NCBI GenBank assembly: GCA_017626325.1
Contig: JAGAIZ010000026.1
Span: 1-60,090, forward strand
DNA from: Lachnospiraceae bacterium
GTDB lineage: Bacteria > Bacillota > Clostridia > Lachnospirales > Lachnospiraceae
DNA: 60,090 bases
Direction: 5' to 3'
Shown here: piece by piece, positions 1 through 60,090 of the stretch
How positions within the stretch are numbered: the stretch's first letter is position 1
Layout of the letters: each line of letters starts with the position of its first letter
The notes under the pieces: generated by a model
Database searches by the model: none
What the model saw: only the letters and a program-made list of their open reading frames with translations
What the model was told of the DNA's origin: nothing
Translations under genes and position numbers: made by a program

Positions 1-181
1 CACAGCCGCGCTTTCGCTCCGTTCCAGACGCAGCGGATACTAGGCTCGAAAAAACCTCGCCAAGTACCGGCGTCTTCCAAGGGGCTGCTTATGGTTATGC
101 AATTTGCACAATTAAAGTTATGTTGTGAAGAGTTTCGCAAATGCCTAAATACCATGTAAACATATAAGGAGCGTGTCCTGA
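1..181. other. Intergenic leader with a hairpin, upstream of the HD-GYP gene
   Basis: No gene was found here. Positions 26-75 can fold into an interrupted hairpin: AGACGC (26-31) pairs with GCGTCT (70-75), CGG (34-36) with CCG (67-69), and AGG (42-44) with CCT (55-57). It does not match the c-di-GMP riboswitch cores I know, although an HD-GYP protein follows. The next gene has a clear ribosome site AAGGAG at 166-171, ten bases before its ATG. Confidence 0.35.
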
Positions 182-1528
182 ATGATCTATAATATTGATT
201 TTGAATTGGTTGGGGTAATCTATCTCTTAGTCCTATATGGCGCTTTGTGCATATACTATTCTGATCAATCGGAGGTTAATAAAAGATTTAAGGTACTGGT
301 AAGATATATAATTGCTACGGAAATCATGGATATTGTGACCGCTGTCACAATCAGCTTCGGAAATGCCATACCGCCGGTATTAAATATGGCATTAAATACA
401 GTTTATTTTGCCTTAACATTTTGTCTCGGATATATTTTTGTGCGGTATGTTGAAAGCTATGTTTATCAGACAGAAACTGACAGGATAACTTTACTGGTAA
501 ACAGGACTGTTTTACTGTTGCAGATGGCTCTCTTATTGGTAAACCTGTTTACCGGATTTATCTTTCGCTTTGACGAAAATGGCAGGTACATTCACGGAAA
601 CATCTATTTACTTGTATATCTTGTGCCGATCTATTTTATCTGCTTTGCGGCAGGCGTATTGTTAAATAAACGGAAGCTGTTCAAAAGAAAGCAGAAGGTT
701 TCAATTGGTGTGTATATTTTGATGTGCGTGCTTGGACCATTGATTCAGATGTTAATCTTTCCGAATGTTTTGCTGGGATTATTCACTCCTTCGATCGCGG
801 CTTTGATTATTTTATTTTCCATGGAGACGCCGGATTATCAGATGCTTATGAAAACGCTTGCAGAGCTTCATGAGCTGAAAAGAAATCTGCAAAACGAAGT
901 AAAGAGACAGACAAAGGCCGCGGAAGACAGAAGAGAAAAGGTAGAGCGGTTATCACAGCAGGTAATACTGACACTTGCAAAGACGATCGACGCGAAGGAT
1001 ACATATACAAACGGTCATTCCGAGAGAGTGGCGAATTATTCGAGGGAAATCGCCAAAAGAATGGGGCTGTCTGAGAACGAACAGCACGAGATTTACTATA
1101 TGGGACTTTTGCATGATATCGGAAAAATAGGAATATCGGACGCTATTATAAACAAGACGGAAAAGCTTACGGACGAGGAGTATCGGATGATACTGAAGCA
1201 TCCGGAAATAGGGGAAGACATTTTAAAATGTATATCGGAAATCCCGGATATCTCAGTCGGAGCAAAATTCCATCATGAAAAATATGATGGTTCCGGCTAT
1301 CCTGACGGCGTATCGGGGGAGGATATACCGCTTCAGGCAAGAATCATAGGAATTGCGGACGCTTATGATGCCATGGCGTCAAAGAGAAGCTATCGCGACG
1401 TTTTACCGCAGGAGGTGGTCCGTGCAGAAATTTTAAAAGGAAAAGGAACACAGTTTGACCCAATGTGCGCGGATATATTGCTGGAAATGATCGATGCGGA
1501 TAAAGCGTATCAGATGAGAGAAAATTAG
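182..1528 (+). CDS. Membrane-anchored HD-GYP domain protein (probable cyclic-di-GMP phosphodiesterase)
   Basis: The 448-residue protein has about six or seven hydrophobic segments in residues 10-212, a coiled linker (about 225-260) and a C-terminal HD-GYP domain. The domain keeps the metal and signature residues: the HD pair in LLHDIGKIG (311-312), HHEKYDGSGYPDG near 364-376, and the IADAYDAM segment. HD-GYP proteins usually hydrolyse cyclic di-GMP to GMP. The N-terminal membrane part probably senses a signal, but I do not recognise its ligand. The gene stands alone and is convergent with the dCMP deaminase gene. Start: ATG after AAGGAG. Enzyme class is secure; substrate is inferred from the family. 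Confidence 0.9.
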   Translation: MIYNIDFELVGVIYLLVLYGALCIYYSDQSEVNKRFKVLVRYIIATEIMDIVTAVTISFGNAIPPVLNMALNTVYFALTFCLGYIFVRYVESYVYQTETDRITLLVNRTVLLLQMALLLVNLFTGFIFRFDENGRYIHGNIYLLVYLVPIYFICFAAGVLLNKRKLFKRKQKVSIGVYILMCVLGPLIQMLIFPNVLLGLFTPSIAALIILFSMETPDYQMLMKTLAELHELKRNLQNEVKRQTKAAEDRREKVERLSQQVILTLAKTIDAKDTYTNGHSERVANYSREIAKRMGLSENEQHEIYYMGLLHDIGKIGISDAIINKTEKLTDEEYRMILKHPEIGEDILKCISEIPDISVGAKFHHEKYDGSGYPDGVSGEDIPLQARIIGIADAYDAMASKRSYRDVLPQEVVRAEILKGKGTQFDPMCADILLEMIDADKAYQMREN

Positions 1529-1569
1529 GCCGGCGTTCGGTTAAAACATCCGGCCTGACTGCCAGTACA

Positions 1570-2064
1570 CTAGTACCCCATCGTTCCGTCAACAGACTCG
1601 TCATTGTCTATCCATTCCTGCACCGGAATCCTGCGGTAATCATTCTCCGTATCCCTGATATACACGGTCTCGATGCCCGCGTTGATGATCATTCGCTTAC
1701 ACATGGAGCAACTGCAGGAATTGTTCACATATTCCCCTGTCTCTGCCTCCACGCCCACCAGATACAGGGCGCTGCCAATCATCTTATCCCTGGAAGCGCT
1801 GATAATCGCATTGGCTTCCGCATGGACGCTTCTGCACAACTCGTAGCGCTCACCTCTGGGAATGGCTTTCTTGATGCGGATGCACTCGCCCATATCAGAG
1901 CAGTTCTTCCTGCCTCTCGGCGCCCCCACATATCCTGTGGAAATCACCTCGTCATTTTTCACAATCACAGCCCCGTAGTGCCGTCTTAAGCAGGTGGAAC
2001 GCTGCGACACCATTTTCGCCAGATCCAGATAATAATTGACCTTGTCACGTCTTTCCATATCCAT
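1570..2064 (-). CDS. Deoxycytidylate (dCMP) deaminase family protein
   Basis: A 164-residue zinc-dependent deaminase of the ComEB/dCMP deaminase group, which converts dCMP to dUMP for thymidylate synthesis. The zinc and proton-shuttle motif HAEANAI is at about residue 80, and two further cysteine ligands lie in CSCSMCKR. The usual proline of the PCxxC motif is a serine here. The upstream segment LRRHYGAVIVKNDEVISTGY and the GAPRG loop are typical of the family. AAAGGA stands ahead of the ATG. The next upstream gene on this strand, argC, is 44 bases away, so the two may be co-transcribed without being functionally linked. Confidence 0.88.
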   Translation of the reverse strand: MDMERRDKVNYYLDLAKMVSQRSTCLRRHYGAVIVKNDEVISTGYVGAPRGRKNCSDMGECIRIKKAIPRGERYELCRSVHAEANAIISASRDKMIGSALYLVGVEAETGEYVNNSCSCSMCKRMIINAGIETVYIRDTENDYRRIPVQEWIDNDESVDGTMGY

Positions 2065-2108
2065 ACATTTCCTTTCTTACAAGATTGCCCTGCTGTCTCA
2101 GGCTCTCC

Positions 2109-3176
2109 TTACGGGAACATGGGTACAAGCTCCAGTCCCTCGCTCTCCCTGAAACCAAAGAGCAGATTCATATTCTGTACCGCCTGTCCGGCCGCGCCTT
2201 TGACCAGATTATCCAGCGCGCCCATCATAATGATGCGCCCTGTCCTTTCGTCGATAACGAAATTCACATCCACATAGTTGCTGCCCTCTACCCATTTGGT
2301 CTCCGGGCAGACCCCCTTTTCCAGTACACGGACGAATTTCTCTTCCTTATAATATTGATCGTATACCGCCTTAACCTCTTCATAAGAGGGCAGTCCCATG
2401 CTGCCGTCCGCTTTCTGCACAGGCTTTAATTTCGCGTATTCAGTCACCAAAATACCCCTGTTCATGGGTACCAGATGAGGCGTAAAGTTTAACACAAGCG
2501 ACTTTCCTGCGGCATAGCCTAACTGTTCCTCGATTTCCGGCGTATGCCTGTGGCTTGCCACGCCGTAAGCCTTGATATTCTCATTCACTTCACAGTACAG
2601 GTTAGGCACCTTCGCGCCCCGTCCCGCGCCGGATGTCCCGCTCTTGGCATCGATAATCAGCGTGTCTGCGTCAATCAGCCCTTCTTTCACAAGAGGATAC
2701 GCCGTCAGAATGGAACAAGTGGTATAACAGCCCGGATTCGCCACAAGACGCGCCTTCTTCACCGCTTCTCTGTTAATCTCGCAGAGTCCGTAGACCGCTT
2801 CCTCTATATACTGGGGCGACTTATGTTCGATGCCGTACCATTTCTCATAGACCGCCACGTCCTTAATCCTGTAATCCGCGCTTAAATCAACAATCTTTAC
2901 CTTAGATAAAATATCGTCGTTCATCATGGACGCGCAAAAGCCCTGCGGCGTCGCCGTAAAAATCACATCCACCTGATTGGCCAATTCTTCCATATTATCA
3001 TCCAGGCACTTATCATCCACGATTTCAAACATGTTCTGATACACCTGCGCATATTTCTGGTCAATATAACTTCTGGAGCCGTACCACTTAATCTCTGCCT
3101 CTTTATGCGCCGTAAGAAGTCTAACCAACTCCCCGCCCGCATAGCCTGTCGCTCCGATAATTCCTGCTTTAATCAT
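2109..3176 (-). CDS. argC: N-acetyl-gamma-glutamyl-phosphate reductase
   Basis: ArgC catalyses the NADPH-dependent third step of arginine biosynthesis, reducing N-acetylglutamyl phosphate to the semialdehyde. The protein opens with the Rossmann motif GIIGATGYAGGELVRLL. The catalytic cysteine lies in VANPGCYTT. Length is 355 residues, normal for the family. I chose the ATG at 3176 because AAAGGCGG lies eight bases upstream and the Rossmann fold starts directly; the open frame extends 17 codons further without conserved sequence. The gene is divergent from argG across a region with ArgR-type sites. No other arg genes are adjacent. Confidence 0.95.
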   Translation of the reverse strand: MIKAGIIGATGYAGGELVRLLTAHKEAEIKWYGSRSYIDQKYAQVYQNMFEIVDDKCLDDNMEELANQVDVIFTATPQGFCASMMNDDILSKVKIVDLSADYRIKDVAVYEKWYGIEHKSPQYIEEAVYGLCEINREAVKKARLVANPGCYTTCSILTAYPLVKEGLIDADTLIIDAKSGTSGAGRGAKVPNLYCEVNENIKAYGVASHRHTPEIEEQLGYAAGKSLVLNFTPHLVPMNRGILVTEYAKLKPVQKADGSMGLPSYEEVKAVYDQYYKEEKFVRVLEKGVCPETKWVEGSNYVDVNFVIDERTGRIIMMGALDNLVKGAAGQAVQNMNLLFGFRESEGLELVPMFP

Positions 3177-3244
3177 TGTCTTATCCGCCTTTCTTCTAAA
3201 GAGCAGGCTGCCGCCTGCTATAAACATACTATACCACGCGGATG

Positions 3245-3364
3245 TTATTCTGTCAGTATCATTTCTATAGGGCGGACGCCCAACACTCTTCCGGTTTCCT
3301 CTGACAGCTTTACCGCGCCTGTGATATCCTCATTCATCTCACATTTCGTATAATCATACGACAT
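3245..3364 (-). CDS. Possible 39-residue small protein or leader peptide upstream of argC
   Basis: A short open frame reads on the minus strand from ATG at 3364 to TAA at 3245, ending 68 bases before argC. Its C-terminal half (NEDITGAVKLSEETGRVLG, then VRPIEMILTE) has a protein-like mix of residues. I do not recognise it. No strong ribosome binding site precedes the first ATG, and an internal ATG at residue 10 is an alternative start. It could be a conserved small protein, an arginine-responsive leader peptide, or a remnant. Confidence is low. Confidence 0.35.
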   Translation of the reverse strand: MSYDYTKCEMNEDITGAVKLSEETGRVLGVRPIEMILTE

Positions 3365-3367
3365 TTC

Positions 3368-3442
3368 TGCATAATATGCAACCGCTTTTTGTTTTTATGC
3401 ATATTTTCCGTAAATATTCATTGAAATATGCATAAATTTGCA
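3368..3442. promoter_or_regulatory. Candidate ArgR operator sites between argC and argG
   Basis: Two AT-rich sites resemble arginine-repressor boxes (TGMATWWWWATKCA). TGCATAAATTTGCA at 3429-3442 differs at one position and abuts the argG -35 element. TGCATAATATGCA at 3368-3380 is a perfect palindrome one base too short, next to the start of the small frame before argC. The word ATATGCATAAA occurs in both orientations in this interval. Arginine repression of both genes is inferred from this placement. Confidence 0.5.
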
Positions 3443-3443
3443 C

Positions 3444-3472
3444 TTGCATTCTGCTCGGTCTTGTTGTATATT
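3444..3472 (+). promoter_or_regulatory. Promoter of argG
   Basis: TTGCAT (3444-3449) and TATATT (3467-3472) are separated by 17 bases, a good vegetative-type promoter. Transcription would begin near 3479 and leave a leader of about 105 bases before argG. The ArgR-like site at 3429-3442 lies directly upstream. Confidence 0.6.
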
Positions 3473-3489
3473 GTTTAAGGACGAAAAAA

Positions 3490-3534
3490 GCAGCGTCTGC
3501 ACCCCGGTCTGAAGAGCCGATGGGGTTACGCTGC
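3490..3534 (+). promoter_or_regulatory. Stable hairpin in the argG 5' leader
   Basis: GCAGCGT (3490-3496) pairs with ACGCTGC (3528-3534), and ACCCC (3501-3505) with GGGGT (3522-3526). GG/CC plus a short inner helix caps the stem. No U-tract follows, so it is not a simple terminator. It could stabilise the mRNA or be part of a cis-regulatory RNA. I do not recognise a named riboswitch or T-box motif in it. Confidence 0.45.
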
Positions 3535-3583
3535 ATACATACTGATACTATTATATTTTATACCATTGACGGAGGAATCAATC

Positions 3584-4807
3584 ATGAAAGAAAAAGTTAT
3601 TCTTGCCTATTCCGGCGGACTGGATACCACAGTTATCATCCCCTGGTTAAAAGAAAATTTCGACTACGAGGTTATCTGCGTATGCGGTAACTGCGGTCAG
3701 GCGGAGGAACTGGACGGCTTAGAGGAGCGCGCTTTATCCAGCGGCGCTTCCAAGCTCTACATCGAAGATCTGACAGACGAGTTCTGCGACGACTTCATCG
3801 TACCCTGCGTACAGGCTCACGCCGTTTATGAGAACAAATATCTCCTTGGCACTTCCATGGCAAGACCTGTCATCGCCAAGAAATTAGTAGAAATCGCCCG
3901 CAAGGAAGGCGCAACCGCCATCTGCCACGGCGCAACCGGCAAGGGCAACGACCAGATCCGTTTCGAGCTGGGCATCAAAGCGCTGGCTCCCGACTTAAAG
4001 ATCATCGCTGCATGGCGAAACGAGAAGTGGACTTTGAATTCCCGTGAGGAAGAGATCGAATACTGCCGTCAGCACGGCATCAACCTGCCCTTCTCCGCAG
4101 ACAACAGCTACAGCCGTGACCGTAACTTATGGCACATCAGCCACGAGGGCTTAGAGTTGGAGGATCCTGCCAACGAGCCCAACTACGAGCACCTGTTAGT
4201 GCTTGGCACGACTCCTGAGAAAGCTCCCGAAGAGGGCGAGTACGTAACCATGACTTTTGAAAAGGGCGTTCCTACCTCTGTAAACGGCAAGCAGATGAAG
4301 GTTTCCGAAATCATCGCTGCCTTAAATGAATTAGGCGGCAAGCACGGTATCGGCATCGTGGATATCGTTGAGAACCGTGTGGTTGGTATGAAGTCCCGCG
4401 GCGTCTATGAGACTCCCGGCGGCACGATCCTCTACGAAGCGCACCAGCAGTTGGAGGAGCTGATCCTCGACCGCGATACCTACGCGCTCAAAGCCGACAT
4501 GGGCAACAAGTTCGCTCAGATCGTATACGAAGGCAAATGGTTCACACCGCTTCGCGAAGCGGTACAGGCCTTCATCGAGTCCACACAGAAATATGTGACG
4601 GGCGAAGTAAAATTCAAGCTCTACAAAGGCAATATCATCAAGGCGGGCACTACCTCTCCGTACTCTCTCTACAATGAGAGCATCGCTTCCTTCACCACCG
4701 GCGATCTGTACGACCACCACGACGCAGAGGGCTTCATCAACCTCTTTGGTTTATCCAGCAAGGTGCGTGCGATGAAAATGCAGGAGAACGGCGAGAAGCT
4801 GATTTAA
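3584..4807 (+). CDS. argG: Argininosuccinate synthase
   Basis: ArgG joins citrulline and aspartate with ATP to form argininosuccinate, the penultimate arginine step. The 407-residue protein begins with the ATP pyrophosphatase loop [11 protein letters not shown]. Other family segments are [27 protein letters not shown] and the [17 protein letters not shown] stretch. The ATG at 3584 is preceded by GGAGG at 3571-3575. A TTG at 3566 in the same frame is an unlikely start. The gene has its own promoter, leader hairpin and terminator. argH is not in the window. Confidence 0.96.
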
Positions 4808-4894
4808 GCGCCGTTTCTGCCCGAAGGCGGAGTTCTTTACACAGCCCGGCCTTTGGAATGCTCCCGCTTATCATAAAAACGATAAAAACGTAGA

Positions 4895-4932
4895 AGAATG
4901 TCCTGCAATTTCGTGGGACATTCTTTTTTTTT
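4895..4932 (+). terminator. Rho-independent terminator after argG
   Basis: AGAATGTCC (4895-4903) pairs with GGACATTCT (4916-4924). The stem is followed by an unbroken run of nine T residues (4924-4932). Confidence 0.85.
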
Positions 4933-4958
4933 CAAATTTAATGTGCTATGATAATGAT

Positions 4959-5252
4959 ATGAATGCGATCCACTTACTTATTATATATTTTATTATCATA
5001 AATTTAATCAGCTTTATGGCTATGGGTATTGATAAACGCAGGGCAGTCAAGCATGTCTGGCGGATTCCTGAATCCACGCTGTTTGTGCTGGCCATTATCG
5101 GCGGCAGCATCGGCTCTATCGCGGGCATGCAGCTCTTCCGTCACAAGACAAGGCACTGGTACTTCGTCTACGGAATGCCTGCCATCCTGATCGTGCAGAT
5201 TATCATTACGCTGGCACTTGTCTTGTCGCCCATAGAATTTCTGGTCATGTGA
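4959..5252 (+). CDS. DUF1294 family small membrane protein
   Basis: A roughly 97-residue protein with three or four hydrophobic segments. The family signature is the cytoplasmic stretch MGIDKRRAVKHVWRIPE followed by the glycine-rich IIGGSIGSIAGMQLFRHKT. The function of DUF1294 proteins is not established. An ATG at 4941 in the same frame is an alternative start; neither site has a strong ribosome binding sequence. It follows the argG terminator and sits 66 bases before the LytTR regulator gene. Confidence 0.75.
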   Translation: MNAIHLLIIYFIIINLISFMAMGIDKRRAVKHVWRIPESTLFVLAIIGGSIGSIAGMQLFRHKTRHWYFVYGMPAILIVQIIITLALVLSPIEFLVM

Positions 5253-5318
5253 TGCCAGCATATATTCTTACAAGAACAATATATCTATAATAAACGATAA
5301 AGAAAAGAGGTATTCGCA

Positions 5319-6098
5319 ATGCATATCGCAGTATGTGATGATAACGTAGCGGACAGAAAACAGATGGAGCGCCTGCTGCAGCGCGCTTCAGACCGGAGAA
5401 TCCATACGACGGGCGTCTTCTATATCGATTCCTACGGCAATGTGGAGGCCGTCATGCGCTCCCCCATGCTCTACGATGCTTTCTTCATTGATATGACGAC
5501 GGGGCCTGTCAACGGCTTCCAGCTTGCCCGCAAACTGATCGACGCCGGCGTGACCGCGCCCATCGTCCTTTGCATCTCCACCATCGATTATCCCGCCATC
5601 ATTGAAGCGGCGATCGCCGAAGTGCCGGCAGACGGCATCGAGAACTCCAACCACGATATTCTGCGCCGCCAATTGAAAACACAGATCCGGTTCTTACAGA
5701 AACAGATCAAGGTAGCCGAGTTGGAGGAGATATTGAACTATGCTATTGATATCAAATCCAAAACGATTCCCACCATCGAACTGCGCGGCGAGCAGGATAC
5801 TCTGTACGTATATGAAGATGAGATCCTCTACGCGGTCAAAGCGGGGAACTATTCCCATGTCGTACTGACCGAGAACCGTACGATCGATATTCTGGGTAAT
5901 ATTCTGAATCTCTATTCCCAGGTGCAGGGCTTCGAACACTTTATTCCTGTTTCAGAGCAGGTTTTCATCAACATAGCCCATGTGACGAAGCTTTCTTTGC
6001 TGAAGCTTGAGATGAAGGACAGGCGCCGCTTTACCGTATCGCCCTTAACCGTACCTTCATTAAAAAGGGCGCTTGAAAAATATCAAAGCACCCTCTGA
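5319..6098 (+). CDS. LytTR-family response regulator (AgrA/LytR type)
   Basis: A 259-residue transcription regulator with an N-terminal receiver domain (about 1-125) and a C-terminal LytTR DNA-binding domain (about 155-255). The acidic pair is in AVCDDN (residues 7-8) and the phospho-acceptor aspartate in FFIDMTTGP. The conserved receiver lysine is not obvious: the expected segment reads VPADGIENSN, so signalling may be atypical. No sensor kinase is adjacent. LytTR regulators bind direct repeats upstream of target genes. AGAGG precedes the ATG. Its targets are unknown. Confidence 0.85.
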   Translation: MHIAVCDDNVADRKQMERLLQRASDRRIHTTGVFYIDSYGNVEAVMRSPMLYDAFFIDMTTGPVNGFQLARKLIDAGVTAPIVLCISTIDYPAIIEAAIAEVPADGIENSNHDILRRQLKTQIRFLQKQIKVAELEEILNYAIDIKSKTIPTIELRGEQDTLYVYEDEILYAVKAGNYSHVVLTENRTIDILGNILNLYSQVQGFEHFIPVSEQVFINIAHVTKLSLLKLEMKDRRRFTVSPLTVPSLKRALEKYQSTL

Positions 6099-6155
6099 CT
6101 CAAAACATTATATTCATAAAGTAATATCCCCCACGGGCTGCATGGAACCGCATCG

Positions 6156-6995
6156 CTACAGCGTTACGATCACGCCTCCGTCATTGGCATACATACTGCT
6201 GATACCAGCCGTGTCCATAATAACCACGTCCCGGTAAGCCGCTCTCTTCTCCATCAGCCTGCGCATATATTCCGCGCGTTCCGGGCAATTACAATGGCTG
6301 ATCATCAGCGTTCTCTTCTGCGGTTCCTTCACATCCGCCACAATACAGTCCGCCATTTTGGCGAGCGCTTTGTTGATGCCGATCGCCTGCCCTTTCTGCT
6401 CAATCACGCCCAAATTCCCGACCATGACGGGCTTAATATTCAATGTGGACGCTACGAATGCTTTCACGCCGCTCAACCGGCCATTCTTGCGAAGCGTCTC
6501 CAGATTGTCCAGCACAAAATAAGTGCGCATCTGACGTTTGAACTTCTCCACACTGTCTACCGTCTCTTCAAAGCTAAGCCCGGCTTCCTTATACTCCATA
6601 ATCTTCATGGCAAGCTGGGTCTCTCCACAGCTTGCGGATTCAGAGTCCACTACATGAATTTTCTTTGCACCGTATTTCTCTTCATAAAGCTTCTTACCCA
6701 GTTCTGCGCTGTTATAACTGCCGCTTAAGTGAGAAGACAAAGTTACGACATACACCTCGTCCGCCGCATCATAATAAGCCTCTCTGAATCTTTCAGGAGA
6801 CGGACAACTGGATTTCGGACAGACAGGACAGCCGGCAACCTTCAACAGAAACTCTTTCTGATCAAAGTGTTCGTCGTCTAATCTCTCATAATCGTCTCCC
6901 ACCTGCAATGTCAGCGGGATAATCTGGAATCTGTTGTCATTCTTATATTTCTCAGGCAGTTCACAGCAACTGTCTACTATTATCTTATAATTCAT
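6156..6995 (-). CDS. DegV family fatty-acid-binding protein
   Basis: A 279-residue DegV protein. Family members bind a fatty acid and can serve as FakB-like subunits that present it to the kinase FakA. Typical features are the opening YKIIVDSCCELP, the lipid-headgroup loop VTLSSHLSGSYNSA, and the VVDSESASCG segment. I chose the ATG at 6995, preceded by GGAGG; the longer frame begins with non-conserved residues. No fakA is nearby. The fatty acid specificity cannot be read from sequence. Confidence 0.9.
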   Translation of the reverse strand: MNYKIIVDSCCELPEKYKNDNRFQIIPLTLQVGDDYERLDDEHFDQKEFLLKVAGCPVCPKSSCPSPERFREAYYDAADEVYVVTLSSHLSGSYNSAELGKKLYEEKYGAKKIHVVDSESASCGETQLAMKIMEYKEAGLSFEETVDSVEKFKRQMRTYFVLDNLETLRKNGRLSGVKAFVASTLNIKPVMVGNLGVIEQKGQAIGINKALAKMADCIVADVKEPQKRTLMISHCNCPERAEYMRRLMEKRAAYRDVVIMDTAGISSMYANDGGVIVTL

Positions 6996-7084
6996 AAGAC
7001 CTCCGCAACCATTCAATGTAGTTTTCATTACCACTTATGATAACATAGTTTGTCACATGTTGTAAATATGTTTTACCAAAGTTA

Positions 7085-7113
7085 TTACTATTGTTTCTAT
7101 AATATGATATAAT
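7085..7113 (+). promoter_or_regulatory. Promoter of the DUF5721 gene
   Basis: TTACTA (7085-7090) and TATAAT (7108-7113) are separated by 17 bases in an AT-rich divergent interval. The coding start is about 50 bases downstream. Confidence 0.55.
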
Positions 7114-7164
7114 GAGTCTTGCGGCGGCTTGCGCCAACATTTACTCTGCAATCGGAGGATTTAT

Positions 7165-7668
7165 ATGATCGCTTTGAAAATAATGAATGTGAAACAATTT
7201 ATGGGAAAATTGCTGACAGGAGATGATTTCGATACATTTCTTTTAGAAGAAGCTTCGATCCGTACTTACAATACTTTTGTAATCGACGGACACCAGAATA
7301 AAGATTTCTATACTTCTGAGGAGTGGGAGGATCAGAGTATCCGTCCTTATGACTTATCTACATGGAAAACAATCCGGCCAATCTGCTTCCAGCTTATCAA
7401 AGGAAAGCATACCCCCGCCGCGTTCCAATTCGTGCTGCACCTGATGCCGGAGTATACGGCGTCTGTTCTCCACAAAGGCGATACGGCAATATCTCCGCAG
7501 CAGATCAGGGCTTTCGTTCTCAATATTAAATACGACGGCGCTGTGCTTACCTTAGTGACCGGAACTGCCCTGCACACCTTTCTGCCGGATAAAACGCCCG
7601 ACAGCTTATGGGATCAGGCCGTCAGGCAGTTTCTGACCAAAAGAGAGATAGCATATGAGGAACTTTAG
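7165..7668 (+). CDS. DUF5721 family protein
   Basis: A 167-residue soluble protein that I recognise as the DUF5721 family, found mainly in Lachnospiraceae. The opening MIALKIMNVKQFMGKLLTGD and the segment WKTIRPICFQLIKGKHTP are characteristic. No function is established. The family's conservation and the separate promoter suggest a housekeeping or regulatory role, which is inference. Start chosen at 7165 after GGAGG. Its last codons form part of a terminator hairpin shared with the convergent gene. Confidence 0.8.
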   Translation: MIALKIMNVKQFMGKLLTGDDFDTFLLEEASIRTYNTFVIDGHQNKDFYTSEEWEDQSIRPYDLSTWKTIRPICFQLIKGKHTPAAFQFVLHLMPEYTASVLHKGDTAISPQQIRAFVLNIKYDGAVLTLVTGTALHTFLPDKTPDSLWDQAVRQFLTKREIAYEEL

Positions 7669-7686
7669 TCCCTCACCGCTATCTCT
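7644..7686. terminator. Bidirectional terminator between convergent genes
   Basis: AGAGATAGC (7644-7652) pairs with GCTATCTCT (7678-7686), with GAGG/CCTC extending the stem inside. The left arm is coding sequence of the DUF5721 gene. The T-run (CTTTT) is better on the minus strand, so it mainly serves the convergent operon. Confidence 0.6.
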
Positions 7687-7692
7687 GTCTTT

Positions 7693-8064
7693 CTACCAAT
7701 ATCTGTAATTTCCGTAGGTGAACGCCACATCTGCCGCCGCCATCACCATAGCGAATAACAGCATCCCGCCCAGCATGAATACGGCAGGAACATCATACCG
7801 GAACCTGTATTCGCCATTCCGGCTCCTGTAGTTCTCCACCAGAATCTCTATTCCCAGCAGAATGAAGCAGACAGGCCAGCAGCGGAATATCACATGATAC
7901 GGAAGCTCAGGCACAAAAATATGTACCAGAAACAGTACGCCGTAGCAGATCAGCATAAGCCCAAATGTCACAGACCCCACTCTCCGCGCGTACACTTTAT
8001 TCCTGCCGCTTTCTTTGTTATTATCTTCTATTTCTTTACCATTTGTTTGTAAATATTGTTCCAT
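7693..8064 (-). CDS. Small membrane protein, last gene of the ECF sigma operon
   Basis: A 123-residue protein with a charged N-terminus of about 25 residues, then four hydrophobic segments in two pairs around a charged loop (NYRSRNGEYRFRYD). The layout resembles the membrane part of LiaF/LiaI-like or DUF5668-type cell-envelope stress proteins, but no diagnostic motif is present. It is the most distal gene of sigma - anti-sigma - membrane protein - membrane protein. A role in envelope stress is inferred from context. Confidence 0.6.
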   Translation of the reverse strand: MEQYLQTNGKEIEDNNKESGRNKVYARRVGSVTFGLMLICYGVLFLVHIFVPELPYHVIFRCWPVCFILLGIEILVENYRSRNGEYRFRYDVPAVFMLGGMLLFAMVMAAADVAFTYGNYRYW

Positions 8065-8118
8065 GCTTTGCCCTCTCTTCCGGTCTTATCAATCCATCAG
8101 TCTTACCCGGCACAGAGT

Positions 8119-8712
8119 TTATTCCTCTTTGCCTGCCGCCTGCTGCTCTGCATTATTATTGTTATCAACGTTTATCTCAATATACTTCTCCGCATTCTCT
8201 GCCTTCCGGCCGCGCAGCATCCTGACGCCGCCCCAGATAATAGCAATGCCGATAAGGAATCTGGGCGCTTCATCCTTTACGAAGTAATAAGCGCTTCTTA
8301 AATACTCATTGTCCCAGCCAAAGATTTCCAACAGAAGGCTGAAGCCTACATTGATCATCATAATAACGCCGACGACAATAAGCAGTACCGCCACAATTAA
8401 CCGTCCTCTGCTATCCAGTCTGAACCTGACAGCCTCCAGATTATCAAACCCAAACAGATACTTGTCTTCCAATGCCATAAACGCGTCGTCATCCATGCCT
8501 CTTACGTTATGCGCGTGGAAAAAGCAATATATGTATATCGTAATGCATATAACGGACAGCACGTCAATGTTCGTAAAGGCGGTCACGGCAATGCTCAGCA
8601 TAAAGGCAAGCATCAGGCTCAGCCCCATCTTCATAAAACCCATATACATTTCTCCGGCTCCCGGTATAAAAGAAAATATAAACAGCCAGAATTTACTATT
8701 CTTTTTCTTCAT
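8119..8712 (-). CDS. TM2-like multi-pass membrane protein
   Basis: A 197-residue protein. The first membrane hairpin carries a TM2-like pattern (FSFIPGAGEMYMGFMKMG), two further hydrophobic segments lie near 85-110 and 145-160, and the tail is acidic and asparagine-rich. The start is uncertain between two adjacent ATGs at 8715 and 8712; GGAGG lies five and eight bases upstream respectively, and I take 8712. It sits in the putative envelope-stress operon behind the ECF sigma and anti-sigma genes. Its function is unknown. Confidence 0.65.
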   Translation of the reverse strand: MKKKNSKFWLFIFSFIPGAGEMYMGFMKMGLSLMLAFMLSIAVTAFTNIDVLSVICITIYIYCFFHAHNVRGMDDDAFMALEDKYLFGFDNLEAVRFRLDSRGRLIVAVLLIVVGVIMMINVGFSLLLEIFGWDNEYLRSAYYFVKDEAPRFLIGIAIIWGGVRMLRGRKAENAEKYIEINVDNNNNAEQQAAGKEE

Positions 8713-8758
8713 CATTTCATCCTCCATTTTCATAACGATAGTGATATCCAATTACAGC

Positions 8759-9250
8759 TTATTCCTCGAAATACGCTTCCAAAGCCGCCCATTTCTCATT
8801 CATGCTCTCCAGGATTCCCCTTCTTGGATCATCGATCCCCCGCCGTCGGTAAATCGCCTCCCCGGCGTCAACCTCCTGCCGCCTCTTCTGCGCCTTCTCG
8901 ACTAACGGTTCCTCCTGCCAGTCCGTGACTTCCTGACTGTTCTGCCAGCTTCGGTGGATCTTCTCTATATGATTTCCTCCGCCGGGCATTAAGATCAGCA
9001 CTGTCAACGCCGCTGCCATAGCAATCAATACCTGGGCACGATAGGTAAACAACTGCCGCTTCTTCACAGCCTGTCTATGTGTGCGGATACGCGCCATCAC
9101 ATTCGCTTTGAGATGAACCGGCGCGCGGACCATTTCTTCCGCCTCCACCTGTTTGATCAGCTCCAGCAGTTCTTCATTGCTCAAACCGTAAGAGGGCGTT
9201 TCCTGTTTACTATGCGATTTGTTCTTTTCATCCATAAAGCTATGTATCAT
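8759..9250 (-). CDS. Probable anti-sigma factor for the adjacent ECF sigma factor
   Basis: A 163-residue protein with a soluble N-terminal part (about 1-75), one membrane segment (LIAMAAALTVLILMPG, about 88-104) and an extracytoplasmic tail rich in charged residues. This topology is usual for membrane anti-sigma factors. Its ATG overlaps the stop of the sigma gene (ATGA), which indicates translational coupling. It lacks the HxxxCxxC zinc motif of ZAS-type anti-sigmas. The assignment rests on topology and gene order rather than on a family motif. Confidence 0.7.
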   Translation of the reverse strand: MIHSFMDEKNKSHSKQETPSYGLSNEELLELIKQVEAEEMVRAPVHLKANVMARIRTHRQAVKKRQLFTYRAQVLIAMAAALTVLILMPGGGNHIEKIHRSWQNSQEVTDWQEEPLVEKAQKRRQEVDAGEAIYRRRGIDDPRRGILESMNEKWAALEAYFEE

Positions 9251-9774
9251 GCGCCCTTCTCCTTCCCATACAGTTTGCGCAGCATCGACCTCGCACGGTA
9301 TATCTGCGTCTGTACCGTCTTAAGCTTCATTCCCCTTTGTACTGCAATCTCCCCGGCATCCATCTCGTCATAATAATACGCCTTCGCGATCTCATCATAC
9401 GGCGGCTTAAGGGATCTGCACCTTGCAAGAAGCGTCTCCCTGACTTCATCTTCCAGACATATATGCTCCGGCGTGCCCTGCAGATCCGGCGGCCTGCAGT
9501 TCTCCTCACAGATATCTTCCACCGGCACGATGCGCCTGCCTGCGCCGCGCAGATAATCCAGACACTTATTCGTGGCAATTCTGCAGATCCACGCTTTCTC
9601 ATATTCTCCGTCAAATTCCGACAGATGCTTGTAGGCGGACAGAAATGTTTCCTGCGACAGATCCTCGGAGGCAAAATAGTCCGACGTCATCTTATAGCAG
9701 ATGGAAAAAACAAGATTTCCATAGGAATCAATCAGCGCTGATAACTGCTCTTCCCGGGATTGATTCAATTCCAT
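9247..9774 (-). CDS. ECF-type RNA polymerase sigma factor
   Basis: A 175-residue sigma-70 family protein. Region 2 is recognisable in LVFSICYKMTSDYFASEDLSQ and in the DNA-melting segment with AWICRIATNKCLDYLR. Region 4 is at the C-terminus (MDAGEIAVQRGMKLKTVQTQ). There is no sigma-3 domain, as expected for ECF factors. It heads a four-gene operon with a probable anti-sigma factor and two membrane proteins. A TATAAT-like -10 lies about 40 bases upstream of the start. The inducing signal is not apparent. Confidence 0.9.
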   Translation of the reverse strand: MELNQSREEQLSALIDSYGNLVFSICYKMTSDYFASEDLSQETFLSAYKHLSEFDGEYEKAWICRIATNKCLDYLRGAGRRIVPVEDICEENCRPPDLQGTPEHICLEDEVRETLLARCRSLKPPYDEIAKAYYYDEMDAGEIAVQRGMKLKTVQTQIYRARSMLRKLYGKEKGA

Positions 9775-9893
9775 ACCGATCTATCCGCCTCCTTTCCATG
9801 CCGCTTTGTCTATTATAACGAAACGAATTTTCTCTTGTCTTCATATTTTAAAAAATTTATATGAATTTCTTTTTTGTCTAATTTTTTGCCTTT

Positions 9894-10250
9894 CTACTTT
9901 TTGGGCTTCGGCTTAAAGACAAGGCTCGCCAGGTATCCGAATACAAGCGCCGCACAGCAGCCTACCGCGCCGGTCTTAAATCCGCCCTGAAAAAGGCCGA
10001 TAAATCCATTCTGCGATACCGCTTCCTTCACTCCTTTCATCAGAACGTTGCCATATCCCAGCAGCGGCACGCTTGCTCCCGCTCCGGCAAACTCCGCAAA
10101 AGGCTCATACCAGCCAAAGAAACTGATAACAGCGCCCGTACATACTAAAAGCACCATAATCCTTCCCGGCAGCAGCTTAGTCTTCTCCATCAATATCTGT
10201 ACGAGGGCGCAGATCACGCCGCCAACCCAGAATGCGTTGAAATAATCCAT
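9894..10250 (-). CDS. spoVAE: Stage V sporulation protein AE
   Basis: A 118-residue membrane protein of the SpoVAC/SpoVAE family, part of the channel that moves dipicolinic acid through the spore inner membrane. Family features are FWVGGVICALVQILMEKTKL, the GGF/GAGAS glycine stretch and FGYLASLVFKPKPKK at the end. GGAGG precedes the ATG. It is separated from spoVAD (14.3 kb) and from spoVAA-AC (47.8 kb), whereas spoVAC-AD-AE are usually adjacent. I could not find a convincing forespore promoter; the upstream sequence is occupied by imperfect 20-bp repeats. Confidence 0.85.
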   Translation of the reverse strand: MDYFNAFWVGGVICALVQILMEKTKLLPGRIMVLLVCTGAVISFFGWYEPFAEFAGAGASVPLLGYGNVLMKGVKEAVSQNGFIGLFQGGFKTGAVGCCAALVFGYLASLVFKPKPKK

Positions 10251-10296
10251 ATTGAACCTCCTGTAATATTTTCCTGTAACATTTCATACCAGAGTG

Positions 10297-10346
10297 CATG
10301 TAACTTCACCGAAATACATGCAGCTTCACAGAATACATGTACCTTC
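10297..10346. repeat. Imperfect tandem repeat upstream of spoVAE
   Basis: Three units beginning CATG[TC]A.CTTCAC at 10297-10316, 10317-10335 and 10336-10346 (last one partial). The array lies in the leader of spoVAE, between it and the aroK terminator. Confidence 0.6.
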
Positions 10347-10364
10347 CGCCTGCTTTTATGATAC

Positions 10365-10411
10365 ATAAAAACAGGAAGAAGCATTTAAACGATACATGTT
10401 TCTTCCTGTTA
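10365..10411 (-). terminator. Rho-independent terminator after aroK
   Basis: On the minus strand AACAGGAAGAA pairs with TTCTTCCTGTT (forward 10370-10380 with 10400-10410), with CAT/ATG extending the stem. A short T-run (forward A residues 10366-10370) follows on that strand. Confidence 0.75.
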
Positions 10412-10442
10412 TTCTTTGTGATTTTGCTGATATTATTCAATT

Positions 10443-10988
10443 TTATCTCATACATTCCATTCGATACCGCTCCGCAATCTCTGCAACGATCTCCCGGATG
10501 GACAGACCTTCGCAGTCGATCGTAATATCGGCATAGCGCTCATACATAGGGATTCTCTCTTCATATAATGCCGCCAGATCCTGTCCTTTTCTGAGGGTTA
10601 CACCGCGCTCATTAAGATCTCCCAACCGCTCGGCGATCGACTCCAGCGAAAGCTTCAGATATACCACAATGCCGATTTCGCTAAGATGCTCCATCGCCCT
10701 GCTGCCATAGATGACGCTTCCCCCGGTAGCAATGACGGCCCGCCGTGCCTCAATGGATGCATTCACCGTCTCTTCTACCTGCCAGAAGCCTTCGGCGCCT
10801 TTCTCTTCGATAATCTCATGAAGAAGCTTCCCTTCCCTGTTCTGGATTACCAGATCAGAGTCCAGGAAACCAAATCCAAGACGTTTGGCAAGCACGACTC
10901 CGACCGTACTTTTGCCCGCGCCGGGCATGCCGATTAAGACAACATTATTTCCGGCGCTTTTATCGGTGCCATTCATAAACGCAACCAT
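10443..10988 (-). CDS. aroK: Shikimate kinase
   Basis: A 181-residue kinase that phosphorylates shikimate at the 3-hydroxyl in the chorismate pathway. The Walker A loop is GMPGAGKSTVG; the shikimate-binding residues are in FLDSDLVIQ and in ATGGSVIY. The lid region contains LNERGVTLRKGQDL. Two in-frame ATGs (10988 and 10976) are possible starts. The gene has its own terminator and stands apart from other aro genes. Confidence 0.88.
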   Translation of the reverse strand: MVAFMNGTDKSAGNNVVLIGMPGAGKSTVGVVLAKRLGFGFLDSDLVIQNREGKLLHEIIEEKGAEGFWQVEETVNASIEARRAVIATGGSVIYGSRAMEHLSEIGIVVYLKLSLESIAERLGDLNERGVTLRKGQDLAALYEERIPMYERYADITIDCEGLSIREIVAEIAERYRMECMR

Positions 10989-11008
10989 ACCTTTCTTATC
11001 GTCCGCAT

Positions 11009-11386
11009 TTATTTCAGATAAGCGGTCACTTCCACTTCACACAACACATCTTTGGGAAGCTGCTTTACCGCCACACAGCTTCTGGCAGGCTTCTGTGCGA
11101 AATACTTCTCATAGACCGCGTTAAATGCTGCGAAATCCGCCATGTCCGCCAGAAAACAGGTAGTCTTGACCACGTTTGCATAATCTGTGCCCGCCTGTGC
11201 AAGAATCGCGCCCACGTTCTTCATAACCTGCTCTGCCTGTTCGTCGATATTGCTTCCCTTAATATCTCCCGTAGCCGGATCAATAGGAATCTGTCCCGAT
11301 GCAAACAGGAAATCTCCCGCGATAATTCCCTGAGAATAAGGTCCGATTGCTGCCGGCGCTTTGTCTGTAGATACTTTAGTTAACAT
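11009..11386 (-). CDS. ridA: RidA family enamine/imine deaminase
   Basis: A 125-residue YjgF/RidA protein. RidA hydrolyses reactive enamines and imines such as 2-aminoacrylate formed by PLP enzymes. The family markers are APAAIGPYSQGI, the substrate arginine in the KPARSCVAVKQLPKDV segment, and CEVEVTAYLK at the end. Start at 11386 after GAGGAGGAG. The longer open frame upstream runs through an 11-bp tandem repeat and is not expected to be translated. aroK lies 20 bases downstream, possibly in one transcript. Confidence 0.93.
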   Translation of the reverse strand: MLTKVSTDKAPAAIGPYSQGIIAGDFLFASGQIPIDPATGDIKGSNIDEQAEQVMKNVGAILAQAGTDYANVVKTTCFLADMADFAAFNAVYEKYFAQKPARSCVAVKQLPKDVLCEVEVTAYLK

Positions 11387-11399
11387 AATACTCCTCCTC

Positions 11400-11432
11400 T
11401 TTCCGAATTCTTTCCGAATTCTTTCTGCATTC
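11400..11432. repeat. 11-bp tandem repeat in the ridA leader
   Basis: TTTCCGAATTC occurs twice in tandem and is followed by a variant TTTCTGCATTC (11400-11410, 11411-11421, 11422-11432). It lies just upstream of the ridA ribosome binding site. Confidence 0.75.
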
Positions 11433-11482
11433 TTCCTGTTATGCCTTTTATCATCCTGATTTATCATGAAAAGTCTGATCTG

Positions 11483-11713
11483 TTATTCCCCAAATCTCGC
11501 TTTCACATAATAACCTCTGGCATTCTCGATGATCTCTGTCACAACGCCCTCTCTCTCCAGCATCCGTTCCCGGAAGGGAAAGTTGCCGGACATCGCAAGC
11601 GAAGGATCAATCGTATAATAGTAATTGCTTGGAAGGACGCCTTCCGTTACGGTAATCCTGTCCCCTTCCTTTAATAATCCGGGACGTTCCATCTTAAATT
11701 CCATTTCCCGCAT
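11483..11713 (-). CDS. Conserved hypothetical protein, about 76 residues
   Basis: A short soluble protein beginning MREMEFKMERPGLLKEG. It contains NYYYTIDPSLAMSGNFPFRE and ends with TEIIENARGYYVKARFGE. The composition (alternating hydrophobic strands, few cysteines) suggests a small beta barrel. I do not recognise a family. AAGGA lies ahead of the chosen ATG; the open frame extends 15 codons upstream. It precedes ridA on the same strand and may share a transcript. Confidence 0.6.
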   Translation of the reverse strand: MREMEFKMERPGLLKEGDRITVTEGVLPSNYYYTIDPSLAMSGNFPFRERMLEREGVVTEIIENARGYYVKARFGE

Positions 11714-11834
11714 TCTGTTTCCTTCTTTCTGGACATTCCCGCCGCGCCTTTCAGGCATTCTGCAGCCGCCTTATGGCTTTCGGCTGCACGCTTATGTCTT
11801 TCTTCTATATGCTTCAAGCTTTCCGAATACGCGC

Positions 11835-14207
11835 TTATGACCTTCCGGCTTCATGAGCGGTCGTTTCCGTCCGCGCTTCCGGCTCGGGATATTGTATCAG
11901 TTCCCTCGGCAGATACTTACGTATCATATCCGTATATTTATTCACATCGATCGGCTTCGAGAGATAATCATGAAATCCCGCCGCCATGTACATTTCCCTG
12001 GATCCCGAAATTGCATTGGCGGTAAGCGCTATAATCGCCGCGTCCTTGCTCATATTCTCTTCCTGCGCCCGCATACGCCTGATCGTTTCCAATCCGTTCA
12101 TCTCCGGCATCATATGATCCAGCAGGACGATATGATAATGATTCGTCTTAATCATTTCCAGCGCTTCCATGCCGCTTTCTGCCGTATCGATCTGAATCTT
12201 CGTCTTCTTCACCAACCCTTTGGCTACAACGAGATTCACCTTATTATCGTCTACGATCAGCATCCTGGCGTCAGGAGCCGTGAATTTCTCAGGTTCATTG
12301 TTTCGGGTCTTATGCATTTTCTGATATGCTTTGGTAAAATCTCCCATAGGAGTATCGTTCATGACAACCTGCGGAAGCAGCACAGTAAAAGTAGAGCCCT
12401 GTTCATACACGCTCTCTACGTCTATTTTACCATCCATCTGTTCAACCAGTCTTCTCGTAATGGCAAGCCCCAGTCCGGTTCCCTCAATATTGCGGTTCGT
12501 CGCCAGATCTACCCTCTGAAAGCCCTTAAACAGCTTCTGCAGATCGTCTTCCTTAATGCCGATTCCGGTATCAGTCACCGAAAGCTTCAGAAGAATCTTA
12601 ACCTCATCAATCCATTCCCAGTCAACGCGCAATGTCACGCTGCCCGTCTGCGTGTATTTCACGGCGTTATTGACAATATTGAGTATAACCTGCCTGATGC
12701 GCACTTCATCGCCAAACAACTGATACGGTATGTCTTTGGACACATCGGTAATAAACTGCAGGCCTTTATCATTTACCTTTTTGGTCACCATATTAATCAC
12801 ATCGTTTAAGACCGAACTCAGTTCATAAGTAACCGGAACAATCTCCATCTTACCCGATTCTATCTTGGAAAAATCCAGAATATCATTGATGATGGCCAGC
12901 AGCGTCTGTCCCGCATTATAGATATCCTGAGAATATTTCTGTGCCTGGGGCGAAATATCTTCTCTCATAACCATCTCGTTCATACCGATGATCGCATTCA
13001 GCGGGGTACGGATCTCATGACTCATATTCGCGAGAAACTCGCTTTTGGCCTCGTTGGCGCGCACTGCCGCCTGTCTGTTTTCCTCAGCCAGATCGGACTG
13101 CTCTTCCGCAAGCGCCGTCTGCTCCTCCGCCAGCGCTGTCTGCTGCTGTGCAAACGCTGTCTGCTGCTCCAGATCCTTCAGCAGTTCTTCGTTTTCCGTT
13201 ACATCGTTAATGATATTAATAATGCTGCGCATCTCGCCAAATCTGTCGAACAACTGCGTATACCGGATATCCAGTATCCTGCTTCCATCCAACGTAGTCG
13301 CCTTAAAGCTTCCCTGCCTTATATCGTTGTCCCTGACATACTGAATCGCCTCTTCCAGCGTACGCTCGGTTACCAGATTCGGGTAGAAATTCTTTGTCCC
13401 GATCAGTTCTCCGCTCAGCCCGAAGAATTCTTTATAGTATTTGTTATGATATGTAATCGTGCCCTCATTATCTACAATGACAATAGGCGTCGTCAGATAG
13501 GACGTCATATACTGACATATTTTCTGATTGGAAAGACTCAGCATATCCACATAATCTGAAATATAGTAAAATCCAAGAGCTGTCAGACATCCTACCAGCC
13601 CTTCGTACAAGGAGACCGCAATACCCTTCCGCATCCAATAACTCTCTGCAAAAAGCATCCCGCCGCCCAGTACAAGAACCAGTATGATCCAGCAATTCAG
13701 ACATACCTGCTGACAGCGCATCGTCGCCTGCGTTTTGTACAGAATCAACACAACAAGCGTCACCACGCCCAGAAAACTCAGAAATCCATAATAGATATCG
13801 TTCGCCGCACAGTCCACACTCCGGTATCCTTTGCCCCACGAGGTCTGTACCAGCACTGCGCCGCCGCCGGAATCCCGTATCACACAGCACAGTATTCCAA
13901 GCAGGACAAGGACAGCCGACACCAGCCTATAATATCTTCTCTTAAGACTGAATCCCAGAATAAACAGAAACGTAAATACCGCAAACAGCGTCGCGCCCAA
14001 TGCGCTTCCCATGATAAAAATATGACTGTGCTCCTCCGGGCACAGGATCAGCGCCACCTGGGATCCCGACCATACAAACGCCGCTGCGGACATGCAGAAA
14101 AACGGGAAATTCTGCGAATTCCCGTAATCCTCCCACCAGACTGTAAACCCCTGCCGCAATACAAAAAACGCTACGCAAAGCAACGCCAACGCTACATATA
14201 TATACAT
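11835..14207 (-). CDS. Hybrid sensor histidine kinase with N-terminal 7-TM sensor, PAS, kinase and receiver domains
   Basis: A 790-residue membrane kinase. Order: about seven membrane helices (1-230), a PAS domain (about 235-340, IVDNEGTITYHNKYYKEFFG), a coiled coil with QTALAEE-type heptads (about 350-390), a HisKA domain with the phospho-accepting histidine in NMSHEIRTPLNAIIG, an ATPase domain (NIVNNAVKYT, DTGIGI, GTGLGLAI) and a C-terminal receiver (LIVDDNKVN, phospho-acceptor in LLDHMMPEMNG, lysine in YLSKPID). No output regulator is adjacent, so it probably passes phosphate to a separate histidine phosphotransfer protein. Start is ATG 14207 after GGGGA; an upstream GTG is in frame. Confidence 0.9.
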   Translation of the reverse strand: MYIYVALALLCVAFFVLRQGFTVWWEDYGNSQNFPFFCMSAAAFVWSGSQVALILCPEEHSHIFIMGSALGATLFAVFTFLFILGFSLKRRYYRLVSAVLVLLGILCCVIRDSGGGAVLVQTSWGKGYRSVDCAANDIYYGFLSFLGVVTLVVLILYKTQATMRCQQVCLNCWIILVLVLGGGMLFAESYWMRKGIAVSLYEGLVGCLTALGFYYISDYVDMLSLSNQKICQYMTSYLTTPIVIVDNEGTITYHNKYYKEFFGLSGELIGTKNFYPNLVTERTLEEAIQYVRDNDIRQGSFKATTLDGSRILDIRYTQLFDRFGEMRSIINIINDVTENEELLKDLEQQTAFAQQQTALAEEQTALAEEQSDLAEENRQAAVRANEAKSEFLANMSHEIRTPLNAIIGMNEMVMREDISPQAQKYSQDIYNAGQTLLAIINDILDFSKIESGKMEIVPVTYELSSVLNDVINMVTKKVNDKGLQFITDVSKDIPYQLFGDEVRIRQVILNIVNNAVKYTQTGSVTLRVDWEWIDEVKILLKLSVTDTGIGIKEDDLQKLFKGFQRVDLATNRNIEGTGLGLAITRRLVEQMDGKIDVESVYEQGSTFTVLLPQVVMNDTPMGDFTKAYQKMHKTRNNEPEKFTAPDARMLIVDDNKVNLVVAKGLVKKTKIQIDTAESGMEALEMIKTNHYHIVLLDHMMPEMNGLETIRRMRAQEENMSKDAAIIALTANAISGSREMYMAAGFHDYLSKPIDVNKYTDMIRKYLPRELIQYPEPEARTETTAHEAGRS

Positions 14208-14320
14208 GATCTTCCCCACATCTTCCGTATCCTGACAAAATCATTCCTCTGTTTTGCCTTACTTTACAGTATAGCATATACCATCCCGGTATTTCAACCG
14301 GCTGCCGCCGGATTTATGGT

Positions 14321-15340
14321 TTATGGTTTCACGTAATGCTCCAGAATTACCGCGTGAGCAATCCCCGGTATCGTCTGGCCTTCATTGAAGCTTGTTTTGC
14401 TCAAAAGCGCGCCCGTGGGAACGAATAATACCCGCTTCCATACGCCCTCTTCCAGCTTCTTTAAGATATAGGCTGACAGCATCACCGCACTGCAGCCGCA
14501 GCCGGAGCCGCCCGCGTTCGTATCCTGCTTCTCGCTGTCAAAGATCTCGATACCGCAGTCCATATGCTGCTTGACAATATCGATACCCATCTCCGCAAGC
14601 AGATCGAAGAGAAGCTTCTGCCCTACCTTCCCCAGATCTCCGGTAATAATTTTATCATAATCCCCGGGCGTTCTGCCGAAATCCTCCAGACTCTGCCTGA
14701 TCGTATCCGCCGCGGCCGGCGCCATACACGCTCCCATATTCATAGAATCCCGGATACCGTAATCCACGATCTTGCCTATGGTGACGCCTTCCATCACAGC
14801 CCGCACTTCCCTGCCCGGCTGTGCCGAAAGGATGAACGCACCGCTTCCTGTCACCGTCCAGGTGGCGGACATCGGTCTCTGATTGCCATAGGCTAACGGA
14901 AACCGGAATTCCTTCTCCGCGCTGGCGAAATGACTGGAGGTGATACACGCCGCCTTCTCCGCAAAAGCTCCCGCAACTGCCATACCGCCCATAGACAGGG
15001 AAAGCCCGCAGGTGGAACAGGCGCCGTACAGCCCCACATGAGGCGACTGATACCCTGCAAGCCCGAAGCTGCTGGCAATAGACTGCCCCAGCAGGTCTCC
15101 CGCAAACACCATCTGCAGTTCCTGTTTCTGCAGTCCCGCTTTGCTAAGGGCGATTTCCAGCGCTTCCTTCTGCAGACTGCTCTCCGCATCCTCCCAGTTC
15201 TGCGCCCCGAACATATCGTCGTAGCCCACCTTATCAAAAAGCTGCCCCATGGGACCTTCCGCCTCCTTGTGTCCCACGATGGAACCGCTGCTGATAATAT
15301 ACGGCTTATTTAAAAATTGAATACTCTGTTTTCCCAGCAT
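14321..15340 (-). CDS. spoVAD: Stage V sporulation protein AD
   Basis: A 339-residue thiolase-fold protein that binds dipicolinic acid at the forespore inner membrane and is needed for its uptake. Typical segments are HVGLYGACSTCGLSLSMGGM, NAGGSGCGCSAVMLSAYIL and the VPTGALLSKTSFNEG stretch. Start at 15340 after GGGAG. A sigma G/F-like promoter lies at 15415-15445 and a dispersed repeat falls in the leader. It is unusual in not being flanked by spoVAC and spoVAE. The open frame continues 28 codons upstream through the repeat, which I regard as non-coding. Confidence 0.93.
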   Translation of the reverse strand: MLGKQSIQFLNKPYIISSGSIVGHKEAEGPMGQLFDKVGYDDMFGAQNWEDAESSLQKEALEIALSKAGLQKQELQMVFAGDLLGQSIASSFGLAGYQSPHVGLYGACSTCGLSLSMGGMAVAGAFAEKAACITSSHFASAEKEFRFPLAYGNQRPMSATWTVTGSGAFILSAQPGREVRAVMEGVTIGKIVDYGIRDSMNMGACMAPAAADTIRQSLEDFGRTPGDYDKIITGDLGKVGQKLLFDLLAEMGIDIVKQHMDCGIEIFDSEKQDTNAGGSGCGCSAVMLSAYILKKLEEGVWKRVLFVPTGALLSKTSFNEGQTIPGIAHAVILEHYVKP

Positions 15341-15357
15341 ACTAATCTCCCTTTCTT

Positions 15358-15379
15358 CATCAGAGTGATTTTTCAACCT
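15358..15379. repeat. Dispersed 22-bp repeat in the spoVAD leader
   Basis: The forward sequence CATCAGAGTGATTTTTCAAC plus CT is identical to 29554-29575, downstream of the Rpn-family gene. Shorter relatives are at 29371-29385 and 19686-19694. Confidence 0.75.
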
Positions 15380-15414
15380 ATCTCCTTGATACGCCTGTTC
15401 CTCAATACATCTAT

Positions 15415-15445
15415 CAGTATGCATAAATCACACATTATTTATTCA
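15415..15445 (-). promoter_or_regulatory. Forespore (sigma G/F) type promoter of spoVAD
   Basis: On the minus strand TGAATA (forward 15440-15445) and CATACTG (forward 15415-15421) are separated by 18 bases. This matches the sigma G pattern (TGMATA, 17-18 bases, CATACTA) at all but the last -10 base. It lies 75 bases upstream of the spoVAD ATG. Confidence 0.65.
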
Positions 15446-15480
15446 ATTTCCCTAAAGCCCGGCAATTTCTTCCAAAACAA

Positions 15481-15517
15481 AAATATGAAAAATAACATAA
15501 AATATGAAAAATAACAT
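15481..15517. repeat. 18-bp AT-rich tandem duplication
   Basis: AAATATGAAAAATAACAT is present twice in succession (about 15480-15497 and 15498-15515) just beyond the 3' end of the phosphopantetheinyl transferase gene. Confidence 0.7.
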
Positions 15518-15530
15518 ATGTGAAGGAATA

Positions 15531-16223
15531 TCATATCTGCGCCAGCACCATGCTGTAAGCGATTTCCTTGCTCTCCTGGCAGCAGACCGATACCCGGTAA
15601 CCTTCTATATCCTCATATTCTTTCATATGGTAATATTTGGCGTCTATCTTATGCTTCACGCGGATCCTCTTCTGCGCATCGTCCATACAAACGCTGAAAT
15701 CCTTCAAGGACAACGACAAGCCTCTGCCCGTCACCTTAAGGAAGCTCTCCTTCATCGTCCAGATACGGAACATGCGCCTGACAATCTCTTCCTCATCCCG
15801 CACCGCGTACATCCATTTCAATTCCTCTTCGGCGAAAAAGCGGTCCGCGACTTTAAGACGCCCCTGCTTCATCCGCTCAATATCGTTGCCTACCGGCCTG
15901 TCCCCGATACTGCAGATCGCGTAGTCTCCCGAATGAGACAGCGAGAAATGAATCTCCGGGTGGTATTTGAAAAAAGGTTTGCCCCATTCCCCGAATTCAT
16001 ATTCCATCTCTCTCTCCTTCAGCCCATAAACACGAAGCGCATGATCGAGCACAATCCCTGCGCCAAGACTTCTGTACCTGTCCTTCTCATGCTTTAACAG
16101 AGCAAGCTTCTGCTGCCGGTAAGGCGACAGACGACTTTTTTTCTCATCATACAACTTCTCATTTTCAAATTGCGACACATTAAGGTAATATGTGTAGATC
16201 ATCTCTTTCAACCAACTTTCCAT
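15531..16223 (-). CDS. 4'-phosphopantetheinyl transferase, Sfp type
   Basis: A 230-residue enzyme that transfers phosphopantetheine from coenzyme A to a carrier-protein serine. The magnesium and CoA motifs are intact: PVGNDIERM (residues near 110) and RIWTMKESFLKVTGRGL (near 155). The LSHSGDYAICSI segment is also typical. Sfp-type enzymes are linked to polyketide or nonribosomal peptide synthases, yet none is in the window, so the target carrier protein is unknown. Start is uncertain between ATG 16223 and ATG 16202; neither has a strong ribosome site. Confidence 0.9.
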   Translation of the reverse strand: MESWLKEMIYTYYLNVSQFENEKLYDEKKSRLSPYRQQKLALLKHEKDRYRSLGAGIVLDHALRVYGLKEREMEYEFGEWGKPFFKYHPEIHFSLSHSGDYAICSIGDRPVGNDIERMKQGRLKVADRFFAEEELKWMYAVRDEEEIVRRMFRIWTMKESFLKVTGRGLSLSLKDFSVCMDDAQKRIRVKHKIDAKYYHMKEYEDIEGYRVSVCCQESKEIAYSMVLAQI

Positions 16224-16277
16224 TGTGTTACAATATATAAGCGATATAAATAACGATGTATCAGAAAGGATTTATCC

Positions 16278-17441
16278 ATGAGCGAATATACCAAATGGGT
16301 TTCCATGTGGGGCAACGCCATGTCCATTGCCGAACACAAGGCGGAAACTTACAGTAAAAATATAACCCTGCGCTATCCTGTTTACGCACCCTTTGACGGC
16401 AGCGCGCTCCGCATTACCTTCGATAACTACTGCGGTACGGAAGCCGTCACCATAGACCGCGTATCCCTGGCGGTCTCTGCCGGCGACAGAGACGTCGAGC
16501 CTGACACGGTTACCGACGTCACCTTCGGCGGACAGGCCGCAGGGCTTATGCCTGCCGGAGAGACGCTTACAAGCGACGAGATCCCTTTTGCTGTCAAAGC
16601 AGGTTCTTTCCTGACCGTCAGCTTCTATCTCAGGGACTATACGCTGATGCGTTCCGCCACTCTGGTGACCGGACCGCTGTCCAAAGGCTTCTATTCCGTA
16701 GGAGACGTCTGCAGCGCGGACACGCTGCCTCTTAATACGACCCGCAGCACCAACTGGTTCTATTTTCTCAATACGATCGATGTCCTGACAGAGAAAGGGA
16801 ACCGTGCACTGATCTGTTATGGCGATTCCATCACGGCACAGGACTGGCCGGACTATCTGACGCTCTCCCTGCGCGACAAAGGAATCCGCAATATCTCCAT
16901 CATCCGCCGCGCTGCCAGCGGTACCCGGATCCTTCGTCAGTACGAATGCATCACTTACGAGTCCTACGGACTTATGGGCGCAAACCGTATCCCCCATGAG
17001 CTGAATGCGGCAGGCGCCGACGCCATTCTGATTCAACAGGGCATCAACGATATTATCCATCCGGTGGGAACAGACGTAAATCCCTTCCGTCCCATGAGCG
17101 ATCTGCCTGCCATAGAAGAGCTGATTGCCGGTATGGTCTTCTATATCAACGAATGCCGCAGGAAAGGGCTGCAGGTCTATCTGGGTACGCTGCTTCCCAT
17201 ATATGGCTGGCGCACCTACGCGCCGTTCCGGGAAGAATTGAAGAACGAATTCAACGACTGGCTCCGCCACACGGCACTGTCCGACGGCTGTATAGACTTC
17301 GATGCCGTAGTCAGGGACTGCGACCATCCCGAGGCTTTTGCCCAGGGCTATGACAGCGGCGATCATCTGCATCCGTCCCAAGCGGCCTATCAGGCTATGG
17401 GCGAGGCGGCAAGCCAGTTTCTGGCAGGCAGATTTTCTTAA
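16278..17441 (+). CDS. SGNH/GDSL-family hydrolase
   Basis: A 387-residue protein with an N-terminal beta-rich domain (about 1-160) and a C-terminal SGNH hydrolase domain. The catalytic serine is in ICYGDSITAQDWP (near 178). Block III reads QQGINDIIHP, and the catalytic Asp-His pair is in DSGDHLHPSQ. Such enzymes are often carbohydrate or lipid esterases. No signal peptide is present, so it acts in the cytoplasm. AAAGGA precedes the ATG. Substrate cannot be assigned; de-acetylation of carbohydrate is a reasonable guess only. Confidence 0.85.
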   Translation: MSEYTKWVSMWGNAMSIAEHKAETYSKNITLRYPVYAPFDGSALRITFDNYCGTEAVTIDRVSLAVSAGDRDVEPDTVTDVTFGGQAAGLMPAGETLTSDEIPFAVKAGSFLTVSFYLRDYTLMRSATLVTGPLSKGFYSVGDVCSADTLPLNTTRSTNWFYFLNTIDVLTEKGNRALICYGDSITAQDWPDYLTLSLRDKGIRNISIIRRAASGTRILRQYECITYESYGLMGANRIPHELNAAGADAILIQQGINDIIHPVGTDVNPFRPMSDLPAIEELIAGMVFYINECRRKGLQVYLGTLLPIYGWRTYAPFREELKNEFNDWLRHTALSDGCIDFDAVVRDCDHPEAFAQGYDSGDHLHPSQAAYQAMGEAASQFLAGRFS

Positions 17442-17471
17442 GTCTGCCTGCTTTTCTTAAGTCTGTCTGCC

Positions 17472-19562
17472 TTACCGCGCTATGATTCTGCCTCTTCCCG
17501 CTCCGCTGCCAAAGCACCTGTCACAAATCGGATAAGCATAATCCCAAGGCAGGACTCTGCCGCATTCCCGGCACCGTTTCTCAAACTGTCCCTTATCCTC
17601 TTTCAGCAGTTCACCGATCTCATGCTGCGCCCACTCTCTGTTGGCCGCCACTTCTTCTCTGTCAATCACCCAGTTCATCCGACCCGCGAATTGTATATAC
17701 AAATCCAACTGTTTATAATAAGATTCCAGTCCTTCCAGCGAGAAATCATAGGGCAGCATCGGACAATCCTGCTGTTTCTCCGGGTTCTCACAATATTTGA
17801 GCCAGAGCTTCAATACTTCCCTGTCTTTCACATCGAAAGGACAGGTAATCAGAGACAGCACGAACTTCCGGTCTTCCATATAGGGAAGTCTCTTGCGGTA
17901 ATTCCTGAGATACCTGTATTTCTTGATGCTCTCCGCCATGGAGATCTTGTCGTACATCGGAAGATTCCTCGTCTTTTCCCAGGCTTCTATGATCTCGTCC
18001 AGCTCCATGTCAATATCAAGAAGCACCTCCGGGAAGCCGATACGCGCCTTTTTCAGCGGATAGAAAGGCTCCTCCAGCTTCTTACCCACATACTCCATAT
18101 CTAATGCCGACTGCACATAGCCGATGTCATAATAACCGTATCTGCCGGCCCTGCCCGCAATCTGCCGTATCTCCTCCGCACGCAGCCTGCGTTTGTCCGT
18201 GCCGTCGAATTTCACTGTATTCATAAAGACAATCCGTCTGATCGGCAGATTAATTCCCATGCCGATAGCGTCGGTTGCCACCACGACCTGATTAACGCCC
18301 TCTGTAAAAAGCCGCACCTGCTCCTGTCTGGTCTGCGGCGGCAGATTGCCATAGATAACGCTCGCCTTGATGCCGCGCCCCTCCAGCGCAGCAGCGATAG
18401 CTAGTACATTTTTCTTGGAAAAGGCGATCAAAGCGTCTCCCGGCGAAACATCCTTATTCATATCATAACGTTCCGGAATAAATTCCAGCTTCGTATTCCG
18501 CTCATGATACACGATATCATACGTATCGCCGCATCTTCGGATCATCCTGACTAACAGCCCCTCAGCGGTGCCGGAACAGCACACATGAATCTCTTCGGCA
18601 CGGACGCCCAGTATCGCTCTTGTCCAGAAGCTTCCTCTGTTCTCATCCGCCATCATCTGGGCTTCATCGATTACCGCAATATCGTAAACTTCCCTGATAT
18701 CCAGTATTTCTATCGTAGACGCCTGTACAAAGCTGCCCGGCGTACGGATCGCTTCTTCACCGGTAATCATGCTGCAGGGAATCCCGGACGCCATCATCCT
18801 GTCATATACCTCCAGCGCCAGCAGGCGCAGAGGCCCCAGATAGATGCCTCTGTATGCCTGCCTGAGCCGTTCCAACGCCTGATAAGTCTTGCCGCTGTTA
18901 GTCGGACCGATGTGCAGGATAAAATGACGTTTCATACCGCGGGCTTCCGGATACTGCTTCTCCGGCTCCGCCCCCATCAACTCTTCTATGCGCTGTCCTA
19001 CCAGATACTGCATATATTCTTCTTTATAAATCTCATACAGAGACTTGCTTCGCAGCAGCCCTGCCGCGCCCGGCATTGCCGCCACATCCTCCGCCACTGC
19101 CCCGGACGCCATCCTTTTTAAGAAAGTCACATCCAGTCTGGCAAGCATTCTGAGCGCATGCCTGTACTTCTTCTCAAGATGCCCGTCATACACAGCCACC
19201 GTATAACCGATCGCTGCGGCGCGCTTATGCAGATCCCTCATGTCAGCCAGCACCTGATGCGTCTCCTGATGCTTCTTGCGGGCGATACGGCGCTCTAACT
19301 GTCCGATCTGCCGCTCGCAGCTTTTGACTCTCTTATATTCCTCTTCCGGCTTAAATTCCATAAAAGCCTGCTGATATACGTTCAGCACTGTCTGGGATAC
19401 ATTCTGAAATTCTGCCAACTGTGTCTGGGTCTCCCGGGCTGTTGCCGGGGACTGGCCAGACCTCGAGCCGTCCCTTCTGTCGCTGCTTCGCCTGCCGCTT
19501 CTGCTCCCTGTTCCTGATCTTCTTCTATGACTGCCTGTATTTTGATGATAATTGGTACTCAT
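17472..19562 (-). CDS. SUV3-like DEAD/DEAH RNA helicase
   Basis: A 696-residue helicase. The first 45 residues are Ser/Arg/Gly-rich and probably disordered. Core motifs are Walker A GPTNSGKTYQALERL (219-226), DEAQ (299-302), the GMGINLPIRRIVFMNTVKFDG segment and RQIAGRAGRYG (motif VI). GPTNSGKT and DEAQ, together with the C-terminal domain, fit SUV3, the mitochondrial RNA-degradosome helicase, better than RhlB-type helicases. The end carries four cysteines (CRECGRVLPW, YPICDRC) that look like a zinc ribbon. A role in RNA turnover is inferred. The ribosome site is weak. Confidence 0.85.
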   Translation of the reverse strand: MSTNYHQNTGSHRRRSGTGSRSGRRSSDRRDGSRSGQSPATARETQTQLAEFQNVSQTVLNVYQQAFMEFKPEEEYKRVKSCERQIGQLERRIARKKHQETHQVLADMRDLHKRAAAIGYTVAVYDGHLEKKYRHALRMLARLDVTFLKRMASGAVAEDVAAMPGAAGLLRSKSLYEIYKEEYMQYLVGQRIEELMGAEPEKQYPEARGMKRHFILHIGPTNSGKTYQALERLRQAYRGIYLGPLRLLALEVYDRMMASGIPCSMITGEEAIRTPGSFVQASTIEILDIREVYDIAVIDEAQMMADENRGSFWTRAILGVRAEEIHVCCSGTAEGLLVRMIRRCGDTYDIVYHERNTKLEFIPERYDMNKDVSPGDALIAFSKKNVLAIAAALEGRGIKASVIYGNLPPQTRQEQVRLFTEGVNQVVVATDAIGMGINLPIRRIVFMNTVKFDGTDKRRLRAEEIRQIAGRAGRYGYYDIGYVQSALDMEYVGKKLEEPFYPLKKARIGFPEVLLDIDMELDEIIEAWEKTRNLPMYDKISMAESIKKYRYLRNYRKRLPYMEDRKFVLSLITCPFDVKDREVLKLWLKYCENPEKQQDCPMLPYDFSLEGLESYYKQLDLYIQFAGRMNWVIDREEVAANREWAQHEIGELLKEDKGQFEKRCRECGRVLPWDYAYPICDRCFGSGAGRGRIIAR

Positions 19563-19671
19563 TTTCTGTCTCTTTTCTTTCGCTGTAGCCTTTTCACTTT
19601 TTCATTTCTTTACTGCATTTTACTGTATCGTCTCTTCACTGTATCGCCTCATCACTGTCTCTTCTTTCACC

Positions 19672-19694
19672 GAAACAATCAGCGCATCAGAGTG
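19672..19694. repeat. Copy of a dispersed short repeat overlapping the 3' end of cbiC
   Basis: GAAACAATCAGCGCATCAG plus AGTG here differs by one base from 29541-29563. Its last bases encode the C-terminus of CbiC. Confidence 0.6.
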
Positions 19695-20346
19695 CTGTTG
19701 CAGGCTTCTGATCTATCCCATAGATCAGCGCGTTGCAGATCGCCGCCGCCACATTGCTGCCGCCCCTGCGTCCTCTGGCCACGATATAAGGCGCCGGAGC
19801 CTTCATGATCAGCTCCTTGGCCTCCACTACGTGTACGAATCCCACCGGGACGCCGATAATCAGATAAGGATGAAGCTTTCCTTCCTCAATCAATTCATAC
19901 AGGCGAATCAGCGCGGTCGGAGCGTTTCCTATCGCATAGATATAATTCTCTCCCATCATGGCAGACTTCTCCATGCTGACCGACGCTCTCGTGACGCCTC
20001 TCGCCTTCGCTTCCGCCGCCACATCCTCATCCGCCATAAAGCAGTGTACTTCTCCGCCATAGTTTCTCAGCCTGCTCCTGTTAATGCCTGCCTTCGCCAT
20101 ATTGGTGTCGGTAATAATGCCTGCGCCGCATCTGATCGCCTCTCTCGCCTTTTCAATGGCATGCTCGGAAAAGCACAGACTGTCCGCATAACCAAAATCC
20201 GCCGTCGTATGAATCACCCGCTTAATAATTGGCGCCTGTACCGGGTCTAAGGGATGCGGCAGTTCCCGCTCAATGATTTCAAAGCTCTGCCGTTCAATCT
20301 CTGCCGGAGGAATGACAGGCGGTATTTTTATCTTATCTTCTTTCAT
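19687..20346 (-). CDS. cbiC: Cobalt-precorrin-8 methylmutase (CbiC)
   Basis: A 219-residue enzyme that moves the C-11 methyl to C-12, giving cobyrinate. The catalytic histidine is in IKRVIHTTADFGYADSL; other markers are IITDTNMAKAGINRSRL and VGFVHVVEAKELIM. It is the last gene of cbiB-cbiP-cbiC on this strand, 12 bases after cbiP. AAAGGC lies upstream of the ATG. Its last codons fall in a short dispersed repeat. Confidence 0.95.
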   Translation of the reverse strand: MKEDKIKIPPVIPPAEIERQSFEIIERELPHPLDPVQAPIIKRVIHTTADFGYADSLCFSEHAIEKAREAIRCGAGIITDTNMAKAGINRSRLRNYGGEVHCFMADEDVAAEAKARGVTRASVSMEKSAMMGENYIYAIGNAPTALIRLYELIEEGKLHPYLIIGVPVGFVHVVEAKELIMKAPAPYIVARGRRGGSNVAAAICNALIYGIDQKPATAL

Positions 20347-20358
20347 GTTTGTATGCCT

Positions 20359-22053
20359 TTATGCTCCAAATATAATCTCGTATAACTTATCCATATCAAA
20401 CGCTCTCCGCACCGCATCTGCCAGCAGGTCATACTGCGATTCTTTAAACTCCCGGTAAGACCGGAAATGCGCGGTTTTGCACCGGGCTGCTTCAAAATCC
20501 GCAGACACAGGTTCTGCCTTTTCGCATTCCGGCTCGCCTTTGTCTCCTGCCGTCAGTCTCTCATAGCTTATGCCTCTGTCTTCGCACAGTACCTCTATCA
20601 TTTTCTGCGTGAAGACTTCTTCTTCAAAGATTCCATGCAGATAGGTTCCCAGCACGCTGCCCCGCACACAGCCGTCCTCTCTGCCGTCCGCCAGTATACT
20701 AAAGGGACGGATGTTTTCTTTCTTCTCCTTTTCATCGTTCCCGTATTGCGTTTCTCCCATATGGATTTCATAGCCGGATACGGGTACTCCCTGCAGGAGC
20801 CGCCATGGAGCGTCCGTCCTGCCGCCCGGATCCGCACAGCATACGCTTCCGGCTATCCGGCTTCTGCGTTTCTTCTCCCGAAGCACTGTGATCACGGGCA
20901 GAAGTCCCATACCGCGTATCTCTGTAATCCCTGCCGCTTCCACGCCGCCAGGATCACAGATCTTACTACCCAGCATCTGATACCCGCCGCAGATCCCCAT
21001 AATCCGGCTGCCTCCCGCAGCCTGCTTCAGAACCGCCGCCTCCATGCCGCTCTCCCGCAGCCATCTCATATCCTGAATGGTATTCTTGCTGCCCGGTAGA
21101 ATAATCAAGTCCACGCCGGTTCTTCCCGCACCTGCGGTTCCCATCCCCGCAGCAATCCCGGCAAGCTGCTCCGGCTTGTCCACATACTGCACGGATACGA
21201 AAGGGAAACGGTTCAGTGGATTGAAATCTGTAAAATTGGAGATGTGGGGAAGTCTGATAACTGCAATGTTCAGGATATCCCGCAGATCATGCATTCCCCG
21301 CTCTGTCTCCTCCCGGACTCCCCGATATTCCAACTGTTCAGAGAGACTGTCCTCATCGTCAATCTGAATCTGCAAATAGGGCATAACGCCCAGCGTCTCA
21401 ATGCCGCATTTCTCATACAGCATAGAAGGTCCCGGCTCTAAAAGTCTGGCGTCGCCGCGAAATTTATTGATGACAAAGCCTTTGATCCGCGCCCGTTCCT
21501 CCTCCTCCAATAATACCACAGTTCCGAGAAGCTGCGCAAATACGCCGCCCCTGTCAATGTCTCCCACCAGAAGCACAGGGGCGTCCACAAGCTTCGCCAG
21601 CCCCATATTCACAATATCGTCCTGCTTCAGATTAATCTCTGCAGGGCTTCCCGCGCCCTCGATCACAATAACGTCCGCCTGCTCCTCCAGCTTATGGTAA
21701 GCCGCCATTATATCGGGAATCAGCGTTCTCTTCATCCCGAAATAATCCGCGGCACTGTAATTGCCCCTCACTTCGCCGTTTACAATTACCTGCGAGCCTA
21801 CGTCACTGGTGGGCTTTAACAGAATCGGATTCATGCACACCTGGGGAGCAATCCCTGCCGCCTCCGCCTGCATCACCTGCGCCCGCCCCATTTCGAGGCC
21901 CTCCTCCGTAATATAGGAATTAAGCGCCATATTCTGGGATTTGAAGGGAGCGGCGCGGTAACCGTCCTGCTTTAACACCCTTAAGATCCCCGCCGTCAAA
22001 AGACTCTTTCCCGCATTGGACATCGTGCCCTGAATCATAATATTTCTTGCCAT
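20359..22053 (-). CDS. cbiP: Cobyric acid synthase (CbiP/CobQ)
   Basis: A 564-residue glutamine amidotransferase that amidates four carboxyls of adenosyl-cobyrinate a,c-diamide. It has an N-terminal P-loop-like domain (IMIQGTMSNAGKSLLTAGI) with IVIEGAGSPAEINLK, and a C-terminal class I glutaminase with the nucleophile in MGICGGYQMLG and the histidine in GTYLHGIFEE. The C-terminal linker after about residue 400 is longer than usual and charged. It lies between cbiB and cbiC, 12 and 48 bases from them. Confidence 0.95.
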   Translation of the reverse strand: MARNIMIQGTMSNAGKSLLTAGILRVLKQDGYRAAPFKSQNMALNSYITEEGLEMGRAQVMQAEAAGIAPQVCMNPILLKPTSDVGSQVIVNGEVRGNYSAADYFGMKRTLIPDIMAAYHKLEEQADVIVIEGAGSPAEINLKQDDIVNMGLAKLVDAPVLLVGDIDRGGVFAQLLGTVVLLEEEERARIKGFVINKFRGDARLLEPGPSMLYEKCGIETLGVMPYLQIQIDDEDSLSEQLEYRGVREETERGMHDLRDILNIAVIRLPHISNFTDFNPLNRFPFVSVQYVDKPEQLAGIAAGMGTAGAGRTGVDLIILPGSKNTIQDMRWLRESGMEAAVLKQAAGGSRIMGICGGYQMLGSKICDPGGVEAAGITEIRGMGLLPVITVLREKKRRSRIAGSVCCADPGGRTDAPWRLLQGVPVSGYEIHMGETQYGNDEKEKKENIRPFSILADGREDGCVRGSVLGTYLHGIFEEEVFTQKMIEVLCEDRGISYERLTAGDKGEPECEKAEPVSADFEAARCKTAHFRSYREFKESQYDLLADAVRRAFDMDKLYEIIFGA

Positions 22054-22101
22054 ATTTTCCTCTGTTTCTGATTGGCCAGGCCAAATTTTCCTGTTGATGT
22101 T

Positions 22102-23130
22102 TCACAAGCTCAGCCCTAAGACCGCCGCAAGCGCCCCCATGCAGCCCAGCCACATCAGTAAAGACGCGGCATACAGCAGCCTGCCGGCACGGCGGATATC
22201 CTCCGGCTCCACCGGACGAAGGTCGTCGCCGATATAGGGTTTCTCCGTTTTCTTCCCGAAATACCATGCGTCTCCTGCCAGCCGGATTCCCAGCGCACCG
22301 GCGCAGACGCTTTCCGTCTGGGCGGAGTTGGGGCTTGCGTGGCAGTACCGGTCACGACGGAACATACGATATGCATTCCGCATGTTATATAGATATGACA
22401 TGTAAGCCGTCCCCCCGCACTCTCTCCTGCCGTACAGTGCTCTGCATATCCCTGTCCCTGCTATCATCAGAACCCCCGCAATCCTGCTCGGAATATAATT
22501 CGCGATATCGTCCAGCTTCGCCGCATATCTGCCGAAATTAAGATATCGTTCATTCTTATAGCCAACCATGGAATCCATCGTGTTGACTGTCTTGTACAGG
22601 ACGCCCAGCACACCGCCCCCAAGGGCTAAATAAAACAGCGGCGCAATCACGCCGTCCGATGTGTTTTCCGCCACGGTCTCTACCGCCGCTCTGGCGATTC
22701 CCGCCTCATCCAGCCTCTCCGTATCTCTTCCCACAATCATGGATACCGCACTGCGCGCCCCTTCTGTGTCCCCTGCCTGTAGTGCCCGATATACCTTTAC
22801 GCTCTCTGTTTTCAGGCATTTCATGGACAGCATCTGATAACATAAGACGCTCTCTGCTATCACGCCCAAAGCTCTGTGAATATGATACAACAAATACAGT
22901 CCAATAAAAGTCCCTCCGCCGCAGATAAGCAGCATCAATAAGACAAACAAAAGGCCCCGCCGCCTCTGCCGCGCCGGGCTGTCGGACTCCCTGCGCAGCC
23001 AGCCGTCCAAAAAGGCAATCAGAGAACCAATCCACCGCACGGGATGCGGCAGGCAGTAGGGGTCGCCAAGTATCATATCTAACAGGAATCCGGCGGCAAG
23101 GCATATTAATCTGTTCAACCATATCGTCAT
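22102..23130 (-). CDS. cbiB: Adenosylcobinamide-phosphate synthase (CbiB/CobD type)
   Basis: A 342-residue integral membrane protein that attaches the aminopropanol linker to adenosylcobyric acid. Family markers are the opening LLDMILGDPYCLPHPVRWIGS, the ETVAENTSDGVIAPLFYLALGG segment and the SPNSAQTESVCAGALGIRLAG segment. Several membrane helices are visible. I use ATG 23130; an upstream TTG in frame would add 14 non-conserved residues. It starts the cbiB-cbiP-cbiC group. The upstream interval holds a 17-bp triplication and a long hairpin. Confidence 0.94.
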   Translation of the reverse strand: MTIWLNRLICLAAGFLLDMILGDPYCLPHPVRWIGSLIAFLDGWLRRESDSPARQRRRGLLFVLLMLLICGGGTFIGLYLLYHIHRALGVIAESVLCYQMLSMKCLKTESVKVYRALQAGDTEGARSAVSMIVGRDTERLDEAGIARAAVETVAENTSDGVIAPLFYLALGGGVLGVLYKTVNTMDSMVGYKNERYLNFGRYAAKLDDIANYIPSRIAGVLMIAGTGICRALYGRRECGGTAYMSYLYNMRNAYRMFRRDRYCHASPNSAQTESVCAGALGIRLAGDAWYFGKKTEKPYIGDDLRPVEPEDIRRAGRLLYAASLLMWLGCMGALAAVLGLSL

Positions 23131-23187
23131 TTTCTCCGCCACCCTTCCTTTCCTCTTCAGCGCTCTGACCAATCCGCCGGTTCCATT

Positions 23188-23238
23188 CCCGGCAGGCTTC
23201 TATACCCGGCAGGCTTCTATACCCGGCAGGCTTCTATA
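23188..23238. repeat. Perfect 17-bp tandem triplication upstream of cbiB
   Basis: CCCGGCAGGCTTCTATA occurs three times without a gap (23188-23204, 23205-23221, 23222-23238), followed by CCCG. It lies in the 237-base gap between cbiB and the flavoredoxin-rubredoxin gene. Confidence 0.9.
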
Positions 23239-23280
23239 CCCGCTGCGGTCTCGCCTGCCGGAGCCTCCCGACGTTAAACA

Positions 23281-23325
23281 ATGGCTTCAGAAAATGCCGT
23301 GCCTCTACACGTTTTCCGAAGCCAT
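23281..23325 (-). terminator. Long hairpin after the flavoredoxin-rubredoxin gene
   Basis: ATGGCTTC (23281-23288) pairs with GAAGCCAT (23318-23325), and GAAAA..CGTG with CACGTTTTC inside, giving about 17 pairs. Only a weak T-run (TTGTTT) follows on the minus strand. It probably terminates the upstream gene or protects its 3' end. Confidence 0.5.
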
Positions 23326-23367
23326 GCGAACCAATCCCTGTCAAGCTGCCGACAGCACTGTCTTAGC

Positions 23368-23973
23368 TTACGCAATCGGCTTAAAATCCGATGCCGGGTG
23401 CTTGCACCACGGGCAGATGAAATCCTCCGGCAGCGTTTCTCCCTCGTAGATATAACCGCAGACCGTGCAGATAAAGCCTTTCTTTTTCTCCGCTGCCGCA
23501 GGGGCTGATTTAATGTTCTTCTGATAATAGCTGTAGGTCACGGACGCATCCTCCGATATGACCGCGCCGTCCGTCACATCCGCCAGAAACAGCGTATGCG
23601 TGCCAAGGTCTGTCATGGAGACCACCTTCGCAGACAGATAAGCGTTGGTTTCCTCCGCCAGATAGATGATTCCGTTTTCCGCCCTCGAGAAGCTAATCCC
23701 CTCGGTCTTATCCACCGTCGCGCCGCTCTGGAAGCCCCAGTGTTTATAGGTGTCAAACTTCGAGTTCTCTGTCAGAATCGAGACATTGAATTCTCCTGTC
23801 CGCACAATCATATCGTGGGTGTAATTCTGCTTGTTCACCGCCACGATAATGCGGTTGGGCGTGGTCGTCACCTGCGATACGGTATTGACGATACAGCCGT
23901 TGTCCTTCCCTTCCTCTTTGGCGGTCAGCACGAAGAGACCGTAGGTTAAGTTGTACATTGCCTTTTTGTCCAT
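23368..23973 (-). CDS. Flavin reductase domain fused to rubredoxin (high-molecular-weight rubredoxin)
   Basis: A 201-residue redox protein. Residues 1-150 are a flavodoxin-reductase-like FMN-binding domain (YNLTYGLFVLTAKEEG, NTVSQVTTTPNRIIVAVNKQ). Residues 165-201 are a rubredoxin with both iron motifs, CTVCGYIYEGE and CPWCKHPASDF. Proteins of this kind pass electrons to rubrerythrin or flavodiiron oxidases in anaerobes for oxygen and peroxide defence. AAAGGAG precedes the ATG. It is embedded among cobalamin genes but has no obvious part in that pathway. Confidence 0.92.
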   Translation of the reverse strand: MDKKAMYNLTYGLFVLTAKEEGKDNGCIVNTVSQVTTTPNRIIVAVNKQNYTHDMIVRTGEFNVSILTENSKFDTYKHWGFQSGATVDKTEGISFSRAENGIIYLAEETNAYLSAKVVSMTDLGTHTLFLADVTDGAVISEDASVTYSYYQKNIKSAPAAAEKKKGFICTVCGYIYEGETLPEDFICPWCKHPASDFKPIA

Positions 23974-24005
23974 AATTTTTACTCCTTTGATTCAATTTGA
24001 ATTTA

Positions 24006-24464
24006 TCATATACTTCTGTGAATATACATTCTTGTCATATCAAGCTCGCCGTCCCCCTGCACCATACAGAGAAACTCCCAGCCATACCGCTCGTAGAAAG
24101 ACGTATGGTCTGTGACAAGATACAGTGTATCGATTCCCTTTGCTTTCATATCTTCACACACGTACCGCAGCAAAGCTCCCGCTATCCCCCGGGAACGTCT
24201 GTCCTCCTCTGTGTATACGGCGCAGACATTCGGCGTAAGGTCTTTCCTGTCGTGGAAGTCATTTGCAATCACTCCCAGGCCTCCGATGATTCTGTCCTGT
24301 TCTACCGCCACATACCATTGCGGAACGCTGTCCCCGCCGCTCAGGGCCTCTTCCATGCTTTCCAGATAGGCCGACAGCGGAATACCCCATTTCTCATGAA
24401 ACCACTGTGCCGCCCTCTCCTTTATCTCCGGTCTGTCTGTCAACTTCAAAATCTCATACTGCAT
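24006..24464 (-). CDS. GNAT family N-acetyltransferase
   Basis: A 152-residue GCN5-related acetyltransferase. The acetyl-CoA pyrophosphate loop is in VYTEEDRRSRGIAGALLRYV, followed by LYLVTDHTSFYERYGWEF, which matches the family's last strands. Substrate is unknown. Start at ATG 24464 after AAGGAG; a TTG two codons earlier is in frame. It lies between the CobU-CobC fusion gene and the flavoredoxin-rubredoxin gene, close enough for one transcript. Confidence 0.85.
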   Translation of the reverse strand: MQYEILKLTDRPEIKERAAQWFHEKWGIPLSAYLESMEEALSGGDSVPQWYVAVEQDRIIGGLGVIANDFHDRKDLTPNVCAVYTEEDRRSRGIAGALLRYVCEDMKAKGIDTLYLVTDHTSFYERYGWEFLCMVQGDGELDMTRMYIHRSI

Positions 24465-24494
24465 ATTCAACGCTCCTTCTGTTCTGATACAACA

Positions 24495-25532
24495 CTAAAC
24501 AAGCTTCCTGTCCACCCGCATCCGGTGCAGCCGACCGTCCCCGGTCAGTTCCACGCGGCACACAAATCCGGCGCCATTGCCGCACTGATAATCATAGTAT
24601 CCTTTCTGCGGCTCTGCGTATAGATACAGAAGGCTCATAATCGTTCCGCCGTGGGCTATGACGACCGTGTCCGAAGTAAGCGTCGGCAGAAGCCTTTCAA
24701 ATCCTACGGCGCACCGCTTCTGCGTCTGTTCCATGGATTCCCCCTCCGGGAAGCACAGAACGCCGTTGCTGTCAAGCCATTCCTGATAGCTGGGGCGCAG
24801 GCTGTCGCTGCCCATCAATGCTTCATAGGATTTCCCCTCGAACAGCCCGAAATCCGTCTCCCGGAATTCAGGATAAACCTCCGGCGCTATATCCGGATAC
24901 AGGATCTGCGCTGTTTCCAGACACCGCTTCATAGGACTTGCGATCACGCGCGCGGCCCGGGGATAAATCCCCTGCATGCGCCGCGAAAGCAGCGCTTCTC
25001 TTCCCTCTGCACAGAGCGACTCGTCGGTCACGCCGATATATTGCTTCCTGCGATTGCCCGGCGTGCTGCCGTGGCGGATGAACGTTATGTCGACTGTGTT
25101 CTTAATCATCTGTCCCACACCGCAGTACACGCGCTCCACACTGTCTGCCTGTTCTGCCAGAATGCACAGCACCCTGCCCACGCACTCTCTGTAATCCCGC
25201 TCGGATTTCTCTATGGGAACGACGCCATTTCCTACTTCATCACAGAGAATGATGAGGTCTGGAATACGTTCTGCTATTGCAGAAAGATAGTTGATTGTGC
25301 GGTTTACATAAGACTCTATCGTATTCTCCGCATTCTCGCAAGCAGAAGCAGGGGACTTTTGCATGATTTCCCTTATTGCATTATGTAAACCGCACAGGCA
25401 TCGCCAGGTACTGTCCCATTTCCCGGATAAAACCGGATATTCTCCCTGCCGGATTTCAGATTCCTGTATCCCGTATTTTCTCTTGATATATTCCTTCTTC
25501 CCCTGGTAAGCACCGCCAATTACAAGCCGCAT
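24495..25532 (-). CDS. Fusion of a CobU-like domain and an alpha-ribazole phosphatase (CobC) domain
   Basis: A 345-residue protein. Residues 1-145 resemble adenosylcobinamide kinase/guanylyltransferase: a P-loop GGAYQGKKEY at the start and DLIILCDEVGNGVVP. The guanylylated-histidine motif (RHxxxR) seen in the separate CobU at 30.9-31.6 kb is not apparent, so this half may be kinase-only or regulatory. Residues 146-345 are a histidine phosphatase with the catalytic RHG in TFIRHGSTPGN (153-155), RVIASPMKRCLETA and VVIAHGGTIMSLL. CobC removes phosphate from alpha-ribazole phosphate or cobalamin phosphate. It starts seven bases after the GTPase-NYN gene ends. Confidence 0.85.
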   Translation of the reverse strand: MRLVIGGAYQGKKEYIKRKYGIQESEIRQGEYPVLSGKWDSTWRCLCGLHNAIREIMQKSPASACENAENTIESYVNRTINYLSAIAERIPDLIILCDEVGNGVVPIEKSERDYRECVGRVLCILAEQADSVERVYCGVGQMIKNTVDITFIRHGSTPGNRRKQYIGVTDESLCAEGREALLSRRMQGIYPRAARVIASPMKRCLETAQILYPDIAPEVYPEFRETDFGLFEGKSYEALMGSDSLRPSYQEWLDSNGVLCFPEGESMEQTQKRCAVGFERLLPTLTSDTVVIAHGGTIMSLLYLYAEPQKGYYDYQCGNGAGFVCRVELTGDGRLHRMRVDRKLV

Positions 25533-25539
25533 GATAATC

Positions 25540-28344
25540 CTACTCCTGCTCCTTAAGCTTCTCCATATATGCCGCCACATCCTCAGACACCCCGTCCAGC
25601 AGATAGTTCCTGCCGCCCACAGCCTGTCCGGGCTGCTGCAGGAAGGTCTGGCGCAGTTCCTCTCCTGCCGCCATCACCTCTTCCTGAAATTCCCTGGCGG
25701 AGACACGCACCGCACCCGCACCCATGATGATAAGCTGTTCCAGACCGTCAGAAGTTGCCACCCGGACGCGGTACTTCTTACTCATCGTGCGGGAAACCTT
25801 CTCGATATACTGGTCGGCGGTCTCCGCTTCCTTTGTATACACCACATCAATATTGTGATAACGCACCGTACTGCCGGGGTTTCCCTTGACCTTATAGGCA
25901 TCAAACACGAGAATCAGGTGCATCTTGCGGTATGCCTGAAAATTACTCATAATTTCCATCAGCCTGCCGCGGGCGCCGTCCAGGTTGGTCTGAACCAGCT
26001 CCTTGAGCGTATCCCACGCAAAAATGATATTGTAGCCGTCCACCAGAAGATATTCCTCCTGGGGCTGCGAAATTCCTTGATATTTCACACCGGAATCCGC
26101 AGCAGCACGTATCGTTCTTGCCCAGCCCTGCTTCTTGGGCTGCTTCGTGCCGAAGGTGCGGTTGAAGATCTCTTCGATCTCGTCCTGGGCTATGAAATCC
26201 TCGGAGGTGCTGCTCCTTGTTGCCGCCTGACGTCTGGCGTAGCGGTCAGCGAAGCTATCGCCAGCCGTCCCTGGCAGAGCATCCGCCCCGTTCTCATTCT
26301 CATCACAATCCTGCGCGCCATAAACAGAGCCGTCCGACAATTGCCATCCCCTTGCCAACGCAGGTTCCAGATGCATATACTCCTCTACCTGGTTCCATTC
26401 CACCACGAAACCTGCGCCATGGGCGCAGAATACGGAGCCACAGGGATTATCCAGATCGTGCTCTGCCTCATAACCGACAGCTTCTATGACCTCTTCGGAA
26501 TTGTGGCAGGGCTCATACCCCTTCAAACTGGTAAAAAGCCTGCCTCTGCCGCCGGAATAAGCCAGCATTTCAGCCTGATAGCCGTGCATCTGCGCCACCG
26601 GGACCGTTCCTGTCAGCACTGACACCTCTCCTACTGTCTCCGGTGCGCCGAAACGTCCGCCCTTCGTCTGCATGTCCGTCATAGCCCGTCCGACGACCGC
26701 CGCCGGAAGCTCCAGCCGAAATTCATAGACCGGCTCCAGCAGGACGCTCTGTGCCTTACACAGTCCCTGTCTGACGGCCCGATAGGTAGCCTGCCTGAAA
26801 TCGCCGCCCTCAGTGTGTTTCTGATGAGCCCGTCCCGCCGCCAGCGTAATCTGCATATCCGTAATCGGCGAGCCCGTCAGCACACCCAGATGCTCCTTTT
26901 CCTCTAAATGGGTCAAAATCAGCCGCTGCCAGTTCCTGTCCAGCATATCCTCGCTGCACCGGGTCCGAAACTGCAGGCCGCTGCCCCGCTCGCCCGGCTC
27001 CAGAATCAGATGCACCTCCGCATAGTGCCGCAGCGGTTCGAAATGTCCCACTCCCTCTGTCACATCCGCAATGGTCTCCTTATAGACGATGCTTCCCTCA
27101 TCGAAGCCGACCTCCACGCCGAAGCGATCATAAATCAGACTCCGCAATATCTCGATCTGCACCTCACCCATAAGCTGTACATGAATCTCGCCAAGCTGTT
27201 CCTTCCATACCATATGAAGCTGCGGTTCTTCCTCTTCGAGTTGACATAACTCCCGGTACATTTTATGTACATCGCTGCCCTCCGGCAAAACAATCCGATA
27301 AGTCATCACCGGCTCCAGTACCGGAAGCGTGACCTCTTTCTCTATGCCAAGCCCTTCTCCGCAAAAGGTTCTCGTCGGTCCGGTCAGGGCGCAGACACAG
27401 CCCGCCGCCGCTTCCTGCTCCAGCGTATACCTGCTGCCGGAATACAAGCGGATCTGGTCTACTTTCTCTTCCGTCACCTCGTCCCCGCCTGCCGCCTGCA
27501 CCGCTACGGTCTGCTTCACCTTCAGGCTGCCGCCTGTGATTTTCACATAGGTCAGACGAGTTCCCTGCACGTCCCTGGCAATCTTATAGACCCGCGCGCC
27601 AAATTCCGCACCGTATGCCGGGCTTTGCGTATACGCCGAAAACCCGTCCAAAAGCTCTGCCACACCCTCTACTTTCAAGGCGGAACCGAAGAAGCAGGGA
27701 AAGAGCTTCCGCTGCGCGATGAGATCCGCGATAACGTCCGCACATATGATATCCGCACCGTTTCCATCCCGCTCTTCCTTCTCCAGATAGCACTCTAAGA
27801 GCGTCTCATCACAGACAGCAATATTCTCGTATAATTCCGCCTGCGTCTGGTTTTTATACGCAAACGCCACGCACCGCTCGTCCAGCCTGTCCCTTAACTG
27901 GGCAAGCAGCTTCTCCGCTTCCGTCCCCGGCTGGTCCATTTTATTGATAAATAGAAAAACCGGAACCCGATAACGTTCCAACAGCTTCCAAAGCGTCAAC
28001 GTGTGTCCCTGCACGCCGTCCGCTCCGCTTACAATGAGCACGGCATAGTCCAACACCTGCAGGGTCCGCTCCATCTCCGCTGAGAAATCCACATGTCCCG
28101 GCGTATCCAGCAGCGTCACGTCCATGTTCTTCCATGAAAAACGTGCCTGCTTTGAGAAGATGGTAATGCCCCGGTCCCGCTCCTGTGCGTCCGTATCCAG
28201 AAATGCGTCCTTGTGGTCCACGCGTCCCAGCCTGCGGAGCGCGCCGCTGGTATAGAGGAGACTTTCCGCCAGCGTAGTCTTGCCTGCGTCCACATGCGCA
28301 AGAAGCCCCAGACAGATACGTTTATTTGCTGAGGTATCTCCCAT
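25540..28344 (-). CDS. Tet(M)/EF-G-like translation GTPase fused to a C-terminal Rae1/YacP-like NYN nuclease domain
   Basis: A 934-residue fusion. The N-terminal two thirds is a ribosomal-protection or EF-G-type GTPase: G1 AHVDAGKT (16-23), RGITI (58-62), DTPGH (80-84), NKMD (134-137), FFGSA as G5, then the beta-barrel and EF-G-like domains. A linker of about 110 acidic and polar residues follows (about 650-760). Residues 765-905 form an NYN domain like B. subtilis YacP/Rae1, with acidic residues in LLVDGYNIIFAWD, LVFDAYKVKG, TKEAETADQYIE and ATSDGLEQL. Rae1 cuts mRNA in the ribosomal A site, where Tet(M) and EF-G also bind. Whether it gives tetracycline resistance cannot be told. Confidence 0.88.
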   Translation of the reverse strand: MGDTSANKRICLGLLAHVDAGKTTLAESLLYTSGALRRLGRVDHKDAFLDTDAQERDRGITIFSKQARFSWKNMDVTLLDTPGHVDFSAEMERTLQVLDYAVLIVSGADGVQGHTLTLWKLLERYRVPVFLFINKMDQPGTEAEKLLAQLRDRLDERCVAFAYKNQTQAELYENIAVCDETLLECYLEKEERDGNGADIICADVIADLIAQRKLFPCFFGSALKVEGVAELLDGFSAYTQSPAYGAEFGARVYKIARDVQGTRLTYVKITGGSLKVKQTVAVQAAGGDEVTEEKVDQIRLYSGSRYTLEQEAAAGCVCALTGPTRTFCGEGLGIEKEVTLPVLEPVMTYRIVLPEGSDVHKMYRELCQLEEEEPQLHMVWKEQLGEIHVQLMGEVQIEILRSLIYDRFGVEVGFDEGSIVYKETIADVTEGVGHFEPLRHYAEVHLILEPGERGSGLQFRTRCSEDMLDRNWQRLILTHLEEKEHLGVLTGSPITDMQITLAAGRAHQKHTEGGDFRQATYRAVRQGLCKAQSVLLEPVYEFRLELPAAVVGRAMTDMQTKGGRFGAPETVGEVSVLTGTVPVAQMHGYQAEMLAYSGGRGRLFTSLKGYEPCHNSEEVIEAVGYEAEHDLDNPCGSVFCAHGAGFVVEWNQVEEYMHLEPALARGWQLSDGSVYGAQDCDENENGADALPGTAGDSFADRYARRQAATRSSTSEDFIAQDEIEEIFNRTFGTKQPKKQGWARTIRAAADSGVKYQGISQPQEEYLLVDGYNIIFAWDTLKELVQTNLDGARGRLMEIMSNFQAYRKMHLILVFDAYKVKGNPGSTVRYHNIDVVYTKEAETADQYIEKVSRTMSKKYRVRVATSDGLEQLIIMGAGAVRVSAREFQEEVMAAGEELRQTFLQQPGQAVGGRNYLLDGVSEDVAAYMEKLKEQE

Positions 28345-28519
28345 AGAAAATGCCCCTTTCCATGCTATAATAATACCTTTTTATCATAGCACAGAAAGGG
28401 GGATTCGTCGATAAGTGAAAATAGCCGGAGACAAAGCCTGAAGACATAGGTGAACATACTAAAAACACAGCTTGCCCCGTATGCTGCAGCTTGTGAATCG
28501 CTGACACCGCTTTCTTCTG
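28345..28519. other. Intergenic gap between the GTPase-NYN gene and cobS
   Basis: The GTPase gene has a ribosome site GGAAAGGGG and an AT-rich TATTATTATAG stretch that probably holds its promoter near 28370. No further gene or clear terminator is visible. Confidence 0.4.
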
Positions 28520-29287
28520 TCACATTACCCTGCCAAGCAGTCCCACAATCAGTACCGTGGACAACTCGCACAGACACAGGAAGTAACCCGCCACATCTCC
28601 GGTAACACCGCCGAACTGCTTCCTGGACATATAATAATAATAAGTCCACACCCACATGGCTGCGAGAGACAGGAGCGCTCCCAGTACCGGCGAAAGCAGC
28701 ACCACGCTCAAAAAACAGCACGACAATACAGCCACCAGCACCGCCCGCACCGTCTGCCTGTGGGCCGTGGACGAGAACTGGTACAGCAGGCCGTCCTTCT
28801 TCGCCGCCGAAAACCATACCAAAGACATACCGCTTAAGGTTCTGGATATCACAAAGCCAAAGGCCAGAAGCAGCAGGTGCTCTTTGGTCCACACCTGCGT
28901 CAGCCCCGCCGCAAACAGCAGAAAATAACTGATGACCGCAATGACCGAAAAGGCTCCGATATGGGGATCTTTTAAAATCTCCAGCTTCTTCTCCCGCTCT
29001 GCGTAAGAATGCAGCGCGTCGGCAGTGTCCATGAAACCGTCCACGTGAATGCCGCCCGTCACAGCGACCGGAATCACCGTGCCCACAAGGGCAAAACACA
29101 CCTGTCCGAAGCCGCAGGCCAGACAGATTCTGCCCCAGACATACACAAGCGCGCCAATCACCACCCCCACCAACGGGAAAAAGCAAATAGAATATTTCAT
29201 ATTCTCCTCGTTCCATTCCACCTTCGGCATGGGAATCCTCGAATACATGGCGATCGCAATCATTAAACTGTAAGCGACTGATCTCAT
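28520..29287 (-). CDS. cobS: Adenosylcobinamide-GDP ribazoletransferase (cobalamin synthase)
   Basis: A 255-residue integral membrane enzyme that joins adenosylcobinamide-GDP and alpha-ribazole (phosphate) in the last assembly step. Family markers are YSRIPMPKVEWNEENMKYSI, FFPLVGVVIGALV, the metal-binding GGIHVDGFMDTADALHS, and the C-terminal GGVTGDVAGYFLCLCEL. AAAGGAG precedes the ATG. A longer open frame in another phase covers the same DNA but has no membrane or family pattern. A structured repeat lies upstream. Confidence 0.94.
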   Translation of the reverse strand: MRSVAYSLMIAIAMYSRIPMPKVEWNEENMKYSICFFPLVGVVIGALVYVWGRICLACGFGQVCFALVGTVIPVAVTGGIHVDGFMDTADALHSYAEREKKLEILKDPHIGAFSVIAVISYFLLFAAGLTQVWTKEHLLLLAFGFVISRTLSGMSLVWFSAAKKDGLLYQFSSTAHRQTVRAVLVAVLSCCFLSVVLLSPVLGALLSLAAMWVWTYYYYMSRKQFGGVTGDVAGYFLCLCELSTVLIVGLLGRVM

Positions 29288-29385
29288 ATGCGCTCCTTTG
29301 TATCAATCCATATGTAGTCTCTGCTGTGGCAAAAAGAATCCTATTCAGCGCAGCTTTATCTTTTGTATAAGCCAACCTAATCTCG

Positions 29386-29509
29386 TGATTTTTCAATCTA
29401 ATCTTCATGTCAGAGCAATTTATTGCGATGACACGCGTCGGAAATGTCAAAGTTTTCCGAAGGAATACTTTTATTTCCGACTGCGATCAAGGCAATTTGA
29501 GGCTCTGAC
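29386..29509. repeat. Dispersed inverted-repeat element, copy 1 (upstream of cobS)
   Basis: The core at 29406-29442 is about 90 percent identical to 42261-42297, with the shared words TGCGATGACACGCGTCGGA and CATGTCAG. Outer arms GTCAGAGC (29409-29416) and GCTCTGAC (29502-29509) pair, and inner arms GTCGGAAAT (29437-29445) and ATTTCCGAC (29473-29481) pair. The element can fold into one long interrupted hairpin. It carries no gene. Confidence 0.75.
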
Positions 29510-29540
29510 TCAAATTGTCAACTGAGTTTACTCAGTTTTT

Positions 29541-29575
29541 GAAACAATCAGCTCATCAGAGTGATTTTTCAACCT
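29541..29575. repeat. Short dispersed hairpin repeat
   Basis: AATCA (29546-29550), then CTC after a bulge, pairs with GAGTGATT (29559-29566). The right part, 29554-29575, is identical to the spoVAD leader repeat, and 29541-29563 is nearly identical to the end of cbiC. Confidence 0.7.
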
Positions 29576-29672
29576 GCTTCTGCTCTGAATATAACTCTTC
29601 TGCAATAAATTGTACCACATAAGATGCAAGTTATCACCAGCTATATTTGGACGTGTGCTGTATTTGACGTAT

Positions 29673-30683
29673 TCAAGGAACCTCATAGTACTTCCTGACC
29701 TGTTCCCGCGGCACATCCCGATAGATATCATTGCGGATCACCGCCTGGTAAACTGCGTTAAAATCCGGAAGCATTCCTTTTAAGGTTACAGTCAGCGCCT
29801 GCAGTCCTTCTGCTATACCTTCTGCCTTTCCTTCCATTCTTCCCTCTGCTTTGCCTTCCACTCTTCCGGCTTCTTTCCCATCTGCTATCAGTTCCGTAAT
29901 CGCTCTGCACATATCTAATTTCTCCCCTGTCTCCCGCTTTCCGTAATGGTCTAATTCTTCTGAACGAATCAGGATCCTTAACACCTGACTGGTTTCCCTG
30001 TCTATGTTCCTGCATTCTTCATGACTTTGTAAATATTCCATGAAAGCGGTTTTATCCTGTCTCCTGCCAAAAAGTTCAAACAATGTCTTAAGCTCTGTCT
30101 GAAAATGCTCACAATTTCTCATCTCAGACAGATTGACAAAATGAATCGGATATCTGGGAATCAGTTCTTTCAGGGCATCGGCAAGCTCTTTATCTTTTCC
30201 AAAATTCATAATATCATGCAGACTCCTGCCGCCCTGCCAGGTCTCATCTCCCCAGTATACTACCAGCGTAACAACCGGATTCAGCAAATCCTCCGCCCGC
30301 ATCCCGGACAGAAAATTCCGTGTGCAGTGCGCCGCGCCGCAATCAGTCCTGACGCTGTTCTTCTTCCTGATTTCCTTAACCTGCCTGTCATATGCCAGCG
30401 CCTCCTGCAGCATCACGCGCACCGGCATACTGTAATCCACATAGGTCTGATTCTCCACCATCCACAGCACATAGAAACTGCCGTCCGCCGCCTGCTTCAT
30501 CGAGAGATCTGCAATGCGCTCTATCACTGGCTGTTCATCCGCCTTGTCAAAAACCGTATTGACCGCTGTCAGCGATGCCGGTTCAATGATCTGTCTTCCC
30601 TGAAACATACAGCCATTCCATAAATCTGCGTATCTTCTCGTATCAGACAGATAACTTTTCAGTGTAATGTCCTTTTTCCCCAT
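29673..30683 (-). CDS. Rpn family (PD-(D/E)XK) recombination-promoting nuclease / transposase-like protein
   Basis: A 336-residue member of the Rpn/transposase_31-type family. The N-terminal nuclease region reads YADLWNGCMFQGRQIIEPASL and WMVENQTYVDYSMPVRVMLQ, with the acidic catalytic residues in RYADLWN and ENQ. The C-terminus has repeated glycine-glutamate heptads (EGKAEGRMEGKAEGIAEG), a hallmark of the family. E. coli Rpn proteins are nucleases that promote RecA-independent recombination. GGGAGG precedes the ATG at 30683; the open frame extends another 82 codons upstream without conserved sequence. It interrupts the cobS-cobU order. Confidence 0.88.
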   Translation of the reverse strand: MGKKDITLKSYLSDTRRYADLWNGCMFQGRQIIEPASLTAVNTVFDKADEQPVIERIADLSMKQAADGSFYVLWMVENQTYVDYSMPVRVMLQEALAYDRQVKEIRKKNSVRTDCGAAHCTRNFLSGMRAEDLLNPVVTLVVYWGDETWQGGRSLHDIMNFGKDKELADALKELIPRYPIHFVNLSEMRNCEHFQTELKTLFELFGRRQDKTAFMEYLQSHEECRNIDRETSQVLRILIRSEELDHYGKRETGEKLDMCRAITELIADGKEAGRVEGKAEGRMEGKAEGIAEGLQALTVTLKGMLPDFNAVYQAVIRNDIYRDVPREQVRKYYEVP

Positions 30684-30827
30684 AAATACCTCCCTGTAAA
30701 ATTGTGTTTCAGCAGAAAGTCTTATGGAAAGCGAAACCTTCTGCTCTATACATAAATAAATTGGAATAAAAGCATGATTTCGCTGGACGTCCTGACGGAC
30801 CAGATACGTAATAGATGCTTTTAGAAC

Positions 30828-30856
30828 AGTATAACATTGTAATTTCGTTCTGTCAC
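30828..30856 (-). promoter_or_regulatory. Promoter of the Rpn-family gene
   Basis: On the minus strand GTGACA (forward 30851-30856) and TATACT (forward 30828-30833) are 17 bases apart. They lie in an AT-rich leader of about 145 bases, between cobU and the Rpn-family start. Confidence 0.55.
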
Positions 30857-30891
30857 TTCTTTTTTTAGGAAAATATAGACGAATTTTCGTT

Positions 30892-31584
30892 TTATTCCAT
30901 GGCGTCATTTTTTTCATGGGAGATAGCATTGCCTGCCGGAATCCTCATCGGAATCCCATACACCACTTCCACCGCTTCCCCGGCCATATCCGCAAGCTGC
31001 CGGTTCAGCCTTCCAAGCTCGCGCATATAGGCCTGCGTCTCAGGCATATATACGATGCCGTCTGAGAAGATATCGTTGGTCACGATGATCAGGTGCTTAC
31101 ATTGCCGCAAGATGCAGCATATCTCTGACAGCAGGCGGCTGGAAATACCGTCTGTTTCCTGCGACTCCGGCTGCTGCCCCCCACACCACGCCCGGTTATC
31201 CTTTTGCCTTGCCGCATGAGATGCCGCACCTGACATATCCGATGCCGCGCCTGACATATCCGTCCGCGCTGCCGCGCTTTCGGCGGCAAACATCTCATTC
31301 GCCAGCAGATTAGACATACACTCCAGTAAAATCACAGCATCACAGCACTGTTCCCGTCCGATTTCATCCACAATCCGCGCGATGTTCCGGTAACATTCTA
31401 TGGTCCGGAACCCTTTGCCCGCCCGCAGCTTATGATGTCTCGCAATCCGCGCCTGCCCTTCCGCTCCGTAAGGCTCCATAGTCGCCGCGTAGTACAGCGG
31501 CGCGCCGGAAGATAATCTGACCGCCAGATTTTCCGCATATTCTGATTTACCGCTGCCGCTTACGCCTGTGATAAGATATAGCAT
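30892..31584 (-). CDS. cobU: Adenosylcobinamide kinase / guanylyltransferase (CobU)
   Basis: A 230-residue enzyme that phosphorylates adenosylcobinamide and transfers GMP to it. It begins with the P-loop YLITGVSGSGKSEYAENLA. The guanylylation histidine region reads ARHHKLRAGKGFRTIE, and IIVTNDIFSDGIVYM is the usual C-terminal segment (here I for the common E in TNEV). Between about residues 105 and 145 there is an extra loop with a duplicated DMSGAAS unit, absent from ordinary CobU. GGAAAGGA precedes the ATG. The gene follows cobT by 40 bases. Confidence 0.92.
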   Translation of the reverse strand: MLYLITGVSGSGKSEYAENLAVRLSSGAPLYYAATMEPYGAEGQARIARHHKLRAGKGFRTIECYRNIARIVDEIGREQCCDAVILLECMSNLLANEMFAAESAAARTDMSGAASDMSGAASHAARQKDNRAWCGGQQPESQETDGISSRLLSEICCILRQCKHLIIVTNDIFSDGIVYMPETQAYMRELGRLNRQLADMAGEAVEVVYGIPMRIPAGNAISHEKNDAME

Positions 31585-31624
31585 GATCCTGTCCTTTCCC
31601 TTTTACCTCATGTTCCGTCTGCAC

Positions 31625-32683
31625 TCAGAATCTCTCATACGCGTCGATCTGCATCTCATCAAAGGAATCATTCTCACGGTACACGGTCAGCGCCATATCT
31701 AACAGCGGAAAAAGCATCGCCGCACCGGTTCCTTCTCCCAGAGCGAGACTGGCCTGAATCACCGGGCAAAGCGCCAGTTCTTCCATCATTCTCCTGGTGA
31801 TCGGCTCCTTGCTCAGATGGGAAGCGATCAGATAATCGCGCACCCCAGGCACAAGCCGTTGTGCCGCAAGTGCCGCCACCGCCGTAATCATGCCGTCCAA
31901 TACCACGGGTATATGGTAAAGCGCGCCGCCGATAAAGATTCCCACAAGCCCGGCGATATCCAGCCCGCCCACGGTATGCAGAATCGTAAGCGCATCTTTT
32001 CCATACAAATCGTACCGCTCAATGGCCCTGGCTATTACCATCTTCTTGCGGGCAAGCCCGGCATCATCAAGCCCGGCTCCGCGACCCGTCACTTCTTCCG
32101 CAGATAAGCCCAGCAGCGCACATCCCACCGCCGTAGAGGTAGTGGTATTACCGATTCCCATTTCGCCCGTGCCGAGAATCTGGTATCCCTGTTCTTTGCA
32201 TTCTTTCACCCACCGGATACCTTCTTCCACTGCCTGCAGCGCTTCCGCCTCGCTCATGGCAGGCTCTGTCAGGAAATCCGCCGTACCGCAGCGTACCTTG
32301 CATTGTCTGAGGCTGTTGCAGTCTACCTCCGTGCAGATGCCGATATCTGCGGCAAAGACTTCCGTGCCGCCCACCGCCGCCATGCGGTTGACGCTGGAAC
32401 GTCCTGTCGCCATATTGACCGCCACGATCGCCGTCACCTCGCTGGACGTCTGGGTCACCCCCTCCGCCACCACGCCGTTGTCCGCACACATGGCGAGAAT
32501 AGCCCTCTTATCAATCTGTATTTTATCGCTGCCTGTAATGCCCGCGATCTGCACAATCAGCTTCTCGAACTGCCCCAGACCGTCAAGCGGCTTCGCGATG
32601 GCGTCCAGCCTGGCCTGCGCTTTGCGCTGCGCCGACTCTTGTAAAGGAGCGATTTTCAGATTATATAATTGTTCTTTTGTCAT
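31625..32683 (-). CDS. cobT: Nicotinate-nucleotide-dimethylbenzimidazole phosphoribosyltransferase
   Basis: A 352-residue enzyme that makes alpha-ribotides for the cobalamin lower ligand. Family segments include ALMCADNGVV-type sequence (AILAMCADNGVVAEGVTQTS), GEMGIGNTTTSTAVGCALLG, the GRGAGLDDAGLARK loop and the catalytic-glutamate region near LALGEGTGAAM. AAAGGC is upstream of the ATG. It precedes cobU in the same direction, and its 5' side faces a divergent nuclease-like gene. Confidence 0.95.
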   Translation of the reverse strand: MTKEQLYNLKIAPLQESAQRKAQARLDAIAKPLDGLGQFEKLIVQIAGITGSDKIQIDKRAILAMCADNGVVAEGVTQTSSEVTAIVAVNMATGRSSVNRMAAVGGTEVFAADIGICTEVDCNSLRQCKVRCGTADFLTEPAMSEAEALQAVEEGIRWVKECKEQGYQILGTGEMGIGNTTTSTAVGCALLGLSAEEVTGRGAGLDDAGLARKKMVIARAIERYDLYGKDALTILHTVGGLDIAGLVGIFIGGALYHIPVVLDGMITAVAALAAQRLVPGVRDYLIASHLSKEPITRRMMEELALCPVIQASLALGEGTGAAMLFPLLDMALTVYRENDSFDEMQIDAYERF

Positions 32684-33016
32684 GGTTTGTGCCTTTCTTA
32701 TGTGCTGAATTTATAGTCTTGCAATCTATACGCCTGTTTGAAATATCATGAGAAATGTTGTATATCAATATACAAAATAGACAACACAACATTTAGTATA
32801 TTTTACATACATATGTTTTCTTCAGCACAATATTTCGTTATCTCTTTCTTGTTATTGCCATTTCGTTCTTCGTTTTTCTACATTTTATTACAAAAAAGGA
32901 GTTGCATGCCATCAATTTCTATGATATATCTGAACTACAAGTTATTTCTTCAATTCTTACAGCATTTCGAGTCAGGAACGCTTCTGTTCCTTCTTATCTT
33001 ACAAGAGGTAATGTCT
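32684..33016. other. AT-rich divergent intergenic region with a palindrome
   Basis: This gap separates cobT and the plus-strand nuclease-like gene. It is markedly more AT-rich than its surroundings. TTGTATAT-CA-ATATACAA at 32758-32775 is an inverted repeat with perfect 8-base arms and could be an operator. The open frame that continues upstream of the gene here lacks protein-like sequence. Confidence 0.45.
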
Positions 33017-33901
33017 ATGAATCAACAAACAGTTACTGCTAAAACACCTGTCTGCTCCTCCATATCCACAATTAAAATACCACAACGTTATCAAAAGCTT
33101 CCGGTCAACTGGCACAAAGCCGCTTCCTCTGCCATAGAAATTGAGCTCATAGATTACAGACATCTTCTTGAATTCAAAACAGAACATGTTCTTGGCAGCA
33201 ACAGCTACCGCATTGATTTACTTATCATCAAGAAGCTGACAAACCAGATCATTCCAAAAAACCTGGCAGAAATTTTCCGTACCTTTAACCTGTTGGAAAT
33301 CAAAGGCGCCGGTTCCTCCCTCAGCACTGACGCTTACTATAAGACCATCGGCTATGGCGGATTATTTATCTCCCAGACAGGCAGTCTGAACCAATTTACG
33401 GCTAATGATATTACGCTCACCTTCCTGTGTATGCGTCATCCCCGGAAACTGCTGCAGCATTTAACCGTCGAACGTCACTTAACAGTTGCAAAATCGTCAC
33501 CAGGGATTTATACTATTAATAAAGAAACATTTTGTTCACAAATTATCGTTATGAACGAACTGAACCCAGAAGAAAATATGTATCTGCGCGGCCTGACGGG
33601 AAAACTATCGGATATGTCCATCCAAAACCAGATTGCCGCTAATTGTATCAGCCATAACACTCAACCGGTTTATAAACAGTATTTGGACCAGTTTATAAAG
33701 ACTACACCGCATGCGAAAGGAGAAAACGATATGGTCTATGAGACAGCATTGAGACTCTTTGGTACAAGCTCTGAGGAAATTGCGCAGCAAGTACGGGCGC
33801 AGGATCAGGTAGTGATTGATCAGCTATCATCCCAGAATGAATATCTGATGAATCTCCTGAAAGCCCATAATATCCCTTTTGATGCAGATTCCAATCCTTA
33901 A
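33017..33901 (+). CDS. Putative PD-(D/E)XK nuclease-like protein
   Basis: A 294-residue protein. The central region YRIDLLIIKKL ... LLEIKGAGSSLSTDAYYK shows the aspartate and ExK pattern of PD-(D/E)XK nucleases, with an upstream glutamate in IEIELIDYRHLLEFKTEH. The C-terminal part is helical and polar. AGAGG lies eight bases before the ATG at 33017. Composition is clearly AT-richer than the flanking cob genes, and it is the only plus-strand gene in the cobalamin region, which suggests acquisition by transfer. The last five codons lie in a palindrome shared with cbiA. It could act like the Rpn-family gene nearby; function is inferred. Confidence 0.6.
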   Translation: MNQQTVTAKTPVCSSISTIKIPQRYQKLPVNWHKAASSAIEIELIDYRHLLEFKTEHVLGSNSYRIDLLIIKKLTNQIIPKNLAEIFRTFNLLEIKGAGSSLSTDAYYKTIGYGGLFISQTGSLNQFTANDITLTFLCMRHPRKLLQHLTVERHLTVAKSSPGIYTINKETFCSQIIVMNELNPEENMYLRGLTGKLSDMSIQNQIAANCISHNTQPVYKQYLDQFIKTTPHAKGENDMVYETALRLFGTSSEEIAQQVRAQDQVVIDQLSSQNEYLMNLLKAHNIPFDADSNP

Positions 33902-33914
33902 GGATTGGAATCTG
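33885..33914. terminator. 30-bp perfect palindrome containing the stops of two convergent genes
   Basis: CAGATTCCAATCCTT (33885-33899) is followed immediately by its exact reverse complement (33900-33914). The central TTAA supplies TAA to both genes, so both proteins end in DSNP. No T-run follows on either strand, so its efficiency as a terminator is uncertain. Confidence 0.8.
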
Positions 33915-35421
33915 TTCTGCCGTCTCTTTCACACAGCAGCCCTTCTCCCTTACCTCTCCTTACGCGATACACCGCAGCCGCCGCCAGAAACGCTTCCCCT
34001 GTCCCGGGGCTGCCATAGAAGTACAGATGGGGGAATCCCGCATACAAAGTTTCCGTACAGACCCCTTCCATCCAGACGCTCCCATTTCCCGGCTTACGCA
34101 CATATAGATCCGCGCAGTCTGCTTCAGACTCCCAATAATGAAACTCGTGGGCGCGGAAGGAATCACCTTTCTTCCCCAGCAGACAGTCCCCGCGCAAAGT
34201 CGCTTCTATATAGCCGAAACGTCCTTTCCGTCTCCTGTTCGCAGCCCGCGCCGGGATTACCCCCGCCATTTCATAGAACCGGGGCGGAGCGCTTCCCTCC
34301 TGCGCTTCCAACTGTTCATGCAGGTACAGAAAACCGCCGCATTCCGCAATGCAGGGCATACCCGCCGCTATCTTCTGCCGGATATCCTGTTTCATGGAAC
34401 TGTTATCTGCCAGTTGTCCTGCATATAATTCCGGGTAACCGCCGCTTAGATACAATGCGTCGCATGATACCGGCACCCCTTCATCATGAAGCGGACTGAA
34501 AAAGACTGGCTCCGCCCCTTTCTCCCGCAGGAAATTCAGATTGTCCTCATAGAGAAAGCAGAAGGCCTCGTCCCGCGCCACCGCGACGCGAAGCGGCGGG
34601 GCGGACTGCTCTGACTCACCGTCATGGAGACAATTTCCTTCTGCCTGTATATGGAAAAGGCTGTCTGTCCCTGCGCTTTCTGACCCAACGCTGTCTGTCC
34701 CCGCGCTTTCTGCCAGCCCCAGAATGCCATCCACATCCACCGTTTCTGCAAGTTTTCCTGCAAGGTCATCTATCTTTGCGGAAAAATCCCGCACTTCCTG
34801 TGCCATCATAAGCCCCAGATGCCTGCTTTCCAGGCGCAGCCCGCCGCTTTCCGGCAGGCAGCCGCAGGGAATAAGTCCCATGGAGCGTACCGCCTCTGCC
34901 GCTTTCTCATAGAGGGAGAGCGGCATCCGGTTAAAAAGCACGCCCTGAATCATGCTCGGCTGCCTGTGCTTCACAAAGCCTTCCACCACCGCCATCACAG
35001 AATGTCCCATCCCCTTGCAGTCCACCACGAGAATCACAGGAATCCGCAGCGCTGCAGCCACAGAGTACGTGCTTGCTTCCCCGGTAAACCCCAGCCCGTC
35101 ATAATACCCCATAACGCCCTCAATCACGCTGATATCGTGACCTTTGCTATGGGTCTCGTACAAGTGCCGCAATCCCTCTTTTCCCATAAAAAAGGGATCC
35201 AGATTGTAACTGGGCACCCCCAGCACCCGTTGGTGAAAAGATGGGTCGATATAATCCGGTCCGCATTTAAAAGCGCAGGGGTTATATCCACTCCGCACAA
35301 GCAGGCGCAGAAGCCCGCAGGTAACCGTGGTTTTACCGCCGCCGCTGCCTGCCGCCGCAATCAGTATGCCGCCCAGGCGACGGTCAGATTGTTCTTTTTT
35401 CTCTGAATCTGTTTGTTGCAT
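33898..35421 (-). CDS. cbiA: Cobyrinate a,c-diamide synthase (CbiA/CobB)
   Basis: A 507-residue ATP-dependent amidotransferase that amidates side chains a and c. The P-loop is AAAGSGGGKTTVTCGLLR, followed by FKCGPDYIDPSFH and the VIEGVMGYYDGLG loop. The C-terminal glutaminase has its nucleophile cysteine in PCIAECGGFLYLHEQL. An inserted linker near residues 245-275 contains a duplicated ESAGTDS unit. GGAGG precedes ATG 35421; an upstream TTG is in frame. Its 3' end shares a palindrome with the convergent gene. Confidence 0.95.
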   Translation of the reverse strand: MQQTDSEKKEQSDRRLGGILIAAAGSGGGKTTVTCGLLRLLVRSGYNPCAFKCGPDYIDPSFHQRVLGVPSYNLDPFFMGKEGLRHLYETHSKGHDISVIEGVMGYYDGLGFTGEASTYSVAAALRIPVILVVDCKGMGHSVMAVVEGFVKHRQPSMIQGVLFNRMPLSLYEKAAEAVRSMGLIPCGCLPESGGLRLESRHLGLMMAQEVRDFSAKIDDLAGKLAETVDVDGILGLAESAGTDSVGSESAGTDSLFHIQAEGNCLHDGESEQSAPPLRVAVARDEAFCFLYEDNLNFLREKGAEPVFFSPLHDEGVPVSCDALYLSGGYPELYAGQLADNSSMKQDIRQKIAAGMPCIAECGGFLYLHEQLEAQEGSAPPRFYEMAGVIPARAANRRRKGRFGYIEATLRGDCLLGKKGDSFRAHEFHYWESEADCADLYVRKPGNGSVWMEGVCTETLYAGFPHLYFYGSPGTGEAFLAAAAVYRVRRGKGEGLLCERDGRTDSNP

Positions 35422-35494
35422 TTTCCCTCCACGAAGCTTCCCTGTCAAAATAACTTATCACTCTGATTCTCATTTCCAAGGCAGTCATGGGCTG

Positions 35495-36757
35495 TTATCC
35501 TCTGCCTCGCGCAGACAGAACCGTAACCGGATTGTGAGCCGTCAGCATATGACTTGCACCGACTTTTAAGCCCCGGCTGACCTGAAGCTGTACAATCTCC
35601 TGATCCGTGAAATTCTCTGTCTCCAGGAGTTCCAGCGCTGCCGCCGTATTTTCTACCGTAATCGTATTGATCACCACCCGCAGCGCCGGATTCTTCCGTA
35701 CCAGAAGGTCTATGATTTCCCGAAGCTGCCCCTTGCTGCCGCCGATGAAAGCTGCATCCGGTGCGGGGAGCTGCTCTAATGCTGCCGGAGCCATTCCTTC
35801 CACAATCTCCATGTTATGTAAACAAAACTTATCTTTGTTTAGTTTACATAACGCAACAGCTTTTGGATTTGTCTCGATTGCATACACCTTGCCTCTGCGC
35901 GCCGTAAGCGCCATTTCCACAGAGACAGAGCCTGTGCCGGCGCCAATGTCGTAGACGATATCCTTCTCCCTGATACGCAGCTTGCTCATCACCACCGCGC
36001 GTACCTCCGCTTTGGTCATCGGCACTTCTCCCCGCGTGAAGCTTTCGTCCGGCAATCCCCACAGGTTGGCGCCGACTGCCTCCGGATTTTCCAGATACAA
36101 GACCGAAAGGGGCGCGTACTCCTGCCGCGCCAGTTCGCGGACTGTCCCGGATGATATTCGCTCCTGTAACGGCTGCGGTGCAGCGTAAGACAGATTCTCC
36201 CCCACATAACCAAACGCCCCGCCCAGTCCGTGGGCCGCCAGTTCTTCCAGGTACTTCTGCGCGTTTCCCCCGGTGACCGCAAAGACTTTCTCATGGGTCA
36301 GCACCGCCTGCCACAGATTTTCCTCCGCTCCGTGCAGATTCACAAGCTCTGCATCTTCCCAGGATTTACCGATTTTGGCACAGAAATAAGACAGTGAAGA
36401 GATACCGGGCAGCACAATCACACGCCTTTGCACCGTTTCCTCTCCCCAGGCTTCACGAAGCGCGGCAAGGAGCGCCTTCGCCCCGCTGTAGAAGCCGCTG
36501 TCGCCGGACAAAAGCACCGCAATATTGCCTGCTCCCGTACGCATATATTCTTCTATAATCTCCACAATCTCTTCCGTCCGATAAGAAACTGCGCAGCTTT
36601 TCTCCTTTTCATAAGGCGCAAGCATACGCTTCGCGCCAACAAGCAGCTTCGCCGCCTCTATCGCCTGCGCTGCTTCCACCGTCAGACACCCCGGATTTCC
36701 CATACCGATGCCGATAATATATAGTGATACACCGGAGATTTTGTTTCGTTCTGTCAT
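35495..36757 (-). CDS. cbiET: Fused precorrin-6Y C5,15-methyltransferase (CbiE-CbiT)
   Basis: A 420-residue two-domain protein. Residues 1-215 are the CbiE tetrapyrrole methylase (IIGIGMGNPGCLTVEAAQAI, VLLSGDSGFYSGAKALLAAL). Residues 225-410 are the CbiT methyltransferase/decarboxylase with the SAM motif IVYDIGAGTGSVSVEMAL and DAAFIGGSKGQLREI. Together they methylate C-5 and C-15 and remove the C-12 acetate carboxyl. CobL of the aerobic pathway has the same fusion; pairing with CbiD, CbiG and CbiA indicates the anaerobic route. Upstream is a DUF512 gene. Confidence 0.95.
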   Translation of the reverse strand: MTERNKISGVSLYIIGIGMGNPGCLTVEAAQAIEAAKLLVGAKRMLAPYEKEKSCAVSYRTEEIVEIIEEYMRTGAGNIAVLLSGDSGFYSGAKALLAALREAWGEETVQRRVIVLPGISSLSYFCAKIGKSWEDAELVNLHGAEENLWQAVLTHEKVFAVTGGNAQKYLEELAAHGLGGAFGYVGENLSYAAPQPLQERISSGTVRELARQEYAPLSVLYLENPEAVGANLWGLPDESFTRGEVPMTKAEVRAVVMSKLRIREKDIVYDIGAGTGSVSVEMALTARRGKVYAIETNPKAVALCKLNKDKFCLHNMEIVEGMAPAALEQLPAPDAAFIGGSKGQLREIIDLLVRKNPALRVVINTITVENTAAALELLETENFTDQEIVQLQVSRGLKVGASHMLTAHNPVTVLSARGRG

Positions 36758-36828
36758 ACAACGCCGCCTCTCTGTCCTTTCTTTCTGCCCTTTCTCTCTG
36801 TCCTCTCTGTCATCCCCGTTCAGACCAG

Positions 36829-38250
36829 CTACCGTTCCCGCTCAAACGCTTTCACATATACCACCTGCTCATTCGCCCTGTCCATGCGGTATTCCCTGTC
36901 AAGAACAGCGTCCACGAAATCCTGTCCCGATGATTCCACGACGACAACCCGAAGCCCCAGCGCCTCTTCCACCTGCGGAATCGTCACATCATCCAGGAAA
37001 ACCTGCTCTCCGCTCCTGAGCATGACCGCAGAAATCAGCAGCGCCTCCCCCAGAGCGGCGCCTCTTTCCTGCGATTCCTTCAACTGCGCGATCAGATCCT
37101 GTCCCGTAATCAGCCCCGTTACCGTAATCGTCTCGCCGAAGAAATCGTTTCGGATGGCAAATACCCGAATCGTCAGCCCGGGGTACGCCTCCATCATCTG
37201 CTTTGCAAACTCCTGCAGCGTGGAAAAGGCAAGCTTTCCGGTCGCTACAGTCACCGTCCTCTTCACCCTATGCTTCTGCACATGGTATTTCACTCCATGA
37301 GCGGCGGTCGCAAAAGCCTCCGCGAATTCTTCCCGGAATAACCGCATCATCCCCACGCCGTTTTCCAACTGGATATAGCCGTCGTAGCGCTCTTCCTCCG
37401 GGAAATCCCGCTCCGCCAGAATATAGAACTCATCGCTGGCATGAATAAAATGAAGCCCGAACCGTGCAAAGCACTCCGGCTGAAAGCTTTCAATCAGATC
37501 AATGACGCCGCCTGCCTCTTCTTTTGTAAAAAGCGGTATGGGATACAACCCGTCCCGGTATCTGGTAATCCCCGCAGGCACCACCGACACACTCCGCATA
37601 AAAGGCAGATATTTCATCAAATCCGTGATGCTGCGCCGCAGTTCTTCCCCGTCGTTGACGCCCTTACAGCACACAATCTGCCCGTTCATCTCCACATGCC
37701 CTTCATAAAGCCTGTCCAGATATTTCAGCTTCTCTCCCGCGAAGCGGTTATGCAGCATCTGACAGCGCAGAGCCGGATTCGTGGTCTGCACGGAAATGTT
37801 AATAGGCGCAAGCTGCATCCTGACAATGCGTTCCACATCCTCGTCGGACATATTGGTCATCGTAATATAGTTCCCCTGCAAAAAGGAAAGTCTGGAGTCG
37901 TCATCCTTGAAATACAGGTTGTCACGCATTCCCGGCGGCATCTGATCAATAAAACAGAATATGCATTTGTTGCTGCAGGAGCGGTAATCGCTCATCAGCT
38001 CGTTTTCAAAGGACACCCCCAGATCATCGTCATACTCCTTATCAACCTCCAGAAGCCATTCCTCGCCGTCCGCCTTGCGAATCAGCACCTCCACATATTC
38101 ATCCTTGATGAAATACCGGTAATCGAAGACGTCCCCGATTTCCTTATCGTTGATACGAAGAAGCGCATCTCCCGGCTCAATTCCCATTTCCTCCGCGATG
38201 GAATCCGCATATACTTCTTTGATTACGTGTTCTTTTCTACTCAACTTCAT
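36829..38250 (-). CDS. DUF512 protein with PDZ and radical-SAM-like domains
   Basis: A 473-residue protein. The N-terminal PDZ-like domain (HVIKEVYADSIAEEMGIEPG) is followed by SYRSCSNKCIFCFIDQMPPG, a CxxxCxxC iron-sulfur motif, and LRDDSRLSFLQGNYITMTNM-type sequence. The rest is the DUF512 domain. Proteins of this organisation occur widely in Clostridia; their reaction is not established. I chose the ATG at 38250, which matches the usual start of the family; a GTG at 38283 is in frame. It splits cbiJ from cbiET and has no known cobalamin role. Confidence 0.87.
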   Translation of the reverse strand: MKLSRKEHVIKEVYADSIAEEMGIEPGDALLRINDKEIGDVFDYRYFIKDEYVEVLIRKADGEEWLLEVDKEYDDDLGVSFENELMSDYRSCSNKCIFCFIDQMPPGMRDNLYFKDDDSRLSFLQGNYITMTNMSDEDVERIVRMQLAPINISVQTTNPALRCQMLHNRFAGEKLKYLDRLYEGHVEMNGQIVCCKGVNDGEELRRSITDLMKYLPFMRSVSVVPAGITRYRDGLYPIPLFTKEEAGGVIDLIESFQPECFARFGLHFIHASDEFYILAERDFPEEERYDGYIQLENGVGMMRLFREEFAEAFATAAHGVKYHVQKHRVKRTVTVATGKLAFSTLQEFAKQMMEAYPGLTIRVFAIRNDFFGETITVTGLITGQDLIAQLKESQERGAALGEALLISAVMLRSGEQVFLDDVTIPQVEEALGLRVVVVESSGQDFVDAVLDREYRMDRANEQVVYVKAFERER

Positions 38251-38287
38251 GCCCTCACATGCCGCGCGATTATTTATGCTCACTCAC

Positions 38288-39280
38288 TTATATTTTATCG
38301 CTATTATGATAATCAGCCCCGGAACTTTTCCCTATGATTTTGCACATCTGCTCCACACTGACCCCTTCCGTCTCCTGCGGCGGCACAAGCACCACCAGTT
38401 CTGCGCCGCAGTTGCGCGCTGCCTCCTCCTTCTCCGGATAACCGCCCCGCTTTCCGGACTGCTTGGTCAACAGATAGCGGATATCGCATGCACGCAGTAT
38501 TTCCTCATTCCTTTCTATGGAAAAGGGGCCCTGCTCACAGATGATATGCTCCGGCAAAAATCCAAGCGCCAGGCACTTCTCCCGCATTTCCCCGCTGGGA
38601 AGTATTCTCAGATATACTCTTTTCCGGAAGCCGTCAAGTTTACATAACTCTTCTGCCTGTTTACTGCCCGTCGTAGCCAGAATATTTCCTTCAGTTGTCT
38701 GCAGATAGGAGACTGCCTGCCCGATATCGCGGTGATAACTGACTGCCGCCCGGGCTTCCCGCTGCTCTGAATTGCTGTCTGCCGCTTCACCTGTCCGCCG
38801 CTCTGAATTGCTGTCCGCCGCTTCCCCTGTCCTCCGCTCTGAATCGCTGTCCGCCGCTTCCCCTGTCCGCCGCTCTGAATCGCTGTCCGCCGCTTCCCCT
38901 GTCCTCCGTTCTGCCGCTTCTGTCAGTTCCCGAAGCACCCGGTAATATACCCTGTCCGCAATTCCTTCTTCTCTGCAATAGCGCTCAGCCGCCTTCCTGA
39001 TATTAGCGGTCACCTCCACCGCATAAGGATGGGTCGCATCAATGATAAGAGAAGGGTTTTCTTTTCGAAAAAAGCTTAACATCTCCTCTGCGTCCATCCG
39101 GCCCGCCAAAATCTCCGCAGACGCTCCGGTTTCCCGCAGAAGCTCCCTGCCATAATCCGTCGCCACACAAAAAACAGACGCTATCCGATGCGCCGCACAA
39201 AATTCATACAACTGTCTTCCTTCACTTGTTCCCGCAAATATAATGCATTTCCGGTTCACATACCGTCTCTTATCAGTCAT
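38288..39280 (-). CDS. cbiJ: Cobalt-precorrin-6A reductase (CbiJ/CobK)
   Basis: A 330-residue reductase of the corrin ring. Family features are CIIFAGTSEGRQLYEFCA at the start, IDATHPYAVEVTANI and the later TTGSKQAEELCKL and EHIICEQGPFSIERNEEIL. Between about residues 125 and 172 it carries a repeat-encoded linker (RRTGEAADS[DN]SE, four units) that ordinary CbiJ lacks. The ATG overlaps the stop codon of a 47-residue TetR-like fragment, indicating coupling. A separate promoter lies upstream. Confidence 0.92.
   Translation of the reverse strand: MTDKRRYVNRKCIIFAGTSEGRQLYEFCAAHRIASVFCVATDYGRELLRETGASAEILAGRMDAEEMLSFFRKENPSLIIDATHPYAVEVTANIRKAAERYCREEGIADRVYYRVLRELTEAAERRTGEAADSDSERRTGEAADSDSERRTGEAADSNSERRTGEAADSNSEQREARAAVSYHRDIGQAVSYLQTTEGNILATTGSKQAEELCKLDGFRKRVYLRILPSGEMREKCLALGFLPEHIICEQGPFSIERNEEILRACDIRYLLTKQSGKRGGYPEKEEAARNCGAELVVLVPPQETEGVSVEQMCKIIGKSSGADYHNSDKI
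38764..38907. repeat. 36-bp coding minisatellite within cbiJ (four units)
   Basis: Four consecutive 36-bp units encode RRTGEAADSDSE or RRTGEAADSNSE. Units differ by a few bases, so duplication is recent but not identical. The frame is kept. Confidence 0.9.
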
Positions 39281-39416
39281 TTCCTGTCCGCTCCTTTTCC
39301 ATCTTATCCAACATATCATAGATATCGGTAAAATGAGCATAAAAAGTGGAACGGTTCACCTCCGCTTTTTCGCATAATTTTTTGACTGTTATCTTTTCAA
39401 ACGCCGTACTTTTCAT
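39273..39416 (-). CDS. Truncated TetR-type HTH protein (47 residues) coupled to cbiJ
   Basis: A minus-strand reading frame encodes the DNA-binding segment of a TetR/AcrR regulator: FEKITVKKLCEKAEVNRSTF followed by YAHFTDIYDML. Full-length TetR proteins have about 190 residues, so the ligand-binding domain is missing. AAGGAG precedes the ATG. The TGA stop overlaps the ATG of cbiJ. It may be a degraded regulator whose start site survives because it drives cbiJ translation, or a mini-repressor. The HTH similarity is clear; the role is inferred. Confidence 0.75.
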   Translation of the reverse strand: MKSTAFEKITVKKLCEKAEVNRSTFYAHFTDIYDMLDKMEKERTGND

Positions 39417-39427
39417 AAGCTCCTTAA

Positions 39428-39456
39428 ATTATAGTATAAGCATACCCAAACTACAA
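39428..39456 (-). promoter_or_regulatory. Promoter upstream of the TetR fragment and cbiJ
   Basis: On the minus strand TTGTAG (forward 39451-39456) and TATAAT (forward 39428-39433) are 17 bases apart. Transcription would start near 39421, a few bases before the AAGGAG. The near-palindrome ACAACACATGTTGG (39454-39467) overlaps the -35 and may be an operator. The remaining gap to cbiH (39468-39550) holds no gene. Confidence 0.65.
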
Positions 39457-39550
39457 CACATGTTGGCACGAACCGTATGCGCAGAACAGATTCCAGCGGC
39501 TATATGCCGGAGGACGTAACAGACGTAAGGAGACCCATGCAACGTAACAA

Positions 39551-40297
39551 TTAAATTTTAACGTCTTTCTGATACCCTCTCGGCGTTACCATCCGGTCGC
39601 CGTACCGTCTGGTCATGGAATTGCCGATGTACACCGTGGTAAACATATCCGCCGGGAAGTCGTGAAGCTGCCTGAGCGTCATGACTTCCCGGCTCTGCCC
39701 CTCTCTGCCGATATGACGCGCCACACCGCAGACTCTGTCATCCGCCATTCCCGCTTCCAAAAGGATATCACAGGCTTTCTGCAAATAATCAGGACGCCCC
39801 TTGCTGGCCGGATTGTACAGACAGATCACGAAATCTCCCATAACCGCCGCCTGTAAACGTCGTTTGATCGTTTCCCAGGGCGTCAGCCTGTCGCTTAAGC
39901 TGATGACAGCGAAATCATGGGTCAGCGGAGCGCCCAGTATCGCCGCGCCGCTGCATGCCGCCGTTACTCCCGGCAGGATTGCAAGCTCCGGCATATCTTT
40001 TGCCATGGCATCCCCCGCCAGTTCACAGATCAGTCCTGCCATACCGTACACCCCGCTGTCACCGCTGCATACCATTGCGATATTCAGTCCGGCCCGCGCC
40101 TGTGCGATCGCCCACTGACATCGCTCCACTTCCTTCGTCATGGGGGTCGTATAATATTCCTTATCCGGGAAAAGCTCCCGCACCAGTTCCACATATACCG
40201 TATAGCCGACGATACAGTCGCTTTGCTCCAATGCCTGATACGCCTCCAGCGTCATTCCTTCTTTTTTGCCCGGTCCTATCCCAACTATAGTCAACAT
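39551..40297 (-). CDS. cbiH: Cobalt-precorrin-3B C17-methyltransferase (CbiH/CobJ)
   Basis: A 248-residue SAM-dependent tetrapyrrole methylase that contracts the ring while methylating C-17. It begins LTIVGIGPGKKEGMTLEAYQ and contains MVCSGDSGVYGMAGLICELA, ILGAPLTHDFAVISLSDRLT and FVICLYNPASKGRPDYL, all typical. Start at ATG 40297; GGAGG lies ten bases upstream. The open frame extends back into cbiG, which ends 46 bases away. Confidence 0.95.
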   Translation of the reverse strand: MLTIVGIGPGKKEGMTLEAYQALEQSDCIVGYTVYVELVRELFPDKEYYTTPMTKEVERCQWAIAQARAGLNIAMVCSGDSGVYGMAGLICELAGDAMAKDMPELAILPGVTAACSGAAILGAPLTHDFAVISLSDRLTPWETIKRRLQAAVMGDFVICLYNPASKGRPDYLQKACDILLEAGMADDRVCGVARHIGREGQSREVMTLRQLHDFPADMFTTVYIGNSMTRRYGDRMVTPRGYQKDVKI

Positions 40298-40343
40298 ATC
40301 TCCTTTACCTCCTCCCTGCAAGCGCAGCGCTTCTTCTCCCGCT

Positions 40344-41519
40344 TTACCAGACAAGCCGCGGCTTAACCTGCACGATCGCCATAGTCATACCGTTCTGCGC
40401 CTGCTTGCCCGATACCAGCCTGTATTCCCACGCCCAGCGTTCCGCGAGGCAATATGCGCTCCGCTCGCATACATTATCCACGCCCACAGTCTCCTTGACA
40501 AAAGAAGAGGCGCTCACAGGTGCCTGCACCTGCTCCAATTCCTCTGCGGAAAATACCTCGTAAGACGCTCCCAGCCTGCGGGAGAGTTCCCAGATGCCGT
40601 CCTCTTCTCTTTTCACATCGATAGAAGCGATCGCCGCAATCTCCCAGATCTCTATATGCAGCCGCCTGCAGAGCTGCCGCAGGAAGTCTTCCAATTCTTC
40701 CGCAGTCTTGCCCTTCTTACAGCCAACGCCCAGAATATACTGTCTCGCCCTCAAAACGCAGACCTGCGCCGCGCCGCAGCGCTGTTTCAGCCCCGCCAGT
40801 TCTTCCTGCGGCAATTCTACGGCGATTGCCGCCGCACATTCTGACGGAGACTGCCCTTCCAACACGATACGCCGCTTTCCCCGGATTCCGTACTGCCCCT
40901 GCGTCTGCACAAACCGCTCTTCCTGCTGTTTCGCCGCTTCATCCGGCACTTCTTCCACAGCCCGCTCAATCGGCATGCCGGTCTGCAGTTCCACCGGCAT
41001 GCCCCGCAAAAGCGCTGCGGAAATATTCCTGATACAAGCCGGATTCTCAATCCACAGGTGATTGTTCTGCGCAAACACATCCACAGCAAACTGCGCCTCC
41101 ACATCTGTCGCCGTAGTGATTACCGCCTGCGCGCCAAGCAGCCCTGCCAGTTCCCGGGCAATCGCCACACCGCCGCCGATATGCCCCGACAGTATGGGAA
41201 TCACAAACTGCCCCTTTTCATCCAGGACTAACACCGCCGGGTCGCGCAGCTTGCTTTCCAGCAAAGGCGCGATATACCGCACGGCAATTCCCATCGCTCC
41301 GATGAAAACAAAAGCAGTCGTTCTCTGCCATTCCCTGCACAGTACGTCTCTGCAATCCTGAACCCGAGTCTCCATGCCTTCTTTCACGGGCATAGCCTGC
41401 CTGTCTTTTCCGCAGTGTACGGAAAATGCCACGTCTTTTTTTTGTATAAAATAATCTGTCAGCCTCCGGTTAAGCTGCCTGCCCGTCTCCGTGTAGGATA
41501 TAACGACTATTCTGCGCAT
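40344..41519 (-). CDS. cbiG: Cobalt-precorrin-5A hydrolase (CbiG)
   Basis: A 391-residue enzyme of the anaerobic pathway that opens the delta-lactone and releases acetaldehyde. The N-terminal domain has FVFIGAMGIAVRYIAPLLE and PILSGHIGGGVAIARELA. The C-terminal domain has LGVGCKKGKTAEELEDFLR and EIAAIASIDVKREEDG. A middle segment (about 195-240) is glutamine/glutamate-rich and variable. CbiG is diagnostic for the oxygen-independent route. AGAGGG precedes the ATG. Confidence 0.95.
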   Translation of the reverse strand: MRRIVVISYTETGRQLNRRLTDYFIQKKDVAFSVHCGKDRQAMPVKEGMETRVQDCRDVLCREWQRTTAFVFIGAMGIAVRYIAPLLESKLRDPAVLVLDEKGQFVIPILSGHIGGGVAIARELAGLLGAQAVITTATDVEAQFAVDVFAQNNHLWIENPACIRNISAALLRGMPVELQTGMPIERAVEEVPDEAAKQQEERFVQTQGQYGIRGKRRIVLEGQSPSECAAAIAVELPQEELAGLKQRCGAAQVCVLRARQYILGVGCKKGKTAEELEDFLRQLCRRLHIEIWEIAAIASIDVKREEDGIWELSRRLGASYEVFSAEELEQVQAPVSASSFVKETVGVDNVCERSAYCLAERWAWEYRLVSGKQAQNGMTMAIVQVKPRLVW

Positions 41520-41567
41520 AGTTTGCCCTCTTATGCTCTTTTATCTGCTCTCTGCCGTCTTCTGTCA

Positions 41568-42221
41568 TCAGAAGTTCCGGCTCTTATCCCTGCTGCCGTT
41601 TCTTCCATTACTTCCTGCTGACATTTCTTCCTGCTGCCCCGGCTCTTCCTTCTCCCATATCTCCCGAAAAGGCCTCACCGGCTTCTGATCCTCTGTCCTC
41701 TCCCCGATCTGCTTCTCCATCCACGCCATGCCGTACCAGCGTTTGAATTTGTACGCGCAGTCGTGAAAACGTGCTGTCCTCGCATATCCCATCTTCTCGT
41801 GGAAGCGTACGCTTGCAAACGTCAGATATTCGTCCTCTTTCTCCGGCCAGGCGATGCAGGCCGCCGCCAGCACAACGCCCATTTTCTTAAGACAGGCTTC
41901 CAGGCGCTCATACAGCATTCTGCCGATTCCCCGTCCCCGCTCTTCCATCTTCACGTAGACCGTCAGCTCTGCGGACCACTGATAAGCCGCCCGCTCGTGT
42001 AAGGGTCCCGCATAAGCGTAGCCCACGATTTCCTCTCCCCTTACAGCCGCCAGATAGGGATACTTCTCCAACGTGCACCGGATTCTTCCCCGGAATTCCT
42101 CCAGGGTCGGCGTCTCATATTCATAGGTAATCGCCGTCTGCTCCACATAAGGCGCATAGATCGCCAGAAGCGCTTCCGCGTCTTGCTCCGTGACAGCCCG
42201 AATTGTAATTTCCTCTTTCAT
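41568..42221 (-). CDS. GNAT acetyltransferase, phosphinothricin-acetyltransferase-like
   Basis: A 217-residue N-acetyltransferase. Residues 1-165 match the PAT-like GNAT group: TIRAVTEQDAEALLAIYAPY, YEYETPTLEEFRGRI, VYVKMEERGRGIGRMLYERL (acetyl-CoA loop) and FHEKMGYARTARFHDCAYKF. The last 50 residues are an extra polar tail rich in Gln, Glu and Gly, encoded by DNA with imperfect short repeats. Substrate is unknown. GGAGG precedes ATG 42221; frame upstream of that runs into a dispersed repeat. It lies between cbiF and cbiG without an obvious role there. Confidence 0.87.
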   Translation of the reverse strand: MKEEITIRAVTEQDAEALLAIYAPYVEQTAITYEYETPTLEEFRGRIRCTLEKYPYLAAVRGEEIVGYAYAGPLHERAAYQWSAELTVYVKMEERGRGIGRMLYERLEACLKKMGVVLAAACIAWPEKEDEYLTFASVRFHEKMGYARTARFHDCAYKFKRWYGMAWMEKQIGERTEDQKPVRPFREIWEKEEPGQQEEMSAGSNGRNGSRDKSRNF

Positions 42222-42260
42222 ACGCGCCTCCATATCAGCGTCCTTTTCAATTTCATCTTC

Positions 42261-42318
42261 CATGTCAGCGCGATTTACTGCGATGACACGCGTCGGAGTG
42301 GGATTTATCGCGCTGACA
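42261..42318. repeat. Dispersed inverted-repeat element, copy 2 (overlaps the 3' end of cbiF)
   Basis: TGTCAGCGCGAT (42263-42274) pairs perfectly with ATCGCGCTGACA (42307-42318). The loop contains TGCGATGACACGCGTCGGA, shared with 29424-29442. The right arm encodes the last residues (SVSAR) and the stop of cbiF. Confidence 0.8.
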
Positions 42319-43081
42319 CAGAAGGCTCCTCAACCCCCTGCCGAAATCCGGTGGTAAAATGCCTGTCATACAGCTTGGACAGCTCGTAGTCCTCCCCAAG
42401 CACGTCTCCCACTACAATAAGCGCCGTCCTGGCAATATCGTTTTCTTCAGCAAGTTTACATAACTTTCCAACTGTGCCGCGCACTACTCTTTCCTCCGGC
42501 CATGTGGCCTTATACACAATGGCACAGGGCGTTTCCTGCGTGTACGCGCCCTGCAAAAGCGCCTCCTGCACCTGCCGCGTCATGCCGCTGCTTAGGAAAA
42601 GCACCATGGTGGCGCCGTGCTGCGCCAGCAGATGCAGCTTCTCCCGCTCCGGCACCGGCGTTCTGCCCTCCATTCTGGTGATAATCACGCTCTGACTCAC
42701 CGACGGCAGCGTATACTCCGCTTCCAGCGCCGCCGCCGCGCCGCAGAAGCTGCTGACGCCGGGGCAAATCCGGTAAGGAATCCCCCTTTTCTTCAAAGCG
42801 TCCATCTGTTCTCTGATTGCGCCGTACAGGGAAGGATCTCCGGTGTGGAGCCTGACCGTATGCTTTCCCCCGGCTTCCATCCTCTCCATGACCGCTAATA
42901 CCTCTTCCAGATGCATCTTCGCACTGTTGTAGATCTGACAATCCTCTCCTGCATAGGAGAGCAGTCCCGGATTCACCAGCGAACCCGCGTAGATGATGCA
43001 GTCCGCCTCCTGCAGCAGTCTCATGCCCCGCACCGTAATCAAATCCTCCGCGCCCGGTCCCGCGCCCACGAAATCTACCAT
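42305..43081 (-). CDS. cbiF: Cobalt-precorrin-4 C11-methyltransferase (CbiF/CobM)
   Basis: A 258-residue SAM-dependent methylase. It begins VDFVGAGPGAEDLITVRGMR, with IIYAGSLVNPGLL, VRLHTGDPSLYGAIREQMDA, the ICPGVSSFCGAAAALEAEYT loop and VYKATWPEERVVRGT. All are family signatures. GGGAG precedes the ATG. The final residues and stop codon lie in the right arm of a dispersed inverted repeat. It follows cbiD by 69 bases. Confidence 0.96.
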   Translation of the reverse strand: MVDFVGAGPGAEDLITVRGMRLLQEADCIIYAGSLVNPGLLSYAGEDCQIYNSAKMHLEEVLAVMERMEAGGKHTVRLHTGDPSLYGAIREQMDALKKRGIPYRICPGVSSFCGAAAALEAEYTLPSVSQSVIITRMEGRTPVPEREKLHLLAQHGATMVLFLSSGMTRQVQEALLQGAYTQETPCAIVYKATWPEERVVRGTVGKLCKLAEENDIARTALIVVGDVLGEDYELSKLYDRHFTTGFRQGVEEPSVSAR

Positions 43082-43150
43082 AACCTATCTCCCTCTTCTA
43101 TATGATAAATCGGGTTCTAACCACCCTAAGCATAAGAAATACCTGACATC

Positions 43151-44275
43151 TCATTCTCTATGCAGCAGCATAAGCTTCTCCGCTCCCTCAGTCTTGCCCA
43201 GTACCCCAAACCGGTTGGAGAATACCACCGCCTCAATCTCCAGGCCTTCATAGGCACGCTGCAGAAGCGCACTCTTTATTTTTCTCATCAACTGCTCCAT
43301 GACCGGCTGCAGAAACGCCGCCATCCACAACACCTCCACCGCTTCATCGGTCGTGTTGCAGTCCAGTATCCGCCTGGCAAGCTCCGCGCTTCCCCCCGCA
43401 AGCAGCACACAGCTTGACAAAGTTTCCATCCTGCCGTCCGCGTATTTGGAATGGGTATTCATAATCCCGCTTCCCAGCTTTACCAGTTTTCCCAGATGAC
43501 CAATCAGAAGAATGCTGGTAAGTCGGAATTCATACGCCATATCTATCGTTTCGCCAATGAAATTGCTGCATTTTACCGTATGACTTAAATCAAGCCCCAA
43601 CTTTTCCGTCAGGAAAGTCTCTCCGTAATTACCTGGCGTGATGATGATATCCTTCTGTCCCTGAGCGCTGTACATGCTAAGTTCAGCGCGGATGGTGTCA
43701 GTCAGCGCCGCTTCGCTCATCGGCTCTACGATGCCGGAAGTGCCCAGAATCGAGATGCCGCCCACAATACCCATTTTCTCGTTCAGCGTCTTCTTCGCCA
43801 TATCCACGCCCTCAGGCACAGAGATAACGGTGCGCAGACCGCCTTCATAGGCATATTCGTCCGCCGCTTCCCTCATGACCTCCGCCATCATCTGCCGGGG
43901 TACTGTATTGATGGCCGCGCTTCCCACGGACTGATCCAGACCCGGCTTCGTCACCCGGCCGATCCCCTCGCCGCCATCTATCTCATAGCCCTGCTTTATC
44001 TTCTCTACACTGGCATAGACATACGCGCCATTGGTCACATCATAATCGTCTCCGGCGTCCTTGCGGATCGCGCAGGATACCTTATTTTCTTCCATGACAA
44101 TCTGTTCCACCTTCAACCGCAGCGGTATGCCCTTAGGCGTAATCAATTCTACCTCATAAAGCCGCTCTCCTCCAAGAAGCATCCGCGCCGCCGCTTTCGT
44201 CGCCGCCGCCGCACAAGTTCCCGTGGTATAGCCTAATCTGAGCTTTTTCTGGTCTTTGTAGATAAAATGGTCCAT
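43151..44275 (-). CDS. cbiD: Cobalt-precorrin-5B C1-methyltransferase (CbiD)
   Basis: A 374-residue enzyme that methylates C-1 in the anaerobic pathway. It opens with LRLGYTTGTCAAAATKAAARM, the family hallmark, and contains GEGIGRVTKPGLDQSVGSAA, GGISILGTSGIVEPMSEAAL and ITPGNYGETFLTEKLGLDL. Start at ATG 44275 after GGCGGG; a longer frame of 33 codons has no conserved sequence. It is the first cob gene of the region. No cobalamin riboswitch was found in the 317 bases upstream. Confidence 0.96.
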   Translation of the reverse strand: MDHFIYKDQKKLRLGYTTGTCAAAATKAAARMLLGGERLYEVELITPKGIPLRLKVEQIVMEENKVSCAIRKDAGDDYDVTNGAYVYASVEKIKQGYEIDGGEGIGRVTKPGLDQSVGSAAINTVPRQMMAEVMREAADEYAYEGGLRTVISVPEGVDMAKKTLNEKMGIVGGISILGTSGIVEPMSEAALTDTIRAELSMYSAQGQKDIIITPGNYGETFLTEKLGLDLSHTVKCSNFIGETIDMAYEFRLTSILLIGHLGKLVKLGSGIMNTHSKYADGRMETLSSCVLLAGGSAELARRILDCNTTDEAVEVLWMAAFLQPVMEQLMRKIKSALLQRAYEGLEIEAVVFSNRFGVLGKTEGAEKLMLLHRE

Positions 44276-44456
44276 GCGTATTCCCGCCTTTCCTGTACCC
44301 TTGTATGCTATGCACATGCAAATCGCCGCGTATATGATGCACAGACAAAGCTGAGATAAGTATATCACCTCCATCGTCTGAAATCATCTTTTTTATGCCA
44401 TTTGCAGCACATATTCGCAGCATAAAGCCTTTTACAGCTCAATCCTTTTACAGCAC

Positions 44457-44490
44457 AAAAGCGGCAAAAGTACAATCCTCTGCCGCTTTT
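44457..44490. terminator. Bidirectional terminator between the chemoreceptor gene and cbiD
   Basis: AAAAGCGGCA (44457-44466) pairs with TGCCGCTTTT (44481-44490). On the minus strand it ends the solute-binding protein and chemoreceptor transcript. The rest of the gap (44276-44592) shows no other feature. Confidence 0.75.
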
Positions 44491-44592
44491 ATCTATTCTA
44501 TCCTATTTCATGCCGCTGCTGCCGGCATTTTCCTTGTGCCGCCGTATGACGGTTGGTATACAGATATTACTGTTCACTCCGTTCACAGCAGC

Positions 44593-46323
44593 CTACAGAT
44601 TTACGAAAATTTCCGTCTCTTTCTTCAGGGAACCGGCAATTTCCTGATTTTCATCCATTTTCCTGGATACTTCATCCACTTCCATTGCTAACGTCTGCAT
44701 ACTGTCTGCCGTGCTCGCGACGCCATTGACGCCCTCATCGATGGCGCGGCTGATAGATTCAATGGATTCCGCGATTTCTGTAACGGACTCGTTGAGCTTA
44801 TCCGTCTTATTCACGAATTCATCCATAACGCTCTCTATATAGGATGCATTCTTCCTGTATTCTTCCCCTGCCGTCACGAAGCCCTCGAATTCCGGGAGAA
44901 TCGCGTCGTTTAAGTAAGCTGTCAGCCCATTGGCATGCTCCGAAAGATTATGTACCGCCGTCACTACAATATTATTGATCTGCTGAATACGTCCTGCCGT
45001 ATTCTGACTGTCTTCCGCCAGCCTGCTGATCTCTCCGGCCACCACCGCGAAGCCTTTGCCTGCCTCCCCGGCTCTTGCCGCCTCGATAGAAGCATTCAGA
45101 GCAAGCAGATTCGTCTGCCTGGCAATACTTAAGATATCCTGCGTCAGCGTGTTGACCTGATTAACGCTCTCGCTTTCCTCGATCGCCTTGCTTAGAACCG
45201 CCATAATCTCGCGCACCTTATCTCCGGTACTAACCATCGTCTCTCTGGCGGACGTCTCGATCTGATCCGCATGCTTCTTCATCTTCTTGGAGTAATCGCT
45301 GATCTCACTCGTCTTTCCGGCAATCGCGCTCACGTCGCTGCTGACTAAAACCGCGTTCTCGTTAATAATACCGGCATTTCTTCCCACCTCGGTCATGGTA
45401 GCCGCCAATTCTTCTGTCACAGCGGAAAGCTCCGTGACGCTGCCGTTTGATTTCTCCAGACTGGAAGATACCTCTTCCGCAATCCCATTCATCTGCACAG
45501 TGCTTTCCGTCACCATTTTCAGAATACTCTGTAATTTCTCGATGAAAGCGTTGATACCGCCGCCAAGAGATCCGATCTCATCACGCCTGTAAAGCTTCAC
45601 ACGCTTTGTCAGATCGCCCTGACGGTTATCGATATCATTCATGATATCCGCGAGGGATTTCTCCGTTCTGGCAATCGGAGACAGGATTCTCCACTGTATC
45701 ACCAGAAACGCCAGCACCAGCAGCGCTATACCGGTTATGGCGATCACCATACTCGTTGAAAAAGCACTGGCATAAACGCCGGACAGATTCTCTCTCGCGT
45801 CGTCAGACGACTGTCTGGCGTGCTCCACCAGCGTATTGATCTGTTCATTCATCACATCCGTGCTGTCCTTTAAGGTAGTGTTGGCAATCTCAAAAGCCGC
45901 CGCATTCTGCGTATCCGCGCTCAGCGCCATCATAGCTGCAATCGCATCTTTGGAAATCTCATACTGCGCAAGGATCTCATCATAAACCGCTTCATCACCC
46001 TCCTGTAAATAAGGCTTATACGCTTCTAATTCTTCTACCAGACTATTCTCCATCTCACGCACGGTTTCCACCAGCGAGATCATGGTATTCGAATCCGTCG
46101 CTACAATATGTGACAATGCGGTAGTATGCAAATCCTTCACAATGCTTCGGATATCTCCCAACTGACTGATTCCTTCCAGGTACACATCCGATATCTCTCT
46201 CGCTTCTCTATTGACATTCTTAAGGCTGGTGACCGAAATAAGACTGGACACAATAAGCATAATCCCCATTACCGCTACCGGGATAAAAAGCCACCACCTG
46301 ATGCTGGATTTCTTTTTATTCAT
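44593..46323 (-). CDS. Methyl-accepting chemotaxis protein
   Basis: A 576-residue chemoreceptor. A membrane segment near 12-32 precedes a periplasmic-type four-helix bundle (about 35-185), a second membrane segment ([18 protein letters not shown]), a HAMP domain and a long signalling domain (about 270-570). The hairpin tip reads [20 protein letters not shown], identical to the family consensus. It lies 66 bases after an orphan solute-binding lipoprotein gene, so the lipoprotein may deliver its ligand to this receptor. The leader has a duplicated ribosome site (AAGGAGATTAG twice). Confidence 0.92.
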
Positions 46324-46324
46324 T

Positions 46325-46354
46325 GAACCTAATCTCCTTGAATCTAATCTCCTT
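46325..46354. repeat. Duplicated 15-bp ribosome-site module before the chemoreceptor gene
   Basis: On the minus strand AAGGAGATTAG[AG]TTC occurs twice in tandem (forward 46325-46339 and 46340-46354). Only the copy nearest the ATG is at normal spacing. Confidence 0.8.
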
Positions 46355-46389
46355 AATCCGTAATTCCCGCGGTTTGCGTTCCTTCCCTG

Positions 46390-47739
46390 CTATTGTACGG
46401 AAGAAGCCGTAATACCCGCTACCGTCTCGTCCAACAATTCCTGCAGGGTAAGATCTCCGATCTCACCTGACGCGCAGGCATTGCCCAGATTCGTCGTCGG
46501 TGTCCAGAAATTGCCGCCCAGTCTCTGCGGTTCTGAATAAGCCGACTGGGTAAGCACCGCCTGTATTACCATGTCCTGCTTCACCGCATCGGATTGGCCC
46601 GCATTGATATTGGAAGGTCCCTGTCCGCGCATCTCAAACCGAAGCTTCTGATTCTCTTCATTAGATATGTATTTGGCAAGTTCATGCGCCCACGCCACAT
46701 GCTCCGAGTAGGGATTTACGCCGACCATTTTATAGCCGAAATAACATGCCATCTGCACCTGCTGCCCGGCACAGCTATATACAGGAAGCTTCGCCGCCGC
46801 GCAGTTGCTTCCCCATATCTGCTTAATCGCAGATGCATCCCACACACCGCTTACAAACGCAATACAGGTATCCTCCTGCGCATCTGTCAGCCAGTCCGAT
46901 GTGTTCTTAAATCCCGGATTAGCGCCGATAGCAAGAAGCGCTTCCGCCACGTCTACGCCCTTAATGGCATTTTCCGTCGAATTCCAGTCACAGAAGTTCG
47001 TCACGCCGTCATCATTCAGCCCCACCTTGAGGCCTGTCTGCCCGAAAAACGAATACAGATACCATCCGGACGTCCAGTCCATATCAAAAGTCTTGCCATT
47101 CTCCGCTGCAACCTCAAGAATCCTGTCCAAACTCTGCACATCCTCTTCCGTAAGATACGCCGCGTTGTAGAACAGGAAATATCCGTTATCCGCGGTAATC
47201 GGATACCCATAGATCGTATCATTGATTGTCAGCGCTTCTACCGCCGCTTCCAGATTCCCGGCCTTAATCTCATCCGGATTCACCACCGGAGAAGCGGCGC
47301 CGCCGGCAACAATGGTACGCAGATCGCCGTCCGTGGTCGTATATACATCGGGAGCGTTCAGAATATCCCCCAATAAATGAGAACGGCACTCTCCCTCTAC
47401 CATAGGGGACCATTCTATCGTAATGTTTGCCTCATCCGCATGCTCTGCCACAAACTGATCGGCAATCGCGGCAATCAGATCCTTATCCTCCTCCCCCGCC
47501 CAGATCGACAGCGTAATATCACCGGACTCCAATTCTCCCTGTCCGTCAGCCGCTTCTCCCGATACCTCCGACGCTCTGCCGTCTTGGGCCAAATCCGCCG
47601 ACACAGCAGTCTCTTCCGGCGTATCCGCCCCAGCGGCTGTCTGCCGGATGTCTTCCCCCTGTCCGCATCCCGTTAGAACGCCGCACACCGTAACCGCCGT
47701 TATCAACACTGATCGCATATTTCTTCCCATATTGCTCAT
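46390..47739 (-). CDS. Extracellular solute-binding lipoprotein (family 1, sugar type)
   Basis: A 449-residue lipoprotein. The signal peptide ends in the lipobox LTGC (SVLITAVTVCGVLTGC), followed by an acidic alanine-rich spacer of about 50 residues. The mature part fits family 1 binding proteins: SGDITLSIWAGEEDKDLIAA, TINDTIYGYPITADNGYFLF and VSGVWDASAIKQIW. Such proteins feed sugars or oligosaccharides to ABC permeases, but no permease or ATPase gene is nearby. Its neighbour is a chemoreceptor in the same direction, which points to a sensing role. The sugar is unknown. Confidence 0.88.
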   Translation of the reverse strand: MSNMGRNMRSVLITAVTVCGVLTGCGQGEDIRQTAAGADTPEETAVSADLAQDGRASEVSGEAADGQGELESGDITLSIWAGEEDKDLIAAIADQFVAEHADEANITIEWSPMVEGECRSHLLGDILNAPDVYTTTDGDLRTIVAGGAASPVVNPDEIKAGNLEAAVEALTINDTIYGYPITADNGYFLFYNAAYLTEEDVQSLDRILEVAAENGKTFDMDWTSGWYLYSFFGQTGLKVGLNDDGVTNFCDWNSTENAIKGVDVAEALLAIGANPGFKNTSDWLTDAQEDTCIAFVSGVWDASAIKQIWGSNCAAAKLPVYSCAGQQVQMACYFGYKMVGVNPYSEHVAWAHELAKYISNEENQKLRFEMRGQGPSNINAGQSDAVKQDMVIQAVLTQSAYSEPQRLGGNFWTPTTNLGNACASGEIGDLTLQELLDETVAGITASSVQ

Positions 47740-47847
47740 ATACGTTTTCCGTCCTTTTGCTTAAAATTTACATATATTATACGCCGCTTTTATGCAATAT
47801 TCCAGTGTTTTTCAGAATAAATATTGATTTTTTGTACAAAAAGTTGA

Positions 47848-48333
47848 CTAAACCACGCCCAAAAGTGTCATCACCCAGTAAACAATGCCCAAAACCCAGC
47901 TTGTAAAGATTCCGTACAGGATGACCGGTCCGGCAATGGTGAAGATTTTGCAGCCGATTCCGAATACCTGTCCCTCCTTCTGATATTCAATCGCCGCAGA
48001 AACAATGGAATTGGCAAATCCGGTAATCGGCACGAGCGCGCCCGCGCCGCCCCATTCCACCAGTCTGGGATACAGATTAAATCCTGTCAGTATCACACTG
48101 GTCAGAACAAGAAGCATAGAACACCAGGAACCTGCGGTCTCCTTGTCAAGTCCCACTGTATTCGTCGCGTAATTCAAAATCAACTGTCCGATCAGGCAAA
48201 TAATCCCTCCCGTAACAAACGCCTTGCACATCCGCCACGACAGACTGTATTTAGGCGTCACCTGCTCCACATGCTGCTGATATGCCTGTTCCTTCTTCTC
48301 CTGCATCGTCTGTGGTTTCTGATTTTGTGCCAT
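47848..48333 (-). CDS. spoVAC: Stage V sporulation protein AC
   Basis: A 161-residue membrane protein of the dipicolinic-acid channel; in B. subtilis SpoVAC is mechanosensitive. After a charged N-terminus it shows RMCKAFVTGGIICLIGQLIL, GFNLYPRLVEWGGAGALVP and GFANSIVSAAIEYQKEGQVF, as in the family. GGGAG precedes the ATG. It is the last gene of the spoVAA-AB-AC group, 26 bases after spoVAB. spoVAD does not follow. Confidence 0.93.
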   Translation of the reverse strand: MAQNQKPQTMQEKKEQAYQQHVEQVTPKYSLSWRMCKAFVTGGIICLIGQLILNYATNTVGLDKETAGSWCSMLLVLTSVILTGFNLYPRLVEWGGAGALVPITGFANSIVSAAIEYQKEGQVFGIGCKIFTIAGPVILYGIFTSWVLGIVYWVMTLLGVV

Positions 48334-48359
48334 GATATATTCTCCCTTCTTTTACTGTT

Positions 48360-48860
48360 CTACTTCCCGCCATACAGATACACCTGCTGTGTAAAATAAA
48401 TCAGGCTCCCTGTCAGTTTGCCCAGCGCAACCGCTAAAATGGCAACTCCTAATCCATGCCGAAAGCCTATTCTCCTGGAAAAGATCGGAATCGTATTGAG
48501 CATTTCCGCAATTGCCAGCGCCAGACATCCCACGAAAATGCCCGCAAACAGACCAAAAACGATCATAAACAGCATCGCAAACGCACTCCATATGCCGTCT
48601 GTGGCGCTCTCCCCGAACACCTGGCGCTCTCTTACATACTGTCCGATCATCCCCCAGTCGCTGAAAATACTGGCTATCCCTCCTGCCAGCGTTCCAAACA
48701 CTACCATTTCTTCCAACGCGAAAATCTTGCGCGCCACATGCATTTTACCCGCGAACCGGGGAATCAATCCCACGGAAATCAATACCGTAAACACACCCGC
48801 CGAAACGATCAGCCCGCCGCTTGCGCCGATTACTGCCAGCAATACCTGTTTAAGAAACAT
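48360..48860 (-). CDS. spoVAB: Stage V sporulation protein AB
   Basis: A 166-residue protein with five hydrophobic segments, needed for dipicolinic acid uptake into the forespore. Family segments include IGASGGLIVSAGVFTVLISV, GLIPRFAGKMHVARKI and MLNTIPIFSRRIGFRHGL. Its ATG lies inside the 3' end of spoVAA (11-base overlap), so translation is probably coupled. Confidence 0.9.
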   Translation of the reverse strand: MFLKQVLLAVIGASGGLIVSAGVFTVLISVGLIPRFAGKMHVARKIFALEEMVVFGTLAGGIASIFSDWGMIGQYVRERQVFGESATDGIWSAFAMLFMIVFGLFAGIFVGCLALAIAEMLNTIPIFSRRIGFRHGLGVAILAVALGKLTGSLIYFTQQVYLYGGK

Positions 48861-49482
48861 CTTTGACCTTCCCTTCTCTTTCCGCAGTTTCTATCAGCGC
48901 CGTATTCACATCCCGCTCATAAACCCGCATTTCCACTTCAATCGGCGTTGGATCTTTGGTGATTCTTCTGCCGCCGATATGATTGAAGAATACGATGATG
49001 CCTACCGCCAGACCAATGGAATATGCCAGTTCCAGAATGCCGTAACCGTCTCCCGGCCGTCCCATCACCATCTCATAGATCTTGGAAAACACATCGTTGA
49101 TCCCGATATCGTTATGAAAAGCCATAATCGTAAACGCAGTGCCGAAGAAACTGATTAATGCCACGAATAGGAGCTTTAACCACTGCAGGAGGCCTTTGTG
49201 TTTATTGACATCGATCCATTCCACCAGCACATCTGTCTCACCGATATTCTCTATGACAGCGCCGGGGCACGCCTTTTGGATTTCCTCGATTACCTTCAGA
49301 ATGCTGATTACCTGCCTTTTCTCTTCCCCTGCTTTAAAATGATGCAGTTTGACCGCCTTCGCTTTCGCCAGTATATGTTCTTCGCTGCAGGTCAGCGTTC
49401 CGATATCTTTGACGTACACATCCTCCGACTGCAGTTCCACATTCTGCTCCGCTTTCAGATAAATGGTTGCATTAGTTGACAT
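48850..49482 (-). CDS. spoVAA: Stage V sporulation protein AA
   Basis: A 210-residue protein with a soluble N-terminal domain (about 1-100) and two membrane segments (LLFVALISFFGTAFTIMAF and the SIGLAVGIIVFFN region). NATIYLKAEQNVELQSEDVY and FHNDIGINDVFSKIYEMVMG are typical. Start at ATG 49482 after GGAG. A sigma G/F-like promoter with a perfect CATACTA lies about 40-70 bases upstream, and a terminator separates this group from the sigF operon. Confidence 0.92.
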   Translation of the reverse strand: MSTNATIYLKAEQNVELQSEDVYVKDIGTLTCSEEHILAKAKAVKLHHFKAGEEKRQVISILKVIEEIQKACPGAVIENIGETDVLVEWIDVNKHKGLLQWLKLLFVALISFFGTAFTIMAFHNDIGINDVFSKIYEMVMGRPGDGYGILELAYSIGLAVGIIVFFNHIGGRRITKDPTPIEVEMRVYERDVNTALIETAEREGKVKDVS

Positions 49483-49520
49483 AACTTTCTCCATTTCAAA
49501 ATTTTTCTTGCTTTCCCTCT

Positions 49521-49550
49521 TAGTATGGCGAAAACAGGTATTTCTATTCT
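49521..49550 (-). promoter_or_regulatory. Forespore (sigma G/F) type promoter of spoVAA-AB-AC
   Basis: On the minus strand AGAATA (forward 49545-49550) and CATACTA (forward 49521-49527) are 17 bases apart. The -10 is a full match to the sigma G consensus. Confidence 0.75.
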
Positions 49551-49570
49551 TGAATTTCTCTGACAAATCG

Positions 49571-49603
49571 CAAAAAGAGCCGGCACACAGCCGACTCTTT
49601 TTC
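49571..49603. terminator. Bidirectional terminator after the sigF operon
   Basis: AAAAAGAG.CGGC pairs with GCCG.CTCTTTTT across an ACACA loop. T-runs are present on both strands. It lies between the 57-residue gene and spoVAA. Confidence 0.85.
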
Positions 49604-49627
49604 CATAATTTTTTATTTCATAATCTC

Positions 49628-49801
49628 TTATTCCATAATCTCATACTGCATCATTTCATACAGAAGCTTCGTTCCTTCCGTAATTTCGGGCGGCAGCAGC
49701 GCCCGCGCCACCAATTTCAGCTCGTCGCTTGCGGTATCAATACGTTTCAGATTGGCGTAATCTCCATCGATACTCACTACCTCGTATTGAAATGTGTTCA
49801 T
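49628..49801 (-). CDS. Conserved-looking 57-residue protein of the sigF operon
   Basis: A short gene with a strong GGGAGG eight bases before the ATG. The protein (MNTFQYEVVSIDGDYANLKR, then IDTASDELKLVARALLPPEI) is soluble, acidic and strand-rich at the start. I do not recognise a family. It follows a 37-residue membrane peptide gene by 22 bases and ends just before a terminator, so it is co-transcribed with spoIIAA-spoIIAB-sigF or from an internal promoter. A sporulation role is inferred from position only. Confidence 0.75.
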   Translation of the reverse strand: MNTFQYEVVSIDGDYANLKRIDTASDELKLVARALLPPEITEGTKLLYEMMQYEIME

Positions 49802-49823
49802 CCGTCGTTCCTCCCGGTATGTC

Positions 49824-49937
49824 CTAATCTTCTACATCCTGATCAGCGGCCACGGCAGCCGATACCGAAGAAACCACAGCCACGATGACTGCAATAATAA
49901 CCACCAACAATCCGCCTGCCAATACTATGAATCCCAT
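49824..49937 (-). CDS. 37-residue single-pass membrane peptide downstream of sigF
   Basis: GGGAGG lies six bases before the ATG. The peptide is one membrane helix (MGFIVLAGGLLVVIIAVIVA, then VVSSVSAAVAA) with a short acidic tail (DQDVED). I do not recognise it. Its place between sigF and the 57-residue gene suggests a small forespore membrane protein, which is inference. Confidence 0.7.
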   Translation of the reverse strand: MGFIVLAGGLLVVIIAVIVAVVSSVSAAVAADQDVED

Positions 49938-50057
49938 GCTAATCCTCCCTTAATATCTCCCTGTTAAACTGTCTCTATTTTACATGAAAAGACAGCATAT
50001 TGCAACCACTCCCGGCGTTTTTAAGAATCGGTTTTTAAGTTTTCCAAGAACGCGCTT

Positions 50058-50846
50058 TTAAGAACCGCTGCAGACTTCTTTCCTGAGGCGCAGCAGAATC
50101 CTCTTCTCCATACGGCTGACCTGAACCTGACTGATTCCCAGATTTTTCGCCACCTCCACCTGCGTTTTGTCCTGAAAATACCGCATATCGATCAGTTTTC
50201 TCTCCGTCTCCTCAAGCTGCCCCAGAAGCTGCTCCAACAGCATATGGTTCAGTATTTTCTCTTTCTCCGCATCCTCACAGATACCGCTTCCGTTAAGACC
50301 CGCCTGTCCTGCCGCGGAACAGCCCACCCCGCTGCTGCCTCCTACCACCTGGTCTACCAGATATATTTCATTCCCATCCGACTGATAGACAGATTTATAG
50401 ATGGACTCTACCTCGACATTAGCGTCCAGCGCCATCACCACATCCTCAATCTCTAACCCTGTTTCCAGGGAAACCTCCTGCAGCGTGGCATCCCGCCCGT
50501 ATTTCTGCGACAGACGCTCCACTGCCTGCTTTACCTTCCATCCGTTCTCTTTCAGCGTCCTGCTCACCTTAACCATACCGTCATCCCGGAGAAATCTCTT
50601 GATCTCTCCCCGAATCATCGGAACGGCATAGGTAGAAAACCGCACTTCAAAATGCAGGTCAAATTTATCAATCGCTTTCATTAGTCCAATGCACCCTATC
50701 TGAAACAAATCCTCCATATCATATCCCCGCCCCACGAAGCGTTTGACAATATGCCGCACCAATCCCAGATTTTCCTCTATCAGTTTCTCTCTTGCCTCTT
50801 TATCTCCTGCCTGTGATCGTTCAATTAATACGGCAGTTTCTTCCAT
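50058..50846 (-). CDS. sigF: RNA polymerase sigma-F factor (forespore)
   Basis: A 262-residue sigma factor that starts forespore gene expression. Region 2 reads ENLGLVRHIVKRFVGRGYDM and EDLFQIGCIGLMKAIDKFDL; region 3 follows FSTYAVPMIRGEIKRFLRDD; region 4 ends LGISQVQVSRMEKRILLRLR. Between regions 3 and 4 (about residues 172-195) there is an extra Gly/Ser/Ala-rich loop (VVGGSSGVGCSAAGQAGLNG). The gene starts three bases after spoIIAB, in the usual spoIIA order. Confidence 0.96.
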   Translation of the reverse strand: MEETAVLIERSQAGDKEAREKLIEENLGLVRHIVKRFVGRGYDMEDLFQIGCIGLMKAIDKFDLHFEVRFSTYAVPMIRGEIKRFLRDDGMVKVSRTLKENGWKVKQAVERLSQKYGRDATLQEVSLETGLEIEDVVMALDANVEVESIYKSVYQSDGNEIYLVDQVVGGSSGVGCSAAGQAGLNGSGICEDAEKEKILNHMLLEQLLGQLEETERKLIDMRYFQDKTQVEVAKNLGISQVQVSRMEKRILLRLRKEVCSGS

Positions 50847-50849
50847 CGG

Positions 50850-51338
50850 CTATTCCTCGCTGTCAATCCAGGAACTAAGCCCTATCTTCTTATACATTCT
50901 GACAACCGTTCCGTCTCCCGGTTCCGAATGCACCTGCAGTTCGTCCATGAAGGCCTCCATAAAGGCAAATCCCATGCCGGATCTGTCCAATTCCGGTCTG
51001 GTGGTATACAACGGCTCCATCGCCCGCTTCACATTCTCGATTCCAATTCCCTGATCGGCGATAACCACCTCCAGCACATCTTTTCTGATCGCGCAGTACA
51101 TACTTACCTTGTCTTCCCTGCTGCAGCGGTTCTCATAGCCGTGGATAACAGCGTTGGTCACAGCTTCCGATACCGCCGTCTTCACATCGGCAAGCTCCTC
51201 CAACGTGGGATTTAAGGGTGCGATGAAGGCCGCCACAACCATTCTTGCAAAGGCCTCGTTGTCCGATATCGCCGCAAATTCCAGCCTCATTTCATTACTT
51301 ACCGTCTTCACATCTTTCTTTTCTATGATTTCAATCAT
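50850..51338 (-). CDS. spoIIAB: Anti-sigma F factor / serine kinase
   Basis: A 162-residue GHKL-type protein kinase that binds sigma F and phosphorylates SpoIIAA. The ATP-binding boxes are intact: SEAVTNAVIHGYENR (N box), ADQGIGIENV (G1) and RSGMGFAFMEAFMDEL (G2). GAGAGG precedes the ATG. It lies between spoIIAA and sigF in the canonical order. The C-terminus is about 15 residues longer than the shortest family members. Confidence 0.95.
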   Translation of the reverse strand: MIEIIEKKDVKTVSNEMRLEFAAISDNEAFARMVVAAFIAPLNPTLEELADVKTAVSEAVTNAVIHGYENRCSREDKVSMYCAIRKDVLEVVIADQGIGIENVKRAMEPLYTTRPELDRSGMGFAFMEAFMDELQVHSEPGDGTVVRMYKKIGLSSWIDSEE

Positions 51339-51371
51339 ATGCTCAACCTCTCCGCCTTTCCGATTTCTGAA

Positions 51372-51680
51372 TCATTCCATGATCTCCACAATATTCTGTA
51401 AGCCCGACAACAGCAGAATCCGCCGTATCCTGCTGTCTACATTGACCGCGTACACCCTGCCGCCAAAACAGGATATCTTCTTGTACCTCCCCAGTATAAT
51501 GCCGATTCCCGAACTGTCCATAAAGGTTGTCCGCTCGAAATCAAAGACTACATTTCCCACTTTCTTTGAAACAATATACCTGTCAGCTTTCGCACTGATA
51601 TCCACCGATTTATGATGATCAATCTCATCCGGTAGTCTTATCATTAGATAGTTGTCAATCACTTTAAACTCTTCATCCAT
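51372..51680 (-). CDS. spoIIAA: Anti-anti-sigma F factor
   Basis: A 102-residue STAS-domain protein that frees sigma F from SpoIIAB when dephosphorylated. The phosphorylated serine is in TTFMDSSGIGIILGRYKK. The start is ATG 51680, after AAAGGAG. A longer frame of 69 codons lies upstream, but that DNA is a structured repeat also found before valS, so I treat it as leader. The leader is about 250 bases to the preceding terminator; I could not identify a sigma H promoter in it. Confidence 0.94.
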   Translation of the reverse strand: MDEEFKVIDNYLMIRLPDEIDHHKSVDISAKADRYIVSKKVGNVVFDFERTTFMDSSGIGIILGRYKKISCFGGRVYAVNVDSRIRRILLLSGLQNIVEIME

Positions 51681-51720
51681 ATTATGTAAACTCCTTTCCG
51701 TTTTGATCGGTTTTTGGCGC

Positions 51721-51808
51721 TCATTCATCCGCTCATGCACGCATGGCGGCTGCCTGGACGGCTTTCTGACTCCATGCACGCATGGCTGATTTCCGACTCC
51801 CTCAACAT
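51721..51808. repeat. Partial duplicate of the structured element (gene-proximal, spoIIAA side)
   Basis: The CATTCATCCGCTCAT ... GGCGGCTGCCTG ... GGCTTTCTGACTC series repeats the third arm of the neighbouring element with changes. CCATGCACGCATGG (51772-51785) can form a small hairpin. An equivalent partial duplicate lies on the gene side of the valS copy. Confidence 0.65.
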
Positions 51809-51928
51809 GTATCAGCAGACTCAGGACACCCTGTGTCCTGAGTTCGCGTTGCTCGTCATAAATCCGCTCATTCATCCGCTCATTCATGGCGGCTGCCTGA
51901 GCGGCTTTCTGACTCTGCTGATACGCGC
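51809..51928. repeat. Structured dispersed element, copy before spoIIAA
   Basis: Outer arms GTATCAGCAGA (51809-51819) and TCTGCTGATAC (51914-51924) pair perfectly. An inner hairpin pairs CTCAGGACAC (51820-51829) with GTGTCCTGAG (51833-51842). A third arm pairs CCGCTCA (51864-51870) with TGAGCGG (51898-51904). The conserved single-stranded words are AGTTCGCGTTGCTCGTCATA and TCTGACTC. GCGC then A7 follow, which on the minus strand is the U-tract of a terminator. The copy at 59490-59613 has the same architecture. Confidence 0.8.
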
Positions 51929-51960
51929 AAAAAAAGAGGGCGTAATATTATCACGTCCTC
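51929..51960 (-). terminator. Terminator after the zinc-ribbon/TPR gene
   Basis: On the minus strand GAGG.CGT.AT pairs with AT.ACG.CCTC (forward 51936-51960), followed by seven T residues (forward A run 51929-51935). The structured element begins directly after it. Confidence 0.75.
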
Positions 51961-51990
51961 TTTCGTATTTTATGATTCTCTTATCAGCCT

Positions 51991-53409
51991 CTATTCCGCA
52001 TTTCCCATCTCTTCAAGAAAAGTCTCTGACTTGCTGGCCTTCTCGGTTCCGGGGAACAGCTCTATGATCTGCAGATAGGCGGCTCTGGCCTTCTCTTCCT
52101 CCCCAATCCGGTAATAGGCATTGGCAAGATTGTACAAAGCCTCTCCGTTGGTAGCGTCATACTTGAACGCCTTCTCCAGATTCGGTATGGCGTCCTCATA
52201 ATTCTCCTGCCTGTAAGCTTCATAACCGTCATTGTAATAAGACTCGGCGACATCCGGCCCGACTAACGCCAACAACGTATGATACAGATTATCAAAAGCC
52301 TCAGAAGTGTCATTTTCTTCCTCTGACTCTCCCATCTGGATCTCCTCCAGATAATCCGCCACCACAGTTACCTCTTCCGGATTCGTCAGATAGGCGCCCG
52401 CCGCTTTCATCAGACTGTCCACTGACTGCAGAGTGCCGTCCGTTCCCATATAAGCCGCCAGATCCTGCTCCAGGCTACTGTTCTTCTCCATCAGTTCATC
52501 CAACTGCTGCTGCATCTCATCTATAGTAGCCGTCTTGGCATCCGACTGCTCGCTTACCTTACGCAGTTCGTCGTCTATCGTCGCCCTGGCGTTCTGGATT
52601 CTCGCCGGCAGGATCAGAAAGAAAGCAATCGCTATGCCGATAACAAGGCCGATCCCCAGATTTAACAGCGAAGTAACACCTTTGCCTTCCTTCACATTGA
52701 CCGACTGAATAATCGTTTCATTGCCGCTCTGGTACTTGATGATCTCCTCCGTCTTTTTCTGTTTCCTAGAAGCATTCTTCACGCCTTCCTCCGGCATGAG
52801 CATCTCGTCTACTTCTTTGAGATATCTGAGCGTCGCTATGTTATTCGTATCAATTTCCAGACACTTCGTCAGTTCTCTCTTGGCTTTCTCCCACTCTTCA
52901 TTATTGATATACAGAAGCGCAAGCAACTGATGCGCCCTGATAAACTTCGGATTTAACGATAAAACCTTCTTAAGCTGGATCACCGCCAGATCCAGACTGT
53001 CCTGATTACAATAAGTAAGCGCCTGATTATATTTCTTGATTGTCTGATTGATGATGTCCAGACGGTTCTGATTCGTCTGAATCATATCAATATAATCATC
53101 CGCGATATTCTTCTTCGGGCGCAGATTCTTGCTGATAACCCATTCACTGAGCGCCGCTACCACCTCGCCGGTCTCGAAATATACCAAGCCAAGCAGGTTG
53201 CGCGCTTCCACATTATTCTTATTAAACTTCAAACTCTGCCGCAGACTTGTGATCGCTCCCGTCAGATCTCTGACGTTTGCCCTTTCCAACCCCTCATTAT
53301 AAAACCGGTTGGATATATATATAATCTTTTTGTAAAGGGCTACATCGGCACCACAGTTCGTGCAGAAATCATGCTCCGACAGATTACATCCACACTGATA
53401 ACAAATCAT
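51991..53409 (-). CDS. Zinc-ribbon and TPR membrane protein
   Basis: A 472-residue protein. The N-terminus is a zinc ribbon (CYQCG ... FCTNCG, residues 3-19). TPR-like helices follow (about 30-190), one membrane segment (LLNLGIGLVIGIAIAFFLIL, about 250), a coiled coil (about 275-325) and further TPR repeats at the C-terminus (NLEKAFKYDATNGEALYNLA, YYRIGEEEKARAAY). It has no catalytic motif and probably acts as a scaffold at the membrane. It is downstream of folC and a 49-residue gene in one direction. Partners are unknown. Confidence 0.8.
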   Translation of the reverse strand: MICYQCGCNLSEHDFCTNCGADVALYKKIIYISNRFYNEGLERANVRDLTGAITSLRQSLKFNKNNVEARNLLGLVYFETGEVVAALSEWVISKNLRPKKNIADDYIDMIQTNQNRLDIINQTIKKYNQALTYCNQDSLDLAVIQLKKVLSLNPKFIRAHQLLALLYINNEEWEKAKRELTKCLEIDTNNIATLRYLKEVDEMLMPEEGVKNASRKQKKTEEIIKYQSGNETIIQSVNVKEGKGVTSLLNLGIGLVIGIAIAFFLILPARIQNARATIDDELRKVSEQSDAKTATIDEMQQQLDELMEKNSSLEQDLAAYMGTDGTLQSVDSLMKAAGAYLTNPEEVTVVADYLEEIQMGESEEENDTSEAFDNLYHTLLALVGPDVAESYYNDGYEAYRQENYEDAIPNLEKAFKYDATNGEALYNLANAYYRIGEEEKARAAYLQIIELFPGTEKASKSETFLEEMGNAE

Positions 53410-53422
53410 CTATGCCAATCCC

Positions 53423-53572
53423 CTATTCCTGTTCTGCTTTCTTAGCTTCTTTGACAACCTTCACCATCAGATCCGCCATATCAGTCAGATCCTGGTTGTA
53501 AATCGCTTCTTCCGCGTCCTCAACTTCCAAGCTGGGGTGAAACTTCTTTAACTCTTCTTCGAAATTAATCAT
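53423..53572 (-). CDS. 49-residue acidic small protein between folC and the TPR gene
   Basis: The gene starts inside the last codons of folC (8-base overlap) with AAGGAGG seven bases before the ATG, so translation is expected. The protein (MINFEEELKKFHPSLEVEDA, then EEAIYNQDLTDMADLMVKVV) is acidic and helical, without membrane segments. It ends 13 bases before the TPR gene start. I do not recognise a family; it may be a small partner of the TPR protein. Confidence 0.75.
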   Translation of the reverse strand: MINFEEELKKFHPSLEVEDAEEAIYNQDLTDMADLMVKVVKEAKKAEQE

Positions 53573-54887
53573 GCCGAGGCCTCCTTAAAAGGGCTTTTAC
53601 TTCGCCCACCAAATATAATGAACCGACAATATACACTTTATCCTCGTCATCCTTGCCAAATACCAGCTCTTCTACCGCCGTATCAAGCGTCTCATATGTC
53701 CTGCATTCCCATTCCGTATATTGCCTGAAATAATCTTCTAATACTGCAAGCGGCAATGCGCGCGCATCCGAAAGCGCCACTACGCCCGCCACATCGAATA
53801 ATCCTGACGACGCCAGCGCGCCGATTACCCTCTGATATTGTTTATCCTTCACAACGGAATAAAGCAATTTCCGTTTTCCCTTACAGGGCTGGGTTTTGAC
53901 CGTCTCTACAAAAGCCCGGATGCCATCGATATTATGAGCGCCGTCCAGATAAACGGCAGGCATAATCTCTTCCATCCTGCCTTCCCAGCATGTCCTGAAG
54001 ATTCCTGCCTGCATCACAGGAACCGTAATCCTCTCATCCTTAAGAAGCTCCAGCGCCCTGACCGCCACAGAAGCATTCTCTGTCTGATAGACTGCGGAGG
54101 TAGACACAGTAAAACTAATATAATCATAATAGAGTAAATGAAGAGAAAAATCAATTGTTTTATGCCGAATCTTCATTTCTTTTATCGCATGCTTTTCCAC
54201 CGGAAAAGTCGGCGCCCCGGCTCTCAATGCGCATTCTTCGATGGCGTGCGTTACCTCTTCACACTGCACAGGATAGACGACCGGCGTATTCGCGCGAAGG
54301 ATGCCTGCCTTCTCAGACGCGATCTTAGCAAGCGTATCTCCCAGATACTCCATATGGTCATAGCCGATCGATGTGAGAATACACAGCGTTTTAGACTCCA
54401 CAGAATTGGTGGCGTCCAGCCTGCCGCCAAGCCCTGTCTCCAGCACAGCATACTCCACGCCGCTCCTTTCGAATATCACCATTGCCATAAAAAAAAGAAA
54501 TTCAAAAAAAGTAGGATGATACGAGATCCGGCGCAGTTCCTCCGGCAGTTCTTCCAGATAAGACGCCACCGTCCGAAACGCCTCCAGAAACACACGCTCC
54601 GATACGATCTCCCCGTCGACAACAAACCGCTCCCGCATCGTAACCAAATGCGGAGATATAAACATACCCGCGGATATGCCGGCTTCCTTCAGAACCGAAC
54701 ACAAATAAGCACAAACGGAACCTTTTCCGTTTGTGCCTGCTATGTGGATGATCTTGCTGTTCTGTCCCGGATTTCCCAAATGCTTCAGGAAAATTCGGGT
54801 ATGTTCCATGCTGTTCTTACTGGTGAACTTCGGAATCGTATTGATATATTCCTCCGCCTCCCTGTAAGTATGAATCTCACTTATCAT
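53565..54887 (-). CDS. folC: Folylpolyglutamate synthase / dihydrofolate synthase
   Basis: A 440-residue ligase that adds glutamate to folates. The ATP loop is IIHIAGTNGKGSVCAYL; other signatures are FISPHLVTMRERFVVDG, LETGLGGRLDATNSV and GYDHMEYLGDTLAKIASEKA, then VYLDGAHNIDG. Start at ATG 54887 after GGGAG; a longer frame begins 10 codons upstream. It leads a group with a 49-residue gene and the TPR protein gene. Confidence 0.94.
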   Translation of the reverse strand: MISEIHTYREAEEYINTIPKFTSKNSMEHTRIFLKHLGNPGQNSKIIHIAGTNGKGSVCAYLCSVLKEAGISAGMFISPHLVTMRERFVVDGEIVSERVFLEAFRTVASYLEELPEELRRISYHPTFFEFLFFMAMVIFERSGVEYAVLETGLGGRLDATNSVESKTLCILTSIGYDHMEYLGDTLAKIASEKAGILRANTPVVYPVQCEEVTHAIEECALRAGAPTFPVEKHAIKEMKIRHKTIDFSLHLLYYDYISFTVSTSAVYQTENASVAVRALELLKDERITVPVMQAGIFRTCWEGRMEEIMPAVYLDGAHNIDGIRAFVETVKTQPCKGKRKLLYSVVKDKQYQRVIGALASSGLFDVAGVVALSDARALPLAVLEDYFRQYTEWECRTYETLDTAVEELVFGKDDEDKVYIVGSLYLVGEVKALLRRPRHD

Positions 54888-54944
54888 GTGTATGCTCCCA
54901 TTCAGTGTACTACACATCCCTCAGATGTTCCATTACAGGAACCG

Positions 54945-56537
54945 CTAATTATGAACAATAACCGAGCCCTCAATAATGCCCCTCTGCGCCGTATATTTCA
55001 TGAAACAGGTATTCCGCTCCACAAACATCTGCTCCGCGTTCAGGCAGATGATCACATTACGGTACAGGTTGCCGTCGATCTTAATACAGGCTCCTTTGCT
55101 CTCATCTATGATCTTTTCCAGCCTTTCGCGTTCGTCCTCAATCATGTCCAGCCTCGCGAAATATTCATCCTTTAATTTATTCCACTGTACAAGCTTCGCT
55201 TCCGTAGCCCCCGATGTCGCCGAGCCGCGCAGGCGCTTCTCACGAAGAGCCTCCGTCATCGTCTCCACCAGCTCTGACAGCTTTGCCTTCATCTCCGCTT
55301 CCTTATGCTTCGTTTCAATCAGCTTATCGAATTCCTCCGGCTCATACCCACAATGCAGAATTGTCTTGACCTCCACGTCATTGCCTGCCGTCATCACTTC
55401 AATTCCTTTGAGAGCGTGCGTATAACCGCCGATAATAGCGCCCTTCTTACCTGTGGTTATGACCTTATCTTTGGCTGAGATTCTGGCATTGAGAATTGTG
55501 TTGGACTGCACCGTGCCTCCGGAGTCTACCGTAGTATTCTCTATAAAATCCGCAAACACATTGCCCCTGGCCGAAATTTTGCCGCCGCCCTGGATTCCTC
55601 TGGATAATATGACATCGCCTCCCGCAAATAACGTAGCGGCTCCGGTAGTCCCATGGATCTCGATGTTACGTCCCGCGCGGATCACGACGCCGCTCTCCAC
55701 ATTGCCATAGATAATCACGTCGCCGAAGAACTCCACCTTGCCAATAATCATATCCACATCGCCGCTGATCTCATGGACATTCTGGATGTCGATCTTGCCG
55801 TCCTTGACTTCGATCTTGCCGTCGCACTGTGCGTAATAGATCTCATTCTCACGCAGAATTCCCTTACCGCGCATCGGCGGCAGATCTCTTGCCGGCTTCG
55901 CTTTCATCTCGCCGCCCGTTACCGTATACCCGTCTTCTCCGTTTACCGCATAGTGATAGATCGCTACCTTCTCGCCCTTGTGCACATTCTGGAGGGCGCT
56001 CATATGAGAGTAATCCACCGTGCCGTCTTTTCTGATCTTGGGTACGCCGTATTCTTCCGGTGTAAAGAGATATTCGAACCAGCCGTCCTTGCCTTCTTTG
56101 ACCTCGGCGCCTTTGGCTACGAGAATCTCCCTGTCATACACCTTCTTCTTAATCATCGCGGACAGATTAGAACTGTGATACCCCTTCACCACGCCGTTTC
56201 GCTCTAAGAAGGTTTCCAGTTCACGCTTCTCATAGACCTGTCCCTTATCCGGCGGGGCCAGGTAGAGCCACGCTGCCATCTGGTCGTCGTCGATGCGCAG
56301 ATAGGTGCCTTTGGCAAGCGTCGTCCCCTTGGAATCCCATTCCGGTTCTTCCGCCGCCTGCTCTTGCGGATGCAGCGCTTCCAGATTGGCATCTCTCGCC
56401 TTTCTGGGCGCGGCAGGCTCCAACGCTTTCGCCATAGCAATTTTCAGTTTATCAAGCTGCTCCGACGTCAGATTGACTTCACTCACGTGACTCACCCCGC
56501 TTTCCTTATATGACATGCTTTTCAAAGGAAGCTTCAC
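54945..56537 (-). CDS. DUF342 (FapA-like) polymer-associated protein
   Basis: A 530-residue protein with a Lys/Ala-rich N-terminus (about 1-65), a FapA-type N-terminal domain, and a central right-handed beta-helix recognised by repeated glycine-valine turns (VEFFGDVIIYGNVESGVVIR, AGRNIEIHGTTGAATLFAGG, GGKISARGNVFADFIENTTV). A coiled coil follows (about 410-475). DUF342 proteins occur near flagellar or polar genes; their role is not settled. Start is uncertain: GTG at 56537 or ATG at 56516. The start region lies in a 10-bp stem hairpin. It is 28 bases upstream of the end of the folC leader frame. Confidence 0.82.
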   Translation of the reverse strand: MKLPLKSMSYKESGVSHVSEVNLTSEQLDKLKIAMAKALEPAAPRKARDANLEALHPQEQAAEEPEWDSKGTTLAKGTYLRIDDDQMAAWLYLAPPDKGQVYEKRELETFLERNGVVKGYHSSNLSAMIKKKVYDREILVAKGAEVKEGKDGWFEYLFTPEEYGVPKIRKDGTVDYSHMSALQNVHKGEKVAIYHYAVNGEDGYTVTGGEMKAKPARDLPPMRGKGILRENEIYYAQCDGKIEVKDGKIDIQNVHEISGDVDMIIGKVEFFGDVIIYGNVESGVVIRAGRNIEIHGTTGAATLFAGGDVILSRGIQGGGKISARGNVFADFIENTTVDSGGTVQSNTILNARISAKDKVITTGKKGAIIGGYTHALKGIEVMTAGNDVEVKTILHCGYEPEEFDKLIETKHKEAEMKAKLSELVETMTEALREKRLRGSATSGATEAKLVQWNKLKDEYFARLDMIEDERERLEKIIDESKGACIKIDGNLYRNVIICLNAEQMFVERNTCFMKYTAQRGIIEGSVIVHN

Positions 56538-56573
56538 CGCCGGATTACAACCACCATATCGCCGTGAAGCTTC
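56528..56573 (-). promoter_or_regulatory. Hairpin covering the DUF342 gene start
   Basis: GAAGCTTCAC (56528-56537) and GTGAAGCTTC (56564-56573) are perfect inverted repeats, with GGC/GCC extending the stem. The arm includes the candidate GTG start. No U-tract follows, so translational control or mRNA stability is more likely than termination. Confidence 0.5.
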
Positions 56574-56676
56574 TTACTATCGCTTCTAACTATAACTTTA
56601 CACTAAAATGTTCCGTATTTCCAGTGCATTCTTAACCAAATCTGAACTTTCTGATTATTTCATGAACAGAGCGCCG

Positions 56677-59385
56677 CTATGACAACTGCATCAGTCTTTC
56701 TTCTACCTGCGCCTTCATCTGCGTGTACTTCTCCAACTTGGCACGTTCCTCAGCCACCTTTGCTTCCGGCGCTTTGGACATGAACTTCTCGTTGGAAAGC
56801 ATACCGTTGACGCGGGCAAGCTCGCCCTCCAGACGCTTCTGCTCTTTCTGCAGACGCTCGATCTCCTGCTTGATATCCACCAGCTCCGCAAAAGGAATAT
56901 AGATGGTCGCGCCCTGAATCACTACAGACACCGCATCATCCGCAATCCCTGCCTTATCCGCCTGCACGGTTACGCCGGAGGCTCCTGCCAGAGAAGCAAA
57001 GAACAGCCTGCCTTCTGCGAAAATATTTCTGATCGTTTCTTTCTCGCTGACAACGAACACCGCTGCTTTCCTGCCGGGCGCTACATTCATCTCCGTACGC
57101 ACGTTACGGATACCGCGAACCGCGTCCTTCATCAGTTCGATGGCCGTCTCCTCCGCAGCAAAGCACTTCTCCTCCGTGTACTCCGGCCACCTGGAAATCA
57201 TAATGGACTCTTCCTCAGACTGGATGGTGCAGAAGATTTCCTCTGTGATAAAAGGCATATAAGGATGCAGAAGCTTCAGCGCGTCGATGAGCACATTTTT
57301 CAGCGTCCAGAGCGCAGCGTTCCTGCTCTTCTCCCCCGCCTCTTCCTTATTATAAAGTCTGGGCTTCACCATCTCGATATACCAGTCGCAGAACTCATCC
57401 CAGATAAAGTCATATACCTTCTGTACCGCGATACCAAGTTCGAAATGGTCCATATTGTCTGTGGCTTCCTGCACCAACGTATTTAACCTGGAAATAATCC
57501 ACTTATCCACCGGCTCCAGATCTGCCTTAATCGTATCATATGCGGCTTCCCAGCCAAAGGAACCTGTCTGCCCCTGCACACCTTCCATGGCGTTTGCAAT
57601 ATTCATCATGATGAAACGGGACGCGTTCCATACTTTATTAGCGAAGTTGCGGCTGGCTTCCACTCTCTCATAATAGAAACGCATATCGTTGCCCGGCGCA
57701 TTACCGGTAATCAGCGTAAGACGCAGAGCGTCCGCACCGTACTGGTCAATGATTTCCAGCGGATCGATACCATTGCCCAGAGACTTGCTCATCTTCCGTC
57801 CCTGGGAATCCCTTACCAGGCCGTGGAACAATACGGTCTTAAACGGCTTCTCTCCCATCTGCTCATAGCCGGAGAAAATCATACGGATTACCCAGAAGAA
57901 AATAATATCATAGCCGGTTACCAGCACGTCCGTAGGATAAAAGTACTCCAAATCCTCCGTCTTGTCCGGCCAGCCTAACGTAGAGAACGGCCACAGCGCA
58001 GAGGAAAACCAGGTATCCAGCGTATCCGGATCCTGTGTAAAATGCCTGCCGCCGCATTTAGGACACACCGAAGGAGCCTCTTTGGCTACGATCGTCTCGC
58101 CGCAGTCATCGCAGTAATATGCCGGAATCCTGTGTCCCCACCAGAGCTGACGGCTGATACACCAGTCGCGGATGTTGTCGGTCCAGTTGAAATAGGTCTT
58201 TTCCATGCGCTCCGGTATCAGCTTGATGTCGCCGTTTCTTACCGCTTCTGCCGCAGGCTTGATCAGCTCGTCCATCTTGACAAACCACTGCTTCTTAATC
58301 ATCGGCTCGATGGTAGTCTTACAGCGGTCGTGTGTGCCTACATTATGGGAATAATCCTCGATACGCACCAGCAGTCCTTCCTGCTCTAACTCCGCTACAA
58401 TCTGTTTTCTCGCCTCATAGCGGTCTAGGCCCTCGTACTTGCCTCCATTCTCGTTGATGGTCGCATCGTCATTTAAGATATTGATTTCCGGCAGATTGTG
58501 ACGCTTACCAACCTCGAAGTCGTTAGGGTCATGGGCGGGCGTGATCTTAACCACACCGGTACCAAATTCCATATCCACATACTCGTCTTCCACAACCGGA
58601 ATGGGCTTGTTGACGATGGGAAGCCACACCTGTCTGCCTCTTAAATAAGTATACCGCTCGTCATGGGGGTTCACCGCCACCGCCGTATCGCCCAGCATGG
58701 TCTCGGGACGGGTGGTTGCAAACTCCAGAAATTCCGTTTTGCTGGGCTGACCGTTCTCATCTACCAGAGGATATTTGATATGCCAGAAATGGCCCGCCTG
58801 CTCCTCATACTCTACTTCCGCATCGGAGATGGAGGTATTGCAGACCGGACACCAGTTGATAATCCTGCTGCCCTTATAAATCCAGCCCTTCTCATGCATC
58901 TTGCAGAATACTTCCGTAACCGCCTTGTTGCAGCCCTCGTCCATGGTGAAACGCTCTCTGTCCCAATCACAGGAGGAACCCAGCTTCTTAAGCTGGCTGA
59001 TGATACGGCCGCCGTACTCCTTCTTCCACTCCCAGGCACGCTCCAGGAATCCCTCGCGCCCCAGCTCTTCCTTGTCAATGCCCTCTTCCTTCAGCTTCTC
59101 GATAATCTTAACTTCGGTAGCGATAGAAGCATGGTCTGTGCCCGGCTGCCAGAGGGCGTTGTAGCCCTGCATTCTCTTATAGCGGATTAAAATATCCTGC
59201 ATGGTATTGTCAAGGGCATGTCCCATATGGAGCTGTCCTGTGATATTCGGGGGCGGAATCACAATGGTAAAAGGGGTCTTTGTTTTATCCACCTCGGCAT
59301 GGAAGTATTTCTTGTCCAGCCATTTCTGATACAATCTGTCCTCTATGCCTTTGGGATCATAGGTTTTCGCTAATTCTTTGCTCAT
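56677..59385 (-). CDS. valS: Valyl-tRNA synthetase
   Basis: A 902-residue class I synthetase that charges tRNA-Val. The HIGH motif reads PPNITGQLHMGHAL and the KMSKS loop is GRKMSKSLGNGIDP. The editing domain (TTRPETMLGDTAVAVNPHDE) and the C-terminal coiled-coil arm (about 840-902) are present. GGAGG precedes the ATG. A valine T-box leader lies upstream at 59614-59940, and a structured repeat separates the leader terminator from the start codon. Confidence 0.97.
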   Translation of the reverse strand: MSKELAKTYDPKGIEDRLYQKWLDKKYFHAEVDKTKTPFTIVIPPPNITGQLHMGHALDNTMQDILIRYKRMQGYNALWQPGTDHASIATEVKIIEKLKEEGIDKEELGREGFLERAWEWKKEYGGRIISQLKKLGSSCDWDRERFTMDEGCNKAVTEVFCKMHEKGWIYKGSRIINWCPVCNTSISDAEVEYEEQAGHFWHIKYPLVDENGQPSKTEFLEFATTRPETMLGDTAVAVNPHDERYTYLRGRQVWLPIVNKPIPVVEDEYVDMEFGTGVVKITPAHDPNDFEVGKRHNLPEINILNDDATINENGGKYEGLDRYEARKQIVAELEQEGLLVRIEDYSHNVGTHDRCKTTIEPMIKKQWFVKMDELIKPAAEAVRNGDIKLIPERMEKTYFNWTDNIRDWCISRQLWWGHRIPAYYCDDCGETIVAKEAPSVCPKCGGRHFTQDPDTLDTWFSSALWPFSTLGWPDKTEDLEYFYPTDVLVTGYDIIFFWVIRMIFSGYEQMGEKPFKTVLFHGLVRDSQGRKMSKSLGNGIDPLEIIDQYGADALRLTLITGNAPGNDMRFYYERVEASRNFANKVWNASRFIMMNIANAMEGVQGQTGSFGWEAAYDTIKADLEPVDKWIISRLNTLVQEATDNMDHFELGIAVQKVYDFIWDEFCDWYIEMVKPRLYNKEEAGEKSRNAALWTLKNVLIDALKLLHPYMPFITEEIFCTIQSEEESIMISRWPEYTEEKCFAAEETAIELMKDAVRGIRNVRTEMNVAPGRKAAVFVVSEKETIRNIFAEGRLFFASLAGASGVTVQADKAGIADDAVSVVIQGATIYIPFAELVDIKQEIERLQKEQKRLEGELARVNGMLSNEKFMSKAPEAKVAEERAKLEKYTQMKAQVEERLMQLS

Positions 59386-59402
59386 GGTTTCCTCCTTTAT
59401 TT

Positions 59403-59489
59403 ATATCCTTATTTGCTCGTCATAAGCCTTGCGCTATGTGCTTTTATGCGAGCATAACGCACACCGGGCAGGTCTTCTGACTCTCCGGG
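59403..59489. repeat. Partial duplicate of the structured element (gene-proximal, valS side)
   Basis: TTGCTCGTCATAAGCCTTG ... TATGCGAGCATAACGCACA ... CTTCTGACTCT (59413-59484) repeats the second half of the full element with about 90 percent identity. It lacks the outer stem. Confidence 0.75.
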
Positions 59490-59613
59490 GCATAAGCAGA
59501 CTCGAAACGCTTCGCGTTTCAAGTTCGCGTTGCTCGTCATAAGCCTTGTGCTATGCGCTTATATGCGAGCATAACGCACATAGCGCAAGACTTCTGACTC
59601 TGCTTATGCGCGC
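59490..59613. repeat. Structured dispersed element, copy before valS
   Basis: Outer arms GCATAAGCAGA (59490-59500) and TCTGCTTATGC (59599-59609) pair perfectly. The inner hairpin pairs GAAACGC (59504-59510) with GCGTTTC (59514-59520). The third arm pairs TTGTGCTATGCG with CGCACATAGCGCAA with small interruptions. AGTTCGCGTTGCTCGTCATA and TCTGACTC are identical to the spoIIAA copy, while paired positions differ in a compensated way. It begins directly at the U-tract of the T-box terminator. Confidence 0.8.
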
Positions 59614-59940
59614 AAAAAAGCGCCCTTGCCGTTTCTTACGGCAAAGGGCGCATATACGCGGTACCACCTTCGTTTGTCACTCGCAGATTCCTGTCAGAAT
59701 CTTATCCGCTAACGGGGATAGGGCGTGGCGGCCTACTGTCTATCGTCCGGCACGGCATCCTTCCTTCCTTCTGCCTGCTTCCGCGACTCTTCAGCCTCCC
59801 GGTTCCAAAGCTACCTTCCATCATTCCTCTCCGAAGCACCCTTCCAGCTTGCGGCTGCTCTCTCTGGCGGCGGTCATCATGTACTCCTCTTTGTCATTAC
59901 CTTTGCGTCTTACAATCCAAATCTATGATTAATTATAGTA
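59614..59940 (-). promoter_or_regulatory. T-box leader controlling valS
   Basis: The antiterminator signature AAGGTGGTACCGCG is on the minus strand (forward 59657-59670). The terminator stem GCGCCCTTGCCGT / ACGGCAAAGGGCGC (forward 59620-59651) ends in six T residues (59614-59619). The long upstream part, from about 59930, would form stem I, with an AGAGAG-type segment near 59862-59870. Uncharged tRNA-Val is expected to favour read-through into valS. I could not place the specifier codon with confidence. Confidence 0.85.
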
Positions 59941-60005
59941 AATTACGCCTTTTTGTCAAGGGCCAAAAGCTTTTTGAGTTTCCCCATTTTTTCAGATAAT
60001 TAAAA

Positions 60006-60076
60006 ATGCAAAAACACGGAACCCTTGTTATAATTAAATCACCACAAAATAACCAAACAAAGGAGTGTTTTTGCAT
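60006..60076 (+). promoter_or_regulatory. Inverted repeat and promoter region of the gene at the right edge
   Basis: ATGCAAAAACAC (60006-60017) and GTGTTTTTGCAT (60065-60076) are perfect inverted copies. Between them are TTGTTATAAT (a -10-like TATAAT) and the ribosome site AAAGGAG. The right arm ends in the start codon. Such a layout is often seen at the ends of insertion elements, but too little is visible to decide. Confidence 0.45.
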
Positions 60077-60090
60077 GATTAATTATAACA
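60075..60090 (+). CDS. Start of a gene cut by the window edge
   Basis: ATG at 60075 follows AAAGGAG by ten bases. Only five codons (MINYN) are visible, so the product cannot be named. The AT-rich leader with an inverted repeat makes a transposase possible. Confidence 0.4.

Follow-up and report, generated by a model that had tools for sequence, protein, structure and literature searches.

What does a bacterium gain by joining a translational GTPase to a ribosome-associated nuclease, and what kind of GTPase is it? The question is raised by one gene in the window, a stretch of 60,090 nucleotides from a Lachnospiraceae bacterium (contig JAGAIZ010000026.1, assembly GCA_017626325.1). The first-pass annotation read this gene as a ribosome-protection GTPase fused to an A-site-type endonuclease domain, possibly a one-protein rescue system. 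GTPase–NYN fusions were reported in 2015 by Atkinson from ten Clostridiales species and filed as Tet proteins (PMC4342817, accessible text). By description, those fusions have the architecture and come from the bacterial group of the one studied here.

The fusion gene (Table 1) is complete and uninterrupted in ORF translation, from an ATG at 28344 to a stop ending at 25540. All five Pfam domains score above their gathering thresholds, NYN_YacP with 168.8 bits against a gathering score of 24.6. The GTPase motifs AHVDAGKT, RGITI, DTPGH and NK.D are invariant in 22 of 22 aligned fusions, as are the NYN residues D769, N772, D815, D844, E848 and D866. Residues 765–912 align to 5mq9, the crystal-structure sequence of Bacillus subtilis YacP/Rae1, with an E value of 5e-27; 5mq8 aligns to a slightly shorter stretch of the domain. 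Counted along the 5mq9 alignment, D769, D815, D844 and D866 fall on chain positions 7, 53, 81 and 104, each of them an Asp. The NYN domain and these acidic residues are thus common to the fusion and B. subtilis Rae1/YacP, and we take the aligned residues to include the Rae1 catalytic positions. The best named match is from a Merdimonas bin, followed by other Lachnospiraceae, which suggests a host of that family.

Much of the first-pass annotation holds up. Its complete GTPase motifs in the first part of the protein are confirmed by their invariance across fusions and by the EF-G domains that Pfam finds; its NYN domain with YacP/Rae1 acidic residues is confirmed by Pfam and by the 5mq9 alignment. 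The HMM searches that it proposed for the GTPase, EF-G domain IV and NYN families all return matches above gathering scores. It had also named two findings that would speak against it, acidic residues out of register with Rae1 and a degenerate GTPase part; both fail, because neither half is degenerate. Judged by their residues, both halves of the fusion look functional.

Table 1. Features of the fusion gene and its leader in the window (protein residues in brackets).
Feature	Positions	Strand	Basis
Conserved leader: promoter-like site, hairpin and small start-codon hairpin	28327..28413	-	model R1, 84.6 bits (the window being among the 11 training rows)
Hairpin with 20 or more pairs; Shine-Dalgarno sequence in the 3' arm, -10-like box in the 5' arm	28354..28400	-	
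Promoter-like site TCGACG-17-TATGAT with extended -10	28383..28411	-	consensus match; conserved alignment columns
Whole fusion gene, 934 aa: EF-G-like translational GTPase and YacP/Rae1 NYN nuclease	25540..28344	-	
G domain (10-240)	27625..28317	-	Pfam GTP_EFTU, 174.4 bits; motifs intact
EF-G domain III (344-413)	27106..27315	-	Pfam EFG_III
EF-G domain IV (418-532)	26749..27093	-	Pfam EFG_IV
Domain IV loop GHFEPLRHYAEV (433-444)	27013..27048	-	
Domain IV tip loop HQKHTEGGDF (507-516)	26797..26826	-	
EF-G domain V (534-616)	26497..26745	-	Pfam EFG_C
Clade-specific tail SVFC.HG..V.W...YMH (619-658)	26371..26490	-	
Linker, 106 residues (659-764)	26053..26370	-	from H658 to NYN start
Conserved linker motif DEIEEIFNRTFG (721-732)	26149..26184	-	E722 invariant in aligned fusions
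NYN_YacP (Rae1-like) nuclease domain (766-931)	25552..26049	-	Pfam; 5mq9/5mq8 alignment

We next consider whether the GTPase is a tetracycline ribosomal protection protein. It has the EF-G-like domain order of Tet(M), Tet(O), TetB(P), Tet(Q) and Otr(A), and the full-length matches listed to Tet-type proteins are about 28–32% identical, with about 90% of the GTPase part aligned. It differs from the Tet(M)/Tet(O) type in its tip loops, its SVFC tail, its sub-cut-off scores and its extra nuclease. On the NCBIfam models, the fusion reaches 426 bits where general Tet (NF012153) demands 775, and 275 bits where Tet(M)/W/O/S (NF033148) demands 1100. A tree of 64 rows, a selection of those available, places the GTPase in a 53-row clade (support 100/99) that excludes TetM, TetW, TetO/W/32/O, TetB(P), Tet36, TetQ and an OtrA-like protein. 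The pattern-based ORF extraction from fetched loci gave none in L115. The domain IV loops are those that displace tetracycline in Tet proteins (PMC4342817, accessible text). At the tip, all seven named Tet/Otr proteins carry P.ST..DF and none of the 53 clade rows does; HT.GGDF stands there in 52 of the 53, the exception being F_L131 with HTDSQDF. The GH(F/Y)EPL of the GHFEPLRHYAEV loop is present in every clade row and absent from the named Tet proteins.

With both scores below cut-off, a clade apart from the seven Tet/Otr proteins and a tip loop that is not theirs, we reject the Tet ribosomal protection identity, and the label "ribosome-protection GTPase" is not supported. Judged by its sequence, the fusion GTPase falls outside the Tet proteins strictly so called; unlike in the 2015 filing, it sits in a clade of its own with another tip loop. 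At NCBI, relatives carry the name "translation factor GTPase family protein" or that of the "TetM/TetW/TetO/TetS family". An unfused clade member lies on Ligilactobacillus salivarius megaplasmids, at 3983-5917 of L201 (UCC118 pMP118) and at 7983-9917 of L090, annotated as a TetM/TetW/TetO/TetS resistance protein and carrying a tip loop that is not Tet-like; for these copies the resistance name is probably misleading.

Between the two halves lie the tail and the linker. S(V/I)FC follows domain V in 52 of 53 clade rows, and most unfused relatives stop a few residues past the YMH tail, where the fusion linker begins. The first-pass annotation had described an acidic linker of about 110 residues: the length is borne out, but with 18 acidic against 12 basic residues the linker is only weakly acidic. 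Across 31 of 39 fused ORFs (the other eight were skipped, their boundary not being matched by the text patterns), linkers have a median of 85 residues and a range of 68–201. Their first half is mostly negative and their second half mostly positive; the second half of the window's linker is slightly negative. A looser version of the DEIEEIFNRTFG pattern recurs in 27 of the 31 linkers, and this motif may form a docking helix.

The fusion is the prevailing form of YacP in the family. A YacP domain was found in 135 of 150 family genomes, lying in a single frame of at least 848 residues in 119 and standing alone in nine; the remaining seven hold fragments or split, frame-shifted or domain-deleted copies, or copies cut at contig ends. 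These counts come from the table of YacP frames, and GTPase content was read in the fetched loci only. The window's assembly (92% complete) holds one YacP copy, which is fused; almost every other genome sampled from the family also has just one. Besides the 119 of 150 family genomes, long fused frames occur in several other families of the class; the 2015 paper listed ten species. One variant, at 9858-11900 (-) of L043, keeps the G domain and NYN, and Pfam finds in it no EF-G domain III, IV or V.

In a class sample of 391 genomes, YacP occurs in 249, the GTPase clade (E <= 1e-130) in 169 and both in 158, leaving 11 with the GTPase and no YacP and 131 with neither. Unfused versions of the two parts tend to occur together within the family: an unfused clade GTPase is found in five of the nine genomes with a stand-alone YacP and in none of 15 without YacP (Fisher p 0.003, with genomes treated as independent of kinship). 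One of these five, in G099, is broken by an internal stop. Of the other stand-alone-YacP genomes, G068 has a match of 34% identity that belongs to another clade, and no such GTPase was found in the remaining three. As support for coupling, class-wide co-occurrence proved weak. Among the matches listed outside fusions, an unfused GTPase is present in at least 14 of 105 YacP-positive and 11 of 142 YacP-less genomes (Fisher p 0.20), or in at least 16 of 107 YacP-positive genomes when G410 and G296, both with a stand-alone YacP, are added (p 0.098). Neobacillus cucumis, Intestinibacter bartlettii and the Collinsella bin each combine an unfused GTPase with a YacP match. In the Bifidobacterium avesanii genome, which has the unfused GTPase, no YacP match was found. 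Since the GTPase is there without a nuclease match, it is apparently useful by itself; the nuclease is apparently not required, and the fusion adds something.

How did the fusion arise? One side of the GTPase clade holds 22 unfused rows (support 95/81); the other is a branch of 31 rows (100/99), 26 of them fused and five not. Four of these five form one group (100/96): two L. salivarius rows, Collinsella and B. avesanii. The fifth is a split gene in G042. Unfused members of the clade (N. cucumis, I. bartlettii, the L. salivarius megaplasmids, B. avesanii) are SVFC-tailed GTPases of 40–53% identity that, unlike the fusion, have no NYN domain. The copies from L. salivarius, Collinsella and Bifidobacterium have probably lost NYN, since their common group lies within the fused clade, and a single fusion followed by nuclease loss is the simplest history that fits the tree. 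The grouping also suggests transfer to Lactobacillaceae and Actinomycetota, the Collinsella record being a metagenome bin. The two Actinomycetota copies, L128 (B. avesanii) and L125 (the Collinsella bin), are nested in the fused clade without the nuclease, a placement that points to transfer from Clostridia and then loss.

Gene order hints at the direction of change. Stand-alone Rae1 follows the gene for a SpoU-type (RlmB-like) methyltransferase in seven of nine family loci. B. subtilis rae1 adjoins the RlmB homologue yacO and is co-transcribed with it (PMC6613710, accessible text). Because the two contexts match, the fused state is probably the derived one. The B. subtilis protein thus stands alone beside yacO, whereas in the window Rae1 forms the C-terminal part of a GTPase and has a different set of neighbouring genes. 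The NYN tree itself is poorly resolved, the domain being short: a single clade of fused NYN domains is not rejected (p-AU 0.39), and the best tree needs three changes of the fused label. For this tree, a pattern-based extraction recovered the domain from five of 20 class loci taken as stand-alone YacP.

Cobalamin genes surround the fusion in the window. Five of eight neighbours tested carry cobalamin-pathway domains, and none of the eight has an RlmB domain. A conserved cobalamin context was not found: by tblastn, none of nine window neighbour proteins matches in 39 family loci of about 3 to 20 kb each, in which the fusion itself, as positive control, gave 43 alignments. The gene after the fusion, at 24495-25580 (-), encodes a partial CobU domain and then a histidine phosphatase domain; in its longest frame it shares 41 bases with the 3' end of the fusion. 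Between cobU and cobS, the cobalamin cluster contains a gene for a YhgA-like putative transposase, at 29673-30929 (-). In the genome to which the window belongs, the best match to EF-G, L083 (C60:22764-24800), falls below the EF-G cut-off and reads DTPGF in place of DTPGH; the main EF-G may be absent from the assembly.

Upstream of the gene lies a conserved leader element. No Rfam family matches the window at gathering score, leader included. As RNA, the leader hairpin folds with −35.9 kcal/mol (z −5.9; none of 200 shuffles does as well). Its -10-like box is preceded, at a spacing of 17 bases, by a -35-like hexamer. A second, small hairpin at the start codon, strong in other genomes, is weaker in the window. 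When one mismatch is allowed, the 5'-arm pattern matches at 28 places, spread over 20 of the 150 family genomes, 13 of which have it at the fusion start; its ten exact matches, in eight genomes, all lie at a fusion start. A covariance model built from 11 copies gives 16 strong matches (at least 59 bits), one each in 16 of the 150 genomes and all at the fusion start. Thirteen of them had also been located by the pattern; the three that it missed, in G104, G056 and G036, were confirmed by sequence. Weaker matches in G119, G107 and G013 (29–33 bits) are likewise at fusion starts. Of 36 genomes with E <= 0.01, 17 have weak matches only, of at most 36 bits. Covariation support is modest, since only two of 27 hairpin pairs change on both sides. 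For most family fusions the search of 150 genomes found no recognisable leader copy, and the covariance model found none in G060, a genome of the same genus.

The arrangement of promoter and hairpin suggests what the leader could do. At eight of 13 element loci a putative co-directional open frame (stop to stop) ends 19–35 bases upstream; the window's cobS stops about 120 bases short of the element. RNA initiated at the promoter-like site would carry little of the 5' arm, so that its ribosome site would be free. Read-through from cobS would yield a transcript that folds and hides that site. The leader possibly insulates the gene against translation from read-through transcripts, or it may terminate the upstream gene; the hairpin was scored as terminator-like.

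What, then, might the protein do? The reading that we favour, by a narrow measure of confidence, is that a clade-specific GTPase moves into the A site when ribosomes slow down or stall, and brings its own A-site endonuclease, a captured Rae1. In the accessible text of the sources, EF-G/Tet-type GTPases insert domain IV into the A site (PMC4342817), Rae1 is an A-site endoribonuclease, and A-site cutting is a step that precedes tmRNA (both PMC6613710 and PMC12320835). We infer ribosome binding, A-site cutting, the trigger and the following order of events. In its GTP form the GTPase would bind a slowed or stalled ribosome, and its domain-IV tip, with the HQKHTEGGDF and GHFEPLRHYAEV loops, would probe and clear the decoding centre. 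On GTP hydrolysis the GTPase would swing out; the NYN domain, on its tether of about 100 residues, could then take the same A site and cut the mRNA, leaving a truncated message for tmRNA. The model carries a tension that the first-pass annotation does not address, in that domain IV and NYN would compete for one site; because they cannot share it at once, we place the GTPase first and the nuclease after hydrolysis. In the literature searched, beyond whose reach some Rae1 papers lay, we found no experiment on any fusion member.

Entry of the captured nuclease with its GTPase is the best explanation because the residues of both halves are intact, the fused form dominates in the family, a tmRNA is present in the window's genome (124 bits), and unfused versions of both parts co-occur in the family. 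Against it count the weak class-wide association and the B. avesanii GTPase without YacP, the L043 variant that keeps its nuclease without EF-G domains III–V, and the stand-alone-YacP genomes of the family, three of nine without the GTPase and a fourth with one of another clade. Some of the same observations would suit two independent halves, with a GTPase that clears A sites in the manner of EF-G and a tether that does no more than keep Rae1 near ribosomes. The 11 class genomes and B. avesanii with a GTPase and no YacP match agree with this, as does a stand-alone Rae1 that functions in B. subtilis (PMC6613710, accessible text). The fused form nevertheless persists over all 26 fused tree rows, with NYN recognisable in each, and we consider independence unlikely.

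Atkinson's 2015 suggestion (PMC4342817, accessible text) was that of a ribosomal protection protein of the tetracycline type, with the RNase as a new means of resistance. Domain order as in EF-G and Tet, and the "TetM/TetW/TetO/TetS family" names that NCBI gives to several relatives, are in its favour. The far lower Tet-model scores, the separate clade and the tip without P.ST..DF are not, and the gene is found in most genomes of the family, not sporadically. In addition, three plasmid regions with clade members hold no predicted resistance-gene row, unlike the tet(M), tet(W) and tet(Q) regions, which have them. The fusion has the look of an ordinary chromosomal gene shared by many Clostridia, not of a tetracycline-resistance gene, and the suggestion seems to us very improbable. 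We would give slightly less weight still to a role in RNA maturation, with NYN trimming rRNA or tRNA and the GTPase positioning it on ribosomes that are being assembled or matured. Maturation of rRNA and tRNA is what Anantharaman and Aravind proposed for the domain, according to the accessible text of PMC4342817; the domain of the fusion is, however, specifically of the Rae1/YacP type, described as cutting mRNA in the A site.

Taken together, the architecture has been known since 2015, and the fusion is real, intact and widespread; this analysis adds its placement in a clade, its distribution, a history with one fusion that fits the tree, and the leader element. More tentatively, and with rather more doubt than belief, we suggest a new functional class of translational GTPase: a non-tetracycline A-site surveillance factor of Clostridia, whose own tip would sense a vacant or stalled A site and which would hand the ribosome over to a tethered endonuclease, its expression in part of the family being set by a conserved promoter-hairpin that would block translation of read-through transcripts. 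The "TetM/TetW/TetO/TetS family" genes of Agathobacter and L. salivarius may well not be resistance genes. If entry of a captured Rae1 with its GTPase is correct, a large part of the Clostridia would couple a GTPase directly to A-site mRNA cutting, and the fusion would offer a defined system for how an A-site endonuclease gains entry to the ribosome.
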